DNA from: Myxococcales bacterium
GTDB taxonomy: Bacteria > Myxococcota_A > Bradymonadia > Bradymonadales > Bradymonadaceae
Length of the DNA stretch: 64,000 bases
Assembly: GCA_007120035.1 (NCBI GenBank)
Contig: SKON01000115.1
Span: forward strand, 1-64,000
Direction of reading: 5' to 3'
Shown here: positions 1 to 64,000 of the stretch, piece after piece
Layout of the letters: the number at the start of each line of letters is the position of its first letter
How positions within the stretch are numbered: the first letter of the stretch is position 1
Made by a program: the position numbers and the translations under genes
The notes under the pieces: model-generated
The model's database searches: none
Told to the model about the DNA's origin: nothing
What the model saw: only the letters and a program-made list of their open reading frames with translations

Positions 1-242
1 CAATGGCCCATCTCGTCGTAGGCTCGAATGATCAGGGCCATCACGTCGGCCCGCTGGCTCATCCCGTAGGCCCGAAAGAGGGCCTCCACCGCCGCCTCAT
101 GCTCCCCCTCCGCCAGGTGTCTTAAGCCATCCCCGTAGTAGATCCCGAACGACGGCTCCTCGGCGAGGCTCGTCGCAGGCCCGGCAAAGAGGACCGCCAC
201 CGCCACCCACAGGCCGCTCACTATCGTTGTCCACCTCGCCAT
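1..242 (-). CDS. Secreted TPR-like protein, N-terminal part only
   Basis: The gene runs off the left edge, so only the first 80 codons are present. The ATG at 240-242 is preceded by a purine-rich GGAGAGGAAG ribosome-binding site. The N-terminus looks like a signal peptide: MARW, then a hydrophobic stretch ending near Ala-Thr-Ser-Leu-Ala. The mature part (GDGLRHLAEGEHEAAVEALFRAYG) has the small/large residue alternation of a tetratricopeptide helix pair. I infer an exported repeat protein. No function can be assigned from this fragment, and what lies further left is unknown. Confidence 0.6.
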   Translation of the reverse strand, partial: MARWTTIVSGLWVAVAVLFAGPATSLAEEPSFGIYYGDGLRHLAEGEHEAAVEALFRAYGMSQRADVMALIIRAYDEMGH

Positions 243-312
243 GACGTACTTCCTCTCCGTCCAGACCACTACCCTCTCGCCCTGGTAAGGGTATCACAGC
301 CCTCAGATCGGA

Positions 313-936
313 TCAGAGGGTCTTTCGCCGCCCCGACTTCTCGTGGAGTCCCTGGGGCCACTCCCCACCCACCAGGGTGCTCTCCACGTGATAGCAGTTG
401 CGGGCGCTCAGCTCCCCGACCTCCAGGCCGTTGACCGTCAGCTGCCGCAGCGTCACGTGGGTCCACTCCCCTTCCTCGACGGCCACCCCTTCCCAGCGGC
501 CTCGATCAAAGGTGATCCGCTCCATCCACCACCCCTGAGCCCGCACCTCCCGGAGATGACAGTCCGTCAACCGACAGTCTGTCCACTCCGCCTGCGACAG
601 GGTCAGCTCCTCGAAGGTGCACCGCGCCAGGGTGCTGGCGTCGATAGCCCACCCGTCGAGATCCCCCCCCTGAAAATGGCAGTGCAAGAGCGTCACGGCG
701 TCGAAAAACGCCCCCTCCAGCTTCGACTCTCCAAACCGACACTCCGACAGGGTGCAGTTCTCAAAGGCGCAATTCGTCAGATCCACGTCGGAGAAGTCAA
801 ACCCCGTCAGGGTCAGCTCCTCGAAGGTCGCCCCCGACAGCGATACGGGCTCCTCCTCTTCCAAGAGGCGCCGCAGCGCGTCGTGAAAACCCTTGGCATT
901 GGCTTTCTTTACGAGAGACACCAGATGGTCGGACAT
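313..936 (-). CDS. Pentapeptide-repeat-like protein
   Basis: A 207-residue protein. From about residue 40 it consists of loose five-residue repeats of the A(D/N)LXX class, such as LTLTGFDFSDVDLTNCAFENC and later Cys/Trp-rich variants, so a right-handed quadrilateral beta-helix is likely. There is no signal peptide or membrane segment, suggesting a cytoplasmic protein. The second ATG is preferred because GAGG lies ten bases ahead of it, whereas the ATG nine bases upstream (945) touches the ribosome-binding site. Pentapeptide proteins include DNA-mimic gyrase protectors, but most have no known role, and nothing here argues for a gyrase link. It lies downstream of kamE, probably as its own unit. 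Confidence 0.65.
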   Translation of the reverse strand: MSDHLVSLVKKANAKGFHDALRRLLEEEEPVSLSGATFEELTLTGFDFSDVDLTNCAFENCTLSECRFGESKLEGAFFDAVTLLHCHFQGGDLDGWAIDASTLARCTFEELTLSQAEWTDCRLTDCHLREVRAQGWWMERITFDRGRWEGVAVEEGEWTHVTLRQLTVNGLEVGELSARNCYHVESTLVGGEWPQGLHEKSGRRKTL

Positions 937-1017
937 GGTCTTCATTCCTCACGGGGGGAGCCAAACGGAACGCCTTAACCCCGGCAACCTACGCACCACA
1001 CAGGCTCCGTGCAAGGT

Positions 1018-1785
1018 TCACCGTCGCCGGATCATCTCCTGGACCACGTAGCTCGCCACCGTGGACGCCGTCGTTCCCGGACCGAACCCGGCGTCAAACC
1101 CCAGCTCCAACGCCAGCTCATGGGAGATCCGCGGCCCCCCGCACACCAGGATCAACTCCTCCCGCAACCCCTCGGCCTCCACCATGTCCACCAGCTCCGA
1201 GAGGTTCTGGATGTGGACGTCCTTCTGGGTCACCACCTGGCTGACCAGGAGCGCGTCGGCCTGTCGCTCCACGGCGCAGGCGATCAGATCTTCGTTGCGC
1301 ACCTGCATCCCCAGGTTCACGGCTCGGATCATCGGATACCGCTCCAGCCCGTAGTCGCCGTTGTATCCCTTCATGTTCATGATCGCGTCGATCCCCACCG
1401 AGTGGGCATCCGTACCCGTGCAGGCCCCGAGGATTGTGATCTTTCGACCGATCTCGTCGGCGATGATCTCGTTGATCTTTTGAAAGCCCATGGTCCGGGC
1501 CTCCACCTGAGCCACCTCGATCGCCGTAAAATCCACGGTCTTCAGACACGCCCCATAGACGATGAAGTACGTATACCCCTCTCCCAGATCCTTCATATGG
1601 TACACTTGGGGTTTGGCGAGCCCCATAGACCGAGCGATCTGCCGGGCCGCCTCCCGGGCCCGCTCCCCGCAGGGCACGGGTAAAGAGAACGACACCTGCA
1701 CCTGCCCGTCGTCCAGGGTGTCCCCGTAGGGACGCACTCTCTTGAGATCCGGCGGCGTCGCTCCCTGTCGTCCTTGCGTGGCCAT
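1018..1785 (-). CDS. kamE: Lysine 5,6-aminomutase-type beta subunit (B12- and PLP-binding)
   Basis: A 255-residue protein of the OAM/KamE family, the cobalamin-binding partner of a B12- and PLP-dependent aminomutase that shifts the terminal amino group of lysine (or ornithine). The DxHxxG B12 motif is visible as DAHSVG with His128. A lysine stands exactly 11 residues later (Lys139, NMKG), the spacing between the cobalt-ligating His and the PLP Schiff-base Lys in characterised beta subunits. A Rossmann-like C-terminal half follows (ILVCGGPRI). The alpha subunit (KamD) is not adjacent: the gene starts directly after the CYTH gene, whose last codons hold its AGGAGGAG ribosome-binding site. It is therefore an orphan beta subunit here. 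The substrate, lysine or ornithine, cannot be decided. Confidence 0.85.
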   Translation of the reverse strand: MATQGRQGATPPDLKRVRPYGDTLDDGQVQVSFSLPVPCGERAREAARQIARSMGLAKPQVYHMKDLGEGYTYFIVYGACLKTVDFTAIEVAQVEARTMGFQKINEIIADEIGRKITILGACTGTDAHSVGIDAIMNMKGYNGDYGLERYPMIRAVNLGMQVRNEDLIACAVERQADALLVSQVVTQKDVHIQNLSELVDMVEAEGLREELILVCGGPRISHELALELGFDAGFGPGTTASTVASYVVQEMIRRR

Positions 1786-2265
1786 CTACTCCTCCTGACT
1801 CCAGCTCTGGTAGGGCTCCTCCACGAGCCGCGCGTTGTAATACCGGGAATCCCCGGTGACCTCCTGGCCCACCCAGGCCGGTAGGTCCACCTCCTGATCG
1901 GGGCGGCTCAGCTCCACCTCGGCCACCACCAACCCCTGGTTCTCTCCGTCAAACACATCCACCTCCCACACCACCTCCCCCCGAGGCACCACGTACCGGG
2001 TCTTCGTCAGGGTTCGGCCCTGGCAGAAGTGGGCCAGGAGCTGGCCGGCCATCACGGCGGTGATCTCCACCTCGAACTCCGGTCGCACCAGACCTCGGGC
2101 CGGGCCTTTGATCGTCAACCGGGCCTCCTCTCCGGTTCGGCGCACCCGGATCGTGTGCTCTGGCGTGGTGCTCAGATACCCCTGGACCATCTGAATCGCC
2201 TCCTCGGCCTCCTCTCGGAAGTCCTGGGAGCGGACCAGAAATTTTCGCTCGATCTCCACGCCCAT
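1786..2265 (-). CDS. CYTH-domain protein (triphosphate tunnel metalloenzyme)
   Basis: A 159-residue protein beginning MGVEIERKFLV, the ExExK signature that opens CYTH domains. Paired charged residues (TIRVRRTGEEARLTIKGP, PEFEVEI, WEVDVFDG, VAEVELS) build the anionic tunnel. Members hydrolyse inorganic triphosphate or thiamine triphosphate with a divalent metal, or act as CyaB-type cyclases. The small size fits a stand-alone triphosphatase. The ATG is fixed by AGGAGG a few bases upstream, and an in-frame extension to 2361 looks spurious. The stop codon abuts the kamE start, so the two genes should be co-transcribed, but no metabolic link is obvious. Confidence 0.8.
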   Translation of the reverse strand: MGVEIERKFLVRSQDFREEAEEAIQMVQGYLSTTPEHTIRVRRTGEEARLTIKGPARGLVRPEFEVEITAVMAGQLLAHFCQGRTLTKTRYVVPRGEVVWEVDVFDGENQGLVVAEVELSRPDQEVDLPAWVGQEVTGDSRYYNARLVEEPYQSWSQEE

Positions 2266-2433
2266 CGGTTGACGCCTCCTGCCCGGTGTCCACCCTCTTG
2301 TAGAATGGGAACTACCGGAGAAGTTCACTCTTTTCACCTGGCCGGGGACCACCCGGCTCATCGTCGAGAGCCTGTCACGCTCCCCGCCGATGGGTCAATC
2401 CTGTTCCCTGCCCGACACCCTCGCGAGGCCCCC

Positions 2434-3297
2434 ATGGCCCCCTCGATCTCTTGGCCTCCCCCGTCGGAAGACCTCCTCCGGATCAGCCGCGACCTCACTG
2501 AGGCCGACCATCCCTGGCCGTCGCCAGCCATTGACAGCCCTCTGGTCTCCCCCGCTCAGCTTCGCCGGGCCTCCCAGAGCTGGTCCCGCCGCGCTCGCGG
2601 GGCCTGGTTTACCCTGGGCGAAACCCTGGGCCTGACCCGGTCTTTGCTGACCCTTCACCCCCCCGCCGAAGTCCTCTCCGGCGCCACCTACGCCGTCGAC
2701 GAGATCGGTCGCCATCTCCTCTTGATCCGTCACATCTCCGGCTCCTTCCACCCCCCCCGGACCGGCGGCACCGTCCTCCCCGACGAGCCCACCCATCCCA
2801 CCTTGGATCACCTCTTCGCCGACACCCTGCGCCTCTTCCTGTTCAACCTCCCCTTGAGCCGGCGGGTCTTCGACGCCCTCCAGGTGATCACCTCCGACCG
2901 GGCCATCTCCGAGATCTCCGGTATCCTGGCCCGCAGCACCGCCGAACTGATCACCTTCGGCCAGGCTCTGCTCCCCTGGCTCCACCAGTCCTTCTCCCAA
3001 CCCCCGAAACCGATCCCCCTACCAGGACTGCTCGTCAGCTTCGAGCGCCTCTTCGGCGGCTCCCCGGCGATCCTCGACGATCTGGCCGGCCGGGAGCTGA
3101 CCCTGGAGCCAGAACCCGGAAACCTCGGCTTCCTCAGCCCCATCCATGAAGCCGCCCTCTTCTACGACTCGCTCTCCACGGAGATCTTCCCGTCCCTGCA
3201 GGCCCTCTCCCTGCCCGCCGAGGACGCATGGCACCACCATTACCAGGCCCGACCCATGCCCTGCGCCGCGCTCGGCGTGGGCGTTCTCTCCGCCTGA
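2434..3297 (+). CDS. Hypothetical helical protein, possibly ferritin-like
   Basis: A 287-residue soluble protein I do not recognise. It is rich in leucine and predicted-helical stretches, with motifs such as VDEIGRHLLLIRHISG and ISEISGILARSTAELITFGQALLPWL that loosely resemble ExxH metal-ligand patterns of ferritin-like four-helix bundles. This is suggestive only. The start is uncertain: the ATG at 2434 has only a weak GCGAGG before it. An in-frame ATG at 2305 would add 43 residues and run close to the divergent CYTH promoter. Codon use is typical of the window. It is divergent from CYTH and followed, after about 110 bases, by the metzincin gene. Confidence 0.5.
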   Translation: MAPSISWPPPSEDLLRISRDLTEADHPWPSPAIDSPLVSPAQLRRASQSWSRRARGAWFTLGETLGLTRSLLTLHPPAEVLSGATYAVDEIGRHLLLIRHISGSFHPPRTGGTVLPDEPTHPTLDHLFADTLRLFLFNLPLSRRVFDALQVITSDRAISEISGILARSTAELITFGQALLPWLHQSFSQPPKPIPLPGLLVSFERLFGGSPAILDDLAGRELTLEPEPGNLGFLSPIHEAALFYDSLSTEIFPSLQALSLPAEDAWHHHYQARPMPCAALGVGVLSA

Positions 3298-3411
3298 GTC
3301 CCAACCTCCTTCATTTACAAAACTTTCTCTAGAAACTCCTTTCCTCCTGTGCGGGATTTCCCTACCCTTGCACCAGCAATAAAATCGCAAAATCGTTGCG
3401 CCGAGTGTCGA

Positions 3412-4959
3412 ATGATTTCCAGCCGAACCCCGATCGCCCTCTCCTTAGTTCTCCTCCTTGCGTCCTTTGGGTTGTCCGCTTGCGCCGAGCAGGAAGACAT
3501 GCCCGACCCTATCCCCCTGGGGTTCAGCGAAAATGACGCCCCTAACTCTCGGGAAAACAATCAGGATCCCAATCAAGACCCCAATCAGGACCCCAATCAG
3601 GACCCCAACCAGAATCCCAATCAAGACCCCAATCAGGACCCCAACCAAACCCCTGATACCGACGGCTACGACGGCGATCCCTGCACCGGCGACACAGACT
3701 GCCTCAGCGGCATCTGCGCCCCCGAGCCCGATTGGCCCGACGGCTACTGCACCACCGTGGGCTGTGCCTCCCGGGATGACTGCCAGAGCGCCAACGACGA
3801 GAACGCCTGCCTTCAGAACCCCAACGGCAACAACTTTTGCATCCGCCTCTGCGATCCCAACGTCGCCTCCAGTTGTCGCAGCGGCTATCAGTGCCAGCCC
3901 GTCGGCGGCGGCCAGGGGTGGTGCGCTCCCAACCCGGGTAGCCCCAACGAGTTGGGTGGCGAGTTCCCCTTCGAGATCTCCTGCGTAGAAGCTCCCACGA
4001 ACGCCGTGGATCTGAACTTCAACATCAGCGGTTCCACCGATCAGTACATGATCGTCCCCCTGACGGGCAACGGCGGCTGGCTCGATCCGTTGAATATCAC
4101 CACCCCCTCCGGCACGGTGATCAACTTCCGGCAGGCCAACAGCTTCCAGGCCGTGGGGGCCCAACTCTTCGTATCCCTGAACCCCACGATCATCCCGGCA
4201 GCCCCTCAGTTCGCCTTTCAGGCTGAGTCCGGCGCTCATACCTACCGACTGGGCACCGGCGACAGCGAGATGTGTTACTACAAAGTGGAGTCCTCCGGGA
4301 CGCCCACCACGATCGACCTGAACCTTTACCTGGTGGGCCTGACTCATATCAACGCTACCGCCGAGAACGCCGCGACCCACGCCCATATCCAGGGGATGCT
4401 CAACGGCGTCGAGTCTGTCCTCGCCCAGTCCAACATCTCCCTTGGGACAGTCCGATACTTCTCCGTCCCCCCCGAGGCCGAGGCCAACTACTCCACTATC
4501 ACCAGACAGCAAGACGTCGGCGAGCTCCTGAGCTACACCGACTACCCCGGCAGCACCCCCGAAGAGGTGCTCAGCGCCAACGTCGCCATCACCCGTCGAT
4601 TCAGCATGGGCGGTGCCCTCGGTATCTCCCAGGGCATCCCCGGCGCCGCCGGGCTCCACGGCACCTCCATCAGCGGCGTGGCCCTCACAGGTGAATATTT
4701 GGGCAGCGGCCAGGGTAACTACTACACGGCCACCACCCTCGCTCATGAGCTCGGCCACTTCCTGGGTCTCTTCCACACCTCCGAGACCTCGGGCAATATG
4801 TTCGACCCCCTTGAGGACACCCCGCAGTGTGCCAACATGAACAACCCCCAGTCCTGCGCCGACTGGGGTAACCTGATGTTCCCCATGGCCCACCCCGGAA
4901 ACGATAACCTGACCCCGGATCAGACCTTTGTGATCCACGTCAACCCCTTGACGAAGTAA
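3412..4959 (+). CDS. Metzincin-type zinc metalloprotease lipoprotein
   Basis: A 515-residue exported lipoprotein. The signal peptide ends in the lipobox Leu-Ser-Ala-Cys (Cys24). A long Asn-Gln-Asp-Pro repeat linker follows (about residues 50-81), then a Cys-rich segment (about 88-180) and a beta-rich domain. The catalytic motif is HELGHFLGLFH at 445-455, a full HExxHxxGxxH three-histidine zinc site. A Met-turn candidate (NLMFPM, Met489 or Met492) lies about 35-45 residues downstream, as metzincins require. It probably cleaves extracellular or surface proteins while anchored in the outer membrane (inference). The start was chosen because it gives a proper lipoprotein signal. An upstream in-frame ATG at 3349 would bury it. 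No inhibitor or partner gene is adjacent. Confidence 0.8.
   Translation: MISSRTPIALSLVLLLASFGLSACAEQEDMPDPIPLGFSENDAPNSRENNQDPNQDPNQDPNQDPNQNPNQDPNQDPNQTPDTDGYDGDPCTGDTDCLSGICAPEPDWPDGYCTTVGCASRDDCQSANDENACLQNPNGNNFCIRLCDPNVASSCRSGYQCQPVGGGQGWCAPNPGSPNELGGEFPFEISCVEAPTNAVDLNFNISGSTDQYMIVPLTGNGGWLDPLNITTPSGTVINFRQANSFQAVGAQLFVSLNPTIIPAAPQFAFQAESGAHTYRLGTGDSEMCYYKVESSGTPTTIDLNLYLVGLTHINATAENAATHAHIQGMLNGVESVLAQSNISLGTVRYFSVPPEAEANYSTITRQQDVGELLSYTDYPGSTPEEVLSANVAITRRFSMGGALGISQGIPGAAGLHGTSISGVALTGEYLGSGQGNYYTATTLAHELGHFLGLFHTSETSGNMFDPLEDTPQCANMNNPQSCADWGNLMFPMAHPGNDNLTPDQTFVIHVNPLTK
3559..3654 (+). repeat. Eight 12-bp in-frame repeats encoding NQDP-type units
   Basis: Eight consecutive 12-base units, mostly AAT-CAG-GAC-CCC with silent and a few missense changes, encode NQDP x4, NQNP, NQDP x2 and NQTP. 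They form the linker between the lipid anchor and the Cys-rich part of the metalloprotease. Because the unit is a multiple of three, slippage would change linker length without breaking the frame. Confidence 0.9.
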
Positions 4960-4977
4960 GCGACCGAGGACCTACTG

Positions 4978-5559
4978 ATGAAGCTCTTTCTTCTGCTCTT
5001 GATCACCCTGAGCTTGCTGGCATCCATGGCCGTCGCCGACGAGCCCCGAGAGGGGGCCAAAGACGCCGATTCGTCGGCGGTCATCGACTACGATGAGGTC
5101 GAGGCCATCACAGCCTGGCTCTCCCACTACCACCGCATCCCCACCGCGGCGGAGCTGGAGCGGGTCTCTCCGCGGGCTCGAGAGATCGTCTTTGAGATCG
5201 CCCTCGACGAGGAAGCCTTTCTCTTCCACCGTCATCGGGCCCTCCACGCGCTCTCCCACTGGCCCGACCAGGAGGTCTTTGACTTCCTCTCCGGCCTCCT
5301 CACCGACGACGCCACCGACGAAGGGCTGAAGCATCATCTGGTGATGACCCTCGCCAGGGGCTTTGGAGATCGGGCCGTCCCCCTGATCGAGCCCTTCCTC
5401 TTGAACCACGAGGATCCACAGCTGCGGATCAGCGCCGCCGCGGCCCTGGCAAAGATCGACGGTGACGCTTCCCATCAGATCCTGCTCCGTGCCCTGGAGC
5501 AGGAAGAGAACTCCATCGTCCGCAGCCGGATCGAGCGCTACGCCACCCGTATTCGCTAG
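4978..5559 (+). CDS. Exported HEAT-repeat-like protein
   Basis: A 193-residue protein with a clear signal peptide (MKLFLLLLITLSLLASMAVA, cleavage after Ala-Val-Ala). The mature part has alternating helices typical of HEAT/armadillo repeats, for example RHRALHALSHWPDQEVFDFLSGLL and LRISAAAALAKIDGDASHQILLRALEQEE. Such proteins are scaffolds, and no catalytic motif is seen. The ATG is preceded by GAGGACC at suitable distance. It starts 18 bases after the metalloprotease stop and is likely co-transcribed. Its stop codon overlaps that of the convergent Sel1-like gene: both stops lie in the palindrome CTAG at 5556-5559. Confidence 0.7.
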   Translation: MKLFLLLLITLSLLASMAVADEPREGAKDADSSAVIDYDEVEAITAWLSHYHRIPTAAELERVSPRAREIVFEIALDEEAFLFHRHRALHALSHWPDQEVFDFLSGLLTDDATDEGLKHHLVMTLARGFGDRAVPLIEPFLLNHEDPQLRISAAAALAKIDGDASHQILLRALEQEENSIVRSRIERYATRIR

Positions 5560-6779
5560 CAGGCCGCCGCGAGCCCCAACTCGCAGGCCCGTCGCCTCAA
5601 CTCTTCGGCCCGCCCGGGCTCTGCGGGCCCTCCCTGCCCTCCCTCCACCATCCGCGACGCGAAGAAGCACGCCTGGGCGTGGGATTGGTCACAGGCCCTC
5701 AACAGGAGGCGTCGGGACCGCTCGAAGGCCTCCGGGCCTTCGTGTACATTGAGGTACACCGCAAAGTTGAAACAGGCGCCCTCCACCCCCAACTGACAGG
5801 CCCGCTCATACCGGGGAGCTGCCGCCTCGGGCTCCTGCTCCACCAGGAGCATCGCCAGAGCGTTGCAGCTATCGGCGTGCCAGAGATCACATCCCCGCTC
5901 CCAACTCTCACGGGCTGCCTGGGCGTTCCCCTGGCGCCTCTCCACAATCCCCAGGTGGTGACACCCGTACCCGTCACCCAGTTCACAGGCCCGCACCAAC
6001 ACCGCCATCAGCCCCTCCCCGCCGTCGGCGTCGAGGCGTCGGGCCAACGTCGTGCAGGCCCGGGCCATTCCCCCCTCACAGGCCTCCAGGTACAACTCTC
6101 GCTGCCGCTCGTCCCCTTCCATTCCCCGCCCCTCCAGGTAGCGAGCCCACCAGAAACAACCGTCCGCTAATCCCCCCTCACAGGCCCGCTGAAAATACTC
6201 CGTCGCCTCCCCGACCCCGGGGAACTCCCCACCTGCCTCCCGGAAGAGGCCGAACTGCACGCAATCCTGGAGCTCCCCCTCCCCACATCGCCGCTCCCAG
6301 GACTCCGGATCTTGTCTCAGTGTCGGGTCGGCCTGCCGAGCCCCCACACACCCTGGCTCATGCCCCAACTCACAGGCTTTGGAGAAGAACCTCGCCGCCA
6401 CCGCCTCATCCCTCTCCCCGACCCCTTCTTCGGCGAGCACCGCCCGGTCCTGGCAGGCCACCGCCAGCCCTCCACGACAGGCCCCCTCCAGGAGCTCGAT
6501 CACCTCTTCCAGGGACTCCCCGGTCCCCTCGGGGGTCTCCATCCACCGCAGCGCCCGTTCATAGCACGCCTCGGGATCGTCACAGACCCGCGCCGACCCT
6601 TCCTCTTCCGGTGGCTCATCAGCCTCTTCCTCGACCACCACCGGGGCTTCCGAAGGACTGCCCGCGCGATTCCCGATCTCCATCACCCCCCAGGTCAAGG
6701 CCGCCACCCCGAGGATCAGGGGGACCACCAGCCAGACAAACACCGCTCGCCCGGGGGAGTTTATCGTGTTTCGTTCCAT
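5556..6779 (-). CDS. Membrane-anchored Sel1-like/Cys-rich repeat protein
   Basis: A 407-residue protein with one N-terminal transmembrane anchor (AVFVWLVVPLILGVAALTWGVM), an acidic linker (VVVEEEADEPPEEEG), then about nine repeats of the form ACELGxxxxCxxLG. Each has Cys residues about 36 apart, as in helicobacter cysteine-rich (Hcp) and Sel1-like proteins. These fold as disulphide-stapled alpha/alpha solenoids outside the cytoplasm and act as adaptors. The ATG at 6779 has AGGAAG eight bases ahead, and a GTG nine codons upstream is less likely. The gene is divergent from the lipoprotein at 6912 and convergent with the HEAT protein. Confidence 0.75.
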   Translation of the reverse strand: MERNTINSPGRAVFVWLVVPLILGVAALTWGVMEIGNRAGSPSEAPVVVEEEADEPPEEEGSARVCDDPEACYERALRWMETPEGTGESLEEVIELLEGACRGGLAVACQDRAVLAEEGVGERDEAVAARFFSKACELGHEPGCVGARQADPTLRQDPESWERRCGEGELQDCVQFGLFREAGGEFPGVGEATEYFQRACEGGLADGCFWWARYLEGRGMEGDERQRELYLEACEGGMARACTTLARRLDADGGEGLMAVLVRACELGDGYGCHHLGIVERRQGNAQAARESWERGCDLWHADSCNALAMLLVEQEPEAAAPRYERACQLGVEGACFNFAVYLNVHEGPEAFERSRRLLLRACDQSHAQACFFASRMVEGGQGGPAEPGRAEELRRRACELGLAAAC

Positions 6780-6911
6780 CGATTTCTTCCTGGGGGCCTC
6801 TTCCACCGTCGACCCGCGCTTGTGATCCGCAACGGGTCAATGATACTCCCACATTGGGAGCCCCTTCGTCGAGTCAACCCGGCCCGTCCTCCGACCCGCG
6901 CTCTTTCGGTG

Positions 6912-7664
6912 ATGCCCATGAAGTCAAAGACCCTGGCCCTCCTGATCCTCCTCACGGCGGGGCTCGCTGCCTGCGACCGAGACGAGCTCGACCTCCCCGA
7001 TCCCGAGCCTCCCCCGGCCCCCATCGCCGAGCCCGAGATCCCTGCCGTCGAGGAACCCCCCGCCGCCTTCGAGCCCCCTCCCGTCGAATTTCTGGGGTGG
7101 CCCGGTCATCGCGAGGATCAGACCTTCGGCCTGACCTGGCTCGGCGGCGACGAGCCCCTGCCCCTTCGAGAGGCTCCGTCCTCCGAGTCCTCCGTGATCT
7201 CCGAACTGCAGTGGTACGACGGCGAGGAGCTGCCATGGGATGAGAGCCGGGTTCGGGTCCTTCAGCCGTCGCCCTTGGTCGCTACGGAGTCCTTCTCCTG
7301 GACCGCCACCCCCTACGACGAGGAGTTCCTGGAGCTCGAGTCCTCGGAGGTCATCCTCTCCGTAGCGACCGACCAACCGGTCTTCTTCTACCACCTCAGC
7401 GGCGAGAATCTCTGTTTCTTCGCCCTCGATCACACCGTTCATCTCGGGGACTGCATCAAAGACCACCTGACCCCCGCAGAAGACCACCCCTCGCCAGCGG
7501 ACCCCCTGCGGCCCCTGGAGCACCAATGGTGGGTCCTCATCGACGCCGATGACGCCTACGGATGGCTCCTCATCGACGACGACGCCCCCATCGAGGTCTT
7601 CCCCCGGGAAATCGAGGGTATGGAGCGGTTCGACGACGAAGACGACGGCCCCCCTTTCCGCTGA
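6912..7664 (+). CDS. Hypothetical lipoprotein with Pro/Glu-rich linker
   Basis: A 250-residue protein. The N-terminus (MPMKSKTLALLILLTAGLAAC) is a lipoprotein signal with lipobox Leu-Ala-Ala-Cys, followed by a proline/glutamate-rich linker and a domain of about 180 residues rich in Trp, Leu and acidic residues. I do not recognise the domain. Two aspartate-rich tracts near the end (LIDADDAYGWLLIDDDAP, RFDDEDDGP) could bind calcium, but this is speculation. Either ATG at 6912 or 6918 could start it, and no strong ribosome-binding site separates them. It is a lone gene between divergent and convergent neighbours. Confidence 0.6.
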   Translation: MPMKSKTLALLILLTAGLAACDRDELDLPDPEPPPAPIAEPEIPAVEEPPAAFEPPPVEFLGWPGHREDQTFGLTWLGGDEPLPLREAPSSESSVISELQWYDGEELPWDESRVRVLQPSPLVATESFSWTATPYDEEFLELESSEVILSVATDQPVFFYHLSGENLCFFALDHTVHLGDCIKDHLTPAEDHPSPADPLRPLEHQWWVLIDADDAYGWLLIDDDAPIEVFPREIEGMERFDDEDDGPPFR

Positions 7665-7680
7665 ACCCCCAACTCCAGAC

Positions 7681-8511
7681 TCAAACAAAGAAGAGCAACA
7701 CCACCCAGGGCAGGTTGCTCACGGCCATCACGAAGAGAAAGAGCAGCGTCGACGGCACCAGGGTCGCCACCCGGGTCCTGTAGGCGATCTTCTCGATCCG
7801 CTTCTGCAGGCGGTCCAGATGAGTCTCTTCGGCCTCCCCCGAGACCACCGCTTCGGCCTCCTCACCGACCACCAGGAGCTTCGACTCCTCCTTTCGGAAG
7901 AGCTTCGTCAGCTTCTTCGCCATCCGCTTCAGCACCCGGTTGATCACCCAGCTCACCGGGAGCTTCAAGAACCCCAGCTTCACGGTGATCACCTTCTGCA
8001 CCGTCGGCAGGATCACGGCGTGCACCAGCCCCCCCATCAGCTCCGCCCGGGCCTGCTTATCGTCGGCGAAGTTCTTCAGATCCGTCAGGGCCTGCCGGAT
8101 CGTCTGCAGCGTGATGTCCACGATCGCCACGATCTGCTGCAGCACCCGGGCCACCACCAGGATCGACGCCGCCATGATCCCCAGAAACACCCCCTGCCCG
8201 GTCATGTAAAAGAGGGTCACCACCGCCACGAAGAACGGGGCCTGGGCGAAGAACATCGCCCACATCACCGAATAGAGCACCATCATCACCCCCATCCCCC
8301 CCACCGCCCAGGGGATCAGGGTCTTGAACCCGTAGAGCTCCTCGAATCGCCGCCGAAGCTCGTCGGTCTTATACCTCGTCAGATCCAACGATCCCGACCG
8401 GATCAGCTCGTCCTTTGCCGAAAGCCCCGCTCCCTCCAGCACGGTGCGAGCGCCGTCGGTCTCGTCGACCTTCACCGCCGTCCTGGGACCTGACTCCGGG
8501 GATTCACTCAC
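7681..8511 (-). CDS. Hypothetical integral membrane protein
   Basis: A 276-residue protein of unknown function. A soluble acidic N-terminus (about 70 residues) is followed by two or three closely spaced hydrophobic segments, a basic amphipathic region (VINRVLKRMAKKLTKLFRKEESK) and a C-terminal membrane segment ending in FLFVMAVSNLPWVVLLFFV. I place the start at the GTG at 8511, which has GGAG seven bases upstream. The longer open frame to 8646 would overlap the divergent hydrolase gene by about 50 bases. No family match is apparent to me. Confidence 0.6.
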   Translation of the reverse strand: MSESPESGPRTAVKVDETDGARTVLEGAGLSAKDELIRSGSLDLTRYKTDELRRRFEELYGFKTLIPWAVGGMGVMMVLYSVMWAMFFAQAPFFVAVVTLFYMTGQGVFLGIMAASILVVARVLQQIVAIVDITLQTIRQALTDLKNFADDKQARAELMGGLVHAVILPTVQKVITVKLGFLKLPVSWVINRVLKRMAKKLTKLFRKEESKLLVVGEEAEAVVSGEAEETHLDRLQKRIEKIAYRTRVATLVPSTLLFLFVMAVSNLPWVVLLFFV

Positions 8512-8594
8512 AGGGACGCTCCGTGGTAGCCTCGTTATCCTGACACCCCCCCGAGGATTCAACAGAAGCCGTAGGTACGCAAGCAGAGCCGGCC

Positions 8595-9482
8595 ATGACC
8601 TCACTTCCCACCCGCACCCGCTCGACCTTGTCAGCCGACGGCGCATCCCTCGCCTACTACGACGAGGGGGACGGCCCGGCCGTGGTTATGACCAACGGCT
8701 TCGCCAATAACACCCTGTACTGGGAACCCCTCCGCCGGGAGCTCCGCCACCGGTACCGGGTGATCCGGTGGGATCTCCGGGGCCATGGTCGGTCCGCTCC
8801 CGCCCGCGATCTGGACACCATCACCGTCGAGGGCTGCGTCGACGACCTGCGGAGAGTCCTGGACGCAGCCGGCGTGGAGTCCGCCGCCTTCCTGGGGTTC
8901 TCCTTCGGGTGCCAGATCATCCTCGAGGCCTACCGCCACCTCCCGAGTCGCATCGACGCACTGGTCCCCGTCCTGGGCCCCTTTGAGCAGCCCTTCTCCA
9001 CCCTCTTTCACCCCGCCCTGGGCCCGGCGATCTTCGCGCTCTACCGCCGCCTGGGCCCCGGGATCCTGGGCCCGGCCTTGAAGCTCGGCTCCCGGATCGC
9101 TCGCCTGGAGACGATCCACGCCACCTCTCAACTCCTGGGCATCATCGGTCGCCCCACCTCCGCCCAGTCTATGGCCTCCTTCTACGATCACATGGCCCAG
9201 CTCCACCCCGAGACCTGGTACTACCTGGGCCTGGCCGCCCAGGACCACTCCGCCCGCGACGTGCTTCCCTCCATCTCCGTGCCTACCCTTGTGATCGCCG
9301 GGGGCCTGGACCGCTTCTCCCCCGGCGACGTCGGCCATCAGATGGCTCAGGCCATCCCCACCGCAGAGCTTCTCCACCTGGAGGAGGCTACCCACACGGG
9401 TCTCTTCGACTGCGCCGACGAGATCGGCCAGGCGGTCCAGGCATTCCTCCAACAGAACCTCACCCCCGGAGAGCCCCCATGA
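8595..9482 (+). CDS. Alpha/beta hydrolase
   Basis: A 295-residue protein with an alpha/beta hydrolase fold and no signal peptide. The nucleophile elbow is GFSFG (Ser in Gly-Phe-Ser-Phe-Gly). An oxyanion-hole region lies at TNGFANNT. The fold landmark DLRGHGRS follows the third strand. The acid residue is likely Asp in GGLDRFSP, and the base His in ATHTGLF near the C-terminus. The family includes esterases, lactonases and haloperoxidase-like enzymes, and the substrate cannot be read from the sequence. The last four bases overlap the start of msrB (ATGA), so the two are translationally coupled, followed closely by a dipeptidase gene. Confidence 0.8.
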
Positions 9483-9916
9483 CAGATCATCGAGACTCCA
9501 ACGAGCCCCCCTTCCTCGTCGAAAAGACCGAAGAGGAGTGGCGCGAGATCCTCGGCGAAGAAGCCTACCGCATCACCCGACAGTGCGGCACCGAGCCCCC
9601 CTTCACCGGCAAGTACTACGATCACCACGACGACGGCACCTACCACTGCGTGGCCTGTGACGCCCCCCTCTTCGACTCCGAGACCAAGTACGACTCCCGC
9701 AGCGGCTGGCCCAGCTTCTACGACGCCCTGGAGAAGGAGCGCGTAGCCACCCGCACAGACTCCTCGGCCGGTATGATCCGCACCGAGGTCCTCTGCGCCC
9801 GATGCGGCGCCCACCTCGGCCACGTCTTCCCCGACGGGCCTCGCCCCACGGGCCTGCGCTACTGCATCAACTCCGCTGCTCTTCAATTCCACCCCCGTGA
9901 CGACACCGACCCCTGA
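9479..9916 (+). CDS. msrB: Peptide-methionine (R)-S-oxide reductase MsrB
   Basis: A 145-residue cytoplasmic enzyme of normal family length that reduces the R-epimer of methionine sulfoxide in proteins. Zinc-binding pairs are seen as CVACDAP and CARCGAH. The family block [12 protein letters not shown] is intact, and the catalytic cysteine is in RYCINSAAL. The start overlaps the upstream hydrolase stop (ATGA). MsrA is not in the window. It probably depends on thioredoxin for regeneration. Confidence 0.93.
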
Positions 9917-9925
9917 GGAGTACCC

Positions 9926-10915
9926 ATGGGCATCCTGGACCTCCACGTCGACAGCATCATCCAGCAGCGCCTCTTTCGGTACGACATCCGTCGCCGCCAT
10001 CGCCGAGGCATCGCCGGCCAACCCCTCTTCTGGCACGCCGATATCCCACGGATGATCGAAGCCGAGTACCTCGGGGCCTGCATGGGAATCCACTACTATC
10101 CCTGGGAGAGCGAGCGGGGGTTTTTGGAGATGCAACGCCAGATCGCCTACCTCGATGAGGTCTGCGACCAGGACGATCGGGTCCTGCGGGTTCGAGGGGC
10201 CGACGATTGGACCCGAGCCCGAGACGAGGGACTCCTGGCCCTCTGCCCCGGAGTGGAGGGCGCACACATGCTCAACGGCCGTATCGAACGGGTCCGGCGC
10301 CTCGCTGACCTCGACGTGGCCTACCTCACCCTGGCCCACTTCTCCACCAACTCCGCGGCCACCTGCTCCATCGGCCGCGGCGCCAACGAACGGGACGGCC
10401 TCACCGCCTTCGGTCGCCGCCTCGTCCAAGAACTCAACCGCCACGGCGTCGCCGTCGACCTCGCTCACCTCAACACCCCTTCAGTCCTCGACGCCTGCCG
10501 GGTCTCCAAGGCCCCGGTCTTCTGCACCCACACCGGCGTCAAAGCCGTCTTCGACCACGCCCGCAACATCTCCGACGCCGAGATCGACGCCATCGCCGAC
10601 ACCGGCGGCGTCATCGGGCTGATCTTCGCCCCCCTCTACCTCGCCGGTCGCCTCCGCCTCTCCACCGACGACGCCCTCGCTCACCTCGATCACGTCGTCC
10701 ACCGGGTCGGCATCGATCACGTCGCCATCGGCTCCGACTACGACGGCTGGCTCCCCTCGATCTTGAGCGACCACCGCGACTGCCGCGACGTCTCTCGCGT
10801 CGTCGACGGACTCCGGGCCCGGGGCTACGACCAGGAGGCTATCGATAAAGTCTCCTGGAAGAACTCCCTCCGAGTCCTCCGAGCCGTCGAAGAGTTCGCC
10901 ACTCCCCCCTCATAA
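9926..10915 (+). CDS. Membrane dipeptidase-type peptidase, family M19
   Basis: A 329-residue protein of the renal dipeptidase/M19 family, a zinc-dependent amidohydrolase that splits dipeptides including D-residue ones. Metal ligands visible are HVD near the start (LDLHVDS), the bridging Glu in CPGVEGAHML, and His residues in CTHTGVKAV and nearby. The substrate loop GSDYDGW is typical of the family. There is no signal peptide, so it probably acts in the cytoplasm. It follows msrB by nine bases and ends convergently with the transporter gene, their ends overlapping by six bases. Confidence 0.87.
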   Translation: MGILDLHVDSIIQQRLFRYDIRRRHRRGIAGQPLFWHADIPRMIEAEYLGACMGIHYYPWESERGFLEMQRQIAYLDEVCDQDDRVLRVRGADDWTRARDEGLLALCPGVEGAHMLNGRIERVRRLADLDVAYLTLAHFSTNSAATCSIGRGANERDGLTAFGRRLVQELNRHGVAVDLAHLNTPSVLDACRVSKAPVFCTHTGVKAVFDHARNISDAEIDAIADTGGVIGLIFAPLYLAGRLRLSTDDALAHLDHVVHRVGIDHVAIGSDYDGWLPSILSDHRDCRDVSRVVDGLRARGYDQEAIDKVSWKNSLRVLRAVEEFATPPS

Positions 10916-12280
10916 CACCAGGAGCATCAACACGATCAGGGGACCTGTCACGGCGAAGACGAACGCCGTGTACCCGATGATATCCCGGGCCTTTAGCCCC
11001 ATGATCCCCAAGAGCGGCAATGCCCAGAAGGGCTGCAGCATATTCGTCCACGCGTCCCCGTAGCTCAGGGCCATCAACGCCCGGTGGGGCTCCACCCCCA
11101 GGGCCTCCACGGCCTCCATCATCACCGGCCCCTGCACCGCCCACTGCCCGCCGCCGCTGGGCACGAAGAAGTTCACCACCCCGGCCGACAAGAACGTCCA
11201 GATCGGGTAGGTCGTCGCCGTCGAGATCGACAAAAAGAACGTCGAGATCTGGGCCACCAGGCCGCTGGCGATCAAGAGCCCCAGGATCCCAAAGTAGAAC
11301 GGGAACTGCAGGATGATCCCCGCCGCTCCTCGCGCTCCGTCGGCGATCGCCAACGCGTAGCTCCGCGGGCTCTGATGAAAGAGGATCCCCAGAGTCAAAA
11401 AGCACAGGTTGATCGAATCCAGGTTCCACCCCTCCCACCCCCGCTCCCCAAAGTAGAGCACCATCACCATCACCATCGCTCCTCCCACCAGGAGGTTCAG
11501 GCCCCGGCTCCCCTCCAGCGCTCCCACCCACCCTTCCCGCCTGACGAGGTCCTCCGAGATCTCACCTCCCGTCCCGTGCTCCTCCTCGTCATACCCACGC
11601 ATCTGATCGGGATCTCCCGGCATCAATCGCCAGAAGAGCAGAGGAATCACCACCAGGAGCATCCCCGTCACCGCCAGGTTCAGCGGGCTGAACAGGGTCT
11701 CTCCCACGGGGATCACCCCCAGGGTCTCCTCCAGAAAATGCCCCTCCTGAGCCACCGCCAGCGGCGCCGTCCCCGACAACCCCCCGTGCCACACCAAGAA
11801 TCCCGCGTATCCAGCGGCCCCCAGGAGCGGATAGTGCACGGGCTTTCCCTGCTTCGCGAAGGCTCGCCCCATCTCTCGCGCCATAAACGCTCCGGCGATC
11901 GCCCCCAGGCCCCACTGGATCAGGCTCGCCAGGCAGGCCACCAGGGCCACCACCACCACCGCCGCCCCCGGCGACGACGCGATCTGCGCCAGACGAGAGA
12001 TTCCCCGCCGCACTGGCGCGGACATCGCCAACGCGTGCCCTGTGATCAACACGATGGCCATCTGCATGGCGAACTTCATCAGCCCTGTGTCGTAGAACTG
12101 CCCGAACCACCCCGACGCCAGATGCTCCACCCGCTCCCCCGCCGGCATACCCGCCACATCAGCCCCCCCGAAGAAGGCCGCCACGGCGACCACCAGGGTC
12201 AGGATCAGCACCAGCACGAAGGGGTCCGGCACGTACCGCTCCGACCACCGATTCAACACTTTCCCGATACGCGCGATCAT
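10910..12280 (-). CDS. AtoE-family short-chain fatty acid transporter
   Basis: A 456-residue polytopic membrane protein with about 10-12 hydrophobic segments. The opening (WSERYVPDPFVLVLILTLVVAV), the loops (GGLSGTAPLAVA, ILFHQSPRSYALAI) and the end motif VNFFVPSGGGQWAVQGPVM are the landmarks of the AtoE/SCFA transporter family, which brings in acetate, butyrate or acetoacetate. The conserved GDAWTN near the C-terminus is present. The gene stands alone, without the CoA-transferase or thiolase genes of an ato operon, so the substrate is inferred by family only. It is divergent from the cyclophilin gene. Confidence 0.85.
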   Translation of the reverse strand: MIARIGKVLNRWSERYVPDPFVLVLILTLVVAVAAFFGGADVAGMPAGERVEHLASGWFGQFYDTGLMKFAMQMAIVLITGHALAMSAPVRRGISRLAQIASSPGAAVVVVALVACLASLIQWGLGAIAGAFMAREMGRAFAKQGKPVHYPLLGAAGYAGFLVWHGGLSGTAPLAVAQEGHFLEETLGVIPVGETLFSPLNLAVTGMLLVVIPLLFWRLMPGDPDQMRGYDEEEHGTGGEISEDLVRREGWVGALEGSRGLNLLVGGAMVMVMVLYFGERGWEGWNLDSINLCFLTLGILFHQSPRSYALAIADGARGAAGIILQFPFYFGILGLLIASGLVAQISTFFLSISTATTYPIWTFLSAGVVNFFVPSGGGQWAVQGPVMMEAVEALGVEPHRALMALSYGDAWTNMLQPFWALPLLGIMGLKARDIIGYTAFVFAVTGPLIVLMLLVL

Positions 12281-12299
12281 CTCGTCCGTCCTCTTTCCC

Positions 12300-12329
12300 T
12301 TGACGAATCATGGCTCCAGCGGCGATAGC
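12300..12329 (+). promoter_or_regulatory. Weak candidate sigma70 promoter for the cyclophilin gene
   Basis: TTGACG at 12300-12305 is followed after 17-18 bases by CGATAG or GATAGC, about 45 bases ahead of the coding start. The -35 is good and the -10 is poor. The same TTGACG is found before recA and the atp genes. Confidence 0.25.
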
Positions 12330-12372
12330 TTACCCCGAAACCACCGATCCTCCTCAAGCGAAAGGAGCACTG

Positions 12373-13158
12373 ATGCAGAACCGATTCCTCTTGTGGCCCC
12401 TCCTGGCCCTCTTCCTTGTGGCCACCGCCGTGGCCTGTGATAACTCTTCCACCCGCGACGACGCTCCCCCCGCCGAAGAGAGCGCCGACGAAGCCGCCAC
12501 CGACGAGGCCGACGAGGTCCCGGAGTCCGACGACGCCGAAGAACTCTCCATCGTCACCGGCGAGCTCACCGAAGAAGAGCAGGCCGCCGCCCTCCGGGAC
12601 CCCTCCCTCCAGGACTACCGCGCCCCCGACGAGTTCCAGGTCCTCTTCGACACCACCGCCGGCGAATTCACCGTCCAGGTCAACCGACAATGGGCCCCCA
12701 ACGGCGCCGACCGCTTCTACCACCTGGTCCGCATCGGCTACTTCGAAGACATCGCCTTCTTCCGCGTGATCGAGGGCTTCATGGGCCAGTTCGGTATTCA
12801 CGGCGACCCTGAGATCTCCGCCGTCTGGCGAGACGCCAGCATCCCCGACGACCCCGTGGCTCACTCCAACGAACGCGGCACCATCACCTTCGCTACCCGG
12901 GGCCCCGACACCCGCACCACCCAGCTCTTCATCAACCTCGGCAACAACGCCAACCTCGACCACCAGGGGTTTAGCCCCTTCGGACGGGTCATCGACGGCA
13001 TGGACGTCGTCGACTCCATCTACGACGGCTACGGTGAAGGCGCTCCCCGCGGCCAGGGCCCCGATCAGGGGCGGATCCAATTCGAGGGCAACGAGTATCT
13101 CCGAGGCTCCTTTGAGAACCTCGACTACATCGAGAGCGCTTCGATCGTCACCGATTAA
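12373..13158 (+). CDS. Cyclophilin-type peptidyl-prolyl isomerase lipoprotein
   Basis: A 261-residue protein. The signal peptide ends in Ala-Val-Ala-Cys (Cys22), an acidic linker of about 60 residues follows, then a cyclophilin domain (about 90-255). The active-site strip is visible as FFRVIEGFMGQFG (Arg of the FxR and Gln of the FMxQ motifs) and TTQLFINLGNN, with GFSPFGRVIDGMDVV near the end. It should catalyse prolyl cis-trans isomerisation during folding of envelope proteins, anchored to a membrane outside the cytoplasm. AAAGGAG lies six bases before the ATG. A strong terminator follows at 13191. Confidence 0.88.
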   Translation: MQNRFLLWPLLALFLVATAVACDNSSTRDDAPPAEESADEAATDEADEVPESDDAEELSIVTGELTEEEQAAALRDPSLQDYRAPDEFQVLFDTTAGEFTVQVNRQWAPNGADRFYHLVRIGYFEDIAFFRVIEGFMGQFGIHGDPEISAVWRDASIPDDPVAHSNERGTITFATRGPDTRTTQLFINLGNNANLDHQGFSPFGRVIDGMDVVDSIYDGYGEGAPRGQGPDQGRIQFEGNEYLRGSFENLDYIESASIVTD

Positions 13159-13190
13159 GACCTCCCGGTTCCGCAGAACCACTGAGGCCT

Positions 13191-13230
13191 GGAGGCCGGC
13201 GCATTTCTGCGCCGGCCTCCGTGTTTCTTG
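13191..13230 (+). terminator. Rho-independent terminator after the cyclophilin gene
   Basis: A perfect 13-bp stem (GGAGGCCGGCGCA at 13191-13203 with TGCGCCGGCCTCC at 13208-13220) closed by a TTTC loop is followed by a T-rich tail (GTGTTTCTTG). It lies 33 bases after the stop codon. Confidence 0.88.
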
Positions 13231-13485
13231 TTCACCCTGGTATCACTCTCTCCCGGTGGCGGGCCGATCCCCTCGATCCACAACCAGCGATCTGCCCGAC
13301 GACGACCCGGAGCGCCTCTTTCATCGCCCCCCGGGAGCCCTGACGCCCCTCTTACGACCCGATCTCGATCGACCTTCCAACTAACAATCTTCGAATTTTT
13401 GTGTAGACTATTCGTCCAATCCTACACGGCTCCCCGATGGAGCTTCTCCGATTGGATTTGTTTTGCTCTACCTTGAGGTCAACCC
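13231..13485. other. Intergenic region upstream of the SRPBCC-HtrA cluster
   Basis: No gene is seen here. The first 130 bases resemble the rest of the genome. From about 13380 the sequence becomes distinctly AT-rich (TTCGAATTTTTGTGTAGAC and TTGGATTTGTTTTGC), which fits a promoter region for the rightward genes, but I cannot fix a -35/-10 pair. GAGGT at 13473-13478 serves as ribosome-binding site for the next gene. Confidence 0.4.
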
Positions 13486-14133
13486 ATGTCGATGAAATCG
13501 CTTCTTACCGTGGGCCTCGTACTCCTCCTCTCCCTCGTCTCCAGCCTGGCGGTGGCCAACGACCCGCCGCCGCTGCGGCTCAACGGTTCCCAGAAGTCGA
13601 CCCTTCACGGAGGGGACGTCCACGTTGAACTCCGCGAAGGCGACGTCAACCGCGGCGTGGTCGTCGGTATCATTCAGGCACCCCTCGACGAGGTCCGCCC
13701 CCTGGTGGAGCGCTGTTGGGAGTATGGCGACTGGCGGGAGTCCCTCACCGACACCTCTCTGGTCCGGCGAGAAAGCAGCGAAGTCGTAATCTGCGGGGGC
13801 ACCGCCGTCGTCCCCTTCCCGGCTCGCAACCGCAGCGGTCACTTCCGGGTCCACAACCGAACCACCACTGTCGGTGGCGTCGAGAGTTTCGTCTCCTCCT
13901 TCCAATACATTGAGGGAAGTGGCAATCTGGAAGACATGTTCGGTTATTGGATCCTCCAGCCCTACGGACCGAACGGGGAGCACACCCTCTTGAAGCACGA
14001 GCTCAACGTGGACATCGGTGGATTTCTCCCCGGTGCCCTCGTTCGTTGGGCTACCCGCCGCACCCTCCCCGATACGGTCATGGGCATTCGGGAGCAGCTC
14101 AACCGCCCCTGGAGGAACTTCTCTTACGACTGA
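13486..14133 (+). CDS. Exported SRPBCC/START-like protein
   Basis: A 215-residue protein with a signal peptide (MSMKSLLTVGLVLLLSLVSSLAVAND). The mature part looks like an SRPBCC helix-grip fold: GVVVGIIQAPLDEVRPLVERCWEYGDW is the typical strand-helix opening, and a long C-terminal helix (LVRWATRRTLPDTVMGIREQL) would close the ligand cavity. Such proteins bind lipids or polyketides, and here an envelope lipid role is only inferred. GAGGT sits six bases before the ATG at 13486. It is the first gene of a three-gene set with the membrane protein and HtrA. Confidence 0.7.
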   Translation: MSMKSLLTVGLVLLLSLVSSLAVANDPPPLRLNGSQKSTLHGGDVHVELREGDVNRGVVVGIIQAPLDEVRPLVERCWEYGDWRESLTDTSLVRRESSEVVICGGTAVVPFPARNRSGHFRVHNRTTTVGGVESFVSSFQYIEGSGNLEDMFGYWILQPYGPNGEHTLLKHELNVDIGGFLPGALVRWATRRTLPDTVMGIREQLNRPWRNFSYD

Positions 14134-14145
14134 GAGAACGCGTCG

Positions 14146-14607
14146 ATGCCCAGCGGAATCAAGACCCTCCTGAGCCTCTTTGGAGCTGTCCTCTTCTCCC
14201 TGATGACCCTGGCCATGCTCATCATGGGCCTGGTGTGGGGAGATCAGATGGTGGCCTCCATCCTCCTGGCCCTCCTCTTCGGCGGCACCGCCGCCTTTTT
14301 GACCACCATCGCCGTGCGTTCCATCCGCTCCCCGGGCCGGGCTGACACCTCCGCCATGAGCCAGGAGCGGGCCCGGGTGCTCCGACTGGCCGCCAGCAAG
14401 CAGGGCCGCCTCACCGCCGAGGAGACCGCCCTCGGCGCCCATATCTCCGTCCAACAGGCCCAAGCCCTCCTCGACGAGATGGTCATCGCCGGCACCGCCG
14501 ACACCTGGATCTCCGACAGCGGTCGGATGGTCTACGTCTTCGGCTCCTTTGTCGACGGCGGCGACAAGCTCACTGCCGAAGATCCTTTGAAGCTCCTCGA
14601 CCCCTGA
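14146..14607 (+). CDS. Membrane protein with C-terminal winged-helix-like domain
   Basis: A 153-residue protein. Two hydrophobic segments at residues 5-28 and 36-58 are followed by a cytoplasmic part. Its segment RVLRLAASKQGRLTAEETALGAHISVQQAQALLDEMVIAGTADTW looks like a winged helix-turn-helix (helix, turn, recognition helix, beta-wing). It may sense or scaffold at the membrane, but no family name is certain. It starts 12 bases after the SRPBCC gene and lies 56 bases before htrA, so co-transcription is likely. Confidence 0.6.
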   Translation: MPSGIKTLLSLFGAVLFSLMTLAMLIMGLVWGDQMVASILLALLFGGTAAFLTTIAVRSIRSPGRADTSAMSQERARVLRLAASKQGRLTAEETALGAHISVQQAQALLDEMVIAGTADTWISDSGRMVYVFGSFVDGGDKLTAEDPLKLLDP

Positions 14608-14663
14608 TCGGGGACTCGCTACAATCAGAGGGCCATCACCCGGCGTCCACCCCCGGAGCGCTC

Positions 14664-16049
14664 ATGAACACCCCTCTTCGACTCGCCATCGTCCTCCTGC
14701 TCCTGTGCACGAACGCCCTGCCCGCCACTGCCTTCGCCACGCCCCCCGACGAGAAGGCCCGGGGGGATATCTCCGAGCTTCCCCAGGTCATCGACCTCTT
14801 TGAGGCCCAGCGCAATCAGGTCGTCTCGATCCTCACCGAGATGTCCATGCCCTCCGGCCTGGCGCCCTTCTTCGGGTTCCGTGACGGCGAGCCCGCTCGG
14901 GGTCAGGGTTCGGGGTTTATCGTCGACGCCGACGGCCTGATCGTCACCAACTGGCACGTGGTCTCCGGAGCCCAATCCATCCAGGTCTCCCTGGCCAATG
15001 GCTCCCTGATGCCCGCTGTGCTCCTCGGTGCTGACCCGGCCACGGACATCGCCCTCCTGCGGGTCGAGACCGACAGCCCCCTCTCCCCGGTCACCCTCGG
15101 CCAGGTCACGGATATGCGCCCCGGCGAATGGGTCGTGGCCATCGGCAGCCCCTTCGGCCTGGATCACTCCGTGACCGTCGGCGTGATCAGCGCCATGGGT
15201 CGCAAGATCGGCATGGGCCCCTACGATAACTTTCTCCAGACCGACGCCTCGATTAACCCCGGCAATTCCGGCGGCCCCCTCTTCAACCTCAAGGGCGAAG
15301 TCGTGGGGGTGAACACCGCCATCATCCGCAACGGTCGCGGCATCGGCTTCGCCGTCCCCATCGACGTCGTCGTCGAGATCCTCCCCCAGCTCCGCGATCA
15401 GGGACACGTGGTCCGGGGGTTCATCGGCGCCAACCTTCAGGACATGTCCCCCGACCTGGCCGAGACCTACGGCGTCGCTCCCCGAGACGGCGTCCTGGTC
15501 CGCTCCGTCGACACCAACGGACCCGCCCATCGAGCGGGCCTGCGGGCTGGTGATATCGTCTCCCGGGTCAACGACACCACCGTCGAGGACACCGCCAGCC
15601 TCCTCAACCTGGTGGCCCGGATCACCCCGGGCGACTCCACGGAGGTCGTCTATCGCCGCGACGCACAGGAGCGCCGCGTCGACGTGATCGTCGCCGAGCG
15701 CCCCGATCCGGATCGCCAGGAGATCGAGCGCACCCGGGAGCAAGCACAGTCCATCGTCCCCGGACGCCTCGGCGTCACCCTCCGGCCTCTCTCGGCCACC
15801 CTGGCCAGCCGCAGCGGTAGCCCCCCCGGCGTCGGCCTCTACGTCGATCGCGTCGAGGCCGGGTCACCGGCCTCCGGGGTCCTCCATCAGGGCGACGTGA
15901 TCCTCCAGATCGCCGACGTCGACGTCTCCGATCCCTCCCAGGTCCCCCCGATCCTTCGAGAACAAGGCGATGACACCCCCATCCGCATGTTGATTCGCCG
16001 CGGCGGCGAACCCCACTTCGTAGCGGTCCGCCTCAAGCCCCCCTCCTGA
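14664..16049 (+). CDS. HtrA/DegP-type periplasmic serine protease with two PDZ domains
   Basis: A 461-residue protein with a signal peptide (cleavage near Ala-Thr-Ala-Phe-Ala). The trypsin-like domain carries the full triad: His98 (TNWHVV), Asp128 (ATDIALL) and Ser202 (NPGNSGGP). Two PDZ domains follow, about residues 250-345 (FIGANLQDMS, GPAHRAGLRAGDIV) and 365-455 (LGVTLRPLS, GSPASGVLHQGDVIL). This is the DegP/DegQ layout, a protease-chaperone for misfolded envelope proteins. GGAG lies five bases before the ATG. It is the last gene of the SRPBCC set and is convergent with the helicase. Confidence 0.92.
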   Translation: MNTPLRLAIVLLLLCTNALPATAFATPPDEKARGDISELPQVIDLFEAQRNQVVSILTEMSMPSGLAPFFGFRDGEPARGQGSGFIVDADGLIVTNWHVVSGAQSIQVSLANGSLMPAVLLGADPATDIALLRVETDSPLSPVTLGQVTDMRPGEWVVAIGSPFGLDHSVTVGVISAMGRKIGMGPYDNFLQTDASINPGNSGGPLFNLKGEVVGVNTAIIRNGRGIGFAVPIDVVVEILPQLRDQGHVVRGFIGANLQDMSPDLAETYGVAPRDGVLVRSVDTNGPAHRAGLRAGDIVSRVNDTTVEDTASLLNLVARITPGDSTEVVYRRDAQERRVDVIVAERPDPDRQEIERTREQAQSIVPGRLGVTLRPLSATLASRSGSPPGVGLYVDRVEAGSPASGVLHQGDVILQIADVDVSDPSQVPPILREQGDDTPIRMLIRRGGEPHFVAVRLKPPS

Positions 16050-16057
16050 GAGGGTCC

Positions 16058-18196
16058 TCAGTCCACGACCTCCACCTCGTCCCGGGTCACCCGCCGCAGG
16101 ACGTCCGTGAGCTCGTCGTACCGCTGACGGTCCTCCTGATGGACCTGCCGAACCTGGCTCACCAGATCCTTGGCTCGCCTAAACCCACCCACCAGATCGC
16201 CTGCCAGATCCGTGGGGTTGCGGATATCCTGCAAGAGCCTCGACAGGCTCTCCCCTCGAGCCCACCGCTCCCCGAAGGGCATCAGCTCCGGCGTAAACGT
16301 CGACTCTCGCTCCACCAGCTCCTCGGCGCCCACCACGATATCGCTCTCGTAGACCGACTCGATCTCTTGGAAGAGCCCGAACCACTTCTCGTCGTCTGGC
16401 AAGAAAACCTTCGCCTGCCGCGGCAGGTTCTGAACCAACCCCACCATGATCCCGAAGATCTCCTCCGCCGTTCGGTCCTCCAGCACCCCCCTCATCACCA
16501 GCTCAGTCACGAAGATCTCCTCGATCTTGATCTGCCGCAGGATCTTCGCTGGCACCAGAAGCTCCCCGTCGGGCCCCAGGTATCCGTGGCTCTTCAAGAA
16601 CGCCACTTTCCGCGAGAAGTTCTCCCACAGCACGGGTCGCCTCAAGAACGCCAGCTCCCGCTTCATCGCCGCCACCTGCCGTCTCTCCTCCCCCCCGTCG
16701 GCCGCCCGGGCCACCTTCTCCTCCAGCACCGCATGGGCTCGCCCGTCCTGAAACGCCCGAAAGCTCTTGTCCAAGAGCTCCTGGATCGTCTCCTCATCGA
16801 ACCGGGCCATCAGGTTCACCACGGAGTGAAACGACAGGTTGAACGCCGACTCCACAGGCTCGCTCTCCCCGGCCAAGAGCCTCTTCAGGGGTTTGCGAAC
16901 CTCGTCGTAGCCATCGAAGTCCTGACGGATCGCCACGGTCCCCACGGTATCGATCCCCCGCCGTCCGGCCCGACCGGCCATCTGCATGAACTCCCGCACC
17001 GTCAGGGGCACAAAGTCCACCCCGTTGAACTTCGTCAGGCTGTCGAAGACCACCGTCCGCGCCGGCATGTTGATCCCCAACGCGAAGGTCGACGTGCAGT
17101 ACAAGACCTTCAGCTGGCGAGCCTCGTAGAGCTCCTCCACCAGCGCCTTCAGGGACACATGGAGACCGGCGTGATGAAAGGCGATCCCCTGCCGGAGCAT
17201 CCCGAAAAACTTCCGGGAGAGCACCCCGGGGTGGTCCTCCTCGAACCGCCGCAGCCGCGCCTCCAGCGCCCGCTGCTCTCCCCGATGGGTCAGCTCTTTG
17301 CCCAGCCGAGTCCCCGCCAGCTTCCCGGCCAGCTTCTCCACCATTCGCCGGCTGTAGATGAAATAGAGCGCCGGAAAGGCGTCCCGGGGCAGCCGCTCCA
17401 GCACCTCCACGTGGTTCGTGTGCTGGCTTCTTTTCCGACGACCGCCCCGGCCTCGGGAGCCTCGGCGTCCCTTGGACTCCCGGCGAGCCTTCTTCTTCTC
17501 CTTCATCCACCGCCGATAGGCTTTGTCGAAGGCCTCCGGGCTCGCCACCCCCACGTCGGTATTCACCATGACCACCTCCAGGGGGACCGTACGGTCCTCC
17601 TCGATCACCACCTTCACCGGCGCCTCCCGGACCTCCGTGAGCCAGTCAGCGAACTCCTCGAGGTTCGACAGCGTCGCGCTCAGGCCGAGGATTCGCACCG
17701 ACGACGGCAGGTAGATCAGCATCTCCTCCCACACGGTGCCTCGATCCTCGTCGTCCAGGAAGTGAATCTCGTCGACGATCACAGCCCGCACATTGCTCAG
17801 CCCCCGATGCAAGAGGTCCGTGGGTCCGTACTCATCGAGCTCCGCCACGGCCGTTCCCTCCTCAGGCTCCCCCTGCAGGAGCATATTCCTCAGGATCTCC
17901 GTGGTCATGATCCGCACCGGGGCCTCCCGGTTGATCACCAGATCCCCCGTGATCAATCCCACCTTCTCGGCTCCGAAGAGCCCGGTGTACTCCCGATACT
18001 TCTGGTTTGACAGGGCCTTCACCGGCGCCGTGTACACCACCTCCCCGCCGCTGGCGAGCACCTCTTCGATCAGGTAGTCGGCGATCAAGGTCTTCCCCGT
18101 CCCCGTGGGCGCTGCCACCAGGACGCTATACCCCGCCTCGATGTGCTCCACCGCCTCTCGTTGAAAACGATCCAGCGTCAGGCCGCGATACTCCAT
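16058..18196 (-). CDS. Ski2-like DExH-box RNA helicase with DSHCT domain
   Basis: A 712-residue helicase of superfamily 2. Visible motifs are the Q-like start (LDRFQREAVE), Walker A APTGTGKT, motif Ia APVKALSNQK, Walker B DEIH, motif III SAT, motif V (STFALGINMPA) and motif VI QMAGRAGRRG. A basic insert (about residues 235-265, rich in Arg/Lys/Gly) may bind RNA. The C-terminal part fits the DSHCT domain of Ski2/Mtr4/HelY relatives. These enzymes unwind RNA for decay or ribosome work. The ATG at 18196 has GGAG nine bases upstream, and a GTG eight codons earlier is less likely. Confidence 0.88.
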   Translation of the reverse strand: MEYRGLTLDRFQREAVEHIEAGYSVLVAAPTGTGKTLIADYLIEEVLASGGEVVYTAPVKALSNQKYREYTGLFGAEKVGLITGDLVINREAPVRIMTTEILRNMLLQGEPEEGTAVAELDEYGPTDLLHRGLSNVRAVIVDEIHFLDDEDRGTVWEEMLIYLPSSVRILGLSATLSNLEEFADWLTEVREAPVKVVIEEDRTVPLEVVMVNTDVGVASPEAFDKAYRRWMKEKKKARRESKGRRGSRGRGGRRKRSQHTNHVEVLERLPRDAFPALYFIYSRRMVEKLAGKLAGTRLGKELTHRGEQRALEARLRRFEEDHPGVLSRKFFGMLRQGIAFHHAGLHVSLKALVEELYEARQLKVLYCTSTFALGINMPARTVVFDSLTKFNGVDFVPLTVREFMQMAGRAGRRGIDTVGTVAIRQDFDGYDEVRKPLKRLLAGESEPVESAFNLSFHSVVNLMARFDEETIQELLDKSFRAFQDGRAHAVLEEKVARAADGGEERRQVAAMKRELAFLRRPVLWENFSRKVAFLKSHGYLGPDGELLVPAKILRQIKIEEIFVTELVMRGVLEDRTAEEIFGIMVGLVQNLPRQAKVFLPDDEKWFGLFQEIESVYESDIVVGAEELVERESTFTPELMPFGERWARGESLSRLLQDIRNPTDLAGDLVGGFRRAKDLVSQVRQVHQEDRQRYDELTDVLRRVTRDEVEVVD

Positions 18197-18239
18197 AACC
18201 TTCGTCTCCCGCCCTGACACCGGCCCCCCGGGGTCGGCC

Positions 18240-19034
18240 TCAGAGCACGTCTTGTAGACGGGCGATGGACAGGTCCAGATACTCTTCGCTCTGGTCGATG
18301 CCCACGTAGTTTCGTCCCTCTTCTACCGCGGCCACGCCCGTCGTCGACGAGCCGCAGAAGGGATCCAGGATCGTGTCTCCCGGGTTGGACGCTGCCAGCA
18401 CGATCCTCCGCAAGAGCTTCATCGGCTTCTGCGTCGGGTGCTTACCGTGCACCTTCTCAGCCTTTCGGGGGGACATGATATTCCACAGATTCTTCATCTG
18501 CTTGCCCCCGTTCATCTCCTTCATCGTCTTGTAGTTGAAAGTATACCGGCTGTCCGTGTCCCGGGCCGCCCAGATCACCGTCTCCGTGCCGTGGGTAAAG
18601 TACCGGCACGACAGATTCGGGGGCGGGTTCACCTTGAACCAGGCGATGTCGTTGAGCACCTTGTACCCTAGGGTCTGCATGGCGAACCCCAGGGAGTAGA
18701 TCACGTGGTGGGTTCCGCTCACCCAGATCGTCCCGTCGGGCTTCAGCAGCCGCTGGCAGGCTTGAAGCCACCGCAGGTTGAACTCATGGTTGGCCTGAAC
18801 CCCCATGGAGCGATCCCAGCGGCCCTTGTTCACCGACACCATCCGCCCCGACTTACAGGTCACCCCGTCATTGGACAGAAAGTACGGGGGATCGGCGAAG
18901 ATCATCTCGAACTGCTCGGGCTCCATGGACTCCAAGAGCTCCAGAGAGTCTCCCTGATAGAGCGTGATCCCCTGGGGGTGCGAATAATACGGCGCCGCGT
19001 CAAACCGCGGCGTCTCCTGCCTGGTGGCTTCCAT
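18240..19034 (-). CDS. Orphan DNA methyltransferase, DpnA/HinfI-like adenine class
   Basis: A 264-residue enzyme. The catalytic motif DPPYFLSNDG (motif IV, about 53-62) comes before the SAM-binding motif DPFCGSSTTG (motif I) near the C-terminus, the order of beta-class amino-methyltransferases. The sequence around motif IV and KHPTQKP resembles, from memory, DpnA-type N6-adenine methylases that modify GATC, so N6-adenine is likely and GATC is a reasonable but untested target. No restriction gene is adjacent, suggesting a regulatory or solitary enzyme. The ATG at 19034 follows AGGGA by five bases, and the open frame to 19205 lacks support. The upstream region holds a GATC palindrome and a DnaA box. 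Confidence 0.82.
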   Translation of the reverse strand: MEATRQETPRFDAAPYYSHPQGITLYQGDSLELLESMEPEQFEMIFADPPYFLSNDGVTCKSGRMVSVNKGRWDRSMGVQANHEFNLRWLQACQRLLKPDGTIWVSGTHHVIYSLGFAMQTLGYKVLNDIAWFKVNPPPNLSCRYFTHGTETVIWAARDTDSRYTFNYKTMKEMNGGKQMKNLWNIMSPRKAEKVHGKHPTQKPMKLLRRIVLAASNPGDTILDPFCGSSTTGVAAVEEGRNYVGIDQSEEYLDLSIARLQDVL

Positions 19035-19545
19035 CGACTTCCCTGTGCGCTGCACTCCGTCGCCCTTCTCTCCTTGAGGGGGGAACGAAATGGGCCATCC
19101 GTGGCCAGTTGCGAAATACTTCCCTGTCTTCGCCAGGGCCAATCTTCCCGCTGCGAAAGAATCGCCCGGCACTCGGGTCCGACCACGGTCTCCCGGGGTC
19201 TTCACCGAACCTTCGGCAAGTCAGATCTCCGACACCTGACGTCTCGCATCCCTGCGAGATCTCTTCGGATCACCACTCATCATGCGCGCTTGCCGAACTC
19301 TTAGTGAGGGTATGTCGACCACCGATCTCTGTCAAGGAATCACCCCAACCCTTACCCCTTGATCGATCGATAGGCGATCGATCACATGGGGTTATCCACA
19401 GGTTTTCCCCAGATCTGACGCCGAATTCCGATCGTGGGCCACTACGCCACGAAGCACGCCACCACCAGTATACTTAGGCTCGACTAACTTATTTCACCAC
19501 CCGCACCTAAACCACTCCCGCGACTGGCCTCCCCCCGTGGTCGAT
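19035..19545. other. 511-bp intergenic region with replication-origin-like features
   Basis: No coding gene is evident. The region holds a 9-bp inverted repeat (TTCGGCAAG at 19212-19220, CTTGCCGAA at 19289-19297), a short hairpin (TCTCGCA 19242-19248 / TGCGAGA 19253-19259), a GATC palindrome and a perfect DnaA box near 19360-19411. A leftward -10-like TATACT lies at 19467-19472. It is the 5' flank of the methyltransferase gene and the 3' flank of the PilZ gene, and is locally more AT-rich than its surroundings. Confidence 0.55.
19360..19411. promoter_or_regulatory. GATC palindrome plus DnaA box cluster
   Basis: TGATCGATCG (19360-19369) and CGATCGATCA (19375-19384) are perfect 10-bp inverted repeats around a 5-base spacer, giving four GATC sites within 25 bases. 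TTATCCACA, the consensus DnaA box, lies eight bases further at 19392-19400, and a degenerate box TTTTCCCCA at 19403-19411. The combination resembles a methylation-sensitive DnaA-binding region. Confidence 0.6.
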
Positions 19546-21309
19546 CTACTTGCCGAAGAACTTCGACATGATCCCCTTCTTCTTCTTCTTCTCCGGGGTG
19601 GGCACCTCGAAGGGATTGGGCCCCACCGCGGCCGGGGGCAGGTCATCGTCGTCGCCCATCAGCTCGTCGAAGATATCCCCTTTCGGCTCCTCTTCCTTCT
19701 GGCCCTCGAGCTCTTCCTTGGCGCTGGCGATCAGCGACGACAGGCTGTCCTCCTCCAGGCCATCGTCGGAGGGCTCCTCGAGGTCCCGCCCAGCCGCCAG
19801 ATTCAGCTCCATATCTCGCCCCTCATCCTCCATCTCCAAGAGGGAGAGGATATCGCTGCCGTCATCGTCGGCCACGGCCGGCTCCGGAGCTGTAAACCCC
19901 AGGAACTCCTCCTCCTTGTCCTCCTCTCCCCCGGCTTCGAACGGGTCGTCCTCGAACTCCACGGGGACCTCCTCGGCACCGGAGGAATCTCCGCCCAGAG
20001 ACCATCCCAGGTCGTCGCTCTCTTCCTCCAGGCCTTCTCCCAGCTCCATCGGCTCCGGGGGAAGGCTTGCCTGTGCCGGGGCGGTGGGCGGAGACTCCTG
20101 GAAGCTCCCCACCGAGGCCTCCTCCAGCACCGCCGACTCGCTCAGCTCCATCCCGGGCTCGGAGAACTCTACGGCCCCGGCTTCGATAGGATCGGAGAGC
20201 TCAAAGGGCTCCGATGGCTCCTCGAAACTTTCGGCTTCGGGGACCTCGTCGTCTTCCTCCGCAGGTTCGGCGAGCTCCATGGGCTCTGACGGTTCCTCCA
20301 CGAGTTCCAGGTCGAGCTCTTCGGCCGGCTCATCGAAGAACCCACCACCGTCACCTCCGAATACATTGTCGAAGATCTCGTCGAGCTCGGCCTCGTCACT
20401 CCCGGCGGTAAATTCCTCGAAGTCCCGGGTCCCCGACTCGTCGACGGTCCCATCGAAGGAGAGCACCTTGATCCCCGCCTCGGTCTCCTTGATCGCCTCC
20501 GGTTCGGCGATGGGAGCTTGCGCCTCTTCCGGGGCCTCTTCCTCGTCCTCCTCTTCGGCGGCCCCGACATCGAGCCCCCAATCGGCGTCATCGAAGAGCT
20601 CACCGAGATCGTCTTCCACGTCCGCGTCCGCAAGGGCCTCCTCTTCATCGGATTGGTCCGTCAGCCCCCAGGAGTCGGACACCTCCGCCGCCACACCAAT
20701 GGGATCCGCCTCGGGCTCTCCGAAGATCTCATCCCCTGACGTCGCTGGCTCCTCGGCGACCTCTTCTTCGGCGGCCTCCGCCGTGGCCAGGGGCAACTCC
20801 GCTTCCGCCGTGTTGTCTTCCTCCCCGTTCAGCCCCAGAAGCTCTCGAGTCTGGGCGTCGAGCTCGTGCTCCGCCGTCTGAGATCCCTCTTCGAACCCCG
20901 CGGCGCTCCGAAGGCTGTTGGCCTTCTCCGCCTCGATCACTCCGGTGTTGCCCTCTCCCTCCTCGGCGGGGGCCTCCTCGGTGGCCGACGACTTCTTCTC
21001 CACCACCTGATCCACCAGGGACTTCGACTCCTGGCTGAGCTTCGTGAACTTCACCAGCATGCCCACGGGTCCGCCGTCGTTCTCGACCCCCTTCAACTGG
21101 CGGACCACCCCCTCTCCCAGAAAGGCGGACGTACCATCGGCCAGCAAGAACTGAAACCGCACCGTGGTTCCCACGGGCTTCAGCTTCTGGGCTGCCATGG
21201 GCACAAACATGCCCCCTCGGGAAATGTACCGCCCGTACCCATCTACAAACTCCTGAAGGGAGTTGTATCGAAGCCGAGCTCGAATGGCGGAAAAGTTCTC
21301 GTCCGTCAC
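19546..21309 (-). CDS. PilZ-like domain protein with long acidic tail
   Basis: A 587-residue protein. The first 95 residues (LRYNSLQEFVDGYGRYISRGGMFVPM, GTTVRFQFLLADGTSAFLGEGVV) match the myxobacterial-type PilZ domain, a fold that often binds cyclic di-GMP, although the RxxxR arginine pair is not obvious. About 440 residues of Glu/Ala/Ser/Pro-rich low-complexity sequence follow, then a basic tip (KKKKKGIMSKFFGK) that could be an amphipathic membrane or partner-binding helix. The start is a GTG with AGAGG eight bases ahead. It is the last gene of a leftward pilT-barrel-PilZ set, so a role in type IV pilus or gliding control is inferred. Confidence 0.75.
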   Translation of the reverse strand: MTDENFSAIRARLRYNSLQEFVDGYGRYISRGGMFVPMAAQKLKPVGTTVRFQFLLADGTSAFLGEGVVRQLKGVENDGGPVGMLVKFTKLSQESKSLVDQVVEKKSSATEEAPAEEGEGNTGVIEAEKANSLRSAAGFEEGSQTAEHELDAQTRELLGLNGEEDNTAEAELPLATAEAAEEEVAEEPATSGDEIFGEPEADPIGVAAEVSDSWGLTDQSDEEEALADADVEDDLGELFDDADWGLDVGAAEEEDEEEAPEEAQAPIAEPEAIKETEAGIKVLSFDGTVDESGTRDFEEFTAGSDEAELDEIFDNVFGGDGGGFFDEPAEELDLELVEEPSEPMELAEPAEEDDEVPEAESFEEPSEPFELSDPIEAGAVEFSEPGMELSESAVLEEASVGSFQESPPTAPAQASLPPEPMELGEGLEEESDDLGWSLGGDSSGAEEVPVEFEDDPFEAGGEEDKEEEFLGFTAPEPAVADDDGSDILSLLEMEDEGRDMELNLAAGRDLEEPSDDGLEEDSLSSLIASAKEELEGQKEEEPKGDIFDELMGDDDDLPPAAVGPNPFEVPTPEKKKKKGIMSKFFGK

Positions 21310-21354
21310 CTGTATTGCCTCTCACGTCGCTGGAAGGGCGTCGCACTGCCCTCT

Positions 21355-22662
21355 CTAGTATTGATAAACCACCCCGGCTCGCAAGCCCTGGGTCATGGCG
21401 AACACGCTGGCGTTCTCCACGCCCGCTTCCCCTTCCCCGGAGAACACACTTCGCATCACTCGGAAGGAGTACCCGGCGGACATGAAGAGCTTGTCCATCA
21501 CCTCGTAGACCATCCCCAACTCCGAGCCAAACCCGAAATTCGTGGACCCACCGCCGAACACGGCGGCTCCATCCACGAATCCCGCCACAGGCACCACGTC
21601 CACGGCGGCGGTGATCCCAAACTCTTCCCCGATCAGGGGGATCGGCAACACCAGCCGGGTCCCCAGCACCAACGACGCCGTCGCCGTGGTCGGTCGCACC
21701 GGGTTCTCTCCGATATTGTAGGTGTCATACCGGGCTCCCAACTTGAACCGGAGCTGTCGATTTCGATGCTGGTCCTCATCGAGGGGTGAATCCAATCGAT
21801 AGATCAACCCCCCCTCGATGGAGACGAGGTTCACCGACACCGAGGTCTGCACCGGCGGATCCTGGCCCTCGTCGATGATGTTCAGACCATCGAAGCCGTG
21901 GTTGTAGGTCACATACACCCCGGGCTCCACCATGTCGGGATCTCCCAACACGAATGGGAAGGCCTCCACGTCGAGCTCGAACCCCGCCATGAACCCGGTC
22001 TGAAACGAGAGTTCCGGAGCCGCCCCGGCCAGCCCGAAGTCCTTTCGGAACATCCGAAAATGGGCTCGGGCCCACAACCAATCCCGCTGCAAACGCTCCG
22101 CCCTGGCCGTCTCCGCGGCGATCGCTCGTTCCCGTTCCTCCCGGGGGTCCACGGTCACCTCTTCTTCATCTTCCGGGGGCCGCTCCACGATCACCGTTGT
22201 CTGCCCGGACCCGATGAACCGCTCCAGCTCTGCCCGGATCAGCCTCACCGCCCCTCGCGTGGGCCCCTCGTCGCCCCGATCGACGTAAAACTCATGCTCT
22301 GCCAGCCCCTCGGCGGGGGTCAAAAACCGCACCCGGATCTCATCCATCCCTTCCGAGGTCATGTAGATCACGATGTCGATATCGCTCCCCCTCATCACCC
22401 ACATCACGTCGGACTCTCGATCCCCGATCCCCGCCGACGTGAACGCCCTCTGACGGACTTGGGCGTAGAACCAGTCGCTCTCCCGGAGGTCAATTTCGGG
22501 GATCTCAGACAGCTCCGCGATCAGTCGGTCTTCTCCTCCTCCGGGGACCGTCGACATCGTGACCAGATACTCCGCGTCCCCCTGCGCCATCGCCAGCGGA
22601 CTCCACAAGAGCACCGCCCACAGCCCGGCCCACACCCACCACTGATTTCGTCTCTGCACCAC
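21355..22662 (-). CDS. Outer membrane beta-barrel protein in the pilT-PilZ operon
   Basis: A 435-residue exported protein. The signal peptide covers WWVWAGLWAVLLWSPLAMAQ. An N-terminal globular part of about 190 residues (FTSAGIGDRESDVMWVMRGSDIDIVIYMTSEG) precedes a C-terminal half of alternating strands ending in an aromatic residue (GVVYQY), as outer membrane barrels do. I do not recognise the family. The start is one of two adjacent GTG codons (22662 or 22659) with GAGGAAG just upstream, and the open frame to 22818 overlaps pilT and is rejected. Its place between pilT and the PilZ gene suggests a role at the cell surface in motility or secretion. Confidence 0.7.
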   Translation of the reverse strand: MVQRRNQWWVWAGLWAVLLWSPLAMAQGDAEYLVTMSTVPGGGEDRLIAELSEIPEIDLRESDWFYAQVRQRAFTSAGIGDRESDVMWVMRGSDIDIVIYMTSEGMDEIRVRFLTPAEGLAEHEFYVDRGDEGPTRGAVRLIRAELERFIGSGQTTVIVERPPEDEEEVTVDPREERERAIAAETARAERLQRDWLWARAHFRMFRKDFGLAGAAPELSFQTGFMAGFELDVEAFPFVLGDPDMVEPGVYVTYNHGFDGLNIIDEGQDPPVQTSVSVNLVSIEGGLIYRLDSPLDEDQHRNRQLRFKLGARYDTYNIGENPVRPTTATASLVLGTRLVLPIPLIGEEFGITAAVDVVPVAGFVDGAAVFGGGSTNFGFGSELGMVYEVMDKLFMSAGYSFRVMRSVFSGEGEAGVENASVFAMTQGLRAGVVYQY

Positions 22663-22690
22663 TATCTTCCTCGCATGGCGATGAAATCCA

Positions 22691-23866
22691 TCAGAACTCA
22701 TCCAGATCGAAATCGTACTCGTCTTCGGCCCCGCCGGCCGGGCCCGATCCCTCGAACCCGCCCCACTGACCGTCGCCGCTCGTCGAGCCGATACCGCTGA
22801 CCCGCAACGCGAAGTCATCGGGATTACTCGACTGCACCAGCGCCTCTTCGTAGGTGATAAACCCGTTCTGGAGGAGCCACATCAACGACTGATCGAAGGT
22901 CTGCATCCCGTAGCTATCAAACCCCTTGGAGACCTGCTCCGTCAGGCTCCGGGCCGTCTCCTCCTCCAGGATCATCTCTCGAATCCGGGCCGTCGAAAGC
23001 ATCACCTCCACGGCGGGCACCCGGCCCTTTCCGTCGGCCCGGGGCACCAGCCGCTGGGCCACGACCCCACGAAAAAGGTTCGCGAACTGGTACCGGGCTT
23101 GGTCCCGCATGTGGGGGGGGAAGGCCGTCACGATCCGGTTCACCGCCTCGGCGGCGTCCACGGTGTGAAGCGTCGACATCACCAGGTGCCCCGTCTCCGA
23201 GGCGGTCATCGCGATCTCGATGGTCTCTAAATCCCGCATCTCCCCGAGCATGATCACGTCCGGATCCTGCCGCAGAGCCGCCTTCAGCGCCCGGGCGAAG
23301 TTCCCCGTGTCGTTGCCCACCTCTCGCTGGTTGATGATGCTCCGCTTGTCCCGGATCAGAAACTCGATCGGGTCTTCAATGGTGATGATATGAGCCGTCC
23401 GGGTCTGGTTGATATAATCCACCATCGACGCCAGCGTCGTCGACTTCCCGCTCCCCGTCGCCCCCGTCACCAGGATCAAGCCCCGCCGCTCTTCGGCCAA
23501 CTCCTGCACCACCTGGGGCAAGAGTAGCTCCTCCACGGAGGCCACCTTGAAGGGGATCACCCGGAACACCATCCCGATGGAGCCCCGCTGCTGGAATACG
23601 TTCACCCGAAACCGCCCCACCCCGGGCACCCCGTAGGAGAGATCGATATCGAGCTGCTTCTCGAACTCTTCCCGCTGAAACCGGGTCATGATCGACGCCG
23701 CCATCTGCCCGATCTCTTCCGGGCTCAGTCGCTTGGCGTCTCGCAACGGCAACAGGGAGCCGTCGACCCGAAAGATCGGCGGCAGCCCTGCCTTGATGTG
23801 GATATCACTGGCGCCGCCTTTGCCGGCCACCTGCAAAATCTTGTTCAGCTCTTGCTTTGCGCTCAT
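22691..23866 (-). CDS. pilT: Type IV pilus retraction ATPase PilT
   Basis: A 391-residue hexameric ATPase that powers pilus retraction and twitching. Walker A is GATGSGKSTT, the Asp box (ITIEDPIEF) and Walker B (DPDVIMLGEMRD) are present, and the His box (GHLVMSTLHTVDAAEAVNRI) is intact. A TARIREMI segment stands where PilT proteins carry the AIRNLIRE motif needed for retraction. The last 35 residues are a Gly/Asp/Glu-rich tail not usual in PilT. No pilin or pilus assembly genes flank it. The order pilT-barrel-PilZ with short gaps suggests one transcript. Confidence 0.93.
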   Translation of the reverse strand: MSAKQELNKILQVAGKGGASDIHIKAGLPPIFRVDGSLLPLRDAKRLSPEEIGQMAASIMTRFQREEFEKQLDIDLSYGVPGVGRFRVNVFQQRGSIGMVFRVIPFKVASVEELLLPQVVQELAEERRGLILVTGATGSGKSTTLASMVDYINQTRTAHIITIEDPIEFLIRDKRSIINQREVGNDTGNFARALKAALRQDPDVIMLGEMRDLETIEIAMTASETGHLVMSTLHTVDAAEAVNRIVTAFPPHMRDQARYQFANLFRGVVAQRLVPRADGKGRVPAVEVMLSTARIREMILEEETARSLTEQVSKGFDSYGMQTFDQSLMWLLQNGFITYEEALVQSSNPDDFALRVSGIGSTSGDGQWGGFEGSGPAGGAEDEYDFDLDEF

Positions 23867-24002
23867 CCGGTCTCGGCTCGCCAGACGGAAGTAGGTAGGA
23901 TCACTGCGGCTTCAGACTCATCCTCTCGCCTGTCACCTCCTTCCGATTCTGGCACGGCGGGCCCTCAAACTCAACCGCCACCTCACGGATCCGGCGATCT
24001 CT

Positions 24003-25040
24003 TCACGCCGACTCTTCGCTCACCTCTTGCAAGAGCCGCTTTGGCATCCGCAGCCCGAAATGCTCCCTGATTTTAGCCTCCACCTCGTCCTGGATCGCCG
24101 GGTTGGCCACCAGGAAGTCTTTGGCGTTCTGACGGCCCTGCCCCAGCCGCTCGTCTCCGTAGCTGTACCAGGACCCGGCCTTGTCGATGATTCCCAGCTC
24201 AGCTCCCAGGTCCACCAGGTCTCCCTGGAGGCTGATCCCCTCCCCGTACATGATGTCGAACTCGGCCTCCCGGAACGGCGGGGCTACCTTATTCTTCACC
24301 ACCTTGACCCGGGTGCGGTTCCCGTTGACGTCATTGCCCTCTTTGATCGCCCCGATCCGGCGGATGTCCATCCGGATCGAGCTGTAGAACTTCAGCGCTC
24401 GCCCCCCCGTGGTGGTCTCCGGGTTCCCGAACATCACCCCGATCTTCATCCGAATCTGGTTGATGAAGATCACACAGGTCCTCGACTTGGCGATGGTCCC
24501 CGTCAACTTCCGCAGCGCCTGGCTCATCAACCGGGCCTGTAGTCCCATATGGGAGTCCCCCATCTCCCCTTCGATCTCCGCCCGGGGCGTCAGGGCCGCC
24601 ACGGAGTCGATCACCAGAAGATCGATGGCGTTGGATCGCACCAACATATCCACGATCTCCAGGGCCTGCTCTCCCGTATCGGGCTGACTCACCAGGAGCT
24701 CATCGACCTTCACCCCCAGGTTTCGGGCATACCCCACGTCCAGCGCGTGCTCGGCGTCGATGAACGCCGCCACGCCGCCGGCTTTCTGGGCGTTGGCCAA
24801 CGCGTGGAGCGACAGCGTCGTCTTCCCCGACGATTCCGGCCCATAGATCTCGACCACCCGACCCCGAGGATAGCCCCCGACTCCGAGGGCCACGTCCAGA
24901 GAGATCGACCCCGTGGCGATGGGATCTTCCACCTCCACGCTGGCGTCGTCCTCCCCGAGACGCATGATCGCCCCCTTGCCGAACTGCTTCTCGATCGCCT
25001 TTACCGTCAGATCCAGGGCCTTCTCTTTATTCTTATCCAT
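24003..25040 (-). CDS. recA: RecA recombinase
   Basis: A 345-residue protein of standard length. It has Walker [10 protein letters not shown], the MAW-like segment, Walker [11 protein letters not shown], loop L1 ([24 protein letters not shown]) and loop L2 ([22 protein letters not shown]). It forms filaments on single-stranded DNA for strand exchange and for LexA self-cleavage. It has its own sigma70-like promoter upstream. No recX follows in the window: pilT is next, 136 bases on. Confidence 0.98.
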
Positions 25041-25138
25041 CGTCGCTCCTTTGCGTTCGCGCTCCCCAGAGTCGGCGAACCGTGATTGGTCTGTTGGGTG
25101 CCCGCGTCGGCGAGCCTCTCTCGAAACACCTGAATAAG

Positions 25139-25167
25139 TGTATAGTTCCCGCTTCGCCGGTCGTCAA
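25139..25167 (-). promoter_or_regulatory. recA promoter with dyad over the -35 element
   Basis: On the minus strand TTGACG (25167-25162), a 17-base spacer and TATACA (25144-25139) form a good sigma70 promoter, giving a leader of about 90 bases to the recA ATG at 25040. The -35 lies within a perfect inverted repeat, GCCGGT and ACCGGC separated by TGACG. A weak GAAC/GATTC-like dyad also overlaps the -10, but no known LexA consensus fits it. Confidence 0.72.
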
Positions 25168-25219
25168 CCGGCGTCTCCCTCCATTATCGAATTCTTCTCT
25201 CGATCTGTGCCGACTCATT

Positions 25220-28200
25220 TCATCGAAGCCGCACGGAATCTCGTCCGAAGAGCCGCTCCAGGGACATCATCAGCTCCTCTGTGGGCCGGGTCCCGTAGTC
25301 TTCGGGCAGCCGCATCGCCGCCTTCCCCGTGCCGTCGGCGGTCACCAGCTCGAAGACCAAGGTCGTCGCGCAGGTCCCCCGGTGCTCTCCCAACACCCGC
25401 TTCAGGGCGTCAAGCTCCCCGTTCTTCACCCGATCCACTCCGATCTCCACCTCGATCTGCCGCACCTTCTCTTCTCGTTGCGACACCAGGGTGTACACCT
25501 CATCGGCTCGCACCCGCCGGGTTCGGTTCTCCGGATCGCCCTCCTCCTGGAGCGATCCCTTCACCAGAATGGGCACCCCGCTCTTCACGACCTCCTCGTA
25601 CTCCTCGAAGGTGGAGCTGAAGAAGATCACCTCGATCTCCCCGGTCTTGTCCTCGAGCGTCACGAACGCCATCCGACCGTTGCCGCTCTTTAAGCTGATC
25701 TCTCGCATGGCGCTCACCACCCCGGCGGCGGCCACATCCGTCCGATGCCGCAGCGTCGAGTCCGTGGTCAGCCGCTCCGTCGGCGTCGCCCCGTAGAGGG
25801 GCAGCTCCTTCTCAAACCGGTCCAGGGGATGGCCGGTCACGTAGAACCCCAGAAGCTCCTTCTCGAAGTTCAACAGCTTCCGATCCGACCAGGGCCGGAC
25901 CTCCGGATAGGTCTCCTCCAACACGTCGTCCCGGGCCTCCTCGGTCATCATCCCGAAGAGGCTCGACTGCCCCACCGCGGCGTCATGCTGGGCCCGCAGG
26001 CCTCGCTCCACGGCATTCTCCACGGCCTCGAAGAGGGACGCCCGAGACGCGCAGATCGCCCCGATGTACCGCTCCTCCACCTCGGGCCCGATGGAATCGA
26101 AGGCCCCGGCCTTCACCAGCGCCTCGATGCTCCGCTTGTTCAACTTCTTCAGATCCACCCGGCTGCAGAAGTCAAAGAGGCTCCCAAAAGGCCCCCCGGC
26201 CCGCCGCTCCTCGAGGATCACCTCGATCACCGCTGCCCCCACCCCCTTGATCGCCGCCAGACCAAACCGGATCTTTTGATCCACCACACTGAAATCCAGG
26301 AGCGACTCGTTCACGTCCGGGGGCAACACCTCGATGCCCATCCCCTTGGCCTCGTGGATGAACCGCACGATCTTGTCGGTGTTGTCCCGATCGCTGGTCA
26401 TCAACGCCGCCATGAACTCCACCGGGAAGTGGGCCTTCAGGTACGCCGTCTGATAAGTGATCAGCCCGTAGGCCGCCGAGTGGGATTTGTTGAACCCGTA
26501 CCCGGCGAAGTAGGCCATCAGATCGAAGACCTCTTCGGCCTTCCGCTGCTCCACCCCTTCGTTGACCGCCCCGTCGACGAAGATCTCCTTCTGCTGGGCC
26601 ATCACCTCAGCCTTCTTCTTGCCCATGGCCCGCCGCAGCAGATCGGCGCCCCCCAGGGTGTACCCGGCCATGATCTGGGCGGTCTTCATCACCTGCTCCT
26701 GGTACACCATCACCCCGTAGGTGGGCTCCAGGACCTCCGCCAACCACGGGTGGGGGTACTCCACCTTCTTTCGCCCGTGCTTTCGATCGATGAAGTCGTC
26801 CACCATGCCGCTGCCCAGGGGGCCCGGACGATAGAGGGCCACGGCGGCCACGATGTCTTCAAAGGAGCTGGGCTTGAGCTTCCGCAGCAGCTCCTGAAAC
26901 CCCGACGACTCCAGCTGGAACACCCCCGTGGTGTTCCCCGAGGAGATCAGCTTGAACACCTGAGAGTCATCGAGGGGTATGGCCTTCAGGTCGAAGGGCT
27001 CCTCTCCCCGAGCGGACCGCTCCTGGTTGATCAGACGGATCGCGTCGTCGATCACGGTCAGGGTCTTCAGGCCCAGGAAGTCGAACTTCACCAGCCCCGC
27101 CTCCTCCACCTCATTCTTGGCGTACTGGGTGACCAATTCACCGTTGGCCCCCCGGCAGATCGGCACGAAGTCCCAGAGGGGCGTCTCGGAGATCACCAGC
27201 CCCGCGGCGTGCATCCCGGCCTGCCGGTTCAGGTTCTCCAGGGCCAGGGCGATCTCGAAGAGGTGGCTCACCCGATCGTCGCCCTCGATCAGCTCCCGCA
27301 GGCGCTTCTCCTGGTTCAGGGCCTCGTCCAGGGAAATCCCCACCACCTCGGGCACCAGCTTGGCGATCCGGTCCGTCTCCCCGTAGCTGAAGTTCAGCGC
27401 TCGCCCCACGTCCTTGATGCAGGCCCGAGCCTTCAACTGCCCGTAGGTGATGATCTGACCCACGTTATGCTCCCCATATTTCTGGGTCACATAGTCGATC
27501 ACCTCCCCACGGCGATTCATGCAGAAGTCGATGTCGAAGTCCGGCATGGACACCCGCTCGGGGTTCAAGAACCGCTCAAAGAGCAGGCCGTAGGGAATGG
27601 GGTCGATGTCGGTGATCCGCATTGAGTAGGCCACAAGGCTCCCCGCCCCGGAGCCTCGACCAGGCCCTACGGGGATCCCCTGCTCGTGGGACCACTGGAT
27701 GAAGTCCCATACGATCAGGAAGTACCCCGGGAAGTCCATATGCTGGATGATCCCGATCTCCTCGGCGAGCCGCTCTTCGTAGAGCTCCCGATCGTAGGTC
27801 AGGCCCAGCTCGTCGAACTCGGCAAACCGCTCCTCCAGACCCTCTCGCGCCACATGCGCGAAGTACTCGTGGATTCCCTGGTCGGGATCATCGATCTCCC
27901 GCTCCTCCACGAAGGCTTCGGGCACGTCGTACCGGGGCAGGTAGACCTCCCCCAGGGGGATCTCCAGATCGCACATCTCGGCGATCTTTACCGTGTTTTC
28001 ACAGGCCTCGGGCACGTGAGAGAAGGCCTCCCACATCTCCTCCGGGCTCCGCACGTAGAGCTGGTCCACCCCGTGCTCCATCACCCGATCGATGTCCACG
28101 GTCTTTCCCAACTGAATGCACATCAGCACTGCGTGGGCCCGGGCGTCCTCTCGACTCACGTAATGGCAGTCGTTGGTCGCCACCAGGCCGACGCCTAGCT

Positions 28201-28786
28201 CCCGGCCGATCTCGATCAGGGCCTGGTTGCACTTCTCCTGCTCCGGAAGGGCGTTGTCGATCAGCTCCAGGTAGTACCGATCGGCCCCCAGGAGATCTCG
28301 ATAACGGGCGGCGATCTCCACGGCCCGATCCCGGTGGCCGGCGAGGATCGCCTGGTTGACCTCTCCCCCGAGATCTCCGGAGAGGCAGATCAGACCGCCG
28401 CTGTGTTTCGCCAGGAGTTCAAAGTCGATCCGGGGTACCCCGGTGCGGGGATGGACTCCGTGCAACCAGGCCATGGAGTTCAAAATCAGTAGATTCCGAT
28501 ACCCCTCGGCGTTCATGGCCAGCGTCGTCAGGTGATAGCTCTTCGGCTCTGTCGACTCCTCGTAGGGAGCCGACGTCATATACATCTCGCACCCTATGAT
28601 CGACTTCAGCCCCGCCCTGGACGCTGCCTTCTGGAAATCTACGGCCCCATACAGGTTGCCGTGATCCGTCATCGCCACCGCCCCCATCCCCAGCTCGTTC
28701 ACCCGGCTCATCAGATCCGGGATCTTGATCGCCCCGTCCAGGAGGCTGTACTGAGTGTGGACGTGGAGGTGGACGAAGTCAGGCAT
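25220..28786 (-). CDS. dnaE: DNA polymerase III alpha subunit DnaE
   Basis: An 1188-residue replicative polymerase. The N-terminal PHP domain starts HLHVHTQYSLLDG with TDHGNLYG following. The catalytic aspartates are in SMPDFDIDF (near residue 415). GSGAGSLVAY, the thumb/fingers region, tandem helix-hairpin-helix (GVGAAVIEVIL) and a C-terminal OB fold (GRMAFVTLEDKTGEIEVIFF) are in the usual order. The length fits the DnaE1 type. The gene ends 179 bases before recA, which has its own promoter. Upstream, the ligase/CBS gene ends 33 bases before the dnaE start, so read-through is possible. Confidence 0.97.
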   Translation of the reverse strand: MPDFVHLHVHTQYSLLDGAIKIPDLMSRVNELGMGAVAMTDHGNLYGAVDFQKAASRAGLKSIIGCEMYMTSAPYEESTEPKSYHLTTLAMNAEGYRNLLILNSMAWLHGVHPRTGVPRIDFELLAKHSGGLICLSGDLGGEVNQAILAGHRDRAVEIAARYRDLLGADRYYLELIDNALPEQEKCNQALIEIGRELGVGLVATNDCHYVSREDARAHAVLMCIQLGKTVDIDRVMEHGVDQLYVRSPEEMWEAFSHVPEACENTVKIAEMCDLEIPLGEVYLPRYDVPEAFVEEREIDDPDQGIHEYFAHVAREGLEERFAEFDELGLTYDRELYEERLAEEIGIIQHMDFPGYFLIVWDFIQWSHEQGIPVGPGRGSGAGSLVAYSMRITDIDPIPYGLLFERFLNPERVSMPDFDIDFCMNRRGEVIDYVTQKYGEHNVGQIITYGQLKARACIKDVGRALNFSYGETDRIAKLVPEVVGISLDEALNQEKRLRELIEGDDRVSHLFEIALALENLNRQAGMHAAGLVISETPLWDFVPICRGANGELVTQYAKNEVEEAGLVKFDFLGLKTLTVIDDAIRLINQERSARGEEPFDLKAIPLDDSQVFKLISSGNTTGVFQLESSGFQELLRKLKPSSFEDIVAAVALYRPGPLGSGMVDDFIDRKHGRKKVEYPHPWLAEVLEPTYGVMVYQEQVMKTAQIMAGYTLGGADLLRRAMGKKKAEVMAQQKEIFVDGAVNEGVEQRKAEEVFDLMAYFAGYGFNKSHSAAYGLITYQTAYLKAHFPVEFMAALMTSDRDNTDKIVRFIHEAKGMGIEVLPPDVNESLLDFSVVDQKIRFGLAAIKGVGAAVIEVILEERRAGGPFGSLFDFCSRVDLKKLNKRSIEALVKAGAFDSIGPEVEERYIGAICASRASLFEAVENAVERGLRAQHDAAVGQSSLFGMMTEEARDDVLEETYPEVRPWSDRKLLNFEKELLGFYVTGHPLDRFEKELPLYGATPTERLTTDSTLRHRTDVAAAGVVSAMREISLKSGNGRMAFVTLEDKTGEIEVIFFSSTFEEYEEVVKSGVPILVKGSLQEEGDPENRTRRVRADEVYTLVSQREEKVRQIEVEIGVDRVKNGELDALKRVLGEHRGTCATTLVFELVTADGTGKAAMRLPEDYGTRPTEELMMSLERLFGRDSVRLR

Positions 28787-28819
28787 GGAGAGCCTCGTCG
28801 GGGCGATGGATGGGTTGAT

Positions 28820-30745
28820 TCAGGAGGCCTCGTCGGAGGCCGACAGCTTCTCTTTCAACAGGTCCCTGGCGAGGTCCATGAAGTCTCGCTCCGTGATGAT
28901 CCCGACCAGGCGCCCCTCCTTTACCACGGGCAGGCAGGAGATTCGATGCTCCGCCATCTTGGCGATCGCGTCCAAGCTCAGGGTGTCGGGCCCCACGGTG
29001 ATCACGTTCTTCTCCATGATCGACGACACCGGCACGGGCTCCTCCTCCCTCAGCTTGCCGCTGCTCAACAACCTCATCATCGTCCGGCGGGTCACCAGCC
29101 CCACCAGCCGGTGCTCGTTGTCCTCTACCGGCACATGGCGCAGGTGCTGCCAGTCCATCACGCTGGCCACCAGGTCGATCAGCTCGTCGGCATTGACGGT
29201 GATCAGATCCGTGGTCATGTACTGCTCCACCCGCAGGTAGTTGTCTCGCCAGGTGGTCCGTTCTTCCACGGTGGCCAGATCCCAGGTATGAACCGGATCT
29301 CCCACGGACTGCCGCTTCACCGCAGCGCTCGTGATCGCCCCCAGCTTCTCGCTCGTCGGCAGAGTGTGACTCAGCTTGTTGAAGGACTGCAAGAGCCAGC
29401 TCGCCCCGGTCCGCCGCAGCTTCACCCGCTCCTCGATGATCCCCAGGTAGCGATCGACCTCCTCGGAGCTGATCTTGGCGTTCAGCAGCGCCTCCCGAGC
29501 CAGGGGGATCAACGTAGAGTCGATCACCTCCCGGGCCGTCCCGGCCGTTCCGTCGATCCAGGTCATCGGTGCGTCCAACCCATGGCGAGCCGCCGCAAAG
29601 AAATTATGCCGGGCGTCATCAAAGGACATCTTGTCCCGGACGTCCGGATAGGCCTCCACCACCCCGGCCATCAGCCCGAACCAGAACGCTGCATTGGCCA
29701 CCTCATCCGCGGTGCTCGGCCCCGCAGGCAACACCCGATTCTCGATCCGCAGGTGAGGTTTGCCCTTGTAGATCCCGTAGCAGGGCCGATTCCACCGATA
29801 GATCGTCCCGTTGTGCAGGCAGAGGGCCTTCAGCCCGGGGATGTTGCCCCGCTCCAGCTCCTCGAAGGGATCCTCGTCGAGCTCCGTGGCAAAGAGCAGC
29901 CGGAACCGGGCGATATCCTCCCGGAACACCTCCAGCACAGAGTCGTCGATCCAACGGCTCCCGTAGGTCACCCGGGGGTTGTTCTCCCGCAGGTGATGCC
30001 GGGTGGGGCGAGTGTCGATGGACTGCTCCAAGAGCGCGATACGGGTCTCGTGCCACAGCCGCTTCCCAAACAAGAGCGGGCTGTTACAGGCCACGGCCAT
30101 CACCGGCGCCGACACCACGCTGGCGATGTTGTAGAGCTTGGCGAACTCCTCGGGTCCCACCTGGAAGTGCACCTGAAACGACGTATTGCAGGCCTCGAGC
30201 ATCACCGAGTCGTGCTTGACGATGAACTCGTCGGCCCCCTTGATGTAGAACTCGTAGTCACTCCCCCGCAGAGCGCTCAGAGCATCGTTCAGCGCTCGGT
30301 ACCGGGGATTCGGGGTCATGCTCTCCATGCTCAGGTCCGACTTCTGCAAGGTCGGCAGGATCCCCATCAGCGCCACGTGGCCCCCCTCGGCGGCGGCTGC
30401 CTCCCGGGCCATCCCGGTCAACTCCGAGAGCTGCCTCTCCATCTCCTGCAGGCACCCGTCTCCAAAGAGGAGGGGCGGCAGGTTGAACTCCAGGTTGAAG
30501 ATCGCCAGCTCCGTGGTGAACCGATCGTCCTGGAGTCGGTCGAGCATCTTCAACGCCAGCGGCGCCGGGCGATAGCTGGAGTCCAAGAGAAAGAGCTCCT
30601 GCTCCGCCCCGATCCGGCGCACCCCGGTCTCGATCATCCCATCGTCGAGCATCTTCTCCAGGGCCTGCACGTCTCGAAGCAGTCGCCGCATGAAATGCCG
30701 CTTCTCCTGCCCACCCCGCGTGCCCGTTACGTCGTGTTCACCCAT
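28820..30745 (-). CDS. Glutamate-cysteine ligase-like (GCS2) protein fused to two CBS domains
   Basis: A 641-residue fusion. Residues about 1-440 resemble the GCS2/YbdK family of ATP-dependent carboxylate-amine ligases: GAEQELFLLD carries the catalytic glutamates, with NTSFQVHFQVGPEE and HLRIENRVLPAGPS also typical. Residues about 505-635 are a CBS pair: YMTTDLITVNADELIDL, then SIMEKNVITVGPDTLSLDAIAKMAEHRISCLPVV and GIITERDFMDLA. CBS pairs usually bind adenine nucleotides, so allosteric control of amide-bond formation by energy charge is inferred. The true substrate is unknown. GGAG lies eight bases before the ATG, and a -10-like TACAAT is seen at 30776-30771. Confidence 0.82.
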   Translation of the reverse strand: MGEHDVTGTRGGQEKRHFMRRLLRDVQALEKMLDDGMIETGVRRIGAEQELFLLDSSYRPAPLALKMLDRLQDDRFTTELAIFNLEFNLPPLLFGDGCLQEMERQLSELTGMAREAAAAEGGHVALMGILPTLQKSDLSMESMTPNPRYRALNDALSALRGSDYEFYIKGADEFIVKHDSVMLEACNTSFQVHFQVGPEEFAKLYNIASVVSAPVMAVACNSPLLFGKRLWHETRIALLEQSIDTRPTRHHLRENNPRVTYGSRWIDDSVLEVFREDIARFRLLFATELDEDPFEELERGNIPGLKALCLHNGTIYRWNRPCYGIYKGKPHLRIENRVLPAGPSTADEVANAAFWFGLMAGVVEAYPDVRDKMSFDDARHNFFAAARHGLDAPMTWIDGTAGTAREVIDSTLIPLAREALLNAKISSEEVDRYLGIIEERVKLRRTGASWLLQSFNKLSHTLPTSEKLGAITSAAVKRQSVGDPVHTWDLATVEERTTWRDNYLRVEQYMTTDLITVNADELIDLVASVMDWQHLRHVPVEDNEHRLVGLVTRRTMMRLLSSGKLREEEPVPVSSIMEKNVITVGPDTLSLDAIAKMAEHRISCLPVVKEGRLVGIITERDFMDLARDLLKEKLSASDEAS

Positions 30746-30828
30746 TCGCTGGACTCCATGGCGTTACCGAATTGTACGATCCGACGAAATGTAACAGGGA
30801 GTTCGCTCCCCCCACAAGGCGCAATGAC

Positions 30829-31392
30829 TCACCGCCCCACCCCGGCTCGGCGCTGTACCACGCTCCGGAGCCGGTCTTCATCGTGGAGACCGGCCTGCTG
30901 GTACAACACCTTCCCCTCCTCATCGATCAACACCAACGTCGGGATGCTCCGCACCCCATACAGGGCCCGGACTCGCCCGTCGTCCAAGAGCGTCGGCTTG
31001 TCCTCGAGGCCCACAGACCGCAGAAACCCGTCGACCCGGGCCTCCCGGCCGTCGGCGTAGTCGTCGGTGTTCACCGACAGGATCACCAGCTCTTCTCCGA
31101 AGTCCGGATCCTCTCCCAGCGTCTTCAGCGCCGGCATCTGCTCCCGACAGGGGGGACACCAGGTCGCCCAGAAGTCGATGAGCACCACCTGACCCCGATA
31201 CTCCGACAGGCTCATCGTCTCTTCGGTGCCCATCACGGGGAGCTCGAAGTCCGGGGCCTCCCGGCTGGAAAAGATGTCGAAGTCTCCACCGAAGAAGAGA
31301 AAGAGGTTCATCCCCAGCACGAACGCCAGCCCGGCGATCACCACCACCACCACCAGATCCCGCCGCAACGACGGCTGTTCAGAACCATTCAT
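30829..31392 (-). CDS. TlpA/ResA-type membrane-anchored thioredoxin
   Basis: A 187-residue protein. One N-terminal membrane anchor (LVVVVVIAGLAFVLGMNLFLFF) leads to an extracytoplasmic thioredoxin fold. The redox site is WCPPC in DFWATWCPPCREQ, the TlpA/ResA signature, and the cis-proline region is SIPTLVLIDEEG. Such proteins reduce disulphides outside the cytoplasm, for instance in cytochrome c maturation. It begins right after the solute-binding lipoprotein (three bases between), so the two are probably co-transcribed. No ccm or cyc genes are near. Confidence 0.88.
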   Translation of the reverse strand: MNGSEQPSLRRDLVVVVVIAGLAFVLGMNLFLFFGGDFDIFSSREAPDFELPVMGTEETMSLSEYRGQVVLIDFWATWCPPCREQMPALKTLGEDPDFGEELVILSVNTDDYADGREARVDGFLRSVGLEDKPTLLDDGRVRALYGVRSIPTLVLIDEEGKVLYQQAGLHDEDRLRSVVQRRAGVGR

Positions 31393-31395
31393 CTC

Positions 31396-32955
31396 TTACG
31401 GCCTTGGTGCCGGTCGGACCACCCGCAACGCGCCAAACCGCGCGTTCGGCGTCGTGTAATACCCCTCCGTGCCCTTCCGGAGGATCGCGATATTGTCTTC
31501 GTGCCACAGGGACACGTAGGGCAACTCCTCAGCCAGGATCTGCTGCACCTCCCCGTAGATCGCCCGTCGCTTCTCCCGATCTTCTTCGCGCTGCCCCTGG
31601 TCCAGGAGCTCGTCGACCCGGGCGTTGGAGTAGGCTCCCCGGTTCGCCCCGGCCGCCCGATGCTCCGGGGTGGGGATGTTCGAGGAGTGGAAGATCCAAT
31701 GGTAGAGATGGGGCTCTCCCACGGAGGGCCACTGCAAGGTGGTCACGTGAAAGTTCCGGCTCCGAATATCGTCAAAGAAGGTCCCCCACTCGAAGGAACG
31801 GACCCGCACGGCGATCCCCACCTCTCCGAGCTGCTGGCCGATCAACTCCGCCAGAGACCGCCGAAACTTGCTCGCCGACACCTTGAACTCGATCTCAAAC
31901 CGAGGCTCCCCGTCCACCGACGGGTATCCCGCCTCGTCCAAGAGCTCCCGAGCCCGATCGGGATCGAAGTCAAAGACCATCACGTCCGGCTCGTAGGCCC
32001 AATGATCAGGGGGCAACATCCCCGTCGACAGCCGGGCGGCCCCCCGGAACTTGTACTCGATGATCCGCTCCCGATCGATGGCATGGGCGATGGCCTGACG
32101 AACCTTCTCCTCTCCCAAAATCGGGTGCTCCAGGTTGAACGCCAGATAGGTGTACTTGAACGAGGGCGCCGTCTGGATCTCCAGCCGGTCCGACCGCTCC
32201 ACCACGGGGATCATCAGGGGTGAGACGGCGTTCTGTAAGAGATCCGCCGAGTTCCCCAGGAGTGCCAGGAGACGGGCGTTGTCATCGCGGACCACTCGAA
32301 ACACGAGCCGCTGAATCTCGGGTGCCCCGTCGAAGTGATCCGCAAACGACGCGAACTCAAACCGCAGGTCTCCGTCGCGCCGCACGAACCGGAACGGCCC
32401 GGCTCCCACGGGATCTCCCTCGCACTCACTGCGTCCTGCGCAGAGATGGCGAGGCACAATCCCCATGGAGAGATCCGTAATGAACGGGGCGTGGGGCTCC
32501 TTCAGGGTGATCACGAACCGGTGGTCGTCGATCACCTCGAAGGTCTCGATCCTTCGGGTCAACCCGGCATAGGGCGACCGCACCTCCTCACTGTCGAGCT
32601 CCATATAGGTGTACTCCACGTCCCGCACCGTCACGGGTTCCCCGTCGTGGAAGACCGCGTCGTCTCTGAGCCACACCTCGTAGGTCACCCCGTCGACCTG
32701 CACGATCTCACGGGCCAACCGCATCTCCATCGACCCATCGGCTGTGTCCGTGGAGATCAGCCCTTCGTGCAACAACGCCACCAGCTTCGCGCTGGCGTCG
32801 GTGGTCGCGAACCGGGGATCCAATCCCCGCGGCGAGGAGTCCATCAGGACCACGAAGGCGTCCCCCTCGTCGATGGTCTGCTGGCAGGAGTGACATCCCG
32901 TCACCGTCCACAGACACAGGGCCATCAAGATCGTGAAATTCTTCGCTCTCGTCAC
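31396..32955 (-). CDS. Family 5 solute-binding lipoprotein (peptide/nickel type)
   Basis: A 519-residue lipoprotein with lipobox Val-Thr-Gly-Cys (Cys21). The fold matches SBP_bac_5: early RGLDPRFATTDASAKLVALLHEGL, then YEVWLRDDAVFHDGEPVTVRDVEYTY and GAGPFRF, and late VRQAIAHAIDRERII with the FDPDRARELLDEAGY block. These bind oligopeptides, nickel or similar ligands for an ABC importer. No permease or ATPase gene is adjacent, so it is an orphan receptor that must share a transporter or act otherwise. The start is a GTG with only a weak GAGAAAG site. An out-of-frame ATG overlaps it by one base. Confidence 0.85.
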   Translation of the reverse strand: MTRAKNFTILMALCLWTVTGCHSCQQTIDEGDAFVVLMDSSPRGLDPRFATTDASAKLVALLHEGLISTDTADGSMEMRLAREIVQVDGVTYEVWLRDDAVFHDGEPVTVRDVEYTYMELDSEEVRSPYAGLTRRIETFEVIDDHRFVITLKEPHAPFITDLSMGIVPRHLCAGRSECEGDPVGAGPFRFVRRDGDLRFEFASFADHFDGAPEIQRLVFRVVRDDNARLLALLGNSADLLQNAVSPLMIPVVERSDRLEIQTAPSFKYTYLAFNLEHPILGEEKVRQAIAHAIDRERIIEYKFRGAARLSTGMLPPDHWAYEPDVMVFDFDPDRARELLDEAGYPSVDGEPRFEIEFKVSASKFRRSLAELIGQQLGEVGIAVRVRSFEWGTFFDDIRSRNFHVTTLQWPSVGEPHLYHWIFHSSNIPTPEHRAAGANRGAYSNARVDELLDQGQREEDREKRRAIYGEVQQILAEELPYVSLWHEDNIAILRKGTEGYYTTPNARFGALRVVRPAPRP

Positions 32956-33083
32956 ATCTGCGCCGCTTTCTCAGCTCTGCTCATCGTCGGGACATCCCGA
33001 CGCCACGATAGGTCCAAACCACTCGTCAAATCAACACCTGACCCCTCCCCTGAGAAGATCAAATAGTTGCTCTTCCTCCATTC

Positions 33084-33099
33084 TGGCACGAAGTTTGTA
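33084..33099 (+). promoter_or_regulatory. Sigma54-like -24/-12 element
   Basis: TGGCACG at 33084-33090, four bases, then TTGTA at 33095-33099 match the sigma54 consensus (TGGCACG-N4-TTGCW) except for T in place of C in the -12 GC. It lies about 37 bases before the start of the small membrane protein gene. No enhancer-binding regulator is nearby. Confidence 0.4.
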
Positions 33100-33135
33100 T
33101 TACACATACTGCGTGACATCGACCCGGGAGTCCCC

Positions 33136-33516
33136 ATGAGCACACCTGCACACCTTCTGCTCTCTCTACCTGCCACCGTCTTCCCCGACGTTCCCGGGGC
33201 CGCTGTCGCTACCTACACCGTCGCCTCTCTTTTGGCAGTCCTGATGACGGCCCTCGTGATCTCTCTTGTGCTACGGTTCGTCGAGCTCATCGGGCTCTTG
33301 CCCTCTCACCGATCGTTTCTGCTGCGTCAGCGTTTGCGGACCCTCTTCGGGGCCTCCTTCTTGCTGGCCCTGATCACCCCCTTCGTGGCCCTTCACTTCT
33401 CCATGACCAGCCTCATCGTCTTTGTCGGCGCCTCGGGGATCCTCATCACCGCCTGGGTGTGGGCTGCGACGCCCCCGGACCTCGATCTCGACATGGGCTC
33501 CGACGCCCTCGGGTAG
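33136..33516 (+). CDS. Small hypothetical membrane protein
   Basis: A 126-residue protein with three predicted membrane spans: TYTVASLLAVLMTALVISLVL, FGASFLLALITPFVALHF and SLIVFVGASGILITAWVWA. It has a short loop (SHRSFLLRQRLR) and an acidic end. I do not recognise the family. The ATG at 33136 is favoured by GGGAG five bases upstream, and an open frame back to 33067 would cover the sigma54-like element. It is a single gene, convergent with the DUF1499 gene. Confidence 0.55.
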   Translation: MSTPAHLLLSLPATVFPDVPGAAVATYTVASLLAVLMTALVISLVLRFVELIGLLPSHRSFLLRQRLRTLFGASFLLALITPFVALHFSMTSLIVFVGASGILITAWVWAATPPDLDLDMGSDALG

Positions 33517-33540
33517 GACCTCTCCGATCTCGGGGTATCT

Positions 33541-34071
33541 CTACTCCAGATCTTCTCCCGGCCCCTCGTCCTCGTCCCCCTCCTCATCGCCTTCCACGGC
33601 CTCCTCGTCTTCCTCTCCCCGATGGGGCTCGAACTTCACGGCTCCCAGCCGATCGTCGAGCTCCCCGAAAAACTCCTCGATGTTCCGGGCGTTCTGCCCC
33701 AGATCATTCTTCCCCACCCGCGAAGCGCTCCGCAGATGCACCTGTGCGACGAACTCCGTCACGGGCTCCACCCGGATCGTCACGTCATCGACAAACCGAA
33801 ACGTCCGGGTCGTCCGCTCCGCCTCCACCTGCCGGCGGGCTCGGTCCACCTCCACCACCTCCCACCGATCCAGGGCCTCGACCACGGCTTCCACCTCGTC
33901 GAGGATTCGGTCCGGCTCCGCCGTGTAGTACTGGGGTTGAATCTCGGGGTACTCCGGCGTCGCCCCGGTCTCCACCTCGTTGATCATTGGATACACACAG
34001 GCCGTGACGATCATCGCCACCACCAGCACCAGCGCCACTCCCCCGATCACGGTGTAGAGGATCTTCTTCAC
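33541..34071 (-). CDS. DUF1499 family membrane-anchored protein
   Basis: A 176-residue protein with one N-terminal hydrophobic anchor (VIGGVALVLVVAMIVTACVYP). Although VTAC could mimic a lipobox, the following residues fit a plain anchor. The mature part carries the DUF1499 landmarks: TRTFRFVDDVTIRVEP and RSASRVGKNDLGQNARNIEEFF. The end is a strongly acidic tail. The function of the family is unknown. The GTG start overlaps the stop of the GspE/PilB-type gene (GTGA), so translation is coupled to it. Confidence 0.82.
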   Translation of the reverse strand: MKKILYTVIGGVALVLVVAMIVTACVYPMINEVETGATPEYPEIQPQYYTAEPDRILDEVEAVVEALDRWEVVEVDRARRQVEAERTTRTFRFVDDVTIRVEPVTEFVAQVHLRSASRVGKNDLGQNARNIEEFFGELDDRLGAVKFEPHRGEEDEEAVEGDEEGDEDEGPGEDLE

Positions 34072-35882
34072 GTCGAGTCCGATACTACGGTTAGTACTTC
34101 CTCAAAGGTCGTCTGGCCCTGTGCCATCTTCTTGATCGCCCCTTCCCGCAGGGACATCATCCCGTTGGCCCTGGCTTGCCGACGGATCTCCGGAGCCGTC
34201 GCCCGCTCGCTGATCAACTTTCTCACTACATCGTCGACAGTCAACATCTCGAACACCGCCGTCCGTCCGTAGTACCCCGTGCCCCGACACCGCACACATC
34301 CTCGACCGTAGGCCACGGGCAGGCTGGCCTGGGACCGGGCCGGCAGCTTGATCTCCAGCAGGCTGATTTGCTCCGGCGTCAGCTCCGTCTTCGTCTTGCA
34401 CTTCTTGCAAATCTTTCGCAAGAGCCGCTGAGCCATCACCCCCACCAGGGTGGAGGACAACAAGAAGGGCTCCACCCCCAGATCGAGCAATCGGGTCACC
34501 GCCGACGACGTGTCGTTGGTGTGGAGCGTGGAGAACACCTGGTGACCCGTCAGCGCTGCCTGGGTGGCCATGGATGCCGTCTCCCCGTCCCGGATCTCCC
34601 CGAGCATGATGATGTCCGGGTCCTGCCGCAAGATCGTCCGCAGCGCCGTGGCGAAGGTCACGTCGATCCGGCGCTGCACCAGCACCTGATTGAACTCCTG
34701 GTAGACCATCTCGATCGGGTCTTCCACGGTGGTGATGTTCACGTCCGGGCCGGCCAGCTCCTTCAGAGTGGAGTACAGGGTCGTGGTCTTCCCGCTCCCC
34801 GTCGGCCCCGTGACCAGGATCATCCCATGGGGACGATGGATGAAGTCTCGCCAGGTCTTCAGATCGTCTCCAAAGAACCCGATATGCTCCAGATCCTGGA
34901 TCAGATCCTGAGGGTCGAAGATCCGGATCACCGCCTTCTCCCCGAAGGCCACGGGAAGCGTCGACACCCGCAGCTCGATCTCGGAGCCGCTCCGCTCGAT
35001 CTTGATCCGCCCGTCCTGGGGCTTTCGCTTCTCGGCGATGTCCATCCGGGCCAGCATCTTGATCCGGCTCACCAGCGCCGGGTGGATGGCCCGGGGGAAG
35101 TCGTAGATCCCGTGGAGGACCCCGTCGATCCGCAACCGCACCAGCGACTTCTCCCGTTTGGGCTCCATGTGGATATCGCTGGCCCGCTGCTCAAAGGCGT
35201 AGTGGAGCAGGTACTCCACGGCGTTGATGATCGGCCGATCCGTCGCCTCGATCTGGCTGACGTCCTTCAGCCGAATGAACTGCTCCAGGTTCCCCAGATC
35301 GATGCCCAGGGTCACCTCTTCTTCGGCGGCCGTGATCGACGACCGCAGCCCGTACACCTCGGCGATGATCCGAAGGATGTCGCTCTTGGCGCTCACCACC
35401 AGGCTCAAGTCACCCGGAAGCAGGGTCCGCAGCTCGTGCCGGAGATGAACGTCGTAGGGGTTATCCAGGGCGATCACCACTCGCCCGTCCTCTCGACGGA
35501 GGGCCACGCAGCTATGGCGCGCCGCGAAGGGCCGGCTCATCGTCTTGGCGATGAGCTCCATATCCAGCTCCAGAGGATCGGGCTTTTCGAAGGGCAGCCC
35601 CGCGTCGTCTGCCACGGACGCCATGATCCCATCCTCGTCCAGGACCTCCCCATCGGGTTTTCGGAACTCCAGCCGAGCCACCACCTCCGCCGGCGTCACG
35701 GCGTACCGGGACCGCCGACGCCCCTGCAGACCCCGCACCTTTTCCTGCAAGATCTCCGCCCGCACCGCGGACTCCTGCTCCCGGGCCTGCTTCGCCTGGG
35801 TCTCCGTGATCAATCCCCGATCCAGGAGCACCCTCGTCAGGTACTCCACGTTGTAGTCGATGAATTCGGTGGCGAGGACCAT
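34068..35882 (-). CDS. GspE/PilB-type secretion or pilus assembly ATPase
   Basis: A 604-residue ATPase. The N-terminus (LTRVLLDRGLITETQAKQAREQE and GLPFEKPDPLELDMELIAK) resembles MshEN/GspE N-domains, which in relatives can bind cyclic di-GMP. The core has Walker A GPTGSGKTTT, Asp box (TVEDPIEMVYQEFNQ), Walker B (DPDIIMLGEIRD), His box (TGHQVFSTLHTNDTSSAVTRL) and the tetracysteine zinc site (CKKC and CVRC). It powers pilus extension or type II secretion. The gene is isolated from other pil or gsp genes, so the system it serves is undecided. The ATG at 35882 follows GAGG by seven bases, and the frame extends to 36152 without support. Confidence 0.9.
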   Translation of the reverse strand: MVLATEFIDYNVEYLTRVLLDRGLITETQAKQAREQESAVRAEILQEKVRGLQGRRRSRYAVTPAEVVARLEFRKPDGEVLDEDGIMASVADDAGLPFEKPDPLELDMELIAKTMSRPFAARHSCVALRREDGRVVIALDNPYDVHLRHELRTLLPGDLSLVVSAKSDILRIIAEVYGLRSSITAAEEEVTLGIDLGNLEQFIRLKDVSQIEATDRPIINAVEYLLHYAFEQRASDIHMEPKREKSLVRLRIDGVLHGIYDFPRAIHPALVSRIKMLARMDIAEKRKPQDGRIKIERSGSEIELRVSTLPVAFGEKAVIRIFDPQDLIQDLEHIGFFGDDLKTWRDFIHRPHGMILVTGPTGSGKTTTLYSTLKELAGPDVNITTVEDPIEMVYQEFNQVLVQRRIDVTFATALRTILRQDPDIIMLGEIRDGETASMATQAALTGHQVFSTLHTNDTSSAVTRLLDLGVEPFLLSSTLVGVMAQRLLRKICKKCKTKTELTPEQISLLEIKLPARSQASLPVAYGRGCVRCRGTGYYGRTAVFEMLTVDDVVRKLISERATAPEIRRQARANGMMSLREGAIKKMAQGQTTFEEVLTVVSDST

Positions 35883-36042
35883 CGCCGGGCCTCGTCGAAA
35901 GGGGCCAATGAAACTCCGATCACTGTAGGTCGAGCACCGCACCGGGGCAAGAAATTCCCCCCTCCCGAGTGTGCTCCACGGTGATCGGTTGGTCCGCAGT
36001 CCGGAGCGGGCCTTGGCCCGCTGCGGAATTGCAAAGCCCCCT

Positions 36043-38607
36043 CTACTTCCGAACCGCCCGGGCGCCCACGGGATCCTCGGGCCAGGGATGTTTGGGGTAC
36101 CGGGCCCGCAGTTCTTTGCGCACCTCCGGATAGGTCCGCTCCCAGAACCCACCGAGGTCGTCGGTGATCTGAGCGGGACGATAGTTCGGCGCCAGCAGAT
36201 GCATGAGCACCCCTACCTCGCCCCGCCCCACCCGAGGCGTGTCGGTCCACCCGAAGAGCTCCTGGATCCGCACCGCCAGCACGGGCGGTCCCTCCCACTC
36301 ATACCGAAGCCGAATCGCGCTCCCCGACGGAACGGTGATCCGCTCCGGGGCCTCCTCGGCGAGCAACCGCCGCTGCTCGGCGTTCAGGTAAGCCTTCAGC
36401 GCGCCCACCACTCCCATGCGGCGCAGGTCGCCGAAGCTCCGCTTTCCCCACAAGAGCTGATCCCAGATCGGCTCCTCGTCGTTGCCCACCGCCTCGTCGG
36501 CCAGGAGCTGAGGAAACTCGGCCTCTGGGAACCACCGCCGGCACCACTCCCACCGCAGCAACCACTGCGAATCCTCGTCGCTCAAGCCAAAGGCGGTCGA
36601 CAGATCGGAGAGCGCCGGCCCCTTCAACTCCCGAAGCACCTCCTCGGGCTCGGCCTCGGCCTCCACGGAGAGCACCTCTTCCTCAAAAGCGATCCCCTCG
36701 AAGCTCTTGACCCGACGGGCCATCACCCGCTGTCGAGATCCGTCGAAGCCCACCTGGATCTCCTCCGTGAGCGCCTCGGGGAAGAGCTCCTCCAACCAGG
36801 GCAGCTCCACCTCGCTGGCCAGGCGGATCAGGTTCCTCGACGACACGCTGTCCCCCCGCACCCGGCCGCCGCGGACCTTGCCGCCCACCCTGGGCGCCAC
36901 GATCCACCGGGCGTCGCGGACCACGCTCTCTCGGGCCAGGAGCATCGGCTCTCCGCCGACCATCACGAACCGGTCCTCTCCCAGCGTTCGACGCAGGGCC
37001 ACTCTGTCGGGAAACCCCACCAACACGGCCTTCAACGCCCGGTCCTCACGGGCCTCCCCGTCCCCACCCGACTCGACATCGGCGACCCGCTTCATCAGCT
37101 CCGCTCGGGCCCGCTGCACCCCGCGGGCTCGACCCACATGAACCGAAAGCCCCAGGGCTCGCGCCCCCACTTCCCGCCCCGCCGCCACCTCGTCGAGGAG
37201 CGCCCCTCGCACCAGGAGATCAGACCTCCCCGTCGGCGCGTCGGCCGCCACGGAGGTCACGAAATCCCCCTCGGAGAGCACCGCCGCCGCCGCGGCTACC
37301 TCATCGACCACCCCCAGCTCCCGAGCGGCCAGGAGCATCCTGCCCAACCGGGGGTGAAGCGGCATCCCCAGGAGCTCCCGTCCCACCTCCGTGACCTGAC
37401 CGTCGGCCACGGCACCCAGGCGCTCCAGGAGCTCCACGCCTCGTCGGATCGCCACCGTCGGCGGGGCCTCAAACCATCGAAACTCCTCGGGGTCCATCCC
37501 CGACCAGGCGATCACCTCCAGGAGGGCCCCGGCGATCTCCACCCGCCCGATCTCGGGACGATCGTACTCCTCCATCCGATGCTCCCGGGCCGTCGTCCAC
37601 AGCCGAATCGCCCGCCCTGGCCTCACTCGCCCCGCTCGACCGGCCCGCTGCCTCGCCGACGCCAGGCTGATCTGTCGGAGCTCCAGGTGATTCAGCCTGC
37701 TCTCGGGAGCCATGTGCACCTGCCGGACCTTCCCGCTGTCCACCACCAGGGTCACCCCCTCGATGGTCACCGAGGTCTCGGCGATATTCGTCGAGGCGAT
37801 CACCTTCCGTCTCCCTCCCGACGCGAGCGCCCGATCCTGCTCCTTGCCGCTCAGCGCTGAATAGAGCGGTAGCACCTCGATGTCCTCGCCGCGGGCCCAC
37901 TCCTGAAGCGCGCCGATACACCGGTGGATCTCTCGGCGTCCGGGCAAGAAGACCAGCGCGTCGCCACCATCGTCGTCGGGGCTCCCCACCCACCGACGCA
38001 CCGCCCGGGCGGCCTCCACCTCCAGGGCGTCCTCGGCGGGTCGGTCCAGGTGCTCCACAGTCACCTCGAACTGCCGCCCCTCACTCCGCACCACGGGGAG
38101 CCCCAAAAACTCCGCCATCGGCGAGGCGTCCAACGTGGCCGACATCACCACCACCTTCAGGTCCTCTCGGACCTCCCGGACCTCCCGCAAGAACGCCAAC
38201 GCCAGATCCGTGTGGATCCCTCGCTCGTGGACCTCGTCGAGGATCACCACCTCGACCCCGTCCAGGAGGGGATCTCCCTGGAGCTTCCGGGTCAGGATCG
38301 CCTCGGTCATCACCACAAGACGGGTCTGAGGCCCGACCCGCCGATCATGTCGGACCTGGTATCCCACCTCCCCGCCCAGCTTGCCTCCTCGCTCCGCCGC
38401 GATGCGGCGGGCCGTCGCTCGCGCCGCCACCCGTCGCGGCTCGAGCATCACGATCTGCCCCTCTTCTGCCAACCCGGCGTCAAGCAACGCCGGGGGGACC
38501 CGAGTACTCTTCCCGGCCCCCGGCGGCGCCTCCAACACCACCCCTCCGTGCTCCCTGACGGCCTCCACCACCTGAGGAAGCACGGGATCGATGGGCAACG
38601 CCTTCAA
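36043..38607 (-). CDS. hrpB: ATP-dependent DExH helicase HrpB
   Basis: An 854-residue DEAH/RHA-type helicase. Motifs are GGVVLEAPPGAGKST (Walker A), LEPRRVAARATARRIA (Ia), DEVHERGIHTDLALAFL (II), VMSATLD (III), STNIAETSVTIEGVTLVVDSG (V) and QRAGRAGRVRPG (VI). The HA2-like and HrpB C-terminal domains follow with the family end block (PLGPHPRA-type VLMHLLAPNYRPAQITDDLGGFW). HrpB helicases are widespread but poorly characterised, with links to RNA handling in some species. The hflC stop abuts its start, giving an operon hflK-hflC-hrpB. Confidence 0.92.
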   Translation of the reverse strand: MKALPIDPVLPQVVEAVREHGGVVLEAPPGAGKSTRVPPALLDAGLAEEGQIVMLEPRRVAARATARRIAAERGGKLGGEVGYQVRHDRRVGPQTRLVVMTEAILTRKLQGDPLLDGVEVVILDEVHERGIHTDLALAFLREVREVREDLKVVVMSATLDASPMAEFLGLPVVRSEGRQFEVTVEHLDRPAEDALEVEAARAVRRWVGSPDDDGGDALVFLPGRREIHRCIGALQEWARGEDIEVLPLYSALSGKEQDRALASGGRRKVIASTNIAETSVTIEGVTLVVDSGKVRQVHMAPESRLNHLELRQISLASARQRAGRAGRVRPGRAIRLWTTAREHRMEEYDRPEIGRVEIAGALLEVIAWSGMDPEEFRWFEAPPTVAIRRGVELLERLGAVADGQVTEVGRELLGMPLHPRLGRMLLAARELGVVDEVAAAAAVLSEGDFVTSVAADAPTGRSDLLVRGALLDEVAAGREVGARALGLSVHVGRARGVQRARAELMKRVADVESGGDGEAREDRALKAVLVGFPDRVALRRTLGEDRFVMVGGEPMLLARESVVRDARWIVAPRVGGKVRGGRVRGDSVSSRNLIRLASEVELPWLEELFPEALTEEIQVGFDGSRQRVMARRVKSFEGIAFEEEVLSVEAEAEPEEVLRELKGPALSDLSTAFGLSDEDSQWLLRWEWCRRWFPEAEFPQLLADEAVGNDEEPIWDQLLWGKRSFGDLRRMGVVGALKAYLNAEQRRLLAEEAPERITVPSGSAIRLRYEWEGPPVLAVRIQELFGWTDTPRVGRGEVGVLMHLLAPNYRPAQITDDLGGFWERTYPEVRKELRARYPKHPWPEDPVGARAVRK

Positions 38608-39585
38608 TCAGTCCCCGGCGCTCTTCAAGAACTCGAAGAAGTCGCTCTCCGTGGTCAAGATCAGGGTCGTATTGGCGTCGAGCACCTCCCCGTAGGTCTC
38701 CATGGTCCGCAAGAACCGATAGAACTCGGGGTCCACGTCGAAGGCCTCGGCGTACACCCCGGCGGCCTGGGCGTCGGCCCGCCCCCGGATCTCCTCGGCT
38801 CGACGGTAGGCGTCGGACTCCAATCGCTGGAGCTCTCGCTCCATCTCACCGCGAATCTTGGCGGCCTCTCCTTCCCCTTCCGATCGATACTGCTGAGCAA
38901 TCCGCTGCCGCTCGGCGATCATCCGGGCGAAGACCTCCTGCTGCACGTCCTGATTGTAGTGGATATGCTTGAACCGCACGTCCAAGATCTCGATGCCCAG
39001 GTCTTCGGCCCGGGCAGCCGCCTGCACCAAGATCGCCTCCATAATGTCTCCCCGCCCCCGAGAGATATCCGCCAGTCCCGATTGAACCTGCTGATCCACG
39101 AGCTCCGAGTCCAGTTCGATCTCCTCAGCGATATCGTAAAGCTCGGGATCCTCGGCCGGGACCCGATTGGTGGACCGCACCACCTCGATCAGATCGTGGT
39201 TCGCCACCACGTCTCGGGTCGCCCCGTCGATGATATCGTCCAGCCGGGACTGGGCTCCCTGCTCATCGATGACCCGCTGGTAGAACCGCAGGGGGTCAAC
39301 GATCCGCCACCGGGCGAAGGTGTCGACCCAGATGAATCGCTTATCCCTGGTGGGGATCTGATTTCGAGCTCCGCTCCACTCCAGATACCGATTATCAAAT
39401 CGGTGAATTCGCTGAATAAAGGGGACCTTGAAGTACAGGCCCGGCTCGGTGACGGCATCCCCGACGGGCGCCCCGAACTGAGTGATCACAACCTGCTCGT
39501 TCTCGCTCACCACCATGGTCGACGCCAATCCGACGACGGCGACGATGGCGGCGACGATGACTAACAAACATCCCATCTTATCCAT
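38608..39585 (-). CDS. hflC: HflC, SPFH/prohibitin membrane protein
   Basis: A 325-residue band-7 protein with an N-terminal membrane anchor (CLLVIVAAIVAVVGLASTMVV), then the SPFH core (ENEQVVITQFGAPVGDAVTEPGLYFKVPFIQRIHRFDNRYLEW). A coiled-coil-forming segment (EGEGEAAKIRGEMERELQRLESDAYRRAEEIRGRADAQA) and the C-terminal block RTMETYGEVL are typical of HflC. With HflK it cages and tunes the FtsH protease. Of GTG-ATG in tandem, the ATG at 39585 is favoured because AGGAGG lies six bases ahead. It overlaps the hflK stop by one base (TGATG). ftsH is not in the window. Confidence 0.93.
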   Translation of the reverse strand: MDKMGCLLVIVAAIVAVVGLASTMVVSENEQVVITQFGAPVGDAVTEPGLYFKVPFIQRIHRFDNRYLEWSGARNQIPTRDKRFIWVDTFARWRIVDPLRFYQRVIDEQGAQSRLDDIIDGATRDVVANHDLIEVVRSTNRVPAEDPELYDIAEEIELDSELVDQQVQSGLADISRGRGDIMEAILVQAAARAEDLGIEILDVRFKHIHYNQDVQQEVFARMIAERQRIAQQYRSEGEGEAAKIRGEMERELQRLESDAYRRAEEIRGRADAQAAGVYAEAFDVDPEFYRFLRTMETYGEVLDANTTLILTTESDFFEFLKSAGD

Positions 39586-40616
39586 CACTGACCTCCTGCT
39601 GCGCCGGATAGAGTCATCGGCACCGCCGCGCCCGAGGGCATCATGGGGATCACGTTCTCAGCGTTCTCGTCGATGATCACCTTATTTTCGACCTTCCCGA
39701 GCACGTCGGCCATGGTCTCTAAGTAGATCCGCTGCCGCGTGATCTCCGGAGCATCCACGTACTCGGCGTAGAGGTTTCGGAACCTCGCCACCTGGCCCTC
39801 GGCCCGGTTCACTCGGTTGATCTCGTACCCTTCGGCCTGCTGCACCAACTGCTCCGCCTCCCCTCGGGCCCGAGGAACCGCCGCGTTGTAGGCTCGCCGC
39901 GCCTCGTTGATCTTCCGTTCCATCTCTTGCTGAGCCTGGTTCACCTCGTTGAACGATGGCTTTACCGGATCGGGAGGGTTCACGTCCTGAAGGATCACGT
40001 CGTTGATGCTGATCCCCATCTCGTATCGGTCCGACAGGAGTTGCAGTCGCTCCTGCACGGTCGTCGCAAGCTCCACACGACCCACGGTGAGCACTTCATT
40101 CACCGTTCGGTCCCCCACGATCTCCCTCATCACGGCCTGGCTCAAAAACCGGAGGGTATCCTCCACGTTCCGCACCCGGAAGAGATAGTCGTAGGCGTCC
40201 TCCACTCGATACTGAATCGTCCACTGCACCTGCACCACGTTGAGGTCTCCCGTGAGCATCAGGGACTCCTCCTCGTAGCCATCAGAGCTGTAGACCGTCC
40301 GCTCATCGGCATAGACCGTCCGGAACCCGAACTCCTGCTTGAGCTGCCTTCGGGTGGGCACCACGTGGACCCGCTCCACGCCGAGGGGCATCTTCATGTG
40401 CAGCCCGGGCTCCACTGTTCGAGTGACCTCCCCAAACCGCAGCACCACGCCCACGCTGTCTGCGTTGACCTGGAAGAGGCTGGAGAACAATAAGATCACC
40501 CCCACCACCAACAGGGCGATCACCACCGCCACGGGCTTGGGAACCTTCCCGGCCACCCGGGTCACGTTCCGGGCGTGGCTGAGGTCGATCACCTCGACTT
40601 TTCCTTTCTCACTCAT
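39585..40616 (-). CDS. hflK: HflK, SPFH/prohibitin membrane protein
   Basis: A 343-residue partner of HflC. A short cytoplasmic N-terminus precedes a membrane span (PVAVVIALLVVGVILLFSSLFQV), then the band-7 domain (SVGVVLRFGEVTRTVEPGLHMKMPLGVERVHVVPT). The conserved INDVILQDVNPPDPVKPSFNEVNQAQQEMERKINEA segment identifies HflK over other SPFH members. The usual long Gly/Gln-rich N-terminal part of enterobacterial HflK is missing. It is the first of hflK-hflC-hrpB, and its TGA overlaps the hflC ATG. Confidence 0.93.
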   Translation of the reverse strand: MSEKGKVEVIDLSHARNVTRVAGKVPKPVAVVIALLVVGVILLFSSLFQVNADSVGVVLRFGEVTRTVEPGLHMKMPLGVERVHVVPTRRQLKQEFGFRTVYADERTVYSSDGYEEESLMLTGDLNVVQVQWTIQYRVEDAYDYLFRVRNVEDTLRFLSQAVMREIVGDRTVNEVLTVGRVELATTVQERLQLLSDRYEMGISINDVILQDVNPPDPVKPSFNEVNQAQQEMERKINEARRAYNAAVPRARGEAEQLVQQAEGYEINRVNRAEGQVARFRNLYAEYVDAPEITRQRIYLETMADVLGKVENKVIIDENAENVIPMMPSGAAVPMTLSGAAGGQ

Positions 40617-40629
40617 CTCGTCTCCCTAC

Positions 40630-41097
40630 TCAGGGGGTTGAGAACGTCGGCATCCACGGTCCTGCCCAGGGCATCCCGGCGAGGATGAACACCAGGCCCA
40701 AGGTAAAGCAGATCGCCGCTCGTTTATGCTTCTTCTCGTCTTCGTCAGCCCGCTTCGCCAAGATCGAGCCCACCTGCACCACGATCACCGCGAGGATCAT
40801 CATCGTGATGTGCTCCACGGCGAAGAACCTCAGGGTCCGGTTCCCCATGGCGGCCCCGAAGTCCTGAAACGCCGCCCGAACGATCGGGCTCTGGGCGTAG
40901 AGCACCAACCCCAGCAGGAGCTGCAGGTGCATCACCGCCACATATCCCACCGTCCGTAGCCGATCTCCGGCCTCAAAGGCCCGCTTCTTGAACACCCCGT
41001 GCCAGGCCCCGGCGATGGCCGCCACGGCCACCACCAACACCACCCACCTCAGGACGTTATGAATCCCCCGCAGCAAGACATAGGCTTCGACTTCCAT
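40630..41097 (-). CDS. Four-span membrane protein, possibly cytochrome b-like
   Basis: A 155-residue protein with four hydrophobic segments (WVVLVVAVAAIAGAWHGVF, GYVAVMHLQLLLGLVLYA, FAVEHITMMILAVIVVQVGSIL, AAICFTLGLVFILAGMPW). Histidines sit inside or beside the spans (IHNVLRW, AWHGVF, MHLQLLL, VEHITMM), a pattern that could ligate haem as in small cytochrome b-type proteins. This is inference only. It lies 13 bases ahead of hflK on the same strand, so it may be the first gene of that operon. It is divergent from the gene at 41274. Confidence 0.6.
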   Translation of the reverse strand: MEVEAYVLLRGIHNVLRWVVLVVAVAAIAGAWHGVFKKRAFEAGDRLRTVGYVAVMHLQLLLGLVLYAQSPIVRAAFQDFGAAMGNRTLRFFAVEHITMMILAVIVVQVGSILAKRADEDEKKHKRAAICFTLGLVFILAGMPWAGPWMPTFSTP

Positions 41098-41273
41098 CTA
41101 CCGGGCCTCTCCTATCGGACACGTTTCATCGCTGGTTTCCCGTCAGCGGTCGAACTGTAGCGATCCCACCCCATTTCATCAACCATCCCCGACGGGCCTT
41201 CCACAGGCACCGGTTTAGCGCTATCCTCCTGCCCTGCCCACCGAATCACTACCAGCAGCGAAGTGAGGGCCCG

Positions 41274-41912
41274 ATGATCCCTGACGGAACAGTCCAACTG
41301 GTTCGCACCAGCCTCCTTCTCGGGGTCCAACTCGACGACTTCGACTTCCGTCTCTTCCTCCGCGATTACCATCGAGACCTCCGCAGCCGTTTTCCCGAGG
41401 AGAGCTTCCCGGCCTACAGCCCGTCGGTAGTCCTCAACAGCCTGATTCCTCGGTACGATGCCTCCGGCGACTCCCGGGCCGGCCGCCGAGCTGAGGCCCT
41501 TCAACAGTACACCCAGCGCGCCTTTCGGCTCGACCTGACCCTGACGGGCAGTGACTACGGCTCCCTGGAAAAGCGCCAGAACCCCTACAGCCTGGACCGC
41601 GCCTTCTACCACCTGGGCCGTGAGCTGGTCTGCTCCGACCTCCGGATGGACTATCCCGGCTACAACCCCTACCGATCCACCCGCCGGCTGCCGGTCTCCT
41701 TCGTGGCCGACCACTTCGACGAGGTCCTGGAGTTGGTCCCCGACTATCTGTGGTGGGCCATGCACGATCAGCGTGACATGATCCTCAACGCCACCGCCCC
41801 GGAGCAGCTCGAGAAAGTCCACCGCCGCATCGAGCTCGCCGGGTTCAACACGGCCAGCTTCGGCCTCTACCTCACCTCCCACGAGCGCCTGATCCTCCCC
41901 GAGGACGGATGA
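41274..41912 (+). CDS. Hypothetical soluble protein
   Basis: A 212-residue cytoplasmic protein rich in Tyr, Arg and Asp that I do not recognise. Phrases such as FDFRLFLRDYHRDLRSRFPEE and YSLDRAFYHLGRELVCSDLRMDYPGYNPY suggest a mostly helical fold. There is no metal or nucleotide motif. GAGGG four bases before the ATG at 41274 supports the start. It ends three bases before the convergent pirin stop. Codon use matches the neighbours. Confidence 0.55.
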   Translation: MIPDGTVQLVRTSLLLGVQLDDFDFRLFLRDYHRDLRSRFPEESFPAYSPSVVLNSLIPRYDASGDSRAGRRAEALQQYTQRAFRLDLTLTGSDYGSLEKRQNPYSLDRAFYHLGRELVCSDLRMDYPGYNPYRSTRRLPVSFVADHFDEVLELVPDYLWWAMHDQRDMILNATAPEQLEKVHRRIELAGFNTASFGLYLTSHERLILPEDG

Positions 41913-41914
41913 CC

Positions 41915-42952
41915 TCACTCCCCGCCGTCGGCGGGAGGCCGAATCTCACGCCCGTCAGGGAGGACCGCGAATCGCCCCACCTCTCGGGGGTGAACCGGCG
42001 TCGGACTCTCCCAGGGCCACCCACCAAACTGGGTCTGATGATAGTCCAGCATCGCCTGGCGAATCTCACCCTGGGTGTTCATCACGAAGGGGCCGTGCTG
42101 CACCACGGGCTCGTCGATAGGCCGCCCCTGCAGAAGCAGGAACTCCGACTCCTGGTCCCCGTTCTTCAACACTACCTCAGCGTCGGGGACCAACCGCAGC
42201 CGAACCCCCTTCTCGATCCCCTCACCGGCCACGGACACACCGCCTCCCTCAAAGTAATACAACGATCGCCGCGACTTCTCCCCGACCGCCGCCGGCAGGG
42301 TCCACGTCGCCCCCGGCTCCATCCGGATCGCCCAGATCGCCACGTCGTTGTCCGGGTTCGCCGCCCAGGAGTTCTCCGGCGGCTGCGGCGGCGCCTCCTC
42401 GCCATAGCTCCCGGCCACCACGGTCACCTCCACGGACCGACCCTCTCCGTCGGCCTGCCTCACGATCGGGATCTCCTCTCCCCAGAACATCGCGAAGAAG
42501 GGCTCCACCAGCTTCTTCTCCCGGGGCAGGTTCAGCCAGATCTGGAAGAGCTCCGTGGTGTTCTCCCGGTCTCGATGAACCAGGGGGAACATCTCGGAGT
42601 GGACCACCCCCTTACCCGCCGTCATCCACTGGACGTCCCCCTTGCCGAATCGGGCCTTCGCACCCAACGAGTCGGAGTGATCGATGAACCCCTGTCGGGC
42701 CAGGGTCACGGTCTCAAAACCACGGTGGGGATGGGTCGGAAACCCGGGCACCACCTCTCCGTGATACATCCGAAACCCATCGCGGGTCACGAAGTCGTTC
42801 CCCAGCGGCCGCCCCTGCAACCACTTCGGGTCCACCCCCATCTCGTCGTTGCCCTCGGGGTACTCGTCGAGGTGATACACGCAGAAGAGGAAGGGGTCAT
42901 CGGTCTGCCACGGAAACGACAGGGGGGTCTGATCGATGATTGGACTGGTCAC
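41915..42952 (-). CDS. Pirin-family cupin protein
   Basis: A 345-residue two-cupin protein. The N-terminal cupin holds the metal ligands of pirins: FPTHPHRGFETVTLARQG (two His), then HSDS and the Glu in VVHSEMFP. LFQIWLNLP and the second cupin (TWTLPAAVGEKSRRSLYYFEGG) follow. Pirins bind iron and include quercetinase-like enzymes and redox-sensing cofactors. The GTG at 42952 is favoured by GGAGGAG seven bases upstream. It lies 26 bases after the Crp/Fnr-like gene and may share its transcript. Confidence 0.9.
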   Translation of the reverse strand: MTSPIIDQTPLSFPWQTDDPFLFCVYHLDEYPEGNDEMGVDPKWLQGRPLGNDFVTRDGFRMYHGEVVPGFPTHPHRGFETVTLARQGFIDHSDSLGAKARFGKGDVQWMTAGKGVVHSEMFPLVHRDRENTTELFQIWLNLPREKKLVEPFFAMFWGEEIPIVRQADGEGRSVEVTVVAGSYGEEAPPQPPENSWAANPDNDVAIWAIRMEPGATWTLPAAVGEKSRRSLYYFEGGGVSVAGEGIEKGVRLRLVPDAEVVLKNGDQESEFLLLQGRPIDEPVVQHGPFVMNTQGEIRQAMLDYHQTQFGGWPWESPTPVHPREVGRFAVLPDGREIRPPADGGE

Positions 42953-42978
42953 GGCGTATCTCCTCCACAATCTCCACA

Positions 42979-43686
42979 TTACCCCGCGGCGAGCTGTCGC
43001 AGGCGCCTCAAGTCGGTCAACATTAACCCCTGACGGGTCCTGTCAACCAAACCGGAGGACGCAAAGAGCCGCCACACCCGGTTCAGTCTCTTTTTTCGGA
43101 TCCCTGCCAACTCCGCGAGCTGCGACGGACTCGGGCTCACCGGTAAGAGCCCCTTATCTGCCTCGATCTCTCCGTAGGACTCCACCAGATAGAGCAAGAG
43201 CCGGGCCAGGCGCACCGGCGGGGAGGTGCCCAGGAGGGGCCACGGGGTCACCTCCAAGGGCGTCTTACTGCGCCACCGCCCCACCTCCACCTGCCGACGG
43301 ACGCCGTGGGGACTCAGGGCCTCCCGCAGCTCCTCCTGAGGAATCACACAGATCGTGGTCTCTCGATCGGTGAGCACTTTAGCCACCTCGACATCGGTGG
43401 CCTTTCCGAATACGTCTCCCCGGCTCAACCGCGCCACCCCATCCTGCTGGGGCAACGAGGCCATCACCGTGCCCTCGACCACCAGCGCCACCTCTACGGG
43501 ATCCATCCATAACGGCACCTCCGCGGCGTGTCCCCATCGCTCCATTCGGCCGCGACGACACACCTCACTGAGGACCGCCTCCGCCTCGGCGCCTCGCAGG
43601 AGGTCTCGAAACGCCCACAGGGCCTGACGACCCTCCCCGGATCCATCCCGGCTTTCCGGTCGTAGGACCAACTCCTCTTTTCCCAT
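42979..43686 (-). CDS. Crp/Fnr-like transcription regulator
   Basis: A 235-residue protein. A cyclic-nucleotide-binding-like beta roll (VPLWMDPVEVALVVEGTVMASLPQQDGVARLSRGDVFGKATDVEV) is followed by a dimer helix region and a winged-helix end (PSPSQLAELAGIRKKRLNRVWRLFASSGLVDRTRQGLMLTDLRRLRQ). The consensus cAMP-contact residues and Fnr cysteines are not seen, so the signal is unknown. The ATG has GAGGAAG six bases ahead. It begins ten bases after the last type III secretion gene, so it is probably in that operon and may control it (inference). Confidence 0.75.
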   Translation of the reverse strand: MGKEELVLRPESRDGSGEGRQALWAFRDLLRGAEAEAVLSEVCRRGRMERWGHAAEVPLWMDPVEVALVVEGTVMASLPQQDGVARLSRGDVFGKATDVEVAKVLTDRETTICVIPQEELREALSPHGVRRQVEVGRWRSKTPLEVTPWPLLGTSPPVRLARLLLYLVESYGEIEADKGLLPVSPSPSQLAELAGIRKKRLNRVWRLFASSGLVDRTRQGLMLTDLRRLRQLAAG

Positions 43687-43696
43687 GTACTTCCTC

Positions 43697-44095
43697 TCAG
43701 GCCGGCTCGGACTCGCTCGCGCAACGGGCCATCACCTCGGCTCTCATCGCCAGGTAATTGTCGATCACCGAGGCCATCGCCTGCAAGGCACCCTTTCCAG
43801 ACTCACCACCGGTCAAGAACTGCTCCGAGAGCTTCGCTCGAAGCCCGTGCAGGCTCCTGGCCGACTCCGAGAGCGACGGCTCCCTCCCCGACGGAGGATC
43901 AGGCATCCGCAGCGCGTCCGGTCGAGGCGGCCCCTCAAAGCTCTCCAGCCGCTGCAGGAGCTCTCCCATCATCGCCAGCGCCGCCGGATGTACCGCCGGT
44001 TCCTGCCACTGAGCGGTAATCGCCTTGCGCAGCTCGGAGAGCTCCCCCACCGCCGGGCCGCCTCCCCCCGGTGCCGCCGTCCCCGTCGTCTTCAT
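43697..44095 (-). CDS. Unknown protein of the type III secretion operon (SctP position)
   Basis: A 132-residue protein with a Gly/Pro-rich N-terminus and helical middle and end (SELRKAITAQWQEPAVHPAALAMMGELLQRLESF, ASVIDNYLAMRAEVMARCASE). No family is recognised. It stands where the needle-length regulator SctP often lies, directly after the SctO-like gene, but it is too short and lacks the typical T3S4 C-terminal domain. The ATG at 44095 overlaps the sctO stop (ATGA) and has GGAGG four bases ahead, and the ATG at 44110 is less likely. Confidence 0.6.
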   Translation of the reverse strand: MKTTGTAAPGGGGPAVGELSELRKAITAQWQEPAVHPAALAMMGELLQRLESFEGPPRPDALRMPDPPSGREPSLSESARSLHGLRAKLSEQFLTGGESGKGALQAMASVIDNYLAMRAEVMARCASESEPA

Positions 44096-44571
44096 CGCCC
44101 CTCCCGCCATTGTCGAGCCGCCACCTCATCCATTTGGTCCGTGGCCTTGCGCTGCTCCTTTCGGGCCTCCTCGGCGGCCCACTTCTCTCGATGCTTCTCC
44201 ACGGCCTTCAGCTCCCGCACCGCCGCGAGCATCGCCTCATGGGCCCGACGCATGGTCCTCCGGGCCTCGGACTCCGCCTCCTCCGCCCGGCGAACCCTCT
44301 CCCGGGCCTCCTCGAGGTCCATCTTCACTCCCTCAAGGTGCCGCTTCATCGACTGCAGCGCCCCTCCGTAGGTGCCTTTCTGCAGCGCTTCGTTGAAACG
44401 AGCCCGCCAACGGCGCAGCTCTTCGATCCCCCCCTCTTCGTCGCTCCGGGCGAACTCCACCTCCCGGCTCGCGAGGTGATAGGCCGACAGGGCCGCTGCA
44501 TATGCCCCCTCCGTCTCAGACCTTGCCTCTCGCCGAAGCTCCCACAACGTCTCCAACTCATAGTTTGCCAT
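44092..44571 (-). CDS. sctO: SctO/FliJ-like stalk protein of type III secretion
   Basis: A 159-residue protein predicted to be almost one long coiled-coil hairpin, rich in Ala, Arg and Glu (MKRHLEGVKMDLEEARERVRRAEEAESEARRTMRRAHEAM). SctO/FliJ proteins are stalks inserted in the central hole of the SctN ATPase ring, linking it to the export gate, and are very poorly conserved in sequence. The assignment rests on length, coiled coil and position right after sctN. The second of two start codons (44571) is chosen for its GAGAG site. Confidence 0.72.
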   Translation of the reverse strand: MANYELETLWELRREARSETEGAYAAALSAYHLASREVEFARSDEEGGIEELRRWRARFNEALQKGTYGGALQSMKRHLEGVKMDLEEARERVRRAEEAESEARRTMRRAHEAMLAAVRELKAVEKHREKWAAEEARKEQRKATDQMDEVAARQWREGR

Positions 44572-44609
44572 CACGCTCTCTCTATGGTCTTCCGATCCTG
44601 GTCTTCCGT

Positions 44610-45935
44610 TTATCCAAAGAGATCCCGCAGCCCTTCCAGGGCCTCCTCAAAGCTGGACCGCTCTTCCTGGCCCTGGCGCAGGTACCCCTCGAGCTCCTCG
44701 ATGTAGTCGATGGCCAGATCGACCTTCTCGTCGCTGCCGTACTCGTAGGCCCCCAGGCTGATCAGGTCCCGACGGGACTCGTAGGTCGCCAGTACTTCCC
44801 GAAACTTCCCGGCGCTCTCCCGATGCTCCTTCTCCGTCACGGCTCCCATCACCCGCGACAGAGATGGCAACACGTCGATGGCCGGCCAATGATTCCGAGA
44901 GGCCAGCTCTCGGCTCAACAGAATATGGCCGTCCAGGATCCCCCGCACCTCGTCGGCGATGGGCTCCTCCATATCGCTGCCGGCCACCAGCACCGTGTAG
45001 AGCGCCGTGATCGAGCCCCGGTCGTTGTTCCCGGTCCGCTCTAAAAGCCGAGGGAGCATGCTGAACACGCTCGGTGGATACCCCTGACGGGCCGGCGGCT
45101 CCCCCGCCGCCAGCCCAACTTCTCGTTGAGCGCGAGCGAACCGGGTCACGGAGTCCATCATCAGCAACACGTCGCACCCCTGGTCGCGGAAATACTCCGC
45201 CACCGCCGTGGCCACATAGGCGGACTTCAACCGCACCAGGCTCGGGGCATCGCTGGTCGCCACCACCACCACCGCTCGTTTTCGCCCCTCCTCCCCGAGG
45301 ACCTCTTCCAGGAAGTCCGCCACTTCTCGCCCCCGCTCCCCGATCAGGGCGATCACGATCACCTCGGCCTCAGTGCCCCGAGCGATCTGCCCCATCAAGG
45401 TCGACTTCCCCACTCCGGACCCGGCGAAGAGCCCCACCCGCTGCCCCCGCCCCACGGTCAACAGCCCGTCGATGGCCCGCAGCCCCATGGGCAGCGGTTC
45501 GGTCACCCGCTTCCTGGTCAGCGGATCGGGAGCGGGTCGCATCAAGGGCCATCGACAATACTCGCCGCCCACCAACGGCGGCCCTGCATCCATGGGCCTG
45601 CCCAACCCATCGAGGACTCGCCCCAACAACCCCGGGCCACACCGGATCGACAGGGGCTCTCCGGTGCTCTCCACCTCAGCGGTAGGCCCCACCCCGGCCA
45701 CCTCTCCCAGAGGCATCAAGACCACGTCCTCCCCGGAGAACCCGACGACCTCAGCCATCAAATCCTCCCCGCCCCGGCGGGCGATGATCACAAGATCTCC
45801 CACCACGGCGTCGGGAGCCGTCGCGTGCACCACGAGGCCTTGCACCCGAGAAACCCTTCCCCGAACCCTCAGGGTGTTCACCTCATCGAGGCCACGTAGA
45901 TACCGGGACAGGATGGATCCTTGTTCTTCCGTCAT
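44610..45935 (-). CDS. sctN: Type III secretion ATPase SctN
   Basis: A 441-residue ATPase of the SctN/FliI group, homologous to F1 beta subunits. Walker A is AGSGVGKSTL in FAGSGVGKSTLMGQIARG, the GERGREV block follows, Walker B is DVLLMMDSVTRFA, and the family segment AGEPPARQGYPPSVFSMLPRLLERTG identifies export ATPases. It uncouples chaperones from substrates and unfolds them at the base of the injectisome. It could in principle be flagellar FliI, but its neighbours (SctI, lipoprotein SctJ) are injectisome-type. AGGAGGAG precedes the ATG, and the end of sctL lies immediately upstream. Confidence 0.93.
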   Translation of the reverse strand: MTEEQGSILSRYLRGLDEVNTLRVRGRVSRVQGLVVHATAPDAVVGDLVIIARRGGEDLMAEVVGFSGEDVVLMPLGEVAGVGPTAEVESTGEPLSIRCGPGLLGRVLDGLGRPMDAGPPLVGGEYCRWPLMRPAPDPLTRKRVTEPLPMGLRAIDGLLTVGRGQRVGLFAGSGVGKSTLMGQIARGTEAEVIVIALIGERGREVADFLEEVLGEEGRKRAVVVVATSDAPSLVRLKSAYVATAVAEYFRDQGCDVLLMMDSVTRFARAQREVGLAAGEPPARQGYPPSVFSMLPRLLERTGNNDRGSITALYTVLVAGSDMEEPIADEVRGILDGHILLSRELASRNHWPAIDVLPSLSRVMGAVTEKEHRESAGKFREVLATYESRRDLISLGAYEYGSDEKVDLAIDYIEELEGYLRQGQEERSSFEEALEGLRDLFG

Positions 45936-45936
45936 C

Positions 45937-46578
45937 TCATCTCCTCCTCTCCCGCAAGCCCTCGCGGAGCACCGCGATCTGAGTGTTCAACCGTGCGTCG
46001 ATTCGACCGCTCTCGGTCTCGATCACGCAATCCCCCCGCTCCAGATCCGGGGCCGCCTCAAAGTGAACGGGCACACCTTCCACGGACTCCACCAGCTCCC
46101 GTCGAGCCCCCAGGAGCGCATCCAGATCCTCGGGATGTACGGAGACCACCAGGGTCCGCCGACCCCGGGCGCTCTTCATCGCCTCCTTCACCATGCTCAC
46201 CACCACCTCGGGCCGGGTCTCCAGGGTGTGGTGCACCAGCCGGCGGGCCACCTCGAAGGCGAGCCGGACCAGATCTTCCTCGGCTCGAGCCTGCAGCCGC
46301 CCGTACTCCGCCCGAGCTCGCGCGATCTGGGTCACACACTCCGTCAGTCCCAGCTCCACCCCCTCGTCCCGGGCCCTGGCCCGGATCTGGTCGGCCTCCA
46401 CACGGGCCCGCTCCAGCTCCTCCTGAGCCGCCCGCTGGAGACCGAGGAGCTCCTCGTCGAGGGACTTCAGATCCTCGACGACCCGTGCCCGCCACAGAGG
46501 CCCGATCGTCGCCAGGGGACGAACTGTCCGAGACAGCTCCGTCCCGGCGCGCAACACTGTGGCCACGGTCTCCTCCAT
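45937..46578 (-). CDS. sctL: SctL/FliH-like stator of the export ATPase
   Basis: A 213-residue protein. An N-terminal part of unclear fold is followed by a long helical region (SLDEELLGLQRAAQEELERARVEADQIRARARDEGVELG) like the b-subunit-like rod of SctL/FliH. The C-terminal domain (VRLAFEVARRLVHHTLETRPEVVVSMVKEAM, TLVVSVHPEDLDALLGAR, GDCVIETESGRIDARLNTQIAVLREGL) matches the delta-subunit-like end that grips SctN. The ATG at 46578 shares one base with the sctK stop (TGATG) and has GGAGG five bases ahead. The frame extension to 46737 is rejected. Confidence 0.88.
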   Translation of the reverse strand: MEETVATVLRAGTELSRTVRPLATIGPLWRARVVEDLKSLDEELLGLQRAAQEELERARVEADQIRARARDEGVELGLTECVTQIARARAEYGRLQARAEEDLVRLAFEVARRLVHHTLETRPEVVVSMVKEAMKSARGRRTLVVSVHPEDLDALLGARRELVESVEGVPVHFEAAPDLERGDCVIETESGRIDARLNTQIAVLREGLRERRR

Positions 46579-47180
46579 CACGACCTCCCGCTCTCTTCCT
46601 GGAACCTCGTCAAGTACTCCACGAGCGCCGCCGTCACCTCCGGTCGACTGCTCCGAATCGCTGCCCGCCGAAACAGGTCGACCCGTCGCCCCAGCGATGG
46701 AGACAGGGCCTGCTTCACAGCGCCCAATCGCTCCCACTCTCGAAACGCCGTGGCCGTGGTGAACGCGTAAAGCCCCACCAGAGAGAGCTCACGTCGAGGA
46801 GGATGTCGCTCCGAACCGACCCGCAAAAACACCTCATAGAGGCGCCGCTCCAATCCTTCATCGGCGGGCATCGACACTGGCGGCGCGGCGATCTTGTCTC
46901 GCTCCAGGGGCGGTAGGTCCGCCAGGGCCGCCGCGACCCGACGTTGAAGCTTCACCCCCTGAAGGCCACCCAGGAGGCAACCGCCCACGATCACCAGCGC
47001 TCCCTCCAGATCCACACCTTGGACCACCTTACCGTCGACCCAACGGGCGAGCTCGATGCCCGGCGCCTCTTGGCCACCTCGCACCGCGCAGGCTCCCGCC
47101 ACGGTCTTCACCATCCCGGCCCGGTCGCCCAGTGCCCTGCCCGCCGCTACAAATCCCTCCTCCCAGATCGTCAGGGTCAT
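46578..47180 (-). CDS. sctK: SctK-like accessory protein of type III secretion
   Basis: A 200-residue soluble protein between sctJ and sctL, the canonical place of sctK. SctK proteins bridge the sorting platform to the basal-body ring and are hardly conserved, so the call rests on gene order and size rather than a motif. Helical segments at the end (REWERLGAVKQALSPSLGRRVDLFRRAAIRSSRPEVTAALVEYL) are visible. The ATG at 47180 overlaps the sctJ stop (ATGA) and the stop overlaps sctL, so it is translationally coupled on both sides. Confidence 0.65.
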   Translation of the reverse strand: MTLTIWEEGFVAAGRALGDRAGMVKTVAGACAVRGGQEAPGIELARWVDGKVVQGVDLEGALVIVGGCLLGGLQGVKLQRRVAAALADLPPLERDKIAAPPVSMPADEGLERRLYEVFLRVGSERHPPRRELSLVGLYAFTTATAFREWERLGAVKQALSPSLGRRVDLFRRAAIRSSRPEVTAALVEYLTRFQEESGRS

Positions 47181-47983
47181 GGGTCCCCCGCCAATCGCCG
47201 CCGGGCCACCACGACGTACACAAGCCCTGCCGACAGGGCGATGATCACCCCTCCCATGCCCAGGATCAGCGCCTTCAACGGTCCCTGGCTGCGGGCCCCC
47301 ACCTCCAGCGGACCGAGGCGGACCACTTCCGCCGCCGTCGCCTCCTCCCCAGGTGGCGGCCGAGCGGCTCCCGTGCTGTACACCACCTCCACGTCCTCTG
47401 CGTGCAGCCCCTCCACTCCCCCGGCGATCAGGCGCTGCACCTCCGCCGGCGTCAGCACGGGCTCCACCCCGTCCATCCACTTCACGAGCACGCTGCCCCG
47501 GGGCCGCTCTCCCTCCTCCTGTCGGAGCCGAACCCGAGGCTTCTCGGGGATCACCAGGTGCACTCGAGCGTCCACCACGCCGGGCACCTGCAAGAGGCTG
47601 GCCTGAAGCTCTCGGGAGGTCGCCACCTGGAGCATCACCCTCTCTTCCTGCGCCGTGGGAATCAGCCCCGACGTGGGATAGAAGTCCTCAAATCCGCCCG
47701 CTCGAGGCCGGGGCAACCCCTCCCGCTCCAGCAGCCCCCAGGCCTCCACCCGCTGATCCTCGGGCACCACCACGGCCCACAGCCCCTCTTGATCGGGATC
47801 CCGAACCTTCCGCGCCCCAAACCCCTCCGCGCTCAGCGCCACCACCATGGCGTTGGCCTCTCCCTCGTCCAACCCGTGATGGAGTGGCTCGGAGCAGCCC
47901 GTCAAAAGCACCATCACCGCTACCATTAACGCCATCAGCGTCCCCAATCCCCAGGCTCTACGTTTCATCCCTCCCCCGTTCAC
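47177..47983 (-). CDS. sctJ: SctJ/YscJ lipoprotein, inner ring of the injectisome
   Basis: A 268-residue lipoprotein of the YscJ/FliF family. The signal ends Leu-Leu-Thr-Gly-Cys. Two ring-building domains follow: GLDEGEANAMVVALSAEGFGARKVRD and EERVMLQVATSRELQASLLQVPGVVDARVHLVIPEKPR, the SctJ signature. A C-terminal membrane span (ALILGMGGVIIALSAGLVYVVV) ends in a basic tail. The lipoprotein signal and short length separate it from flagellar FliF. The GTG at 47983 overlaps the sctI stop (GTGA). An alternative ATG at 47968 gives a cleaner signal peptide. Confidence 0.92.
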   Translation of the reverse strand: MNGGGMKRRAWGLGTLMALMVAVMVLLTGCSEPLHHGLDEGEANAMVVALSAEGFGARKVRDPDQEGLWAVVVPEDQRVEAWGLLEREGLPRPRAGGFEDFYPTSGLIPTAQEERVMLQVATSRELQASLLQVPGVVDARVHLVIPEKPRVRLRQEEGERPRGSVLVKWMDGVEPVLTPAEVQRLIAGGVEGLHAEDVEVVYSTGAARPPPGEEATAAEVVRLGPLEVGARSQGPLKALILGMGGVIIALSAGLVYVVVARRRLAGDP

Positions 47984-48396
47984 ACCTGAGTGTTCATCAT
48001 TTGCTGGACGCCACTGGTCGCCTTCTCCACCACCTTGGTGGTCAACTCCACCCGCTGAGAGTAGCTGTAGATCAGCGCCTGCATCTGGAGCATCTCCTGC
48101 TGCCCCATCTCCCCACCGTTCAAGCAGAGCTCCATCATCCGACGGATCTCCTCTTCATCGCGCATCACCCCCTGCAGAAAGTCCTCCACGGGGATCTCCT
48201 CCGGGGCCTCCACAGCCTCGACAGCCTCTACCTGCTGCCCACCGTCTACCCCGTCCACCCCGTCGATGGCCTCCGGGGACTCCGCCCCCATCAGGTCGGC
48301 AAACTCTCCCCCCGCCTTTCCCCCTTCTTGAGCCTCCGTCGCGGCCGCCACGGCCTCGACCGCCAGGTTTGCCCCTTGCGCGCCTACGGGATCCAT
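47980..48396 (-). CDS. sctI: SctI-like inner rod protein
   Basis: A 138-residue protein. An Ala/Glu/Val-rich variable N-terminus with short Gly-Val-Asp repeats is followed by a conserved-looking end: QQEMLQMQALIYSYSQRVELTTKVVEKATSGVQQMMNTQV. That is the pattern of SctI/YscI inner rod proteins (hydrophobic heptads, then a final Gln-Xn-Thr-Gln). It would join the SctJ ring to the needle or rod. The ATG at 48396 has GGAGG five bases ahead. It is probably the first gene of the sct operon, with a candidate promoter just upstream. Confidence 0.75.
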   Translation of the reverse strand: MDPVGAQGANLAVEAVAAATEAQEGGKAGGEFADLMGAESPEAIDGVDGVDGGQQVEAVEAVEAPEEIPVEDFLQGVMRDEEEIRRMMELCLNGGEMGQQEMLQMQALIYSYSQRVELTTKVVEKATSGVQQMMNTQV

Positions 48397-48440
48397 CCTC
48401 ACCTCCGCCTCAATCACCAATGCGATGCACATCTGGATCT

Positions 48441-48469
48441 ATTATCGACGGCTTCCCCCGATCTGTGCG
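48441..48469 (-). promoter_or_regulatory. Candidate promoter of the sct operon
   Basis: On the minus strand CGCACA (48469-48464), a 17-base spacer and GATAAT (48446-48441) lie between the kinase stop and the sctI start. The -10 is good and the -35 only matches in its last three bases. Confidence 0.35.
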
Positions 48470-48477
48470 CACTTTTT

Positions 48478-51213
48478 CTACAGGGCCTCCAGGGAGACCT
48501 CCCCTCCGTCGATCACCGCCCGATACCGGCTATGGCCGCCCCCCTCCACCGTCAGGGGCACCCGCAGCCGTTGTCCCTCGAGGGTCTCCAGGACCACCGT
48601 GTGTTCTCCCCCGTCGAGCTCGATCTCCGTCAGCGGCCCGGCCCCGTAGGATCGGGCGTCGATATAGATCGCTGCGTTGGGCTCCACCTCCAGACTCAGC
48701 TGACCCGACTCGCCACGCATCGGCGGCAGTTCTATCCCCACGAAGAAGGAGCCGATCTGGTCCAACCTCAACCTCAGCTCCCGAGCCTCCCTCTCGTGGC
48801 CATCGATCTTCAGCTCCAACCACTCCCCGTCGCGGTGCTCGTTCTCGAAAGGTGTCGTGGACAGCTCCTCTCCATGAACGAAGACCCGACTGCCTCGGGG
48901 CTGCACCTCGTAGACCCCGATGACTCGACTGCCCCGGTCTTCGGCCAGCATGCCCCGGATCCGATTGTCCCCCTGGCTGCGGAACTGCACCACCGCCACG
49001 AACGGGCGATACCCCTCCAGCTCGTACTGCACGTGGCTCTCGAAGTCAGCGGGCACGTTCTCCAGCCGCAGGGGCGTCCGGCCGATGGGCTCTCCATCGA
49101 GGAACACCGTCGCCTGATCCGGGGTACTCCGAAACTCCACCCGGGCCGTCTCGGTGGGCATGGCCCGCTCCATCTCCACGGTTCGGCGCTGGCCGGCTTC
49201 GCCATCCACAAAGAGGCGCACCGGCCGATACCGGGGTCGGAGGATCCACACCTCGTTAGACCTCCCCTTCACCAGGGGAACCGCCAGCGGGGTCTTGCCG
49301 TCGAGACGGACCCCATTGACGATCACCCGGGCATCGGCGGGCTCCGTCACCAGGCTCAGCTCCACTTCCTCTTCTCCGACCACCTCGGTGGCCTCCGCCA
49401 GGGGCATCACCTCATCGACGACTCCGTCCTCCTCTCCGCCGGATCTCAGAGTCCCGACCAACACCACGAAGAACACCACCAGGGCAGCCACCCCCGCGAC
49501 CACTCCGATCTGTAACGGCAGGGAGCCCTGAATCAGCACCACCAGAGAGTTTCGCCGAGGCAGGGGCGCGGCCACTTTCTCCATCGGCGCCGTCGCCCAC
49601 GCCCCATCGCTCGGGGGACCCGCGGCGATCTTCACCTCCTCGGCGTCCCCGGACTTCCCCGACGTCCCCGAGTCCCCGGGCTCCTCCTCCACCTCGTTGA
49701 GGCCGGTGAGCGTCCGGCCCCCGGACTTCAGCTCCGGCAGCGAACCCAGGAGCCGATCCATGGTCGACCCCTCAGCCTCCCTATCGGCGACCGGTGACTC
49801 CCCCGGGGCCGGCCCTGGCCCCGCTCCCCGATCTCGCCACTGGTTTGTGATCTGCCGGGACGGCGAGGGATCTACTTCCTTGACACGAGGGATGGTGGTC
49901 CCGTCTGGTGGGCCGTCACCGTCGCCCCCCGTGTCACCCTCCCACTCTTCGGTCAGCTCTACCCCCTGCGCCGCTTTCCCCTCTCGCCGCCGCTGGGCTT
50001 CTTCCGGAGTGATTCGGCGAATCTCCACGGCCTCCGTCGACAGCTCCTCTTCCGGCACGTGGAGGATCTCTGTCTCTTCCTCCTCCAGATCGTCGGGATC
50101 GAGCTCCTCCAGCCCTTCCAACTCGTCAAAGGAGAAGGTCTGATCCTGGACCGTCGTATCACCCTCTCCCTCTTCTTCGAGCTCCACCTCCGCAGAGAAC
50201 TCGACCACCGCGTCGTCGGACACGGAGATCTCCATCGTCGTAGAGTCCTTCGGCGCCTTGGGCTCCGCCAGGGGCAACACCTCCTCGTACTCCGGAGGTT
50301 CGTGGACCTCCTCCATGTACGAGGCCAGCTGCCGAGCCCCCACCCGATGCCGACCCTCGAAGAGCCACTCCTCCAGCGCCTCGTGAAACTCAGCGGTCGT
50401 CTGGTATCGCTCCTCGGGATCCGTCGCCAGGGCCTTCAGGATGATCTCCTCCAGCCGTGGCGAGAAGTCGGGGCGGATCTTCGACGGCGGCGTCACCTCC
50501 CCCTCAGTGATCTTCCGCATCGTCTCGTACTCTGTGCGGGACCGGAACAGCCGGGTCGCAACGGTGATCTCGTAGAGCACGATCCCAAGGGTGAAAATGT
50601 CGCTTCGATGGTCCAGATCGCCTCGCCCGAACTGCTCGGGGCTCATATAGGCGAACTTCCCTTTGAACTCCCCGGCCTGGGTGTGGGTCAGACGGCTCTC
50701 GGCCCGGGCGATCCCGAAGTCGCAGAGCTTCACGGCGCCGTCGACGCTGATCAGGATATTCTGGGGCGACACGTCGCGATGGACGACGTTCATCGGACGG
50801 CCCTGGTCATCGGTCCGGGTGTGGGCGTACTGCAGCCCGGCGGCGACCTCGGCGATGATGTGGACCGCCAGGGGCCGGGACAGGAAATTCTTCTTGTCCA
50901 CCCCCTGCTCACAAAGCCGCCTGAGATCGGTCCCCTCCACATACTCCATGGCGATGAAGAAGCTGTCGTCCACCACCCCCAGATCATAGATCTGCACGAT
51001 GTTCGGATGGCTCAACCGAGCTGCGATCCGAGCCTCGTCGATGAACATATTGATGCTCTCTTCCTGGTCCACGTAGTGGGGGAAGAGACGCTTGATGGCC
51101 ACCTCTCGCTTGAACCCTCCGATCTCACCGGTCCGGGTAGCCAAGAACACCTCGGCCATTCCGCCCTGGGCGATCTTCTTGTGGAGCTCGTACCGTCCGA
51201 AGGTCACCGACAT
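48478..51213 (-). CDS. Ser/Thr protein kinase with PEGA repeats
   Basis: A 911-residue transmembrane kinase. The kinase domain (about 6-275) has the Gly loop, catalytic Lys41 (VAIK), His145-Arg-Asp147 (HRDVSPQN), Asp165-Phe-Gly and SPEQ, all intact. An acidic juxtamembrane linker follows, then one membrane span (LQIGVVAGVAALVVFFVVLVGTL). The extracytoplasmic part holds about four PEGA-type beta repeats (TEPADARVIVNGVRLDGKTPLAVPL, STPDQATVFLDGEPIGRTPLRL, VEPNAAIYIDARSYGAGPL). It likely senses an envelope signal. The start at 51213 begins just before the conserved FGRYEL. It is encoded just ahead of the sct operon and divergent from cinA. Confidence 0.9.
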   Translation of the reverse strand: MSVTFGRYELHKKIAQGGMAEVFLATRTGEIGGFKREVAIKRLFPHYVDQEESINMFIDEARIAARLSHPNIVQIYDLGVVDDSFFIAMEYVEGTDLRRLCEQGVDKKNFLSRPLAVHIIAEVAAGLQYAHTRTDDQGRPMNVVHRDVSPQNILISVDGAVKLCDFGIARAESRLTHTQAGEFKGKFAYMSPEQFGRGDLDHRSDIFTLGIVLYEITVATRLFRSRTEYETMRKITEGEVTPPSKIRPDFSPRLEEIILKALATDPEERYQTTAEFHEALEEWLFEGRHRVGARQLASYMEEVHEPPEYEEVLPLAEPKAPKDSTTMEISVSDDAVVEFSAEVELEEEGEGDTTVQDQTFSFDELEGLEELDPDDLEEEETEILHVPEEELSTEAVEIRRITPEEAQRRREGKAAQGVELTEEWEGDTGGDGDGPPDGTTIPRVKEVDPSPSRQITNQWRDRGAGPGPAPGESPVADREAEGSTMDRLLGSLPELKSGGRTLTGLNEVEEEPGDSGTSGKSGDAEEVKIAAGPPSDGAWATAPMEKVAAPLPRRNSLVVLIQGSLPLQIGVVAGVAALVVFFVVLVGTLRSGGEEDGVVDEVMPLAEATEVVGEEEVELSLVTEPADARVIVNGVRLDGKTPLAVPLVKGRSNEVWILRPRYRPVRLFVDGEAGQRRTVEMERAMPTETARVEFRSTPDQATVFLDGEPIGRTPLRLENVPADFESHVQYELEGYRPFVAVVQFRSQGDNRIRGMLAEDRGSRVIGVYEVQPRGSRVFVHGEELSTTPFENEHRDGEWLELKIDGHEREARELRLRLDQIGSFFVGIELPPMRGESGQLSLEVEPNAAIYIDARSYGAGPLTEIELDGGEHTVVLETLEGQRLRVPLTVEGGGHSRYRAVIDGGEVSLEAL

Positions 51214-51269
51214 GCTGGAGGGTCGCTCAGGGAGGTGGTAGAAAGGGGGGAGCGGCTTTTCAAAGCGGC

Positions 51270-51294
51270 TGCAAAGGTACGTCAAGTCTTTGCA
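51270..51294. promoter_or_regulatory. Inverted repeat between the kinase gene and cinA
   Basis: TGCAAAG (51270-51276) and CTTTGCA (51288-51294) form a perfect 7-bp dyad with an 11-base spacer. A direct repeat CGTCAAG occurs at 51280-51286 and 51298-51304, so on the minus strand CTTGACG appears twice, 18 bases apart, resembling a -35 element. It is a possible operator in the divergent promoter region. Confidence 0.45.
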
Positions 51295-51347
51295 AACCGT
51301 CAAGCTAGCTCCCCCTCACAGGGCATTCCTCGACCCCGGATTCGGTC

Positions 51348-52619
51348 ATGACCACGGTCCAACTTCTCTGCATCGGCGACGAACTCCTGGACGGGCGCGT
51401 TCGGGACGCCAACACCGTCCACCTCGCCGGCGTGGCCGCCCTGGCCGGGGTCCCGCTGGTGGAGAGCCGCGTCGTCCCCGACGACTTCCAGGCCATCCGC
51501 TGGGCGCTCTCGGAGACCACCGCCGAGGTCGTCGTGGTCAGCGGCGGCCTCGGCCCCACCGCCGATGACATCACCCGGGACGCCGCCGCCGCCTTCGCCG
51601 GCGCGGAGCTCGTCGTCGACGAGCCCCTGCTCCAAGAGCTCAAAGAGGCATTCCACCGCCGGGGCTACCCCTTCACGGAGAACAACCGCCGCCAGTGCGC
51701 GTTCCCCGCCGGAGCACAGGTCCTACCCACCGAGGTCGGCACAGCCGCCGGGTTTCGCCTCCACCATCAGGGACGAGAGTTCTACTTTCTCCCCGGTGTC
51801 CCCTCGGAGTTTCGCTGGTTCTTGGACCACCACCTCCTCGCCGGCCCCCTGGCCTCGCAGGTCCCCACGGGCTCCACCCGCCTGGTCTTCTTCGGGCTCG
51901 GAGAGAGCGACCTGGAGACCCGCATCGGAACCGCCGCCGAGGAAGCCCGAGACCTGGGGGTCACCCTCGGGTATCGGGCTCACCGCTCCCTGATCGAGGT
52001 GTCGCTGAAAGGACCCCAGGAGGCCCGCCGCTCCGTAGAGGCCACCATCAAGGGGCTGATCGGTTCCCGGCTGGTCGCCGAAGGGGACCAGAGCTTCTCC
52101 GAACGGGTGGCCCACGCCCTCCTCAACGCAGGCCTCACGGTCACCGTCGCAGAGTCCTGCACCGGCGGGCTCCTGGGCGCCCGGCTCACCGACGTTCCGG
52201 GGAGCTCCGGTTACTTCCACGCCGGATACCTGACCTACTCCAACCAGGCCAAGATCGATCTCCTGGGTGTCTCCGAAGAGACCCTCAAGGCCCACGGCGC
52301 GGTCAGCCCCGAGGTGGTCTCCGAGATGGCCCGGGGCGCTCGCCAACGGTCCGGCGCTGACCTGGCGCTGGCCGTCAGCGGGATCGCCGGGCCTGGCGGC
52401 GGCACCCCCGAAAAGCCCGTGGGCACCGTCGACTTCGGGTTCGCCACCCCAGCGGGCACCTACACCCTTCGCCGACACTTCGGCGGCCGCTCCCGGGGCC
52501 ACGTGCGGACCCTCTCGGTTCACACCGCGCTCTCCCTCCTCCTCTTTCACCTCGAGGGACGCCTCGATCTTCCGGAGCTTCAGTTCTCTCCCAGCGAGAA
52601 CCGATCTACCACCTCATAG
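51348..52619 (+). CDS. cinA: CinA-family nicotinamide-nucleotide amidohydrolase
   Basis: A 423-residue two-domain protein. The N-terminal MoaB-like domain (LLCIGDELLDGRVRDANTVHLAG, VVSGGLGPTADDITRDAAAAF) is linked to the C-terminal PncC/CinA domain (VAESCTGGLLGARLTDVPGSSGYFHAGYLTYSNQAKIDLLGV, AVSGIAGPGGGTPEKPVGTVDFG). It de-amidates nicotinamide mononucleotide, recycling NAD by-products, and the N-terminal part can hydrolyse ADP-ribose in relatives. In some genomes cinA forms an operon with recA, but here recA lies 26 kb away. The 3' end overlaps convergent thpR by 40 bases. Confidence 0.94.
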   Translation: MTTVQLLCIGDELLDGRVRDANTVHLAGVAALAGVPLVESRVVPDDFQAIRWALSETTAEVVVVSGGLGPTADDITRDAAAAFAGAELVVDEPLLQELKEAFHRRGYPFTENNRRQCAFPAGAQVLPTEVGTAAGFRLHHQGREFYFLPGVPSEFRWFLDHHLLAGPLASQVPTGSTRLVFFGLGESDLETRIGTAAEEARDLGVTLGYRAHRSLIEVSLKGPQEARRSVEATIKGLIGSRLVAEGDQSFSERVAHALLNAGLTVTVAESCTGGLLGARLTDVPGSSGYFHAGYLTYSNQAKIDLLGVSEETLKAHGAVSPEVVSEMARGARQRSGADLALAVSGIAGPGGGTPEKPVGTVDFGFATPAGTYTLRRHFGGRSRGHVRTLSVHTALSLLLFHLEGRLDLPELQFSPSENRSTTS

Positions 52620-53167
52620 CGTGCCCCCGACGGCTCCAGCCGGGACTCAAAGAGGATCAGATCCTTGATGAAGCTCTTCCCAAAGCTCACCGCTTCCAGT
52701 GGTGTCAGGAGCTCTTCAAAGGATCGGGACTCCTCGGACTTCACCCTCGCCAGGGTCACGTGGGGCCGGAAGGGTCGCCGCTCCTTCTCCACCCCGATCT
52801 TCACCAGATCCCGCTGCAGGGCTCGGTGCAAGAGCCCCAGCACCTCGGCGCTGGTCTCGTCCACCCCGGCCCACAGGATCTGCGCTCTCGCGAGCTCGGG
52901 GAACGCTCCCACCCCCCGGCACTCCACCTCGAAGGGAAATAGGGGACGGCACAAGACTCGCAAGGTCTCCTGGATCACGGGGAGCATCTCCGGCGCCGTG
53001 TCGCCCAGGAACTTTAACGTCAGGTGAATATTCGGGGCCTTCACGGTCCCCAACCGCACCGCCTCCCCCCACTGGTCGGCTACGGTCGCGTTCAACTCCG
53101 CTTGCAAGGTAGCCAACCGCTCGACCACCTGAATCGAGAGATCGACAGCGATAAACAGACGTCTCAT
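52580..53167 (-). CDS. thpR: RNA 2',3'-cyclic phosphodiesterase ThpR
   Basis: A 195-residue 2H phosphoesterase. It starts MRRLFIAVDL, as typical members do. The two catalytic HxTx motifs are HLTL (48-51, in APNIHLTLKFLG) and HVTL in RPFRPHVTLARVK, and the GVGAFP segment is also typical. These enzymes open 2',3'-cyclic phosphates or join 2',5' RNA ends in vitro. The ATG overlaps the upstream zinc-ribbon gene stop (ATGA), so it is coupled to it. The extended frame to 53413 is rejected. Confidence 0.9.
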   Translation of the reverse strand: MRRLFIAVDLSIQVVERLATLQAELNATVADQWGEAVRLGTVKAPNIHLTLKFLGDTAPEMLPVIQETLRVLCRPLFPFEVECRGVGAFPELARAQILWAGVDETSAEVLGLLHRALQRDLVKIGVEKERRPFRPHVTLARVKSEESRSFEELLTPLEAVSFGKSFIKDLILFESRLEPSGARYEVVDRFSLGEN

Positions 53168-54750
53168 GGATCGGACTCTCCCAGACGCTCTCGTAGACGG
53201 CGGCTTTGAAACTCCGCGATCGAAGCCTGGCTCCCGCCGGGGAACCGCTGCAGGTACTCCTCGTAGGCCCACAGCGCTGCCCTGTTGTCGCCTCGCTCTC
53301 GTTCCGCTCGTCCGATCCCGATCAGGGCCTCCCCGCTGGTCGGCGACCGCCGAAGAACGGAGTGAAACCGGTCGATCGCCGCGTCGATCTCGTTGCTGGC
53401 GAGGAGGGCCCACCCCAGCCCGATCTCGGCTTCCACGTGGGTCGGGTCCTCGGCCAGCACTCGCTCGAAGCGCCGCCGGGCCCCGGCTCCGTCATTGCGA
53501 TCCAGGGCTCTCCGTCCCGCGACGAGGAGCTCCGACACGGAGGGCTGGGCCTCTCGTCGGGCCTGCTCTTCGGCAGCCTCCCGGGCCAGCCCCACGACCT
53601 CCTGGGCTTCTACCAGGGCCTCCTCCACCAGAGGCCCCACGGCCTCCCGTACCGCCTGGGCGCGAGCCTGGTCGACCAGGGCAACCACCTCGTCGATCCC
53701 GTGGACCTCGTCGCCCCCCGCCACCTCGGTGGGGTCGGCGACGGGGCGATCCACGGGGTCGGTCACCCCACGGAGCACCTCTTCCAACGCCTCCTGTTGC
53801 CAGATCCCTATCCCCAGGGCCACCGCCAGGCACCCCACTACGACCCAGGGCCATTTGGATCGCTTCGGCCTCCCCACGGTCGCTGTCGATGGCTCCTCGG
53901 GCAGGTCCAGCTCCCCGAGGCTCCAGTTGTCTTCCTCTTCGATCTCCAACCCTGTCCCCGGCTCGGGCTCCGACACCTCCCCAGGGACCAGCTCCGGGTC
54001 CAGAGGCGGTGACGACGCCGGCGCGACCGGTGAGGTCCCGGCCGACGGGTGTGGTCGTGGCGATTGTGGTGGTTGTGGCGGCTTCGGCGCCGGCTTCGGC
54101 GCGACCGGCGCCGGCGTTGGCGCGGGTCGCCGAGACGGTCCCGGGACGGGTGACGGCCCAGAGGTCTCCCTGCGAACCGCCGGCTGTACCGTCGTCGGGA
54201 TCTCCTCCGGATCGGACTGTCGGGGCCCCAGACCCGGCGATGTCTGGGTCCGACGAGCTTCTTCCCGGGGCAGCGGCCCCGATCGCGCTCCAGGCAACCC
54301 CGGTGACGTGGGCTGCTTCACCCTCCCCGGTCGCTGCGCCGCCACCTCCTGGGTCTTGCGCCGCAGCGGCGGCGTCACAGACCGCGCCTCCTCCGGCGTC
54401 TGACTCCGCTTGCCCGTCAACCGAGCGATGGAGTCGACGACCTGAAAGATCGGTGTAAACTCCCCGATCTCCGCAAGATGAATCCACTTCTCACCGGTGC
54501 GCGAGATCTCATCTTCGCCCCCGAGGCTGCCTTCCATGATCCAACGATGGAGAGTATCGAACCCGGTGAAATAGAGCACATCCCCCGTGGCGGACTGTCG
54601 GACCATCCACCGCCGCTGACTCTCATCGAGCCCGTGGGGATCCATCCGGAACAGGTGGCCGCACTGGCTACACTTCAGGGTCACCCCGCCCCGCATGCGG
54701 CGAGCGTCAAATTCGTATAAGGTGTCACACTGCGGGCACGAGACGTCCAT
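53164..54750 (-). CDS. Zinc-ribbon/GYF_2-like/TPR membrane protein
   Basis: A 528-residue protein. It opens with a MJ0042-type zinc ribbon (MDVSCPQCDTLYEFDARRM, CSQCGHLFRM). A domain of about 65 residues (RRWMVRQSATGDVLYFTGFDTLHRWIMEGSLGGEDEISRTGEKWIHLAEIGEF) resembles the GYF_2/DUF4339 fold. A Pro/Arg-rich linker, one membrane span (WPWVVVGCLAVALGIGIW) and C-terminal TPRs (ALDRNDGAGARRRFERVLAEDPTHVEAEIGLGWALL) follow. The layout suggests a cytoplasmic sensor or scaffold tied to an external TPR platform. It is a paralogue of the next gene upstream and coupled to thpR. Confidence 0.78.
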   Translation of the reverse strand: MDVSCPQCDTLYEFDARRMRGGVTLKCSQCGHLFRMDPHGLDESQRRWMVRQSATGDVLYFTGFDTLHRWIMEGSLGGEDEISRTGEKWIHLAEIGEFTPIFQVVDSIARLTGKRSQTPEEARSVTPPLRRKTQEVAAQRPGRVKQPTSPGLPGARSGPLPREEARRTQTSPGLGPRQSDPEEIPTTVQPAVRRETSGPSPVPGPSRRPAPTPAPVAPKPAPKPPQPPQSPRPHPSAGTSPVAPASSPPLDPELVPGEVSEPEPGTGLEIEEEDNWSLGELDLPEEPSTATVGRPKRSKWPWVVVGCLAVALGIGIWQQEALEEVLRGVTDPVDRPVADPTEVAGGDEVHGIDEVVALVDQARAQAVREAVGPLVEEALVEAQEVVGLAREAAEEQARREAQPSVSELLVAGRRALDRNDGAGARRRFERVLAEDPTHVEAEIGLGWALLASNEIDAAIDRFHSVLRRSPTSGEALIGIGRAERERGDNRAALWAYEEYLQRFPGGSQASIAEFQSRRLRERLGESDP

Positions 54751-54792
54751 CTGTTACCGCCTACGCCGTGGTCGGTCGTTGATCGGCTTGCC

Positions 54793-56664
54793 TCAGTCCG
54801 CTTCTTCCGCAGCCGCTTCTTCGTCAGACGCGTCTTCCTCCGACGCTTCTTCCGCGGCCGCTTCGTCGGGATCGTCTTCCAGGGGAAGCCCCTCTCGAAG
54901 ACGCCGGGCCCTCTCACGCATGGCCTCCGCCTCTTCGTGCTCTTCGAAGGTTTCGTGCAGGTCGGCGAGCATGGTGTATGCCTGGATTCGGTTGGGATCC
55001 AATTGGATCACTCGCTCCAACTGGGACATCGCTCGGGGCAGCCGATTCGCTTCGATCTCGGCCTCCGCTTCACTCAGCAACCGGTCCACGCGCTCCCGAA
55101 TCTCCTCGGCGGTCTCCGGATCCTCTTCGGGCCGCTCCTCCTCCACTTCTTCTTGGACCTCGGGCACCACCACCTGGGTCGTCGGTTGGACCTGCTCTTC
55201 TTCTCCGAAGAGATCCACGATCCCACCCAGGTGCAGAGCCAGGCCAAAGGCGACCACGACCAGCACCAGCAAGAGAAGCCACAAGAAGAAGTTCAGGATT
55301 CGCTGGGACTTCCCCCGACTCGGTGGGCCGACCGCCGCGTTGGGATCGATCAGCTGCCTCGGCTGATTTGGTCCCGGGCCGGCGACCGCCTGGTTCGCCG
55401 TCGTAAAGGGGGAACGGGCTGGCGCGGGGCCGCCGGGAAATCCCTGTCCCACTCCCGGCTGCGGCCCACTTCCCACAGGTCCTGGCCCCCCCGGTCCCGG
55501 ACCCGGGCGGGGTTGGGGCCCCGAAGATCCAGGGCCCACCTCCGGCTGCGGTCCCGTCGCCGACACGTGCTCCGGGATCGCCGCCTGCGGTCCCGACGCG
55601 ATCGTCTGGCTGGGACCGGACCGTCGAAGCTGGTCGACCTGCACCTGAGGGAACTCTTCCAAACCAAAGAACGTCATCCCATCGACGGAGAGCCGATACC
55701 CTTCCAGACTGTCTTTGGGCTCCAGATGATTTCTCAACCCCTGCATGTCCTGGAAGTTGTACACGATCCCGAAGGGGGTCTGCAGGTGCCACGGCCCCTG
55801 GTGATTCGGATCCGCTCCGGAGGCACCGGCCGGTACCGGCGTCGAACCAAACCCGGTGGCTCGAGGTGGCGGAGTCCCCGCCGGGCTCCCGGGGCTCGAC
55901 TCCAACCGGTCAACAGGTGGCGTGGTGGGGAACCGTGTCGCCGGCCCCGACGATGATGACTGAGGGGGTTCGATGACCTGAGGGACTGGCTGCGTCGGTG
56001 GCGACAGAGGCCCGCCCGATGAGGACCGCTGCTCTTGGCCCGGTGGCGGCGTGGGACCATCGGGCGCCGAGATCCTCTGCTGGAATGAGGGCGACCCCGA
56101 CGGCGGCTCCCCGATCTCCAGCGGTGGCGCGATCTGGGTCGCCAGCTCTTCCTCTTCTTCGATCGGCGCCCCCCTTGCTTGATCCCTGAGCCCCTCCAGG
56201 CTGGCGTTCACCAGATCCGAAGTCAACTCCTGGGTCATCAATTCGTCTTCGCTGCTGGTGGCGTTGGCCGCCGCCGCCTCCTTTGCCGCGGCGGTCTGCC
56301 CCAACATGGCTCGCCGAAACTCCTCGTCCATCAACGGGTTGGACATCTCCACGGTCTTATCCCCCTCGGGCATATTCCCGAGCAGACTGTTGAAGTCCGG
56401 TACGTTGTCACCGGACATCACCTCCGTGCGCCCTCCCTCGTCGGTGTTGGCCTCGGCGCTCTTCATGCTATTCAGGAGATTCTTCAGGTTCGGCTTCTGC
56501 GCGATCGACGTCCGGTCCGTGTCACCTGCCCCTTCATCAGGGGCCGGCGGGTACACGACGAAGGCGTGCGCGCACGAGGGGCATCGAATCTTTCCCCCCG
56601 ATGGTGGTATGTTTGCGTCATTGACCCGATACCGCGCCGCGCAGCTTGGACACTGGACAATCAT
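54793..56664 (-). CDS. Zinc-ribbon/GYF_2-like/TPR membrane protein, paralogue
   Basis: A 623-residue protein with the same plan as its neighbour. A zinc ribbon (MIVQCPSCAARYRVNDANI, CPSCAHAFVV) is followed by an acidic linker, a GYF_2-like segment (WHLQTPFGIVYNFQDMQGLRNHLEPKDSLEGYRLSVDGMTFFGLEEF), a long Pro/Gly-rich stretch, one membrane span (FFLWLLLLVLVVVAFGLALHL) and a TPR end. An Ala/Glu/Asp tail closes it. The ATG at 56664 directly begins the ribbon motif, and the 20-codon upstream extension looks non-coding. The function is unknown. Tandem duplication followed by divergence is inferred. Confidence 0.75.
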   Translation of the reverse strand: MIVQCPSCAARYRVNDANIPPSGGKIRCPSCAHAFVVYPPAPDEGAGDTDRTSIAQKPNLKNLLNSMKSAEANTDEGGRTEVMSGDNVPDFNSLLGNMPEGDKTVEMSNPLMDEEFRRAMLGQTAAAKEAAAANATSSEDELMTQELTSDLVNASLEGLRDQARGAPIEEEEELATQIAPPLEIGEPPSGSPSFQQRISAPDGPTPPPGQEQRSSSGGPLSPPTQPVPQVIEPPQSSSSGPATRFPTTPPVDRLESSPGSPAGTPPPRATGFGSTPVPAGASGADPNHQGPWHLQTPFGIVYNFQDMQGLRNHLEPKDSLEGYRLSVDGMTFFGLEEFPQVQVDQLRRSGPSQTIASGPQAAIPEHVSATGPQPEVGPGSSGPQPRPGPGPGGPGPVGSGPQPGVGQGFPGGPAPARSPFTTANQAVAGPGPNQPRQLIDPNAAVGPPSRGKSQRILNFFLWLLLLVLVVVAFGLALHLGGIVDLFGEEEQVQPTTQVVVPEVQEEVEEERPEEDPETAEEIRERVDRLLSEAEAEIEANRLPRAMSQLERVIQLDPNRIQAYTMLADLHETFEEHEEAEAMRERARRLREGLPLEDDPDEAAAEEASEEDASDEEAAAEEAD

Positions 56665-56725
56665 GCCGAGGTTTGCTCCGAATAGAACCGTTCGGGGTGC
56701 CTGAGAAACGCGTGAGACCCTCAAA

Positions 56726-56742
56726 CGATGATGGCATCATCG
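56726..56742. promoter_or_regulatory. 17-bp palindrome upstream of the zinc-ribbon genes
   Basis: CGATGATG (56726-56733) and CATCATCG (56735-56742) are perfect inverted repeats around one G, about 62 bases upstream of the zinc-ribbon gene start. The remainder of the 269-bp gap holds the atpE terminator and no further gene that I can see. Confidence 0.4.
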
Positions 56743-56880
56743 CACTCGTTGCTTCACACCATATCGTGGCACCCGGGACTCACCGGTGGTTGCATTAAAA
56801 CACACCCGGTTAAGGGGTGCAAGACTTCCCCCGGCTCCCGGACGCGGTTCTCAACGATCGGCGGCGCAGGAGGGTCGGCA

Positions 56881-56910
56881 CAAAAAAACCCGGCGCTCAT
56901 CGCGCCGGGT
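56881..56910 (-). terminator. Rho-independent terminator of the atp genes
   Basis: Read leftward, ACCCGGCGC (56910-56902), loop GATGA and GCGCCGGGT (56896-56888) form a 9-bp stem followed by a run of T residues (A7 on the plus strand at 56882-56888). It lies 23 bases after the atpE stop. Confidence 0.92.
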
Positions 56911-56933
56911 CTCTCGCATCTTGCGAGGTCTTT

Positions 56934-57314
56934 TTACATCGCCTCGATCAGCGCCAGGAGCTCGGCCTGGCTACCGGGCAACTCGATAGCCAGCACCATC
57001 AGGATCGCGATCACGAAGGCGTAAATCGCCAGGGCCTCGATCAGGGCCAGGGCGATGATGAAGGGGGTGAAGATCTTCCCCGCCGCCGCCGGGTTCCGGG
57101 CGATTCCTTCCAGAGCCGCACCACCGGCTCGTCCCATGCCGAGCGCGCAACCGAAGGCCGCGATGCCAATCCCGAGGCCCGCCGCCAACGCCATCCCCGA
57201 GAAGGAGGTGAAGGCGTTCATCGACGCGCCGCCGTCCTGAGCAAATGCCACGGTGCTCCACAGAGCGACCAGAGTGAAAGTTCCAAAGAAAACCAGGGTT
57301 TGCTTGTTCCGCAT
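56934..57314 (-). CDS. atpE: ATP synthase F0 subunit c
   Basis: A 126-residue subunit c, longer than usual because of an N-terminal leader (MRNKQTLVFFGTFTLVALWSTVAFAQ) that looks like a cleavable signal. The two-helix hairpin follows: MALAAGLGIGIAAFGCALGMGRAGGAALEGIARNP, then FTPFIIALALIEALAIYAFVIAILMVL. The ion-binding Glu is in LIEALAIY. The Na+-type Gln in helix 1 and the Ser/Thr after the Glu are missing, so proton coupling is expected. The ATG at 57314 has AGGAGG about ten bases upstream. The terminator lies 23 bases downstream. Confidence 0.95.
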   Translation of the reverse strand: MRNKQTLVFFGTFTLVALWSTVAFAQDGGASMNAFTSFSGMALAAGLGIGIAAFGCALGMGRAGGAALEGIARNPAAAGKIFTPFIIALALIEALAIYAFVIAILMVLAIELPGSQAELLALIEAM

Positions 57315-57418
57315 GAGACTACTTCCTCCTTGCTTGAGCACTCATTCTGTCACCAATGACATCGAGCGCTATGGGTTCGGGAAATTCCCGTAGACTACGG
57401 GGTTCGGGGTGAGACTCC

Positions 57419-58207
57419 TCAATGATCGTCGTGATGAATCGCCAGGGCGATGTAGATCGTCGACAACATACAGAACACCACGGCCTGGATGATGCTCACC
57501 AGTAGTCCCATGAAGAGGAACGGCACGGGGAGCAAGAACGGCACGTTGATGATATCTGCCGCGATATCGCCGAATATCTCGAGCATGATGTGGTCCCCGG
57601 TCATGTTCCCTGCCAGGCGAACCGACAGGCTCACGGGGCGGAAGGCATGACTGACCAACTCGATGGCGAGGAACAGGGGCGCCAAGAGCGCGACCGGTCC
57701 GAAGAAATGCTTGATATACCCAAAGCCCATCGCCTTGAAGCCGCCGACGTTATACACGACGAAGACCACCAGAGCGCAGGCAAAGCTGGTGTTCAGATTC
57801 GAGGTGGGTGGGTAGAGCCCCACCACCAGGCCCATGATGTTGCCGATGAAGATGAAGACCGCCAGGGCCCCGATCAACGGAAAGTACCGCCGAGCAGCCT
57901 TCTCTCCCAGGAGATCGGTCATCATGTTGAGGACGGCGTCGCAGATCAACTCCATGAAGTTCGTGATCGTCAACTGCCCTTCCGGGACCAGAGCCTTCTC
58001 GGGATCTTTGAACCTCCTCCAGGCGATCATCGCCATCACGCCGATGATCCCCACCAGCACGAAGGTAAAGACCACGTGCGTGACTCCGACACTGGCCGTG
58101 GGATTCAGCAAGGGGTCGCCGAAGAGGTCGTTCCACCCTTTCACACCCTCCGGGGTCTCGCGGTTGGCGAAATCCGGGAAGAGATCGATGAACGTATAGT
58201 CAGCCAT
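57419..58207 (-). CDS. atpB: ATP synthase F0 subunit a
   Basis: A 262-residue membrane protein forming the proton half-channels. The essential arginine is in the fifth span (HAFRPVSLSVRLAGNMTGDHI), and the loop GNIMGLVVGLYPPTSNLNTSFA and the C-terminal span SIIQAVVFCMLSTIYIALA are typical. It lies between the AtpI-like gene (three-base gap) and atpE. The other ATP synthase genes (b, delta, alpha, gamma, beta, epsilon) are not in the window. Confidence 0.96.
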   Translation of the reverse strand: MADYTFIDLFPDFANRETPEGVKGWNDLFGDPLLNPTASVGVTHVVFTFVLVGIIGVMAMIAWRRFKDPEKALVPEGQLTITNFMELICDAVLNMMTDLLGEKAARRYFPLIGALAVFIFIGNIMGLVVGLYPPTSNLNTSFACALVVFVVYNVGGFKAMGFGYIKHFFGPVALLAPLFLAIELVSHAFRPVSLSVRLAGNMTGDHIMLEIFGDIAADIINVPFLLPVPFLFMGLLVSIIQAVVFCMLSTIYIALAIHHDDH

Positions 58208-58210
58208 GAA

Positions 58211-58624
58211 CTACGAACTCTCGTTATGGTCGACATCGTCTTCAGGGTCTACCGAGGGCCCTGACACAAGGGCCTGCCAGGCCAACGCCGGCAGGATCAT
58301 CTTAAAACCGAGAACGAACCCGATGGGGTTGGCCTTCAAAACCGCCAGGCTGAACCACACCGCGACGAGGAGACCGATCATCTTCACCATCAGAAGTCCG
58401 CCCCATCCCGCGCTCCGCGACGATCCGTCCAGGATCCCGCGGAAGATTCGCTCGATGGTGAAGGCCGTGACCCGCAGACTCACGGCACCCACCAGGGCGC
58501 CCAGGGCCAACGAGGCGGCGAACTGAACTCCCAGGAACCATATCAGGCTCAAGGCCGTCAGGGCTCCCAGTCCCAGCATCCGCCAGAACAGACCGTTCAC
58601 GAATCTTCGGTCCAGGGTGGCCAT
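58211..58624 (-). CDS. AtpI-like ATP synthase assembly protein
   Basis: A 137-residue protein with four hydrophobic segments (MLGLGALTALSLIWFLGVQ, ASLALGALVGAVSLRVTAF, LMVKMIGLLVAVWFSLAVLK, FVLGFKMILPALAWQAL) and an acidic tail. Length, topology and position directly ahead of atpB match AtpI/Unc1, which helps build the c-ring. Sequence alone would not settle it. A candidate promoter lies 118 bases upstream, after gyrA. Confidence 0.72.
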   Translation of the reverse strand: MATLDRRFVNGLFWRMLGLGALTALSLIWFLGVQFAASLALGALVGAVSLRVTAFTIERIFRGILDGSSRSAGWGGLLMVKMIGLLVAVWFSLAVLKANPIGFVLGFKMILPALAWQALVSGPSVDPEDDVDHNESS

Positions 58625-58741
58625 GCTTGTTCACCGTCCTTCAAACACCGAACCAACCCCTCCTGACGGAGGAGGCCGGGGGGCCGCAGATACCGAGAAA
58701 ATGAGGGCCTCTCATTCCTCTCGACCTCCACGGGCGCCCCG

Positions 58742-58770
58742 ACTTAACACACCGCCAAAAGAGGCGTCAA
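58742..58770 (-). promoter_or_regulatory. Candidate promoter of atpI-atpB-atpE
   Basis: TTGACG (58770-58765), a 17-base spacer and TTAAGT (58747-58742) read leftward from just after the gyrA stop toward the AtpI-like gene. The -35 matches the recA promoter exactly and the -10 is poor. Confidence 0.35.
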
Positions 58771-58780
58771 CCGGTTTGGT

Positions 58781-61294
58781 TCACTCTTCTTCACCGGTCT
58801 CTTCACCGGTCTCTTCCCCCGCCTCCGGCGCCTCTCCCTCCTCGAACTCTTCGTCGTCCTCCTCGGGCTGCAGAGCCGCCAGGGAGACCACCTTCTCGTC
58901 GTCGGCCAGGCTCATGATCCGGACCCCCTGGGTGTTTCGACCGTAGGTCGAGATCTGCACCACGAGAGTTCGAAGGATCTGCCCCTGATCGGAGACCAGC
59001 AAGAGCTCGTTCTCATCGTCGACCACCCGGACCCCCACCAGGGGCCCATTGCGGTCATTCGTCTTAATCGTAAGCACCCCTTTGCCCCCTCGCCCCTGGG
59101 TCGGGTACTCGTCGATCAACGTCCGCTTGCCGTAGCCTCGCTCGGTGACGGTCAAGATCGTCGACGTCTCATCGCCGGCGCTGATCACGTCCATCCCCAC
59201 CAGGAGATCTCCCTCGCGGAACCGCATCCCGTAGACTCCGGCGGCGGTCCGACCCATGGGGCGGACATCGGACTCGTGGAAACAGATCGCCTGGCCGTCG
59301 CTGCTGGCCAGGAAGATCCGGTCGTCGCCGTTGGTGGCCCGGACGCTGACCAGCTCGTCGTCGTCGGACTTGAACCCCAGGGCGATGATCCCGCTGGAGT
59401 GCACGTTGGAGTAGTCCATCAACGCCGACTTCTTGATCACCCCCTGACGAGTGGCGGTGACGATGTACTTGCCCTCTTCGAACTCCTCGAAGGGCAAGAT
59501 CGCCTTGATGGTCTCCTCCTGCTCGATGGGCAGGAGGTTGATCACCGCCTTGCCCCGGGTGGTCCTGCTCCCCTGTGGCAATTCGTGGACCATCAGCTTG
59601 TACACCTTCCCCACAGAGGTGAAGATCAGGAGGTTGGTGTGGGTGGAGGCCACAAACATATCGGTGACGAAGTCTTCGTCTTTGGTCCCCATCCCTCGCT
59701 TGCCTTTCCCACCGCGATGCTGGGCCCTGTACTCCGACAGAGGGGTGCGCTTGACGTAGCCGTGGTGACTGAGGGTCACCACCATGTCTTCCTCGGCGAT
59801 CAGGTCCAGCTTGGAGAGCTCCGTGACGTCATGGAGGATCTCGGTTCGCCGGCCATCGTCGTAGGCCTCTCGTACCTCTTCGAGCTCTTCGATGATGACG
59901 GCCATCAGCTTTTGCTCGTCGGCCAGGATCCCTCGCAGCCGCTCGATCTCGGCCCGCACCTCGGCCAACTCGGCCAGGATCTTCTCCCGCTCCAGGCCGG
60001 TGAGCTTCTGCAACCGCATATCCAGGATCGCCTGGGACTGCACCTCGCTGAGGTCGAACCTTGCCATCAGCCCCTCCCGGGCCGCCGCCGGCGACTCGCT
60101 GGCCCGGATCAGGGCGATCACCTCGTCGAGGTGATCCAGGGCGATCTTGAGACCTTCCAAGATATGGGCCCGCTCTTCGGCCTTGCGCAGCTCGTAGATC
60201 GTCCGCCGGGTGACCACGTCCCGCCGGAAGTCCACGAAGTGGTTCAGGACCTCTTTCAGCCCCATCACCCGGGGCTGTCCGTGGACGATGGCCAGCATAT
60301 TGATCCCGAAGGAGCTCTGCATAGCGGTCATCTTGTACAGGTTGTTCAGCACCACCTCGGGGATCACGTCCCGCCGCAGCTCGATCACCACCCGCATCCC
60401 GTCCCGATCGGACTCATCGCGCAGATCCGTGATCCCGTCGATCTTCTTATCCCGCACCAGGTGGGCGATCTTCTCGATCAGGCGAGCCTTGTTCACCTGG
60501 AAGGGAAGCTCCGTGACGATGATCGAGGACTTGCCTCGCTTCTCGTCCTCCTCGATCTCGGCCCGGGCACGCATCTTGATCACCCCTCGTCCCTCAGCGT
60601 AGGCGCTGCGGAGGCCTTCGGCTCCGTAGGTGATCCCCGCCGTCGGGAAGTCTGGCCCCGGGATATACTGCATCAACCCGTCGAGATCGATCTCGGGATC
60701 CTCGATCAACGCCAACACCCCGTCGATCACCTCCCCCAGGTTATGGGGGGGGATGTTGGTGCTCATCCCCACGGCGATCCCCGACGACCCGTTCACCAGG
60801 AGGTTCGGGATCCGGGTCGGCAGCACCGACGGCTCCTCCATGGTGTCGTCGTAGTTGGGCACCCAGTCGACGGTCTCCTTGTCAATGTCGCTCAACAGTT
60901 CCTGGGCCACCTTGGCCATCCGGACCTCGGTGTACCGCATGGCCGCCGCCGGATCGCCGTCGATGCTCCCGAAGTTGCCCTGGCCGTCCACCAGGGGCAC
61001 CCGCATGTTGAAGTCCTGGGCCAACCGCACCAGGGCGTCGTACACCGACTGATCCCCGTGGGGGTGGTACTTACCGATCACATCGCCCACGACCCGGGCC
61101 GACTTCTTGTAGGCCGAGTTCCACCGGTTGCCCAACTCCTGCTGCGCGAAGAGAACTCGTCGATGCACCGGCTTTAGGCCGTCTCTGACGTCGGGCAACG
61201 CCCGGCCGATGATCACGCTCATCGCGTAGTCCATGTAGGACTGCCGGATCTCTTCCTCGATATTTACAGGAATGATGCTTACCGTATCGGTCAT
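58781..61294 (-). CDS. gyrA: DNA gyrase subunit A
   Basis: An 837-residue topoisomerase subunit. The start block [28 protein letters not shown], the catalytic Tyr121 (AMRYTEVRM) and the C-terminal beta-pinwheel with GyrA box [10 protein letters not shown] (consensus QRRGGKG) identify GyrA rather than ParC. In the quinolone-contact segment ([14 protein letters not shown]) the position matching E. coli Ser83 is Gln82, while Asp81 and Asp86 are kept. The protein ends in an acidic tail with repeated TGEE units encoded by short direct repeats. It is divergent from the sigma factor gene across a 475-bp region. Confidence 0.97.
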
Positions 61295-61332
61295 TGCGCT
61301 GCCTTACGCCATCGGTTGTGGGTTGTCCCGTC

Positions 61333-61349
61333 GCCCCCCGAAGGGGGGC
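61333..61349 (-). promoter_or_regulatory. G/C hairpin in the gyrA leader region
   Basis: A perfect 7-bp stem, one G plus six C (61333-61339) with six G plus one C (61343-61349), around a 3-base loop, 39 bases upstream of the gyrA start. It lacks a T-tract, so termination is unlikely; a leader-structure role is possible. Confidence 0.35.
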
Positions 61350-61509
61350 CGGAAAATCGACGCCAGAACCTACCAAGGCCCCTGGATTCTCACAAGCCTC
61401 CCGTCTCCGCAGGGGTGTGGTTCCGAAACGTAGGGGACATCGGAACGTCGGGGAAGGCCGACGCCCGAATAGGTGCTCTCTTTCACGGGATGATCGGGTG
61501 CTTTCGGGT

Positions 61510-61576
61510 GTGTGGGGGGAGGCTTCGTTAGGCGCCGTGCTGTTTCCGTGGCGCCCCCCACCGAAGCCCCCCACAC
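61510..61576. repeat. Long imperfect inverted repeat in the gyrA-sigma intergenic region
   Basis: The left arm GTGTGGGGGGAGGCTTCG (61510-61527) pairs with the right arm CGAAGCCCCCCACAC (61562-61576), with a 3-base bulge. Inside, GGCGCC at 61531-61536 faces GGCGCC at 61550-61555. The result is a long stem-loop of about 20 pairs. No T-tract or open frame goes with it. The rest of the 475-bp gap (61295-61769) shows no gene I can support. Confidence 0.6.
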
Positions 61577-61769
61577 CGCACACCTCGACCCCGACCTATC
61601 GGTGAATAGCTTCTGCCCCGTCGTCGGGTGGCCGACCCTTTCTCGACGGAGCAGAGCGTTTCTTCGGTGGCTGCTTCCAAAGAATTTGAAACTTTCTGGC
61701 CCGCCCTTACGTCTGAACCTGTGAAGAGGTTGGACCGCTTTCGGACCACCGAAGCCATCAGGAGAAGTC

Positions 61770-62465
61770 ATGCTCAAGCCCAACGAACATAATCGCTCCG
61801 AAGACCCCCAAGTGGCGGGCTTCGAAGAGACGGCTCTGCCCTATCTCGACGAGCTCTACGCCACGGGCCTTCGATACACCAAAAACGAAAAAGACGCCGA
61901 GGATCTCGTCCAGGAGACCTACATCAAGGCCTACACCAACTGGCATCGGTTCGAGCAGGGAACCAACTGCCGGGCCTGGCTCTTTACGATCCTCACCAAC
62001 ACCTTCATCAACAAGTATCGGCGCAAGAAGAAAGAGCGGGAGATCTTGCACCCCGATAATATGCGGCCCATCGAGGAGAACTTCTTCAGCCGGGATCGCA
62101 CCGAGTTCTATCACAGCCCCGAACAAGAGACCCTCTCCAAGAGCTTCAGCCCCGAGATCCAACGGGCCCTCAGTTCCCTGTCGGAGGAGTTCCGGATGGT
62201 CGTGGTCCTGGCGGACCTCAACGACTTCTCCTACAAGGAGATCGCCCACATCCTGGACTGTCCCGTAGGCACCGTGATGAGCCGTCTCTTTCGAGGTCGG
62301 AAGATGATGCGGGAGATGCTGGTGGAGACCGCCTTCGACCGGGGCATCATCCGGGAGATGGAGCCCTTCCTCCACGAAGAGTCCAACCGGACCCGCCGGT
62401 CCGTCCGAGAGGAGAAGTTCGACGCCCTCCAACAGGACGAAGACGACCTGGAGGCCGCCTCCTGA
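61770..62465 (+). CDS. ECF-type RNA polymerase sigma factor
   Basis: A 231-residue sigma70-family protein. Region 2 is [52 protein letters not shown]. Region 4 is [47 protein letters not shown]. The linker and a C-terminal extension of about 45 mostly charged residues make it longer than typical ECF factors. AGGAGAAG precedes the ATG. A TTGAAA at 61686-61691 may be a -35. No anti-sigma factor gene follows; the next gene is a receiver/HD-GYP regulator 75 bases on, so control may be transcriptional or through that protein. Confidence 0.92.
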
Positions 62466-62540
62466 TTGACCCTCCCTCGGGCCCTGTGGTATTTCTTCAC
62501 AGGTTCGCGGTTCGCCCCTGATTTATGGTCCCGAGGGAAC

Positions 62541-64000
62541 ATGTCACTCGACGAAAAACCCTCCGGGGAGTTCGGCCCTCCCCGCGTCCTCGTCGTCGAC
62601 GACGAGCCCTCCATCAGGGAAGTCCTCAAAGACTTCCTCGGCCTGGAGGGCTTTGACGTCTACGTGGTCAGCTCTGCGGAGACCGCCCTGGATTGCCTCG
62701 ACGACTTCCGCCCCGAGGTGATCCTCCTCGACCTGGAGATGCCCGGGATGAACGGGTTGCAGCTCCTCGACGAGCTCGCTCAACGGCGCCCCACCATCCT
62801 TCCGGTGATGATGACCGGGTATGGCACCGTCGAGACCGCCATCCAGGCCATGAAGTCCGGCGCCTACGACTACATCCTCAAGCCCTTCCAGGTCCCGGAG
62901 GTCATCAAGGTCATCGAGCGAGGCCTCGAGCAGCGTCGCCTGGAAGCGGAGAACGTCCAGCTCAAAGAGCTGATCGATCTCTACGATGCCAGCGAGAAGG
63001 TCGGCGAGGAGCTCGACCCCGATCATATCTATGACGTCCTGGTCCACATGATGGGGACTCAATCCCAGGCCCACGCCGTCTCCCTGTGGCGCTTTGAACA
63101 AAACCGCCTGCCGGCTCAGGTCCGCCGCTGGATCGACCCCGACGCCCCCGACTCCGTCGGCGAACTCCTCGACGAGGCCTCACGGATCTGCGTGAGCGAA
63201 GGACAGGACACCTCTACGGCCCTGATCCTGAACAACGAGGATCTCAAGCTCCCGGCGGCCTCTCCCTTCTCCCTGCTCTGCATGCCCCTGCGGGGAGAGC
63301 AGTCGGTGCTCGGCACGGTGATCGCCCTGCGGGTGCCTCCTCGCCGGCGGTTTCGAGAGAGCAAGCGCAAGCTCCTCTCCATCCTCACCGACCGGGCCGC
63401 CGCCGCCATGGACAACGCCCGGCTCTACGGCGACCTCCAGCAGACCTTCAAGCAGACCATCCAGGCCCTGGCAAACATCCTGGAGGACAAGGATCCCTAT
63501 ACCCGGGGCCACTCCGAGCGGGTCAGCCACTACGCCCGTATGATCGCCGAGGGGATGGGCCTGACCTCGGAGGCCGTCGAGCGCATCGCCGACAGCGCCT
63601 TGATGCATGATATCGGCAAGCTCGGGATCCGCTTCGAAGAGCTCAACAAGTCCGACCCTCTGACGGCGTCGGAGTATGAGATGTTCAAGAGCCACACCAC
63701 CCGGGGCAAGTGGATCTTAGAGCCCATCGAGTTTCTCCACCCCCTGATCCCCGGGGTCTACTACCACCACGAGCGGTGGGACGGCCGGGGCTACCCCGTG
63801 GGCCTCAAAGGCGAGGAGACCCCCCTGATGGCCCGAATCCTCGCCGTCGCCGACACCTATGACGCCATGACCTCCCATCGGGCCTATCGGCGGGCCCTCC
63901 CCCATGACGTGGCGATTCGGGAGATCGAGAATTGCGCCGGCACCCAATTCGATCCCGCCGTGGTAGAGGTCTTTTTGGCGCAGATGCGCGCCCACTACGG
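62541..64000 (+). CDS. Receiver-GAF-HD-GYP response regulator (3' end cut by window)
   Basis: The first 486 codons are present and the frame stays open at the right edge. The receiver domain (about 14-130) has the acidic pair Asp20-Asp21, phospho-acceptor Asp64 (ILLDLEMPG) and Lys114 (ILKPF). A GAF-like middle follows (about 160-290: SQAHAVSLWRFEQNRLP, LLCMPLRGEQSVLGTVIAL). The HD-GYP domain (about 300-486) has His356-Asp357 (LMHDIGKLG) and Gly417-Tyr-Pro419 (WDGRGYPVGLKG), the signature of cyclic di-GMP phosphodiesterases. GAGG precedes the ATG by four bases. It would lower c-di-GMP on phosphorylation; no partner kinase is visible. Confidence 0.92.
   Translation, partial: MSLDEKPSGEFGPPRVLVVDDEPSIREVLKDFLGLEGFDVYVVSSAETALDCLDDFRPEVILLDLEMPGMNGLQLLDELAQRRPTILPVMMTGYGTVETAIQAMKSGAYDYILKPFQVPEVIKVIERGLEQRRLEAENVQLKELIDLYDASEKVGEELDPDHIYDVLVHMMGTQSQAHAVSLWRFEQNRLPAQVRRWIDPDAPDSVGELLDEASRICVSEGQDTSTALILNNEDLKLPAASPFSLLCMPLRGEQSVLGTVIALRVPPRRRFRESKRKLLSILTDRAAAAMDNARLYGDLQQTFKQTIQALANILEDKDPYTRGHSERVSHYARMIAEGMGLTSEAVERIADSALMHDIGKLGIRFEELNKSDPLTASEYEMFKSHTTRGKWILEPIEFLHPLIPGVYYHHERWDGRGYPVGLKGEETPLMARILAVADTYDAMTSHRAYRRALPHDVAIREIENCAGTQFDPAVVEVFLAQMRAHY

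What the first reader, a model, noticed from the sequence alone, without database searches (positions are those of the whole stretch)
19035..19545. Origin-like intergenic region: perfect DnaA box next to a GATC palindrome upstream of an orphan methylase
Seen: TTATCCACA at 19392-19400, a second degenerate box, and a perfect 10-bp dyad with four GATC sites in 25 bp at 19360-19384, plus a 9-bp inverted repeat and an AT-rich stretch. Known: DnaA boxes and clustered GATC mark E. coli oriC and some DnaA-regulated promoters. Inference: either a replication origin or a DnaA- and methylation-controlled promoter for the methyltransferase gene it precedes.
Basis: partly seen in the sequence, partly recalled or inferred. 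Interest (0 to 1): 0.68.

Follow-up and report, generated by a model that had tools for sequence, protein, structure and literature searches.

The report
Control region of orphan DNA methylase
The stretch is not a replication origin but the conserved control region of a lone DNA-methylating enzyme, packed with what are probably the enzyme's own target sites and followed by RNA hairpins of the kind that the regulator CsrA grips, which would link DNA marking to both self-control and cell physiology in a little-studied group of bacteria.

Summary
The reported motifs are real, but the origin reading fails. Region 19035-19545 is the promoter and ~266-nt mRNA leader (minus strand) of an orphan DNA adenine methyltransferase of Bradymonadales. 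The perfect DnaA box is absent from all 20 relatives' upstream regions, and in a finished relative the gene lies mid-replichore, far from dnaA. The GATC dyad is conserved, 28-48 bp upstream of the -35 in 8 genomes of 4 genera, and a further GATC lies in the promoter spacer in 14 of 16. GATC is the most enriched 4-mer upstream. The enzyme's nearest typed relatives are second methylases of DpnII-type (GATC) systems, so GATC is probably its site; Dam-type methylase, SeqA and DpnII nuclease were not found in this genome. GATC clusters also precede dnaA in several relatives. Best reading: a Dam-like orphan methylase under methylation-sensitive transcription and CsrA translational control. Methylation feedback, CsrA binding and GATC specificity are inferred, not measured.

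The parts
18240..19034 (-). orphan DNA adenine methyltransferase gene, 264 aa, ATG at 19034; beta-class N6_N4_Mtase, related to the second methylase of DpnII-type systems
   Evidence: Pfam PF01555 1.1e-55; CcrM 6pbd 1.6e-57 over the catalytic domain only; 53% identity to the pSRQ700 second methylase; orthologs in 16 of 21 family genomes and 5 of 5 of the sister family
19036..19047 (-). ACAGGGAAGT site over the Shine-Dalgarno, loop starts 10 nt from ATG: predicted CsrA-type site (only two flanking pairs in this genome)
   Evidence: a stem of 3 or more pairs in 14 of the 15 genomes that have the site
19093..19106 (-). hairpin GGCC-ACGGAT-GGCC (ANGGAN loop)
19111..19133 (-). hairpin GCGAA...TTCGC with ACAGGGAAGT in a 13-nt loop
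   Evidence: pairing read from the sequence
19242..19259 (-). hairpin TCTCGC-AGGGAT-GCGAGA (ANGGAN loop)
19212..19297 (-). span of the 9-bp inverted repeat TTCGGCAAG/CTTGCCGAA inside the leader; no function assigned
19307..19312 (-). -10 element TACCCT (weak; relatives have TAATCT, TAGTCT, TAGGCT)
   Evidence: below the threshold of the promoter scan
19324..19327 (.). GATC in the promoter spacer, 8 bp from the first base of the -35; spacer GATC in 14 of 16 family genomes
19330..19335 (-). -35 element TTGACA, 17-bp spacer
19360..19384 (.). GATC dyad TGATCGATCG-N5-CGATCGATCA, centred about 37 bp upstream of the -35
19392..19400 (+). TTATCCACA, DnaA-box match; not conserved

Best explanation
The region is the promoter and 5' leader of an orphan, probably GATC-specific, DNA adenine methyltransferase (a DpnA/M2.DpnII-type enzyme without its nuclease). 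Transcription starts near 19300 on the minus strand from a TTGACA/TACCCT promoter. GATC sites in the spacer and in a dyad at a fixed place upstream would let the methylation state of the promoter (unmethylated, hemimethylated just after the replication fork, or full) set transcription, a feedback from the enzyme's own product. The mRNA leader then presents several ANGGAN hairpins and one such site over the Shine-Dalgarno; a CsrA dimer bridging a hairpin and the Shine-Dalgarno would block the ribosome, so CsrA sets translation. GATC clusters upstream of dnaA suggest that the same mark is used at the origin, a Dam-like regime in a lineage where SeqA was not found. Shown: conservation, spacing, enrichment, hairpin covariation, presence of csrA, kinship of the enzyme. 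Inferred: GATC specificity, methylation feedback, CsrA binding and its sign, use at the origin.
For: GATC: dyad or its proximal arm 28-37 bp before the -35 in 8 genomes of 4 genera; spacer GATC in 14 of 16. GATC is the top-enriched 4-mer upstream (364 against 77 expected, both strands counted; in 21 of 21). In finished genomes the methylase upstream region is the densest GATC cluster of 100 intergenic segments sampled (G008), and dnaA-upstream and methylase-upstream are first and second of 88 (G011). dnaA upstream: 7 of 22 genomes have 6 or more GATC in 80 bp against 0.2-1% of random 600-bp segments. Enzyme: 53% identity to the second methylase of LlaDCHI on pSRQ700, beside a Dam-type methylase and a DpnII nuclease. 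CsrA: 28 ANGGAN hairpins (4 or more pairs) in 16 leaders, shuffles 0.5 (maximum 3 in 200); only GG loops stand out (41 of 69 with 3 or more pairs, against 19 of 204 for the other 15 loop types); 6.9 per kb against 0.03-0.07 per kb background. Stems covary: 165 of 240 paired against 108 when halves are shuffled (maximum 134 in 2000), 11 different 3-bp stems. csrA in 23 of 25 genomes, own copy with L4 and R44. The motif equals the published ANGGAN hexaloop and SELEX consensus (PMC7652899 passages).
Against: No methylome, binding or expression data. The GATC cluster is weak or missing upstream of the methylase in G010, G004, G005, G012 (and G017, cut by the contig end) and upstream of dnaA in 8 of 22 (3 or fewer in 80 bp). 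GATC is not over-represented genome-wide beyond its trinucleotides (Markov ratio 0.69-1.08 in 11 genomes sampled). The own -10 is poor and the promoter scan does not report it. The own Shine-Dalgarno site pairs over only 2 bp, and the whole leader folds only slightly better than shuffles (z -1.5). G010 has no site at the start codon chosen. The own dnaA contig shows no skew change, so its origin is not located.
Confidence: 0.7

Rival explanations
1. A chromosomal replication origin or DnaA-controlled promoter.
For: One exact DnaA box beside a GATC dyad, low-GC stretch.
Against: No skew change in the window; exact box absent in 20 of 20 relatives; dnaA elsewhere; methylase inside a replichore in G008 and 1.6-2.2 Mb from dnaA in G005, G008 and G011.
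Confidence: 0.03
2. The GATC dyad and spacer site are the operator of an unknown transcription factor whose motif happens to contain GATC; methylation by this enzyme plays no part, and the enzyme may read another sequence.
For: Fixed spacing to the -35 is what an activator or repressor site would show; enzyme specificity is inferred only; spacing and number of GATC drift in other genera.
Against: Flanks of GATC vary while GATC itself is kept and multiplied, also in the sister family; kinship to GATC methylases; clusters also at dnaA.
Confidence: 0.22
3. The leader hairpins serve something other than CsrA: an attenuator, another RNA-binding protein, or a ligand-sensing leader.
For: Long leader; no Rfam family matched, and no CsrA binding was measured; two terminator-like sites on the minus strand, one inside the gene and one on the GGCC hairpin.
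Against: The loop is exactly the CsrA/RsmE hexaloop, stems vary freely, and one site lies on the Shine-Dalgarno; csrA is present.
Confidence: 0.1

Closest known systems
Dam/SeqA control of oriC and the dnaA promoter in Escherichia coli
   Same: GATC clusters upstream of dnaA, an orphan adenine methylase, a proposed link from methylation to replication timing (E. coli: 11 GATC in oriC, 8 in the dnaA promoter; PMC10073500 passages)
   Different: enzyme is of the beta-class DpnA/CcrM kind, not Dam (D12 not found in 14 of 16 family genomes); SeqA not found in 25 of 25; the cluster also marks the methylase's own promoter
CcrM of Caulobacter and its methylation-linked cell-cycle circuit
   Same: same catalytic domain and class, orphan, methylase gene under layered control
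   Different: lacks the C-terminal part (264 aa; match covers 5-250 of the 350-position CcrM model); putative site GATC, not GANTC; below NCBI's CcrM cut-off (239 against 830 bits)
Second methylase (DpnA, M2) of DpnII-type restriction-modification systems, e.g. LlaDCHI on pSRQ700
   Same: closest typed relatives, 50-55% identity
   Different: no D12 partner methylase in this genome, no DpnII nuclease in 25 of 25; chromosomal and conserved
CsrA/RsmA-repressed leaders such as glgC
   Same: GGA in a hairpin loop upstream plus a site over the Shine-Dalgarno (PMC7652899 passages)
   Different: the target is a DNA methyltransferase; up to four ANGGAN hairpins in one leader (G011, G008)

Membership tests
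chromosomal origin (oriC) | GC-skew change at the site | tested here: not met
   skew negative on both sides across the window; inside a replichore in G008
chromosomal origin (oriC) | cluster of conserved DnaA boxes | tested here: not met
   one exact box, one with 2 mismatches; none conserved
chromosomal origin (oriC) | replication starts there (marker frequency) | not testable with these tools
   no reads
CsrA/RsmE-regulated leader | ANGGAN loops in short hairpins, more than chance | tested here: met
   28 against 0.5, covariation
CsrA/RsmE-regulated leader | a site over or next to the Shine-Dalgarno | tested here: met
   15 of 16 family genomes
CsrA/RsmE-regulated leader | CsrA with its RNA-binding residues in the genome | tested here: met
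   residues L4 and R44 named in PMC7652899
CsrA/RsmE-regulated leader | CsrA binds and changes translation | not testable with these tools
   needs binding and expression tests
DpnA/M2.DpnII-type GATC methylase | sequence kinship to typed members | tested here: met
   53% over 248 aa
DpnA/M2.DpnII-type GATC methylase | operon with D12 methylase and DpnII nuclease | tested here: not met
   an orphan relative, not a member of the restriction system
DpnA/M2.DpnII-type GATC methylase | methylates GATC | not testable with these tools
   no methylome held
CcrM | NCBI equivalog cut-off and C-terminal domain | tested here: not met
   239 of 830 bits; match covers profile 5-250 of 350
Dam/SeqA regime | SeqA present | tested here: not met
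   0 of 25
Dam/SeqA regime | GATC cluster at the origin | tested here: inconclusive
   clusters upstream of dnaA in part of the genomes; origin located by skew only in G008, coarsely

The most novel reading that the evidence does not exclude
Bradymonadales turned the second methylase of a DpnII-type system into a Dam analogue that marks the origin and its own promoter with GATC clusters, read by a so far unknown SeqA-like protein, and placed it under CsrA, so that carbon/lifestyle signalling sets how quickly new DNA is methylated and thereby the timing of replication.
Probability: 0.3. Interest if true: 0.82.

Novelty: new variant of a known kind. Interest (0 to 1): 0.62.

Why it matters
It would be a DNA-methylation system with Dam-like wiring built from a different enzyme, in bacteria where SeqA was not found, and a strongly predicted case of CsrA acting on a DNA methyltransferase. 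My searches of the held library showed no paper describing such a leader; the nearest is a table in which the transcript level of a Helicobacter pylori DNA methyltransferase changes in a csrA mutant (PMC5368276, passage). It makes two questions directly testable in cultured relatives such as Lujinxingia: is GATC methylated by this gene, and does CsrA set its level?

Tried and rejected
Origin reading: tested by skew, dnaA location and box conservation, and rejected. Structured RNA of a known family: none at gathering scores in the window. tRNA/tmRNA: none. Phage kinship of the intergenic DNA: no match. Genome-wide GATC over-representation as evidence for specificity: not found with the trinucleotide model, so not used. 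Phage homologs of the enzyme: about 32% identity in the rows listed and under 60% in all, uninformative. The Neisseria gonorrhoeae hit (55%) had no annotation under it and was not used. GC skew on the own dnaA contig: no change. G011 skew map: several sign changes, its origin not located.

Rows left out: of the loci found by the methylase searches the leader analysis used 21 near-full-length orthologs and 11 distant homologs (L041-L051); L024-L032 (partial or weak hits) and L052-L054 were not analysed, and L033-L040 appear to repeat loci already held (several match in contig length and place). G013, G016, G018 are one genus and G002, G014, G017 another, so counts of genomes exceed independent cases. 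Start codons were chosen by a simple rule and that for G010 is doubtful. The k-mer background came from intergenic DNA of three genomes only.

Papers: PMC7652899, PMC2877005, PMC4190342, PMC6458302, PMC4687069, PMC10073500, PMC13076061, PMC10306973 and PMC5368276 were seen as found passages only; other papers only as search listings. The SELEX and NMR motif was recalled first and then found.

Full report
What was claimed and what is there. The reported motifs are all present at the stated places. TTATCCACA occurs once in the window against 0.18 expected, and once in 326 kb of this genome's DNA that I held. The dyad with four GATC is exact, and the pattern GATCGATCN7GATCGATC has one exact place in the 5.5-Mb assembly. 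GATC is frequent in this genome (11.7 per kb in 288 kb), so single GATC sites mean little.

Setting. The window lies in a 353-contig assembly whose relatives include Lujinxingia, order Bradymonadales. The intergenic region separates a gene with a weak PilZ-like match (19546-21309, minus; below the curated cut-offs) from a DNA methyltransferase (18240-19034, minus). The methyltransferase looks like an orphan: its neighbours are a DEAD-box helicase and the PilZ-like gene, and no DpnII nuclease was found in this genome or in 24 relatives.

Not an origin. GC skew keeps its sign across the window. dnaA is on contig C45 with rpmH beside it. In the finished relative G008, 20 sampled stretches give positive skew from 0 to 2.0 Mb and negative from 2.25 to 4.5 Mb, with dnaA at 1.2 kb; the methylase at 3.457 Mb sits inside the negative arm. 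In G005 and G011 the gene is 1.56 and 2.18 Mb from dnaA. None of the 20 relatives has the exact DnaA box within 600 bp upstream; two have a one-mismatch word at another place (G017, G022).

What is conserved: the promoter. Orthologs of 73-85% identity were found in 15 other genomes of the family (16 of 21 with this one; the five without are 77-87% complete) and of 62-67% identity in 5 of 5 of the sister family. Upstream of them stands TTGAC(A) with a 16-18-bp spacer and a -10 such as TAGGCT. In 14 of 16 family genomes (not G010, G004) a GATC lies in the spacer, most often 8 bp from the first base of the -35. In 8 genomes of 4 genera the GATC dyad or its proximal arm lies 28-37 bp upstream of the -35. 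Neighbouring genes upstream seem to differ (judged by eye from the flanks), so the element travels with the methylase. A k-mer count made without choosing a motif puts GATC first (364 against 77 expected, both strands counted, 21 of 21 regions).

GATC clusters at two loci. In G011 the two densest GATC clusters among 88 sampled intergenic segments are the one before dnaA (7 in 80 bp) and the one before the methylase (4); in G008 the one before the methylase (4) is the densest of 100, and the DNA before dnaA, outside that sample, has 8. In this genome the DNA between dnaA and rpmH has 7 GATC in 80 bp, some 70 bp from opposed TTTTCCACA and TTTTTCACA boxes. Over 22 genomes, 7 have 6 or more before dnaA, and 8 have 3 or fewer; before the methylase 11 of 21 have 6 or more and 5 have 3 or fewer. 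Random 600-bp segments reach 6 in 1.0% (G000), 0.3% (G008) and 0.2% (G011). The pattern is thus strong but not universal.

The enzyme. It carries the beta-class catalytic domain, matches CcrM over that domain only and lacks CcrM's C-terminal part. Its best plasmid relatives with gene annotation are the middle genes of three-gene systems: Dam-type methylase, this methylase, DpnII nuclease, with 53% identity to the one on pSRQ700, whose LlaDCHI system is named as a GATC system in PMC4190342 (passage). GATC specificity is therefore likely but inferred. Dam-type D12 enzymes were not found in 14 of 16 family genomes including this one; SeqA was not found in 25 of 25.

The leader. From the expected start near 19300 to the ATG the mRNA leader has about 266 nt. 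A scan for ANGGAN hexaloops closed by three or more pairs found two or more in 16 of 16 family leaders, at least one in 4 of 5 of the sister family, and one in 1 of 11 distant homologs. With four or more pairs there are 28 in 4,048 nt; dinucleotide shuffles give 0.5 on average and 3 at most in 200; loops with any other middle dinucleotide sum to 7. The stems differ (GGCC/GGCC, CTCGC/GCGAG, CGTTCGC/GCGAACG, GAC/GTC and others) while the loop stays; pairing at the first four positions is 165 of 240 against 108 when the halves are dealt anew (maximum 134 in 2000). A site lies 9-18 nt before the ATG, over the Shine-Dalgarno, in 15 of 16; in 14 of these it is closed by three or more pairs, but in the window's own gene by only two. 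In 2.25 Mb of strand scanned, pairs of such hairpins within 120 nt were found at 9 of the 10 methylase leaders included and at 7 other places. This is the published CsrA/RsmE site (SELEX RUACARGGAUGU, ANGGAN hexaloop, bridging of a hairpin and the Shine-Dalgarno; passages of PMC7652899). csrA was found in 23 of 25 genomes; the own protein keeps L4 and R44.

How it most likely works. Passage of the replication fork leaves the promoter GATC sites hemimethylated; the state of these sites sets transcription (inferred), and the enzyme made closes the loop by methylating them. CsrA, when free, holds the mRNA closed by bridging hairpin and Shine-Dalgarno (inferred from anatomy; activation instead of repression cannot be excluded). 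The clusters before dnaA suggest a replication role. None of these steps was measured.

Known or new. Every part has a precedent: methylation-sensitive promoters, Dam/SeqA, CcrM, CsrA leaders. The combination, an orphan DpnA-type methylase with a GATC-laden promoter and a CsrA-type leader, was not found in the library with the searches; two recent reviews of bacterial DNA methylation hold no mention of CsrA. I rate it a new variant of a known kind.

Noticed in passing
L108 4490-4560 (G000 contig C45, between dnaA and rpmH): Seven GATC in 80 bp not far from two opposed DnaA-like boxes (TTTTCCACA, TTTTTCACA): the better candidate for this genome's origin, although GC skew does not change on this short contig.
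   Followed up: partly
L006 / L035 position 1-12 (G017): The contig begins inside the GATC dyad, so the assembly may have broken at the palindrome.
   Followed up: no
window 1-64000: Persistent negative GC skew (-0.045 to -0.285 in 2-kb windows), mostly stronger than in the sampled stretches of the finished relatives G008 and G011.
   Followed up: no
L160 1853-3436 and 3906-4241 (G000 contig C25): Near csrA, on the same strand, lies a gene whose product looks like a GH57-type glucan-processing enzyme (judged by eye, not searched), which would fit CsrA's known link to glycogen.
   Followed up: no
L071 10688-10725 (G008): A pair of ANGGAN hairpins just before a gene whose product begins like a Ser/Thr protein kinase (judged by eye): a possible second CsrA target.
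   Followed up: no
G001 contigs C139, C644, C833: Three DnaA N-terminal domain matches in one genome, where most relatives have one.
   Followed up: no

Follow-up and report, generated by a model that had tools for sequence, protein, structure and literature searches.

A dispersed type III secretion system in a Bradymonadales-like genome and two protein families with candidate needle-like C-termini

A window of 64,000 nucleotides from a Bradymonadaceae genome, which is the whole stretch analysed here, carries genes for the inner-membrane ring, rod and ATPase complex of a type III secretion system (T3SS) and none for an export gate. This raises the question of whether these genes belong to a secretion machine whose other parts lie elsewhere, are left over from one, or serve the flagellum, and what such a machine might export. 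The window is contig 52 of 353 in a 5.5 Mb assembly that is 93% complete (genome G000), and among the genomes of its family are three in a single contig, of 5.0, 5.8 and 8.0 Mb. A scan with a related gene found Lujinxingia vulgaris (Bradymonadales) and a MAG of the Lujinxingiaceae, and the host is accordingly taken to be Bradymonadales-like. Absences stated below refer to profile searches of this 93% complete draft genome and of three single-contig relatives.

The operon in the window and its neighbours

As the first-pass annotation had described, sctI-J-K-L-N-O and a further conserved gene, gene X, follow one another in tight leftward packing, all on the minus strand (Table 1). Together with a crp-like gene they form one tightly packed leftward operon, confirmed at 42979-48396: sctI and sctJ are 11 bp apart, sctJ and sctK overlap by 4 nt and sctK and sctL by 1 nt, sctL and sctN are separated by 1 bp and sctN and sctO by 35 bp, sctO and X overlap by 4 nt, X lies 10 bp from the crp-like gene, and the latter overlaps the pirin gene by 1 nt. 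Since all genes from sctI to crp overlap or sit within 35 bp of each other, they are likely to share one transcript. The order sctI-J-L-N-O is found in nine other family genomes and partially in four more, a recurrence far beyond chance.

Table 1. Coordinates of the T3SS operon and adjoining genes in the window
Feature	Position	Strand	Basis of assignment
pirin	41915..42979	-	PF02678, PF05726 over cut-off
Crp/Fnr-like regulator, 235 aa	42979..43686	-	PF13545 HTH_Crp_2, 38.3 bits (cut-off 27)
gene X, conserved helical protein, 132 aa	43697..44095	-	same place in relatives
sctO, ATPase stalk, 160 aa	44092..44574	-	PF16789 YscO-like, 49.1 bits (cut-off 27)
sctN, export ATPase, 441 aa	44610..45935	-	TIGR02546, 620.8 bits (cut-off 604.75), and tree
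sctL, ATPase stator, 213 aa	45937..46578	-	PF06635 45.7 bits, PF02108 73.3 bits, both over cut-off
putative sctK, sorting-platform accessory, 200 aa	46578..47180	-	position between sctJ and sctL only
sctJ, inner-membrane ring lipoprotein, 263 aa	47177..47968	-	PF01514, 72.8 bits, over cut-off
sctI, inner rod subunit, 138 aa	47980..48396	-	PF17001; first operon gene
transmembrane PEGA-repeat Ser/Thr kinase, 911 aa	48478..51213, from internal ATG	-	PF00069, 149.5 bits

The SctI of the window scores 24.1 bits against PF17001, under the cut-off of 32.4, and this model is matched by all ten SctI family members (best E value 5.4e-6); the C-terminus is invariant across the family, and a family profile searched against the PDB returns the Shigella rod protein MxiI as its top match (E 0.37). 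SctJ carries a lipobox and a C-terminal membrane helix and reaches 136 bits with TIGR02544 (cut-off 162). No family in Pfam or NCBIfam was matched by the SctK candidate, and the sctK position in relatives is occupied by poorly conserved ORFs of 186-349 aa. Gene X has orthologs at the same place in eight relatives (G002, G004, G006, G007, G008, G010, G011 and G013). It has no Pfam family and no PDB relative, and its single-sequence AlphaFold model is mostly helical and of low confidence (pLDDT 60). X was rejected as a needle subunit or as SctP, given the lack of any family or PDB relative, the absence of a match with the profile of families A and B described below, and the presence of SctP elsewhere.

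Kinase and transcriptional control of the module had been proposed as well, and the two halves of that claim fared differently. Transcriptional control by the Crp-like protein is plausible: nine relatives have a homolog downstream of the module, five of them directly after X, and the protein, whose cNMP-binding domain match is sub-threshold, would be the likeliest local regulator. The part assigned to the kinase is weak. Its VAIK, HRD and DFG motifs are present, PF08308 PEGA matches in three stretches, and its gene ends 81 bp upstream of sctI; it is adjacent to sctI only in G000, G002 and G013, one gene off in G008 and G011, and was not found in the T3SS locus of five other relatives. The adjacency may be plain synteny, since the neighbour cinA is common to those loci. 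With adjacency in three genomes only, the kinase was largely rejected as a conserved part; pirin was rejected too, no pirin match being found in the relatives' loci, and its place beside the operon is probably incidental. Farther along the window, two overlapping SPFH/HflK-HflC-like genes (38608-40616) adjoin a helicase gene (36043-38607), and a comparable pair with a helicase lies upstream of the T3SS operon in G006 (L048).

The remaining parts of the machine

Other parts of this T3SS lie on at least five further contigs of G000. A lone sctV on contig C123 scores 794.8 bits with the SctV model TIGR01399 (cut-off 692) and 653 with the FlhA model (cut-off 772), sctRSTU and, after them, an LcrH-like TPR gene close contig C249, and C226 carries the pair sctP-sctQ, of which SctP passes the PF02120 cut-off. 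SctR reaches 236 bits with TIGR01102 (cut-off 208.6) as against 203 for FliP (cut-off 217). SctU, in which the NPTH cleavage motif is present, scores 350 bits, just below the cut-off of 358; SctT is under both of its cut-offs, and for SctS and SctT the flagellar models give scores similar to or higher than those of the injectisome models. In NCBIfam, the TPR genes that adjoin sctU and family A match LcrH_SycD best. The SctRSTUV export gate is therefore complete in G000, across C123 and C249: its reported absence holds for the window but not for the genome. The description of the system as split was right, sctV, sctRSTU and sctP-Q being on three other contigs. This scatter is not an assembly artefact, since the sctV, sctRSTU and sctP-Q loci are far apart in the single-contig genomes G005, G008 and G011 too. 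All of the Bradymonadales-like family has this scattered layout, and the parts are kept in the same local gene order across its roughly 13 genera.

In relatives a FliO gene precedes sctR, with TIGR03500 over cut-off in G008, and the G000 contig ends directly past sctR, at the usual place of FliO. A single 393-aa open frame in G005 (L220:4508-5689) comprises FliO and SctR, a possible FliO-SctR fusion. Near the lone sctV of C123 lies a gene for a zinc-ribbon and FHA protein (L005:16622-17587), with a lipoprotein-like gene between; the same pair adjoins sctV in G005, G008 and G011 (L215-L217).

Searches for secretins returned only three types per genome, namely PilQ-like proteins of about 1100 aa, GspD-like proteins of 820-940 aa and Kil-type proteins of 450-500 aa, none of them T3SS-type; as the short type lies inside the Kil/Tad operon, no SctC was seen. 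That operon, on C195 (L210:7114-14648), encodes CpaB, a 454-aa secretin, an FHA-ATPase, two TadB/TadC-like proteins and an FHA protein; behind it comes a short pilin-like ORF. Kil-like systems are present in Bradymonadales (PMC8460266). The search for SctD with TIGR02500 gave sub-threshold FHA matches only. One protein of about 440 aa that it found in eight genomes combines a pair of FHA domains with a membrane helix and TPR, and was rejected as SctD because it is the FHA-TPR partner of an FHA-TadA ATPase. This TadA-like ATPase, the second of its kind, bears an FHA domain at its N-terminus and is invariably accompanied by the two-FHA/TPR protein (C33, L202:6968-10705; L203-L209), and the pair is kept in all eight genomes examined. 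The earlier word "reduced" is thus apt as regards the T3SS-type secretin and a convincing SctD, neither of which was found, but not as regards SctQ, SctP and the candidate needle-domain proteins; with these present, the system is less reduced than "needleless" implies.

Two protein families with a candidate needle-like C-terminus

The needle model PF09392 gave no match over its cut-off. Sub-threshold matches in G003 and G013 lie at orthologous loci beside a divergent helicase gene, and tracing these loci led to two protein families, A and B, which occur in nearly all family genomes. Both are encoded outside the window, and the needle-like C-termini that they appear to carry are new; no report of such proteins for bradymonad or Myxo-type T3SS was found in the open-access literature. 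Family A (160-330 aa; own copy on C14) is followed by a TPR gene in most members, LcrH-like in G000, and family B (own copy on C300) comprises proteins of about 140 aa (range 119-160 aa), so that both exceed the roughly 80 aa of a needle subunit. A and B have in common a C-terminal region that finishes with HDTxKAxIxNxR and are homologous (hhalign 98.7%; shuffled controls <2%).

A profile of the A and B C-termini, searched against 177,635 PDB sequences, places the needle protein PrgI at ranks 1-6 (E 0.014-0.19), aligned C-terminus to C-terminus. Family A alone finds PrgI and MxiH, whereas family B alone, at full length or as C-terminus, finds no needle in the PDB, so that the link of B to needles runs through A. 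PF09392 is the Pfam family that matches most members of A and B (best E 5.8e-5, under cut-off), and the single PDB needle matches, at E 0.014-0.22, are likewise sub-threshold. As a control, the rod profile searched against the PDB found the rod protein MxiI and not the needle. With such modest E values, the argument that A and B are needle-like draws on the rank of PrgI, the register and the genomic context. Family B also has a Gly-rich hydrophobic segment, as in translocators, and in its AlphaFold model (19 sequences, pLDDT 61) only one long C-terminal helix is confident.

The genomic context of family B was followed beyond the bradymonads. In L319, from another Myxococcota family, B, a helical protein and a sigma-like gene precede sctI-J-K-L-N-O-Q; the sigma-factor-like gene (L319:10811-11476) lies within the T3SS operon, between B and sctI. 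In L265, B stands directly before sctI-sctJ, with sctQ and sctR further on, and in two Chloracidobacterium contigs from Acidobacteriota MAGs (L273, L274) B lies upstream of sctU, the two being separated in L274 by a TPR gene and the helical protein; this occurrence may reflect transfer, a wider distribution or misbinning. The helical partner recurs downstream of B, and its profile finds the L319 (8e-7) and L274 (1e-3) proteins among 6,581 ORFs. B-like matches in two Thorarchaeota contigs (L271, L272) were set aside as misbinned and probably bacterial. Of 379 Myxococcota genomes, 40 have SctV over cut-off, and B occurs in 37 of these versus 35 of the 339 others (p about 1e-27); beyond the family the counts are 20 of 22 versus 34 of 337, the fairer figure, and the p-values overstate the association because the genomes are related. 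Bradymonad queries detected no other T3SS gene near 17 of 20 distant B loci, in keeping with scattered genes; sctQ lies 6 kb from B in L311, and L319 holds a full operon.

Competing readings, proposed action and known systems

A first alternative is that these genes are spare or alternative flagellar export parts, for example a second flagellar ATPase complex. The genome is indeed flagellated, SctS and SctT are ambiguous, and FliO precedes sctR in relatives; FliO is, however, already known from non-flagellar Myxococcota systems (PMC12248157), and SctN, SctV and SctR score over the cut-offs of injectisome models and under those of their flagellar counterparts, the FliI models in the case of SctN. 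The SctN tree puts the window gene outside the flagellar clade, a placement inside which the first-pass annotation had named as refuting its reading, and the non-flagellar reading stands: the gene groups with the family and other Myxococcota (f2 genomes), sister to EscN (98/92, 99/93), a second T3SS ATPase also being sister and the FliI of G000 lying apart. SctN thus falls among Myxococcota systems, basal in the non-flagellar T3SS (NF-T3SS), in a tree built without named Myxococcus sequences. The SctV tree, read without the G021 row (a wrongly extracted frame), separates the C123 gene from the FlhA of G000 and places it nearest G002, G014 and G013. Nor is there a flagellar operon lacking exactly these parts, the other refuting condition named: the cluster on C199 has its own FliI, FliF, FlhA, FlhB and FliP, along with FliM/N, MotA/B and flagellin, and the flagellar rod, hook and motor genes are located there and not beside any T3SS locus examined. 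Moreover, 10 of the 14 family relatives listed have SctV as their single FHIPEP protein and hence no flagellar FlhA, and they keep the T3SS. A flagellar role is thus very improbable. We consider it equally far-fetched that the loci are the non-functional remnant of a decaying injectisome, split by rearrangement. Scattered loci, the missing secretin and SctD and the contigs of a draft genome would agree with decay, yet the parts are intact and hold their local order over about 13 genera, the motifs for catalysis and cleavage are preserved, and T3SS transcripts rise during Bradymonas predation (PMC7460792). SctN and SctV, two unlinked parts, also have the same nearest relatives, which fits shared vertical descent. 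Judged by model scores and trees, the module is neither relic nor flagellar, and is a non-flagellar T3SS with SctN, SctV and SctR of injectisome type.

The best explanation, which we regard as probable, is that a secretin-less T3SS directed at prey exports needle-domain subunits. A more specific version, to which we give slightly less than an even chance, is that the predatory T3SS is not needleless: A and B would be enlarged needle-domain subunits that have TPR chaperones, are exported and are assembled without a T3SS secretin, perhaps via the Kil apparatus, across Myxococcota and into Acidobacteriota. It competes with an ordinary needleless Myxo-type T3SS*, in which A and B would be exported effectors or translocators with LcrH chaperones and would resemble needles through a helix for export or docking that both have. 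That reading, which we hold to be possible if somewhat doubtful, follows the needleless model for Myxococcus (PMC12075869, PMC10433427), extended to bradymonads in PMC11509652; the hydrophobic Gly-rich segment of B, the match of the TPR chaperones to the translocator class LcrH/SycD and the sub-threshold needle E values all suit it. Against it stand the strict C-terminal register of A and B with PrgI, the position of B directly before the rod gene in L265, which is that of the needle gene in SPI-1-type operons, its place upstream of sctI-J-K-L-N-O-Q in L319, and the retention of SctP, a length-control and switch protein, beside SctQ. That A and B are exported needle-type subunits is uncertain.

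By analogy with Myxococcus, the T3SS probably acts at predator-prey contact with the Kil/Tad pilus. ATP hydrolysis by SctN, together with the SctRSTUV gate, would export early substrates, the best candidates being SctI, family A (with its LcrH-like chaperone gene) and family B. A and B could then assemble, within the periplasm or at the Kil apparatus, into a short filament or plug in place of a classical needle passing through a secretin, after which SctP and self-cleaving SctU would switch export to putative lytic effectors. In Myxococcus, the T3SS* is recruited where the cell touches its prey, and lysis depends on it (PMC12075869); T3SS inner-membrane genes are upregulated in Bradymonas predation (PMC7460792). 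From the Myxococcus work (PMC12075869, PMC10433427), the Bradymonadales Kil systems (PMC8460266) and this predation induction, we infer that the T3SS acts on prey together with the Kil pilus. The findings bear on how a secretin-less, needleless T3SS acts on prey in predatory bacteria, and the parts list and needle-domain candidates can be tested by single gene deletions in cultured bradymonads. They also bear on how injectisomes are proposed to have arisen from flagella, since these basal systems retain FliO, a FliK-like switch protein, the rod and maybe a needle-like subunit.

A T3SS and a needle-less T3SS* have been published for bradymonads (PMC7460792, PMC11509652), and these describe the same system in a relative. 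The portions of the two papers available to us list export-apparatus genes with far-apart locus tags that are up in predation, infer "needle-less" from the export-gate genes listed, and mention neither an IJKLNO-X-Crp operon nor an SctP-Q pair nor needle-domain proteins. With Salmonella SPI-1 and Yersinia Ysc, the window system shares the I-J-K-L-N order, the SctP switch, a putative needle-like C-terminal helix and TPR chaperones adjoining needle or translocator genes; unlike them, it has no SctC, no SctD that was found, unlinked genes, and no known tip, translocon or eukaryotic host. The T3SS of Chlamydia is also spread over several loci (PMC3459982), but it has a secretin and a needle and belongs to obligate intracellular parasites. 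Compared with the T3SS* of Myxococcus xanthus (MXAN_2434-2464), which occupies one or two clusters, the window system extends over at least six loci, has no SctD found, has the Crp-like gene and X attached, and is accompanied by A and B, candidate needle-domain families for which no T3SS* counterpart has been reported. Like T3SS* and the "Myxo" group (Abby and Rocha 2012), published as a basal secretin-less NF-T3SS (PMC3459982), it is non-flagellar, lacks a secretin and has an SctN outside flagella and beside injectisomes. It further shares with T3SS* the ring and rod of I and J, L, N, Q and RSTUV, the LcrH-like TPR genes, a companion Kil/Tad pilus, and a predatory lineage within the same phylum.
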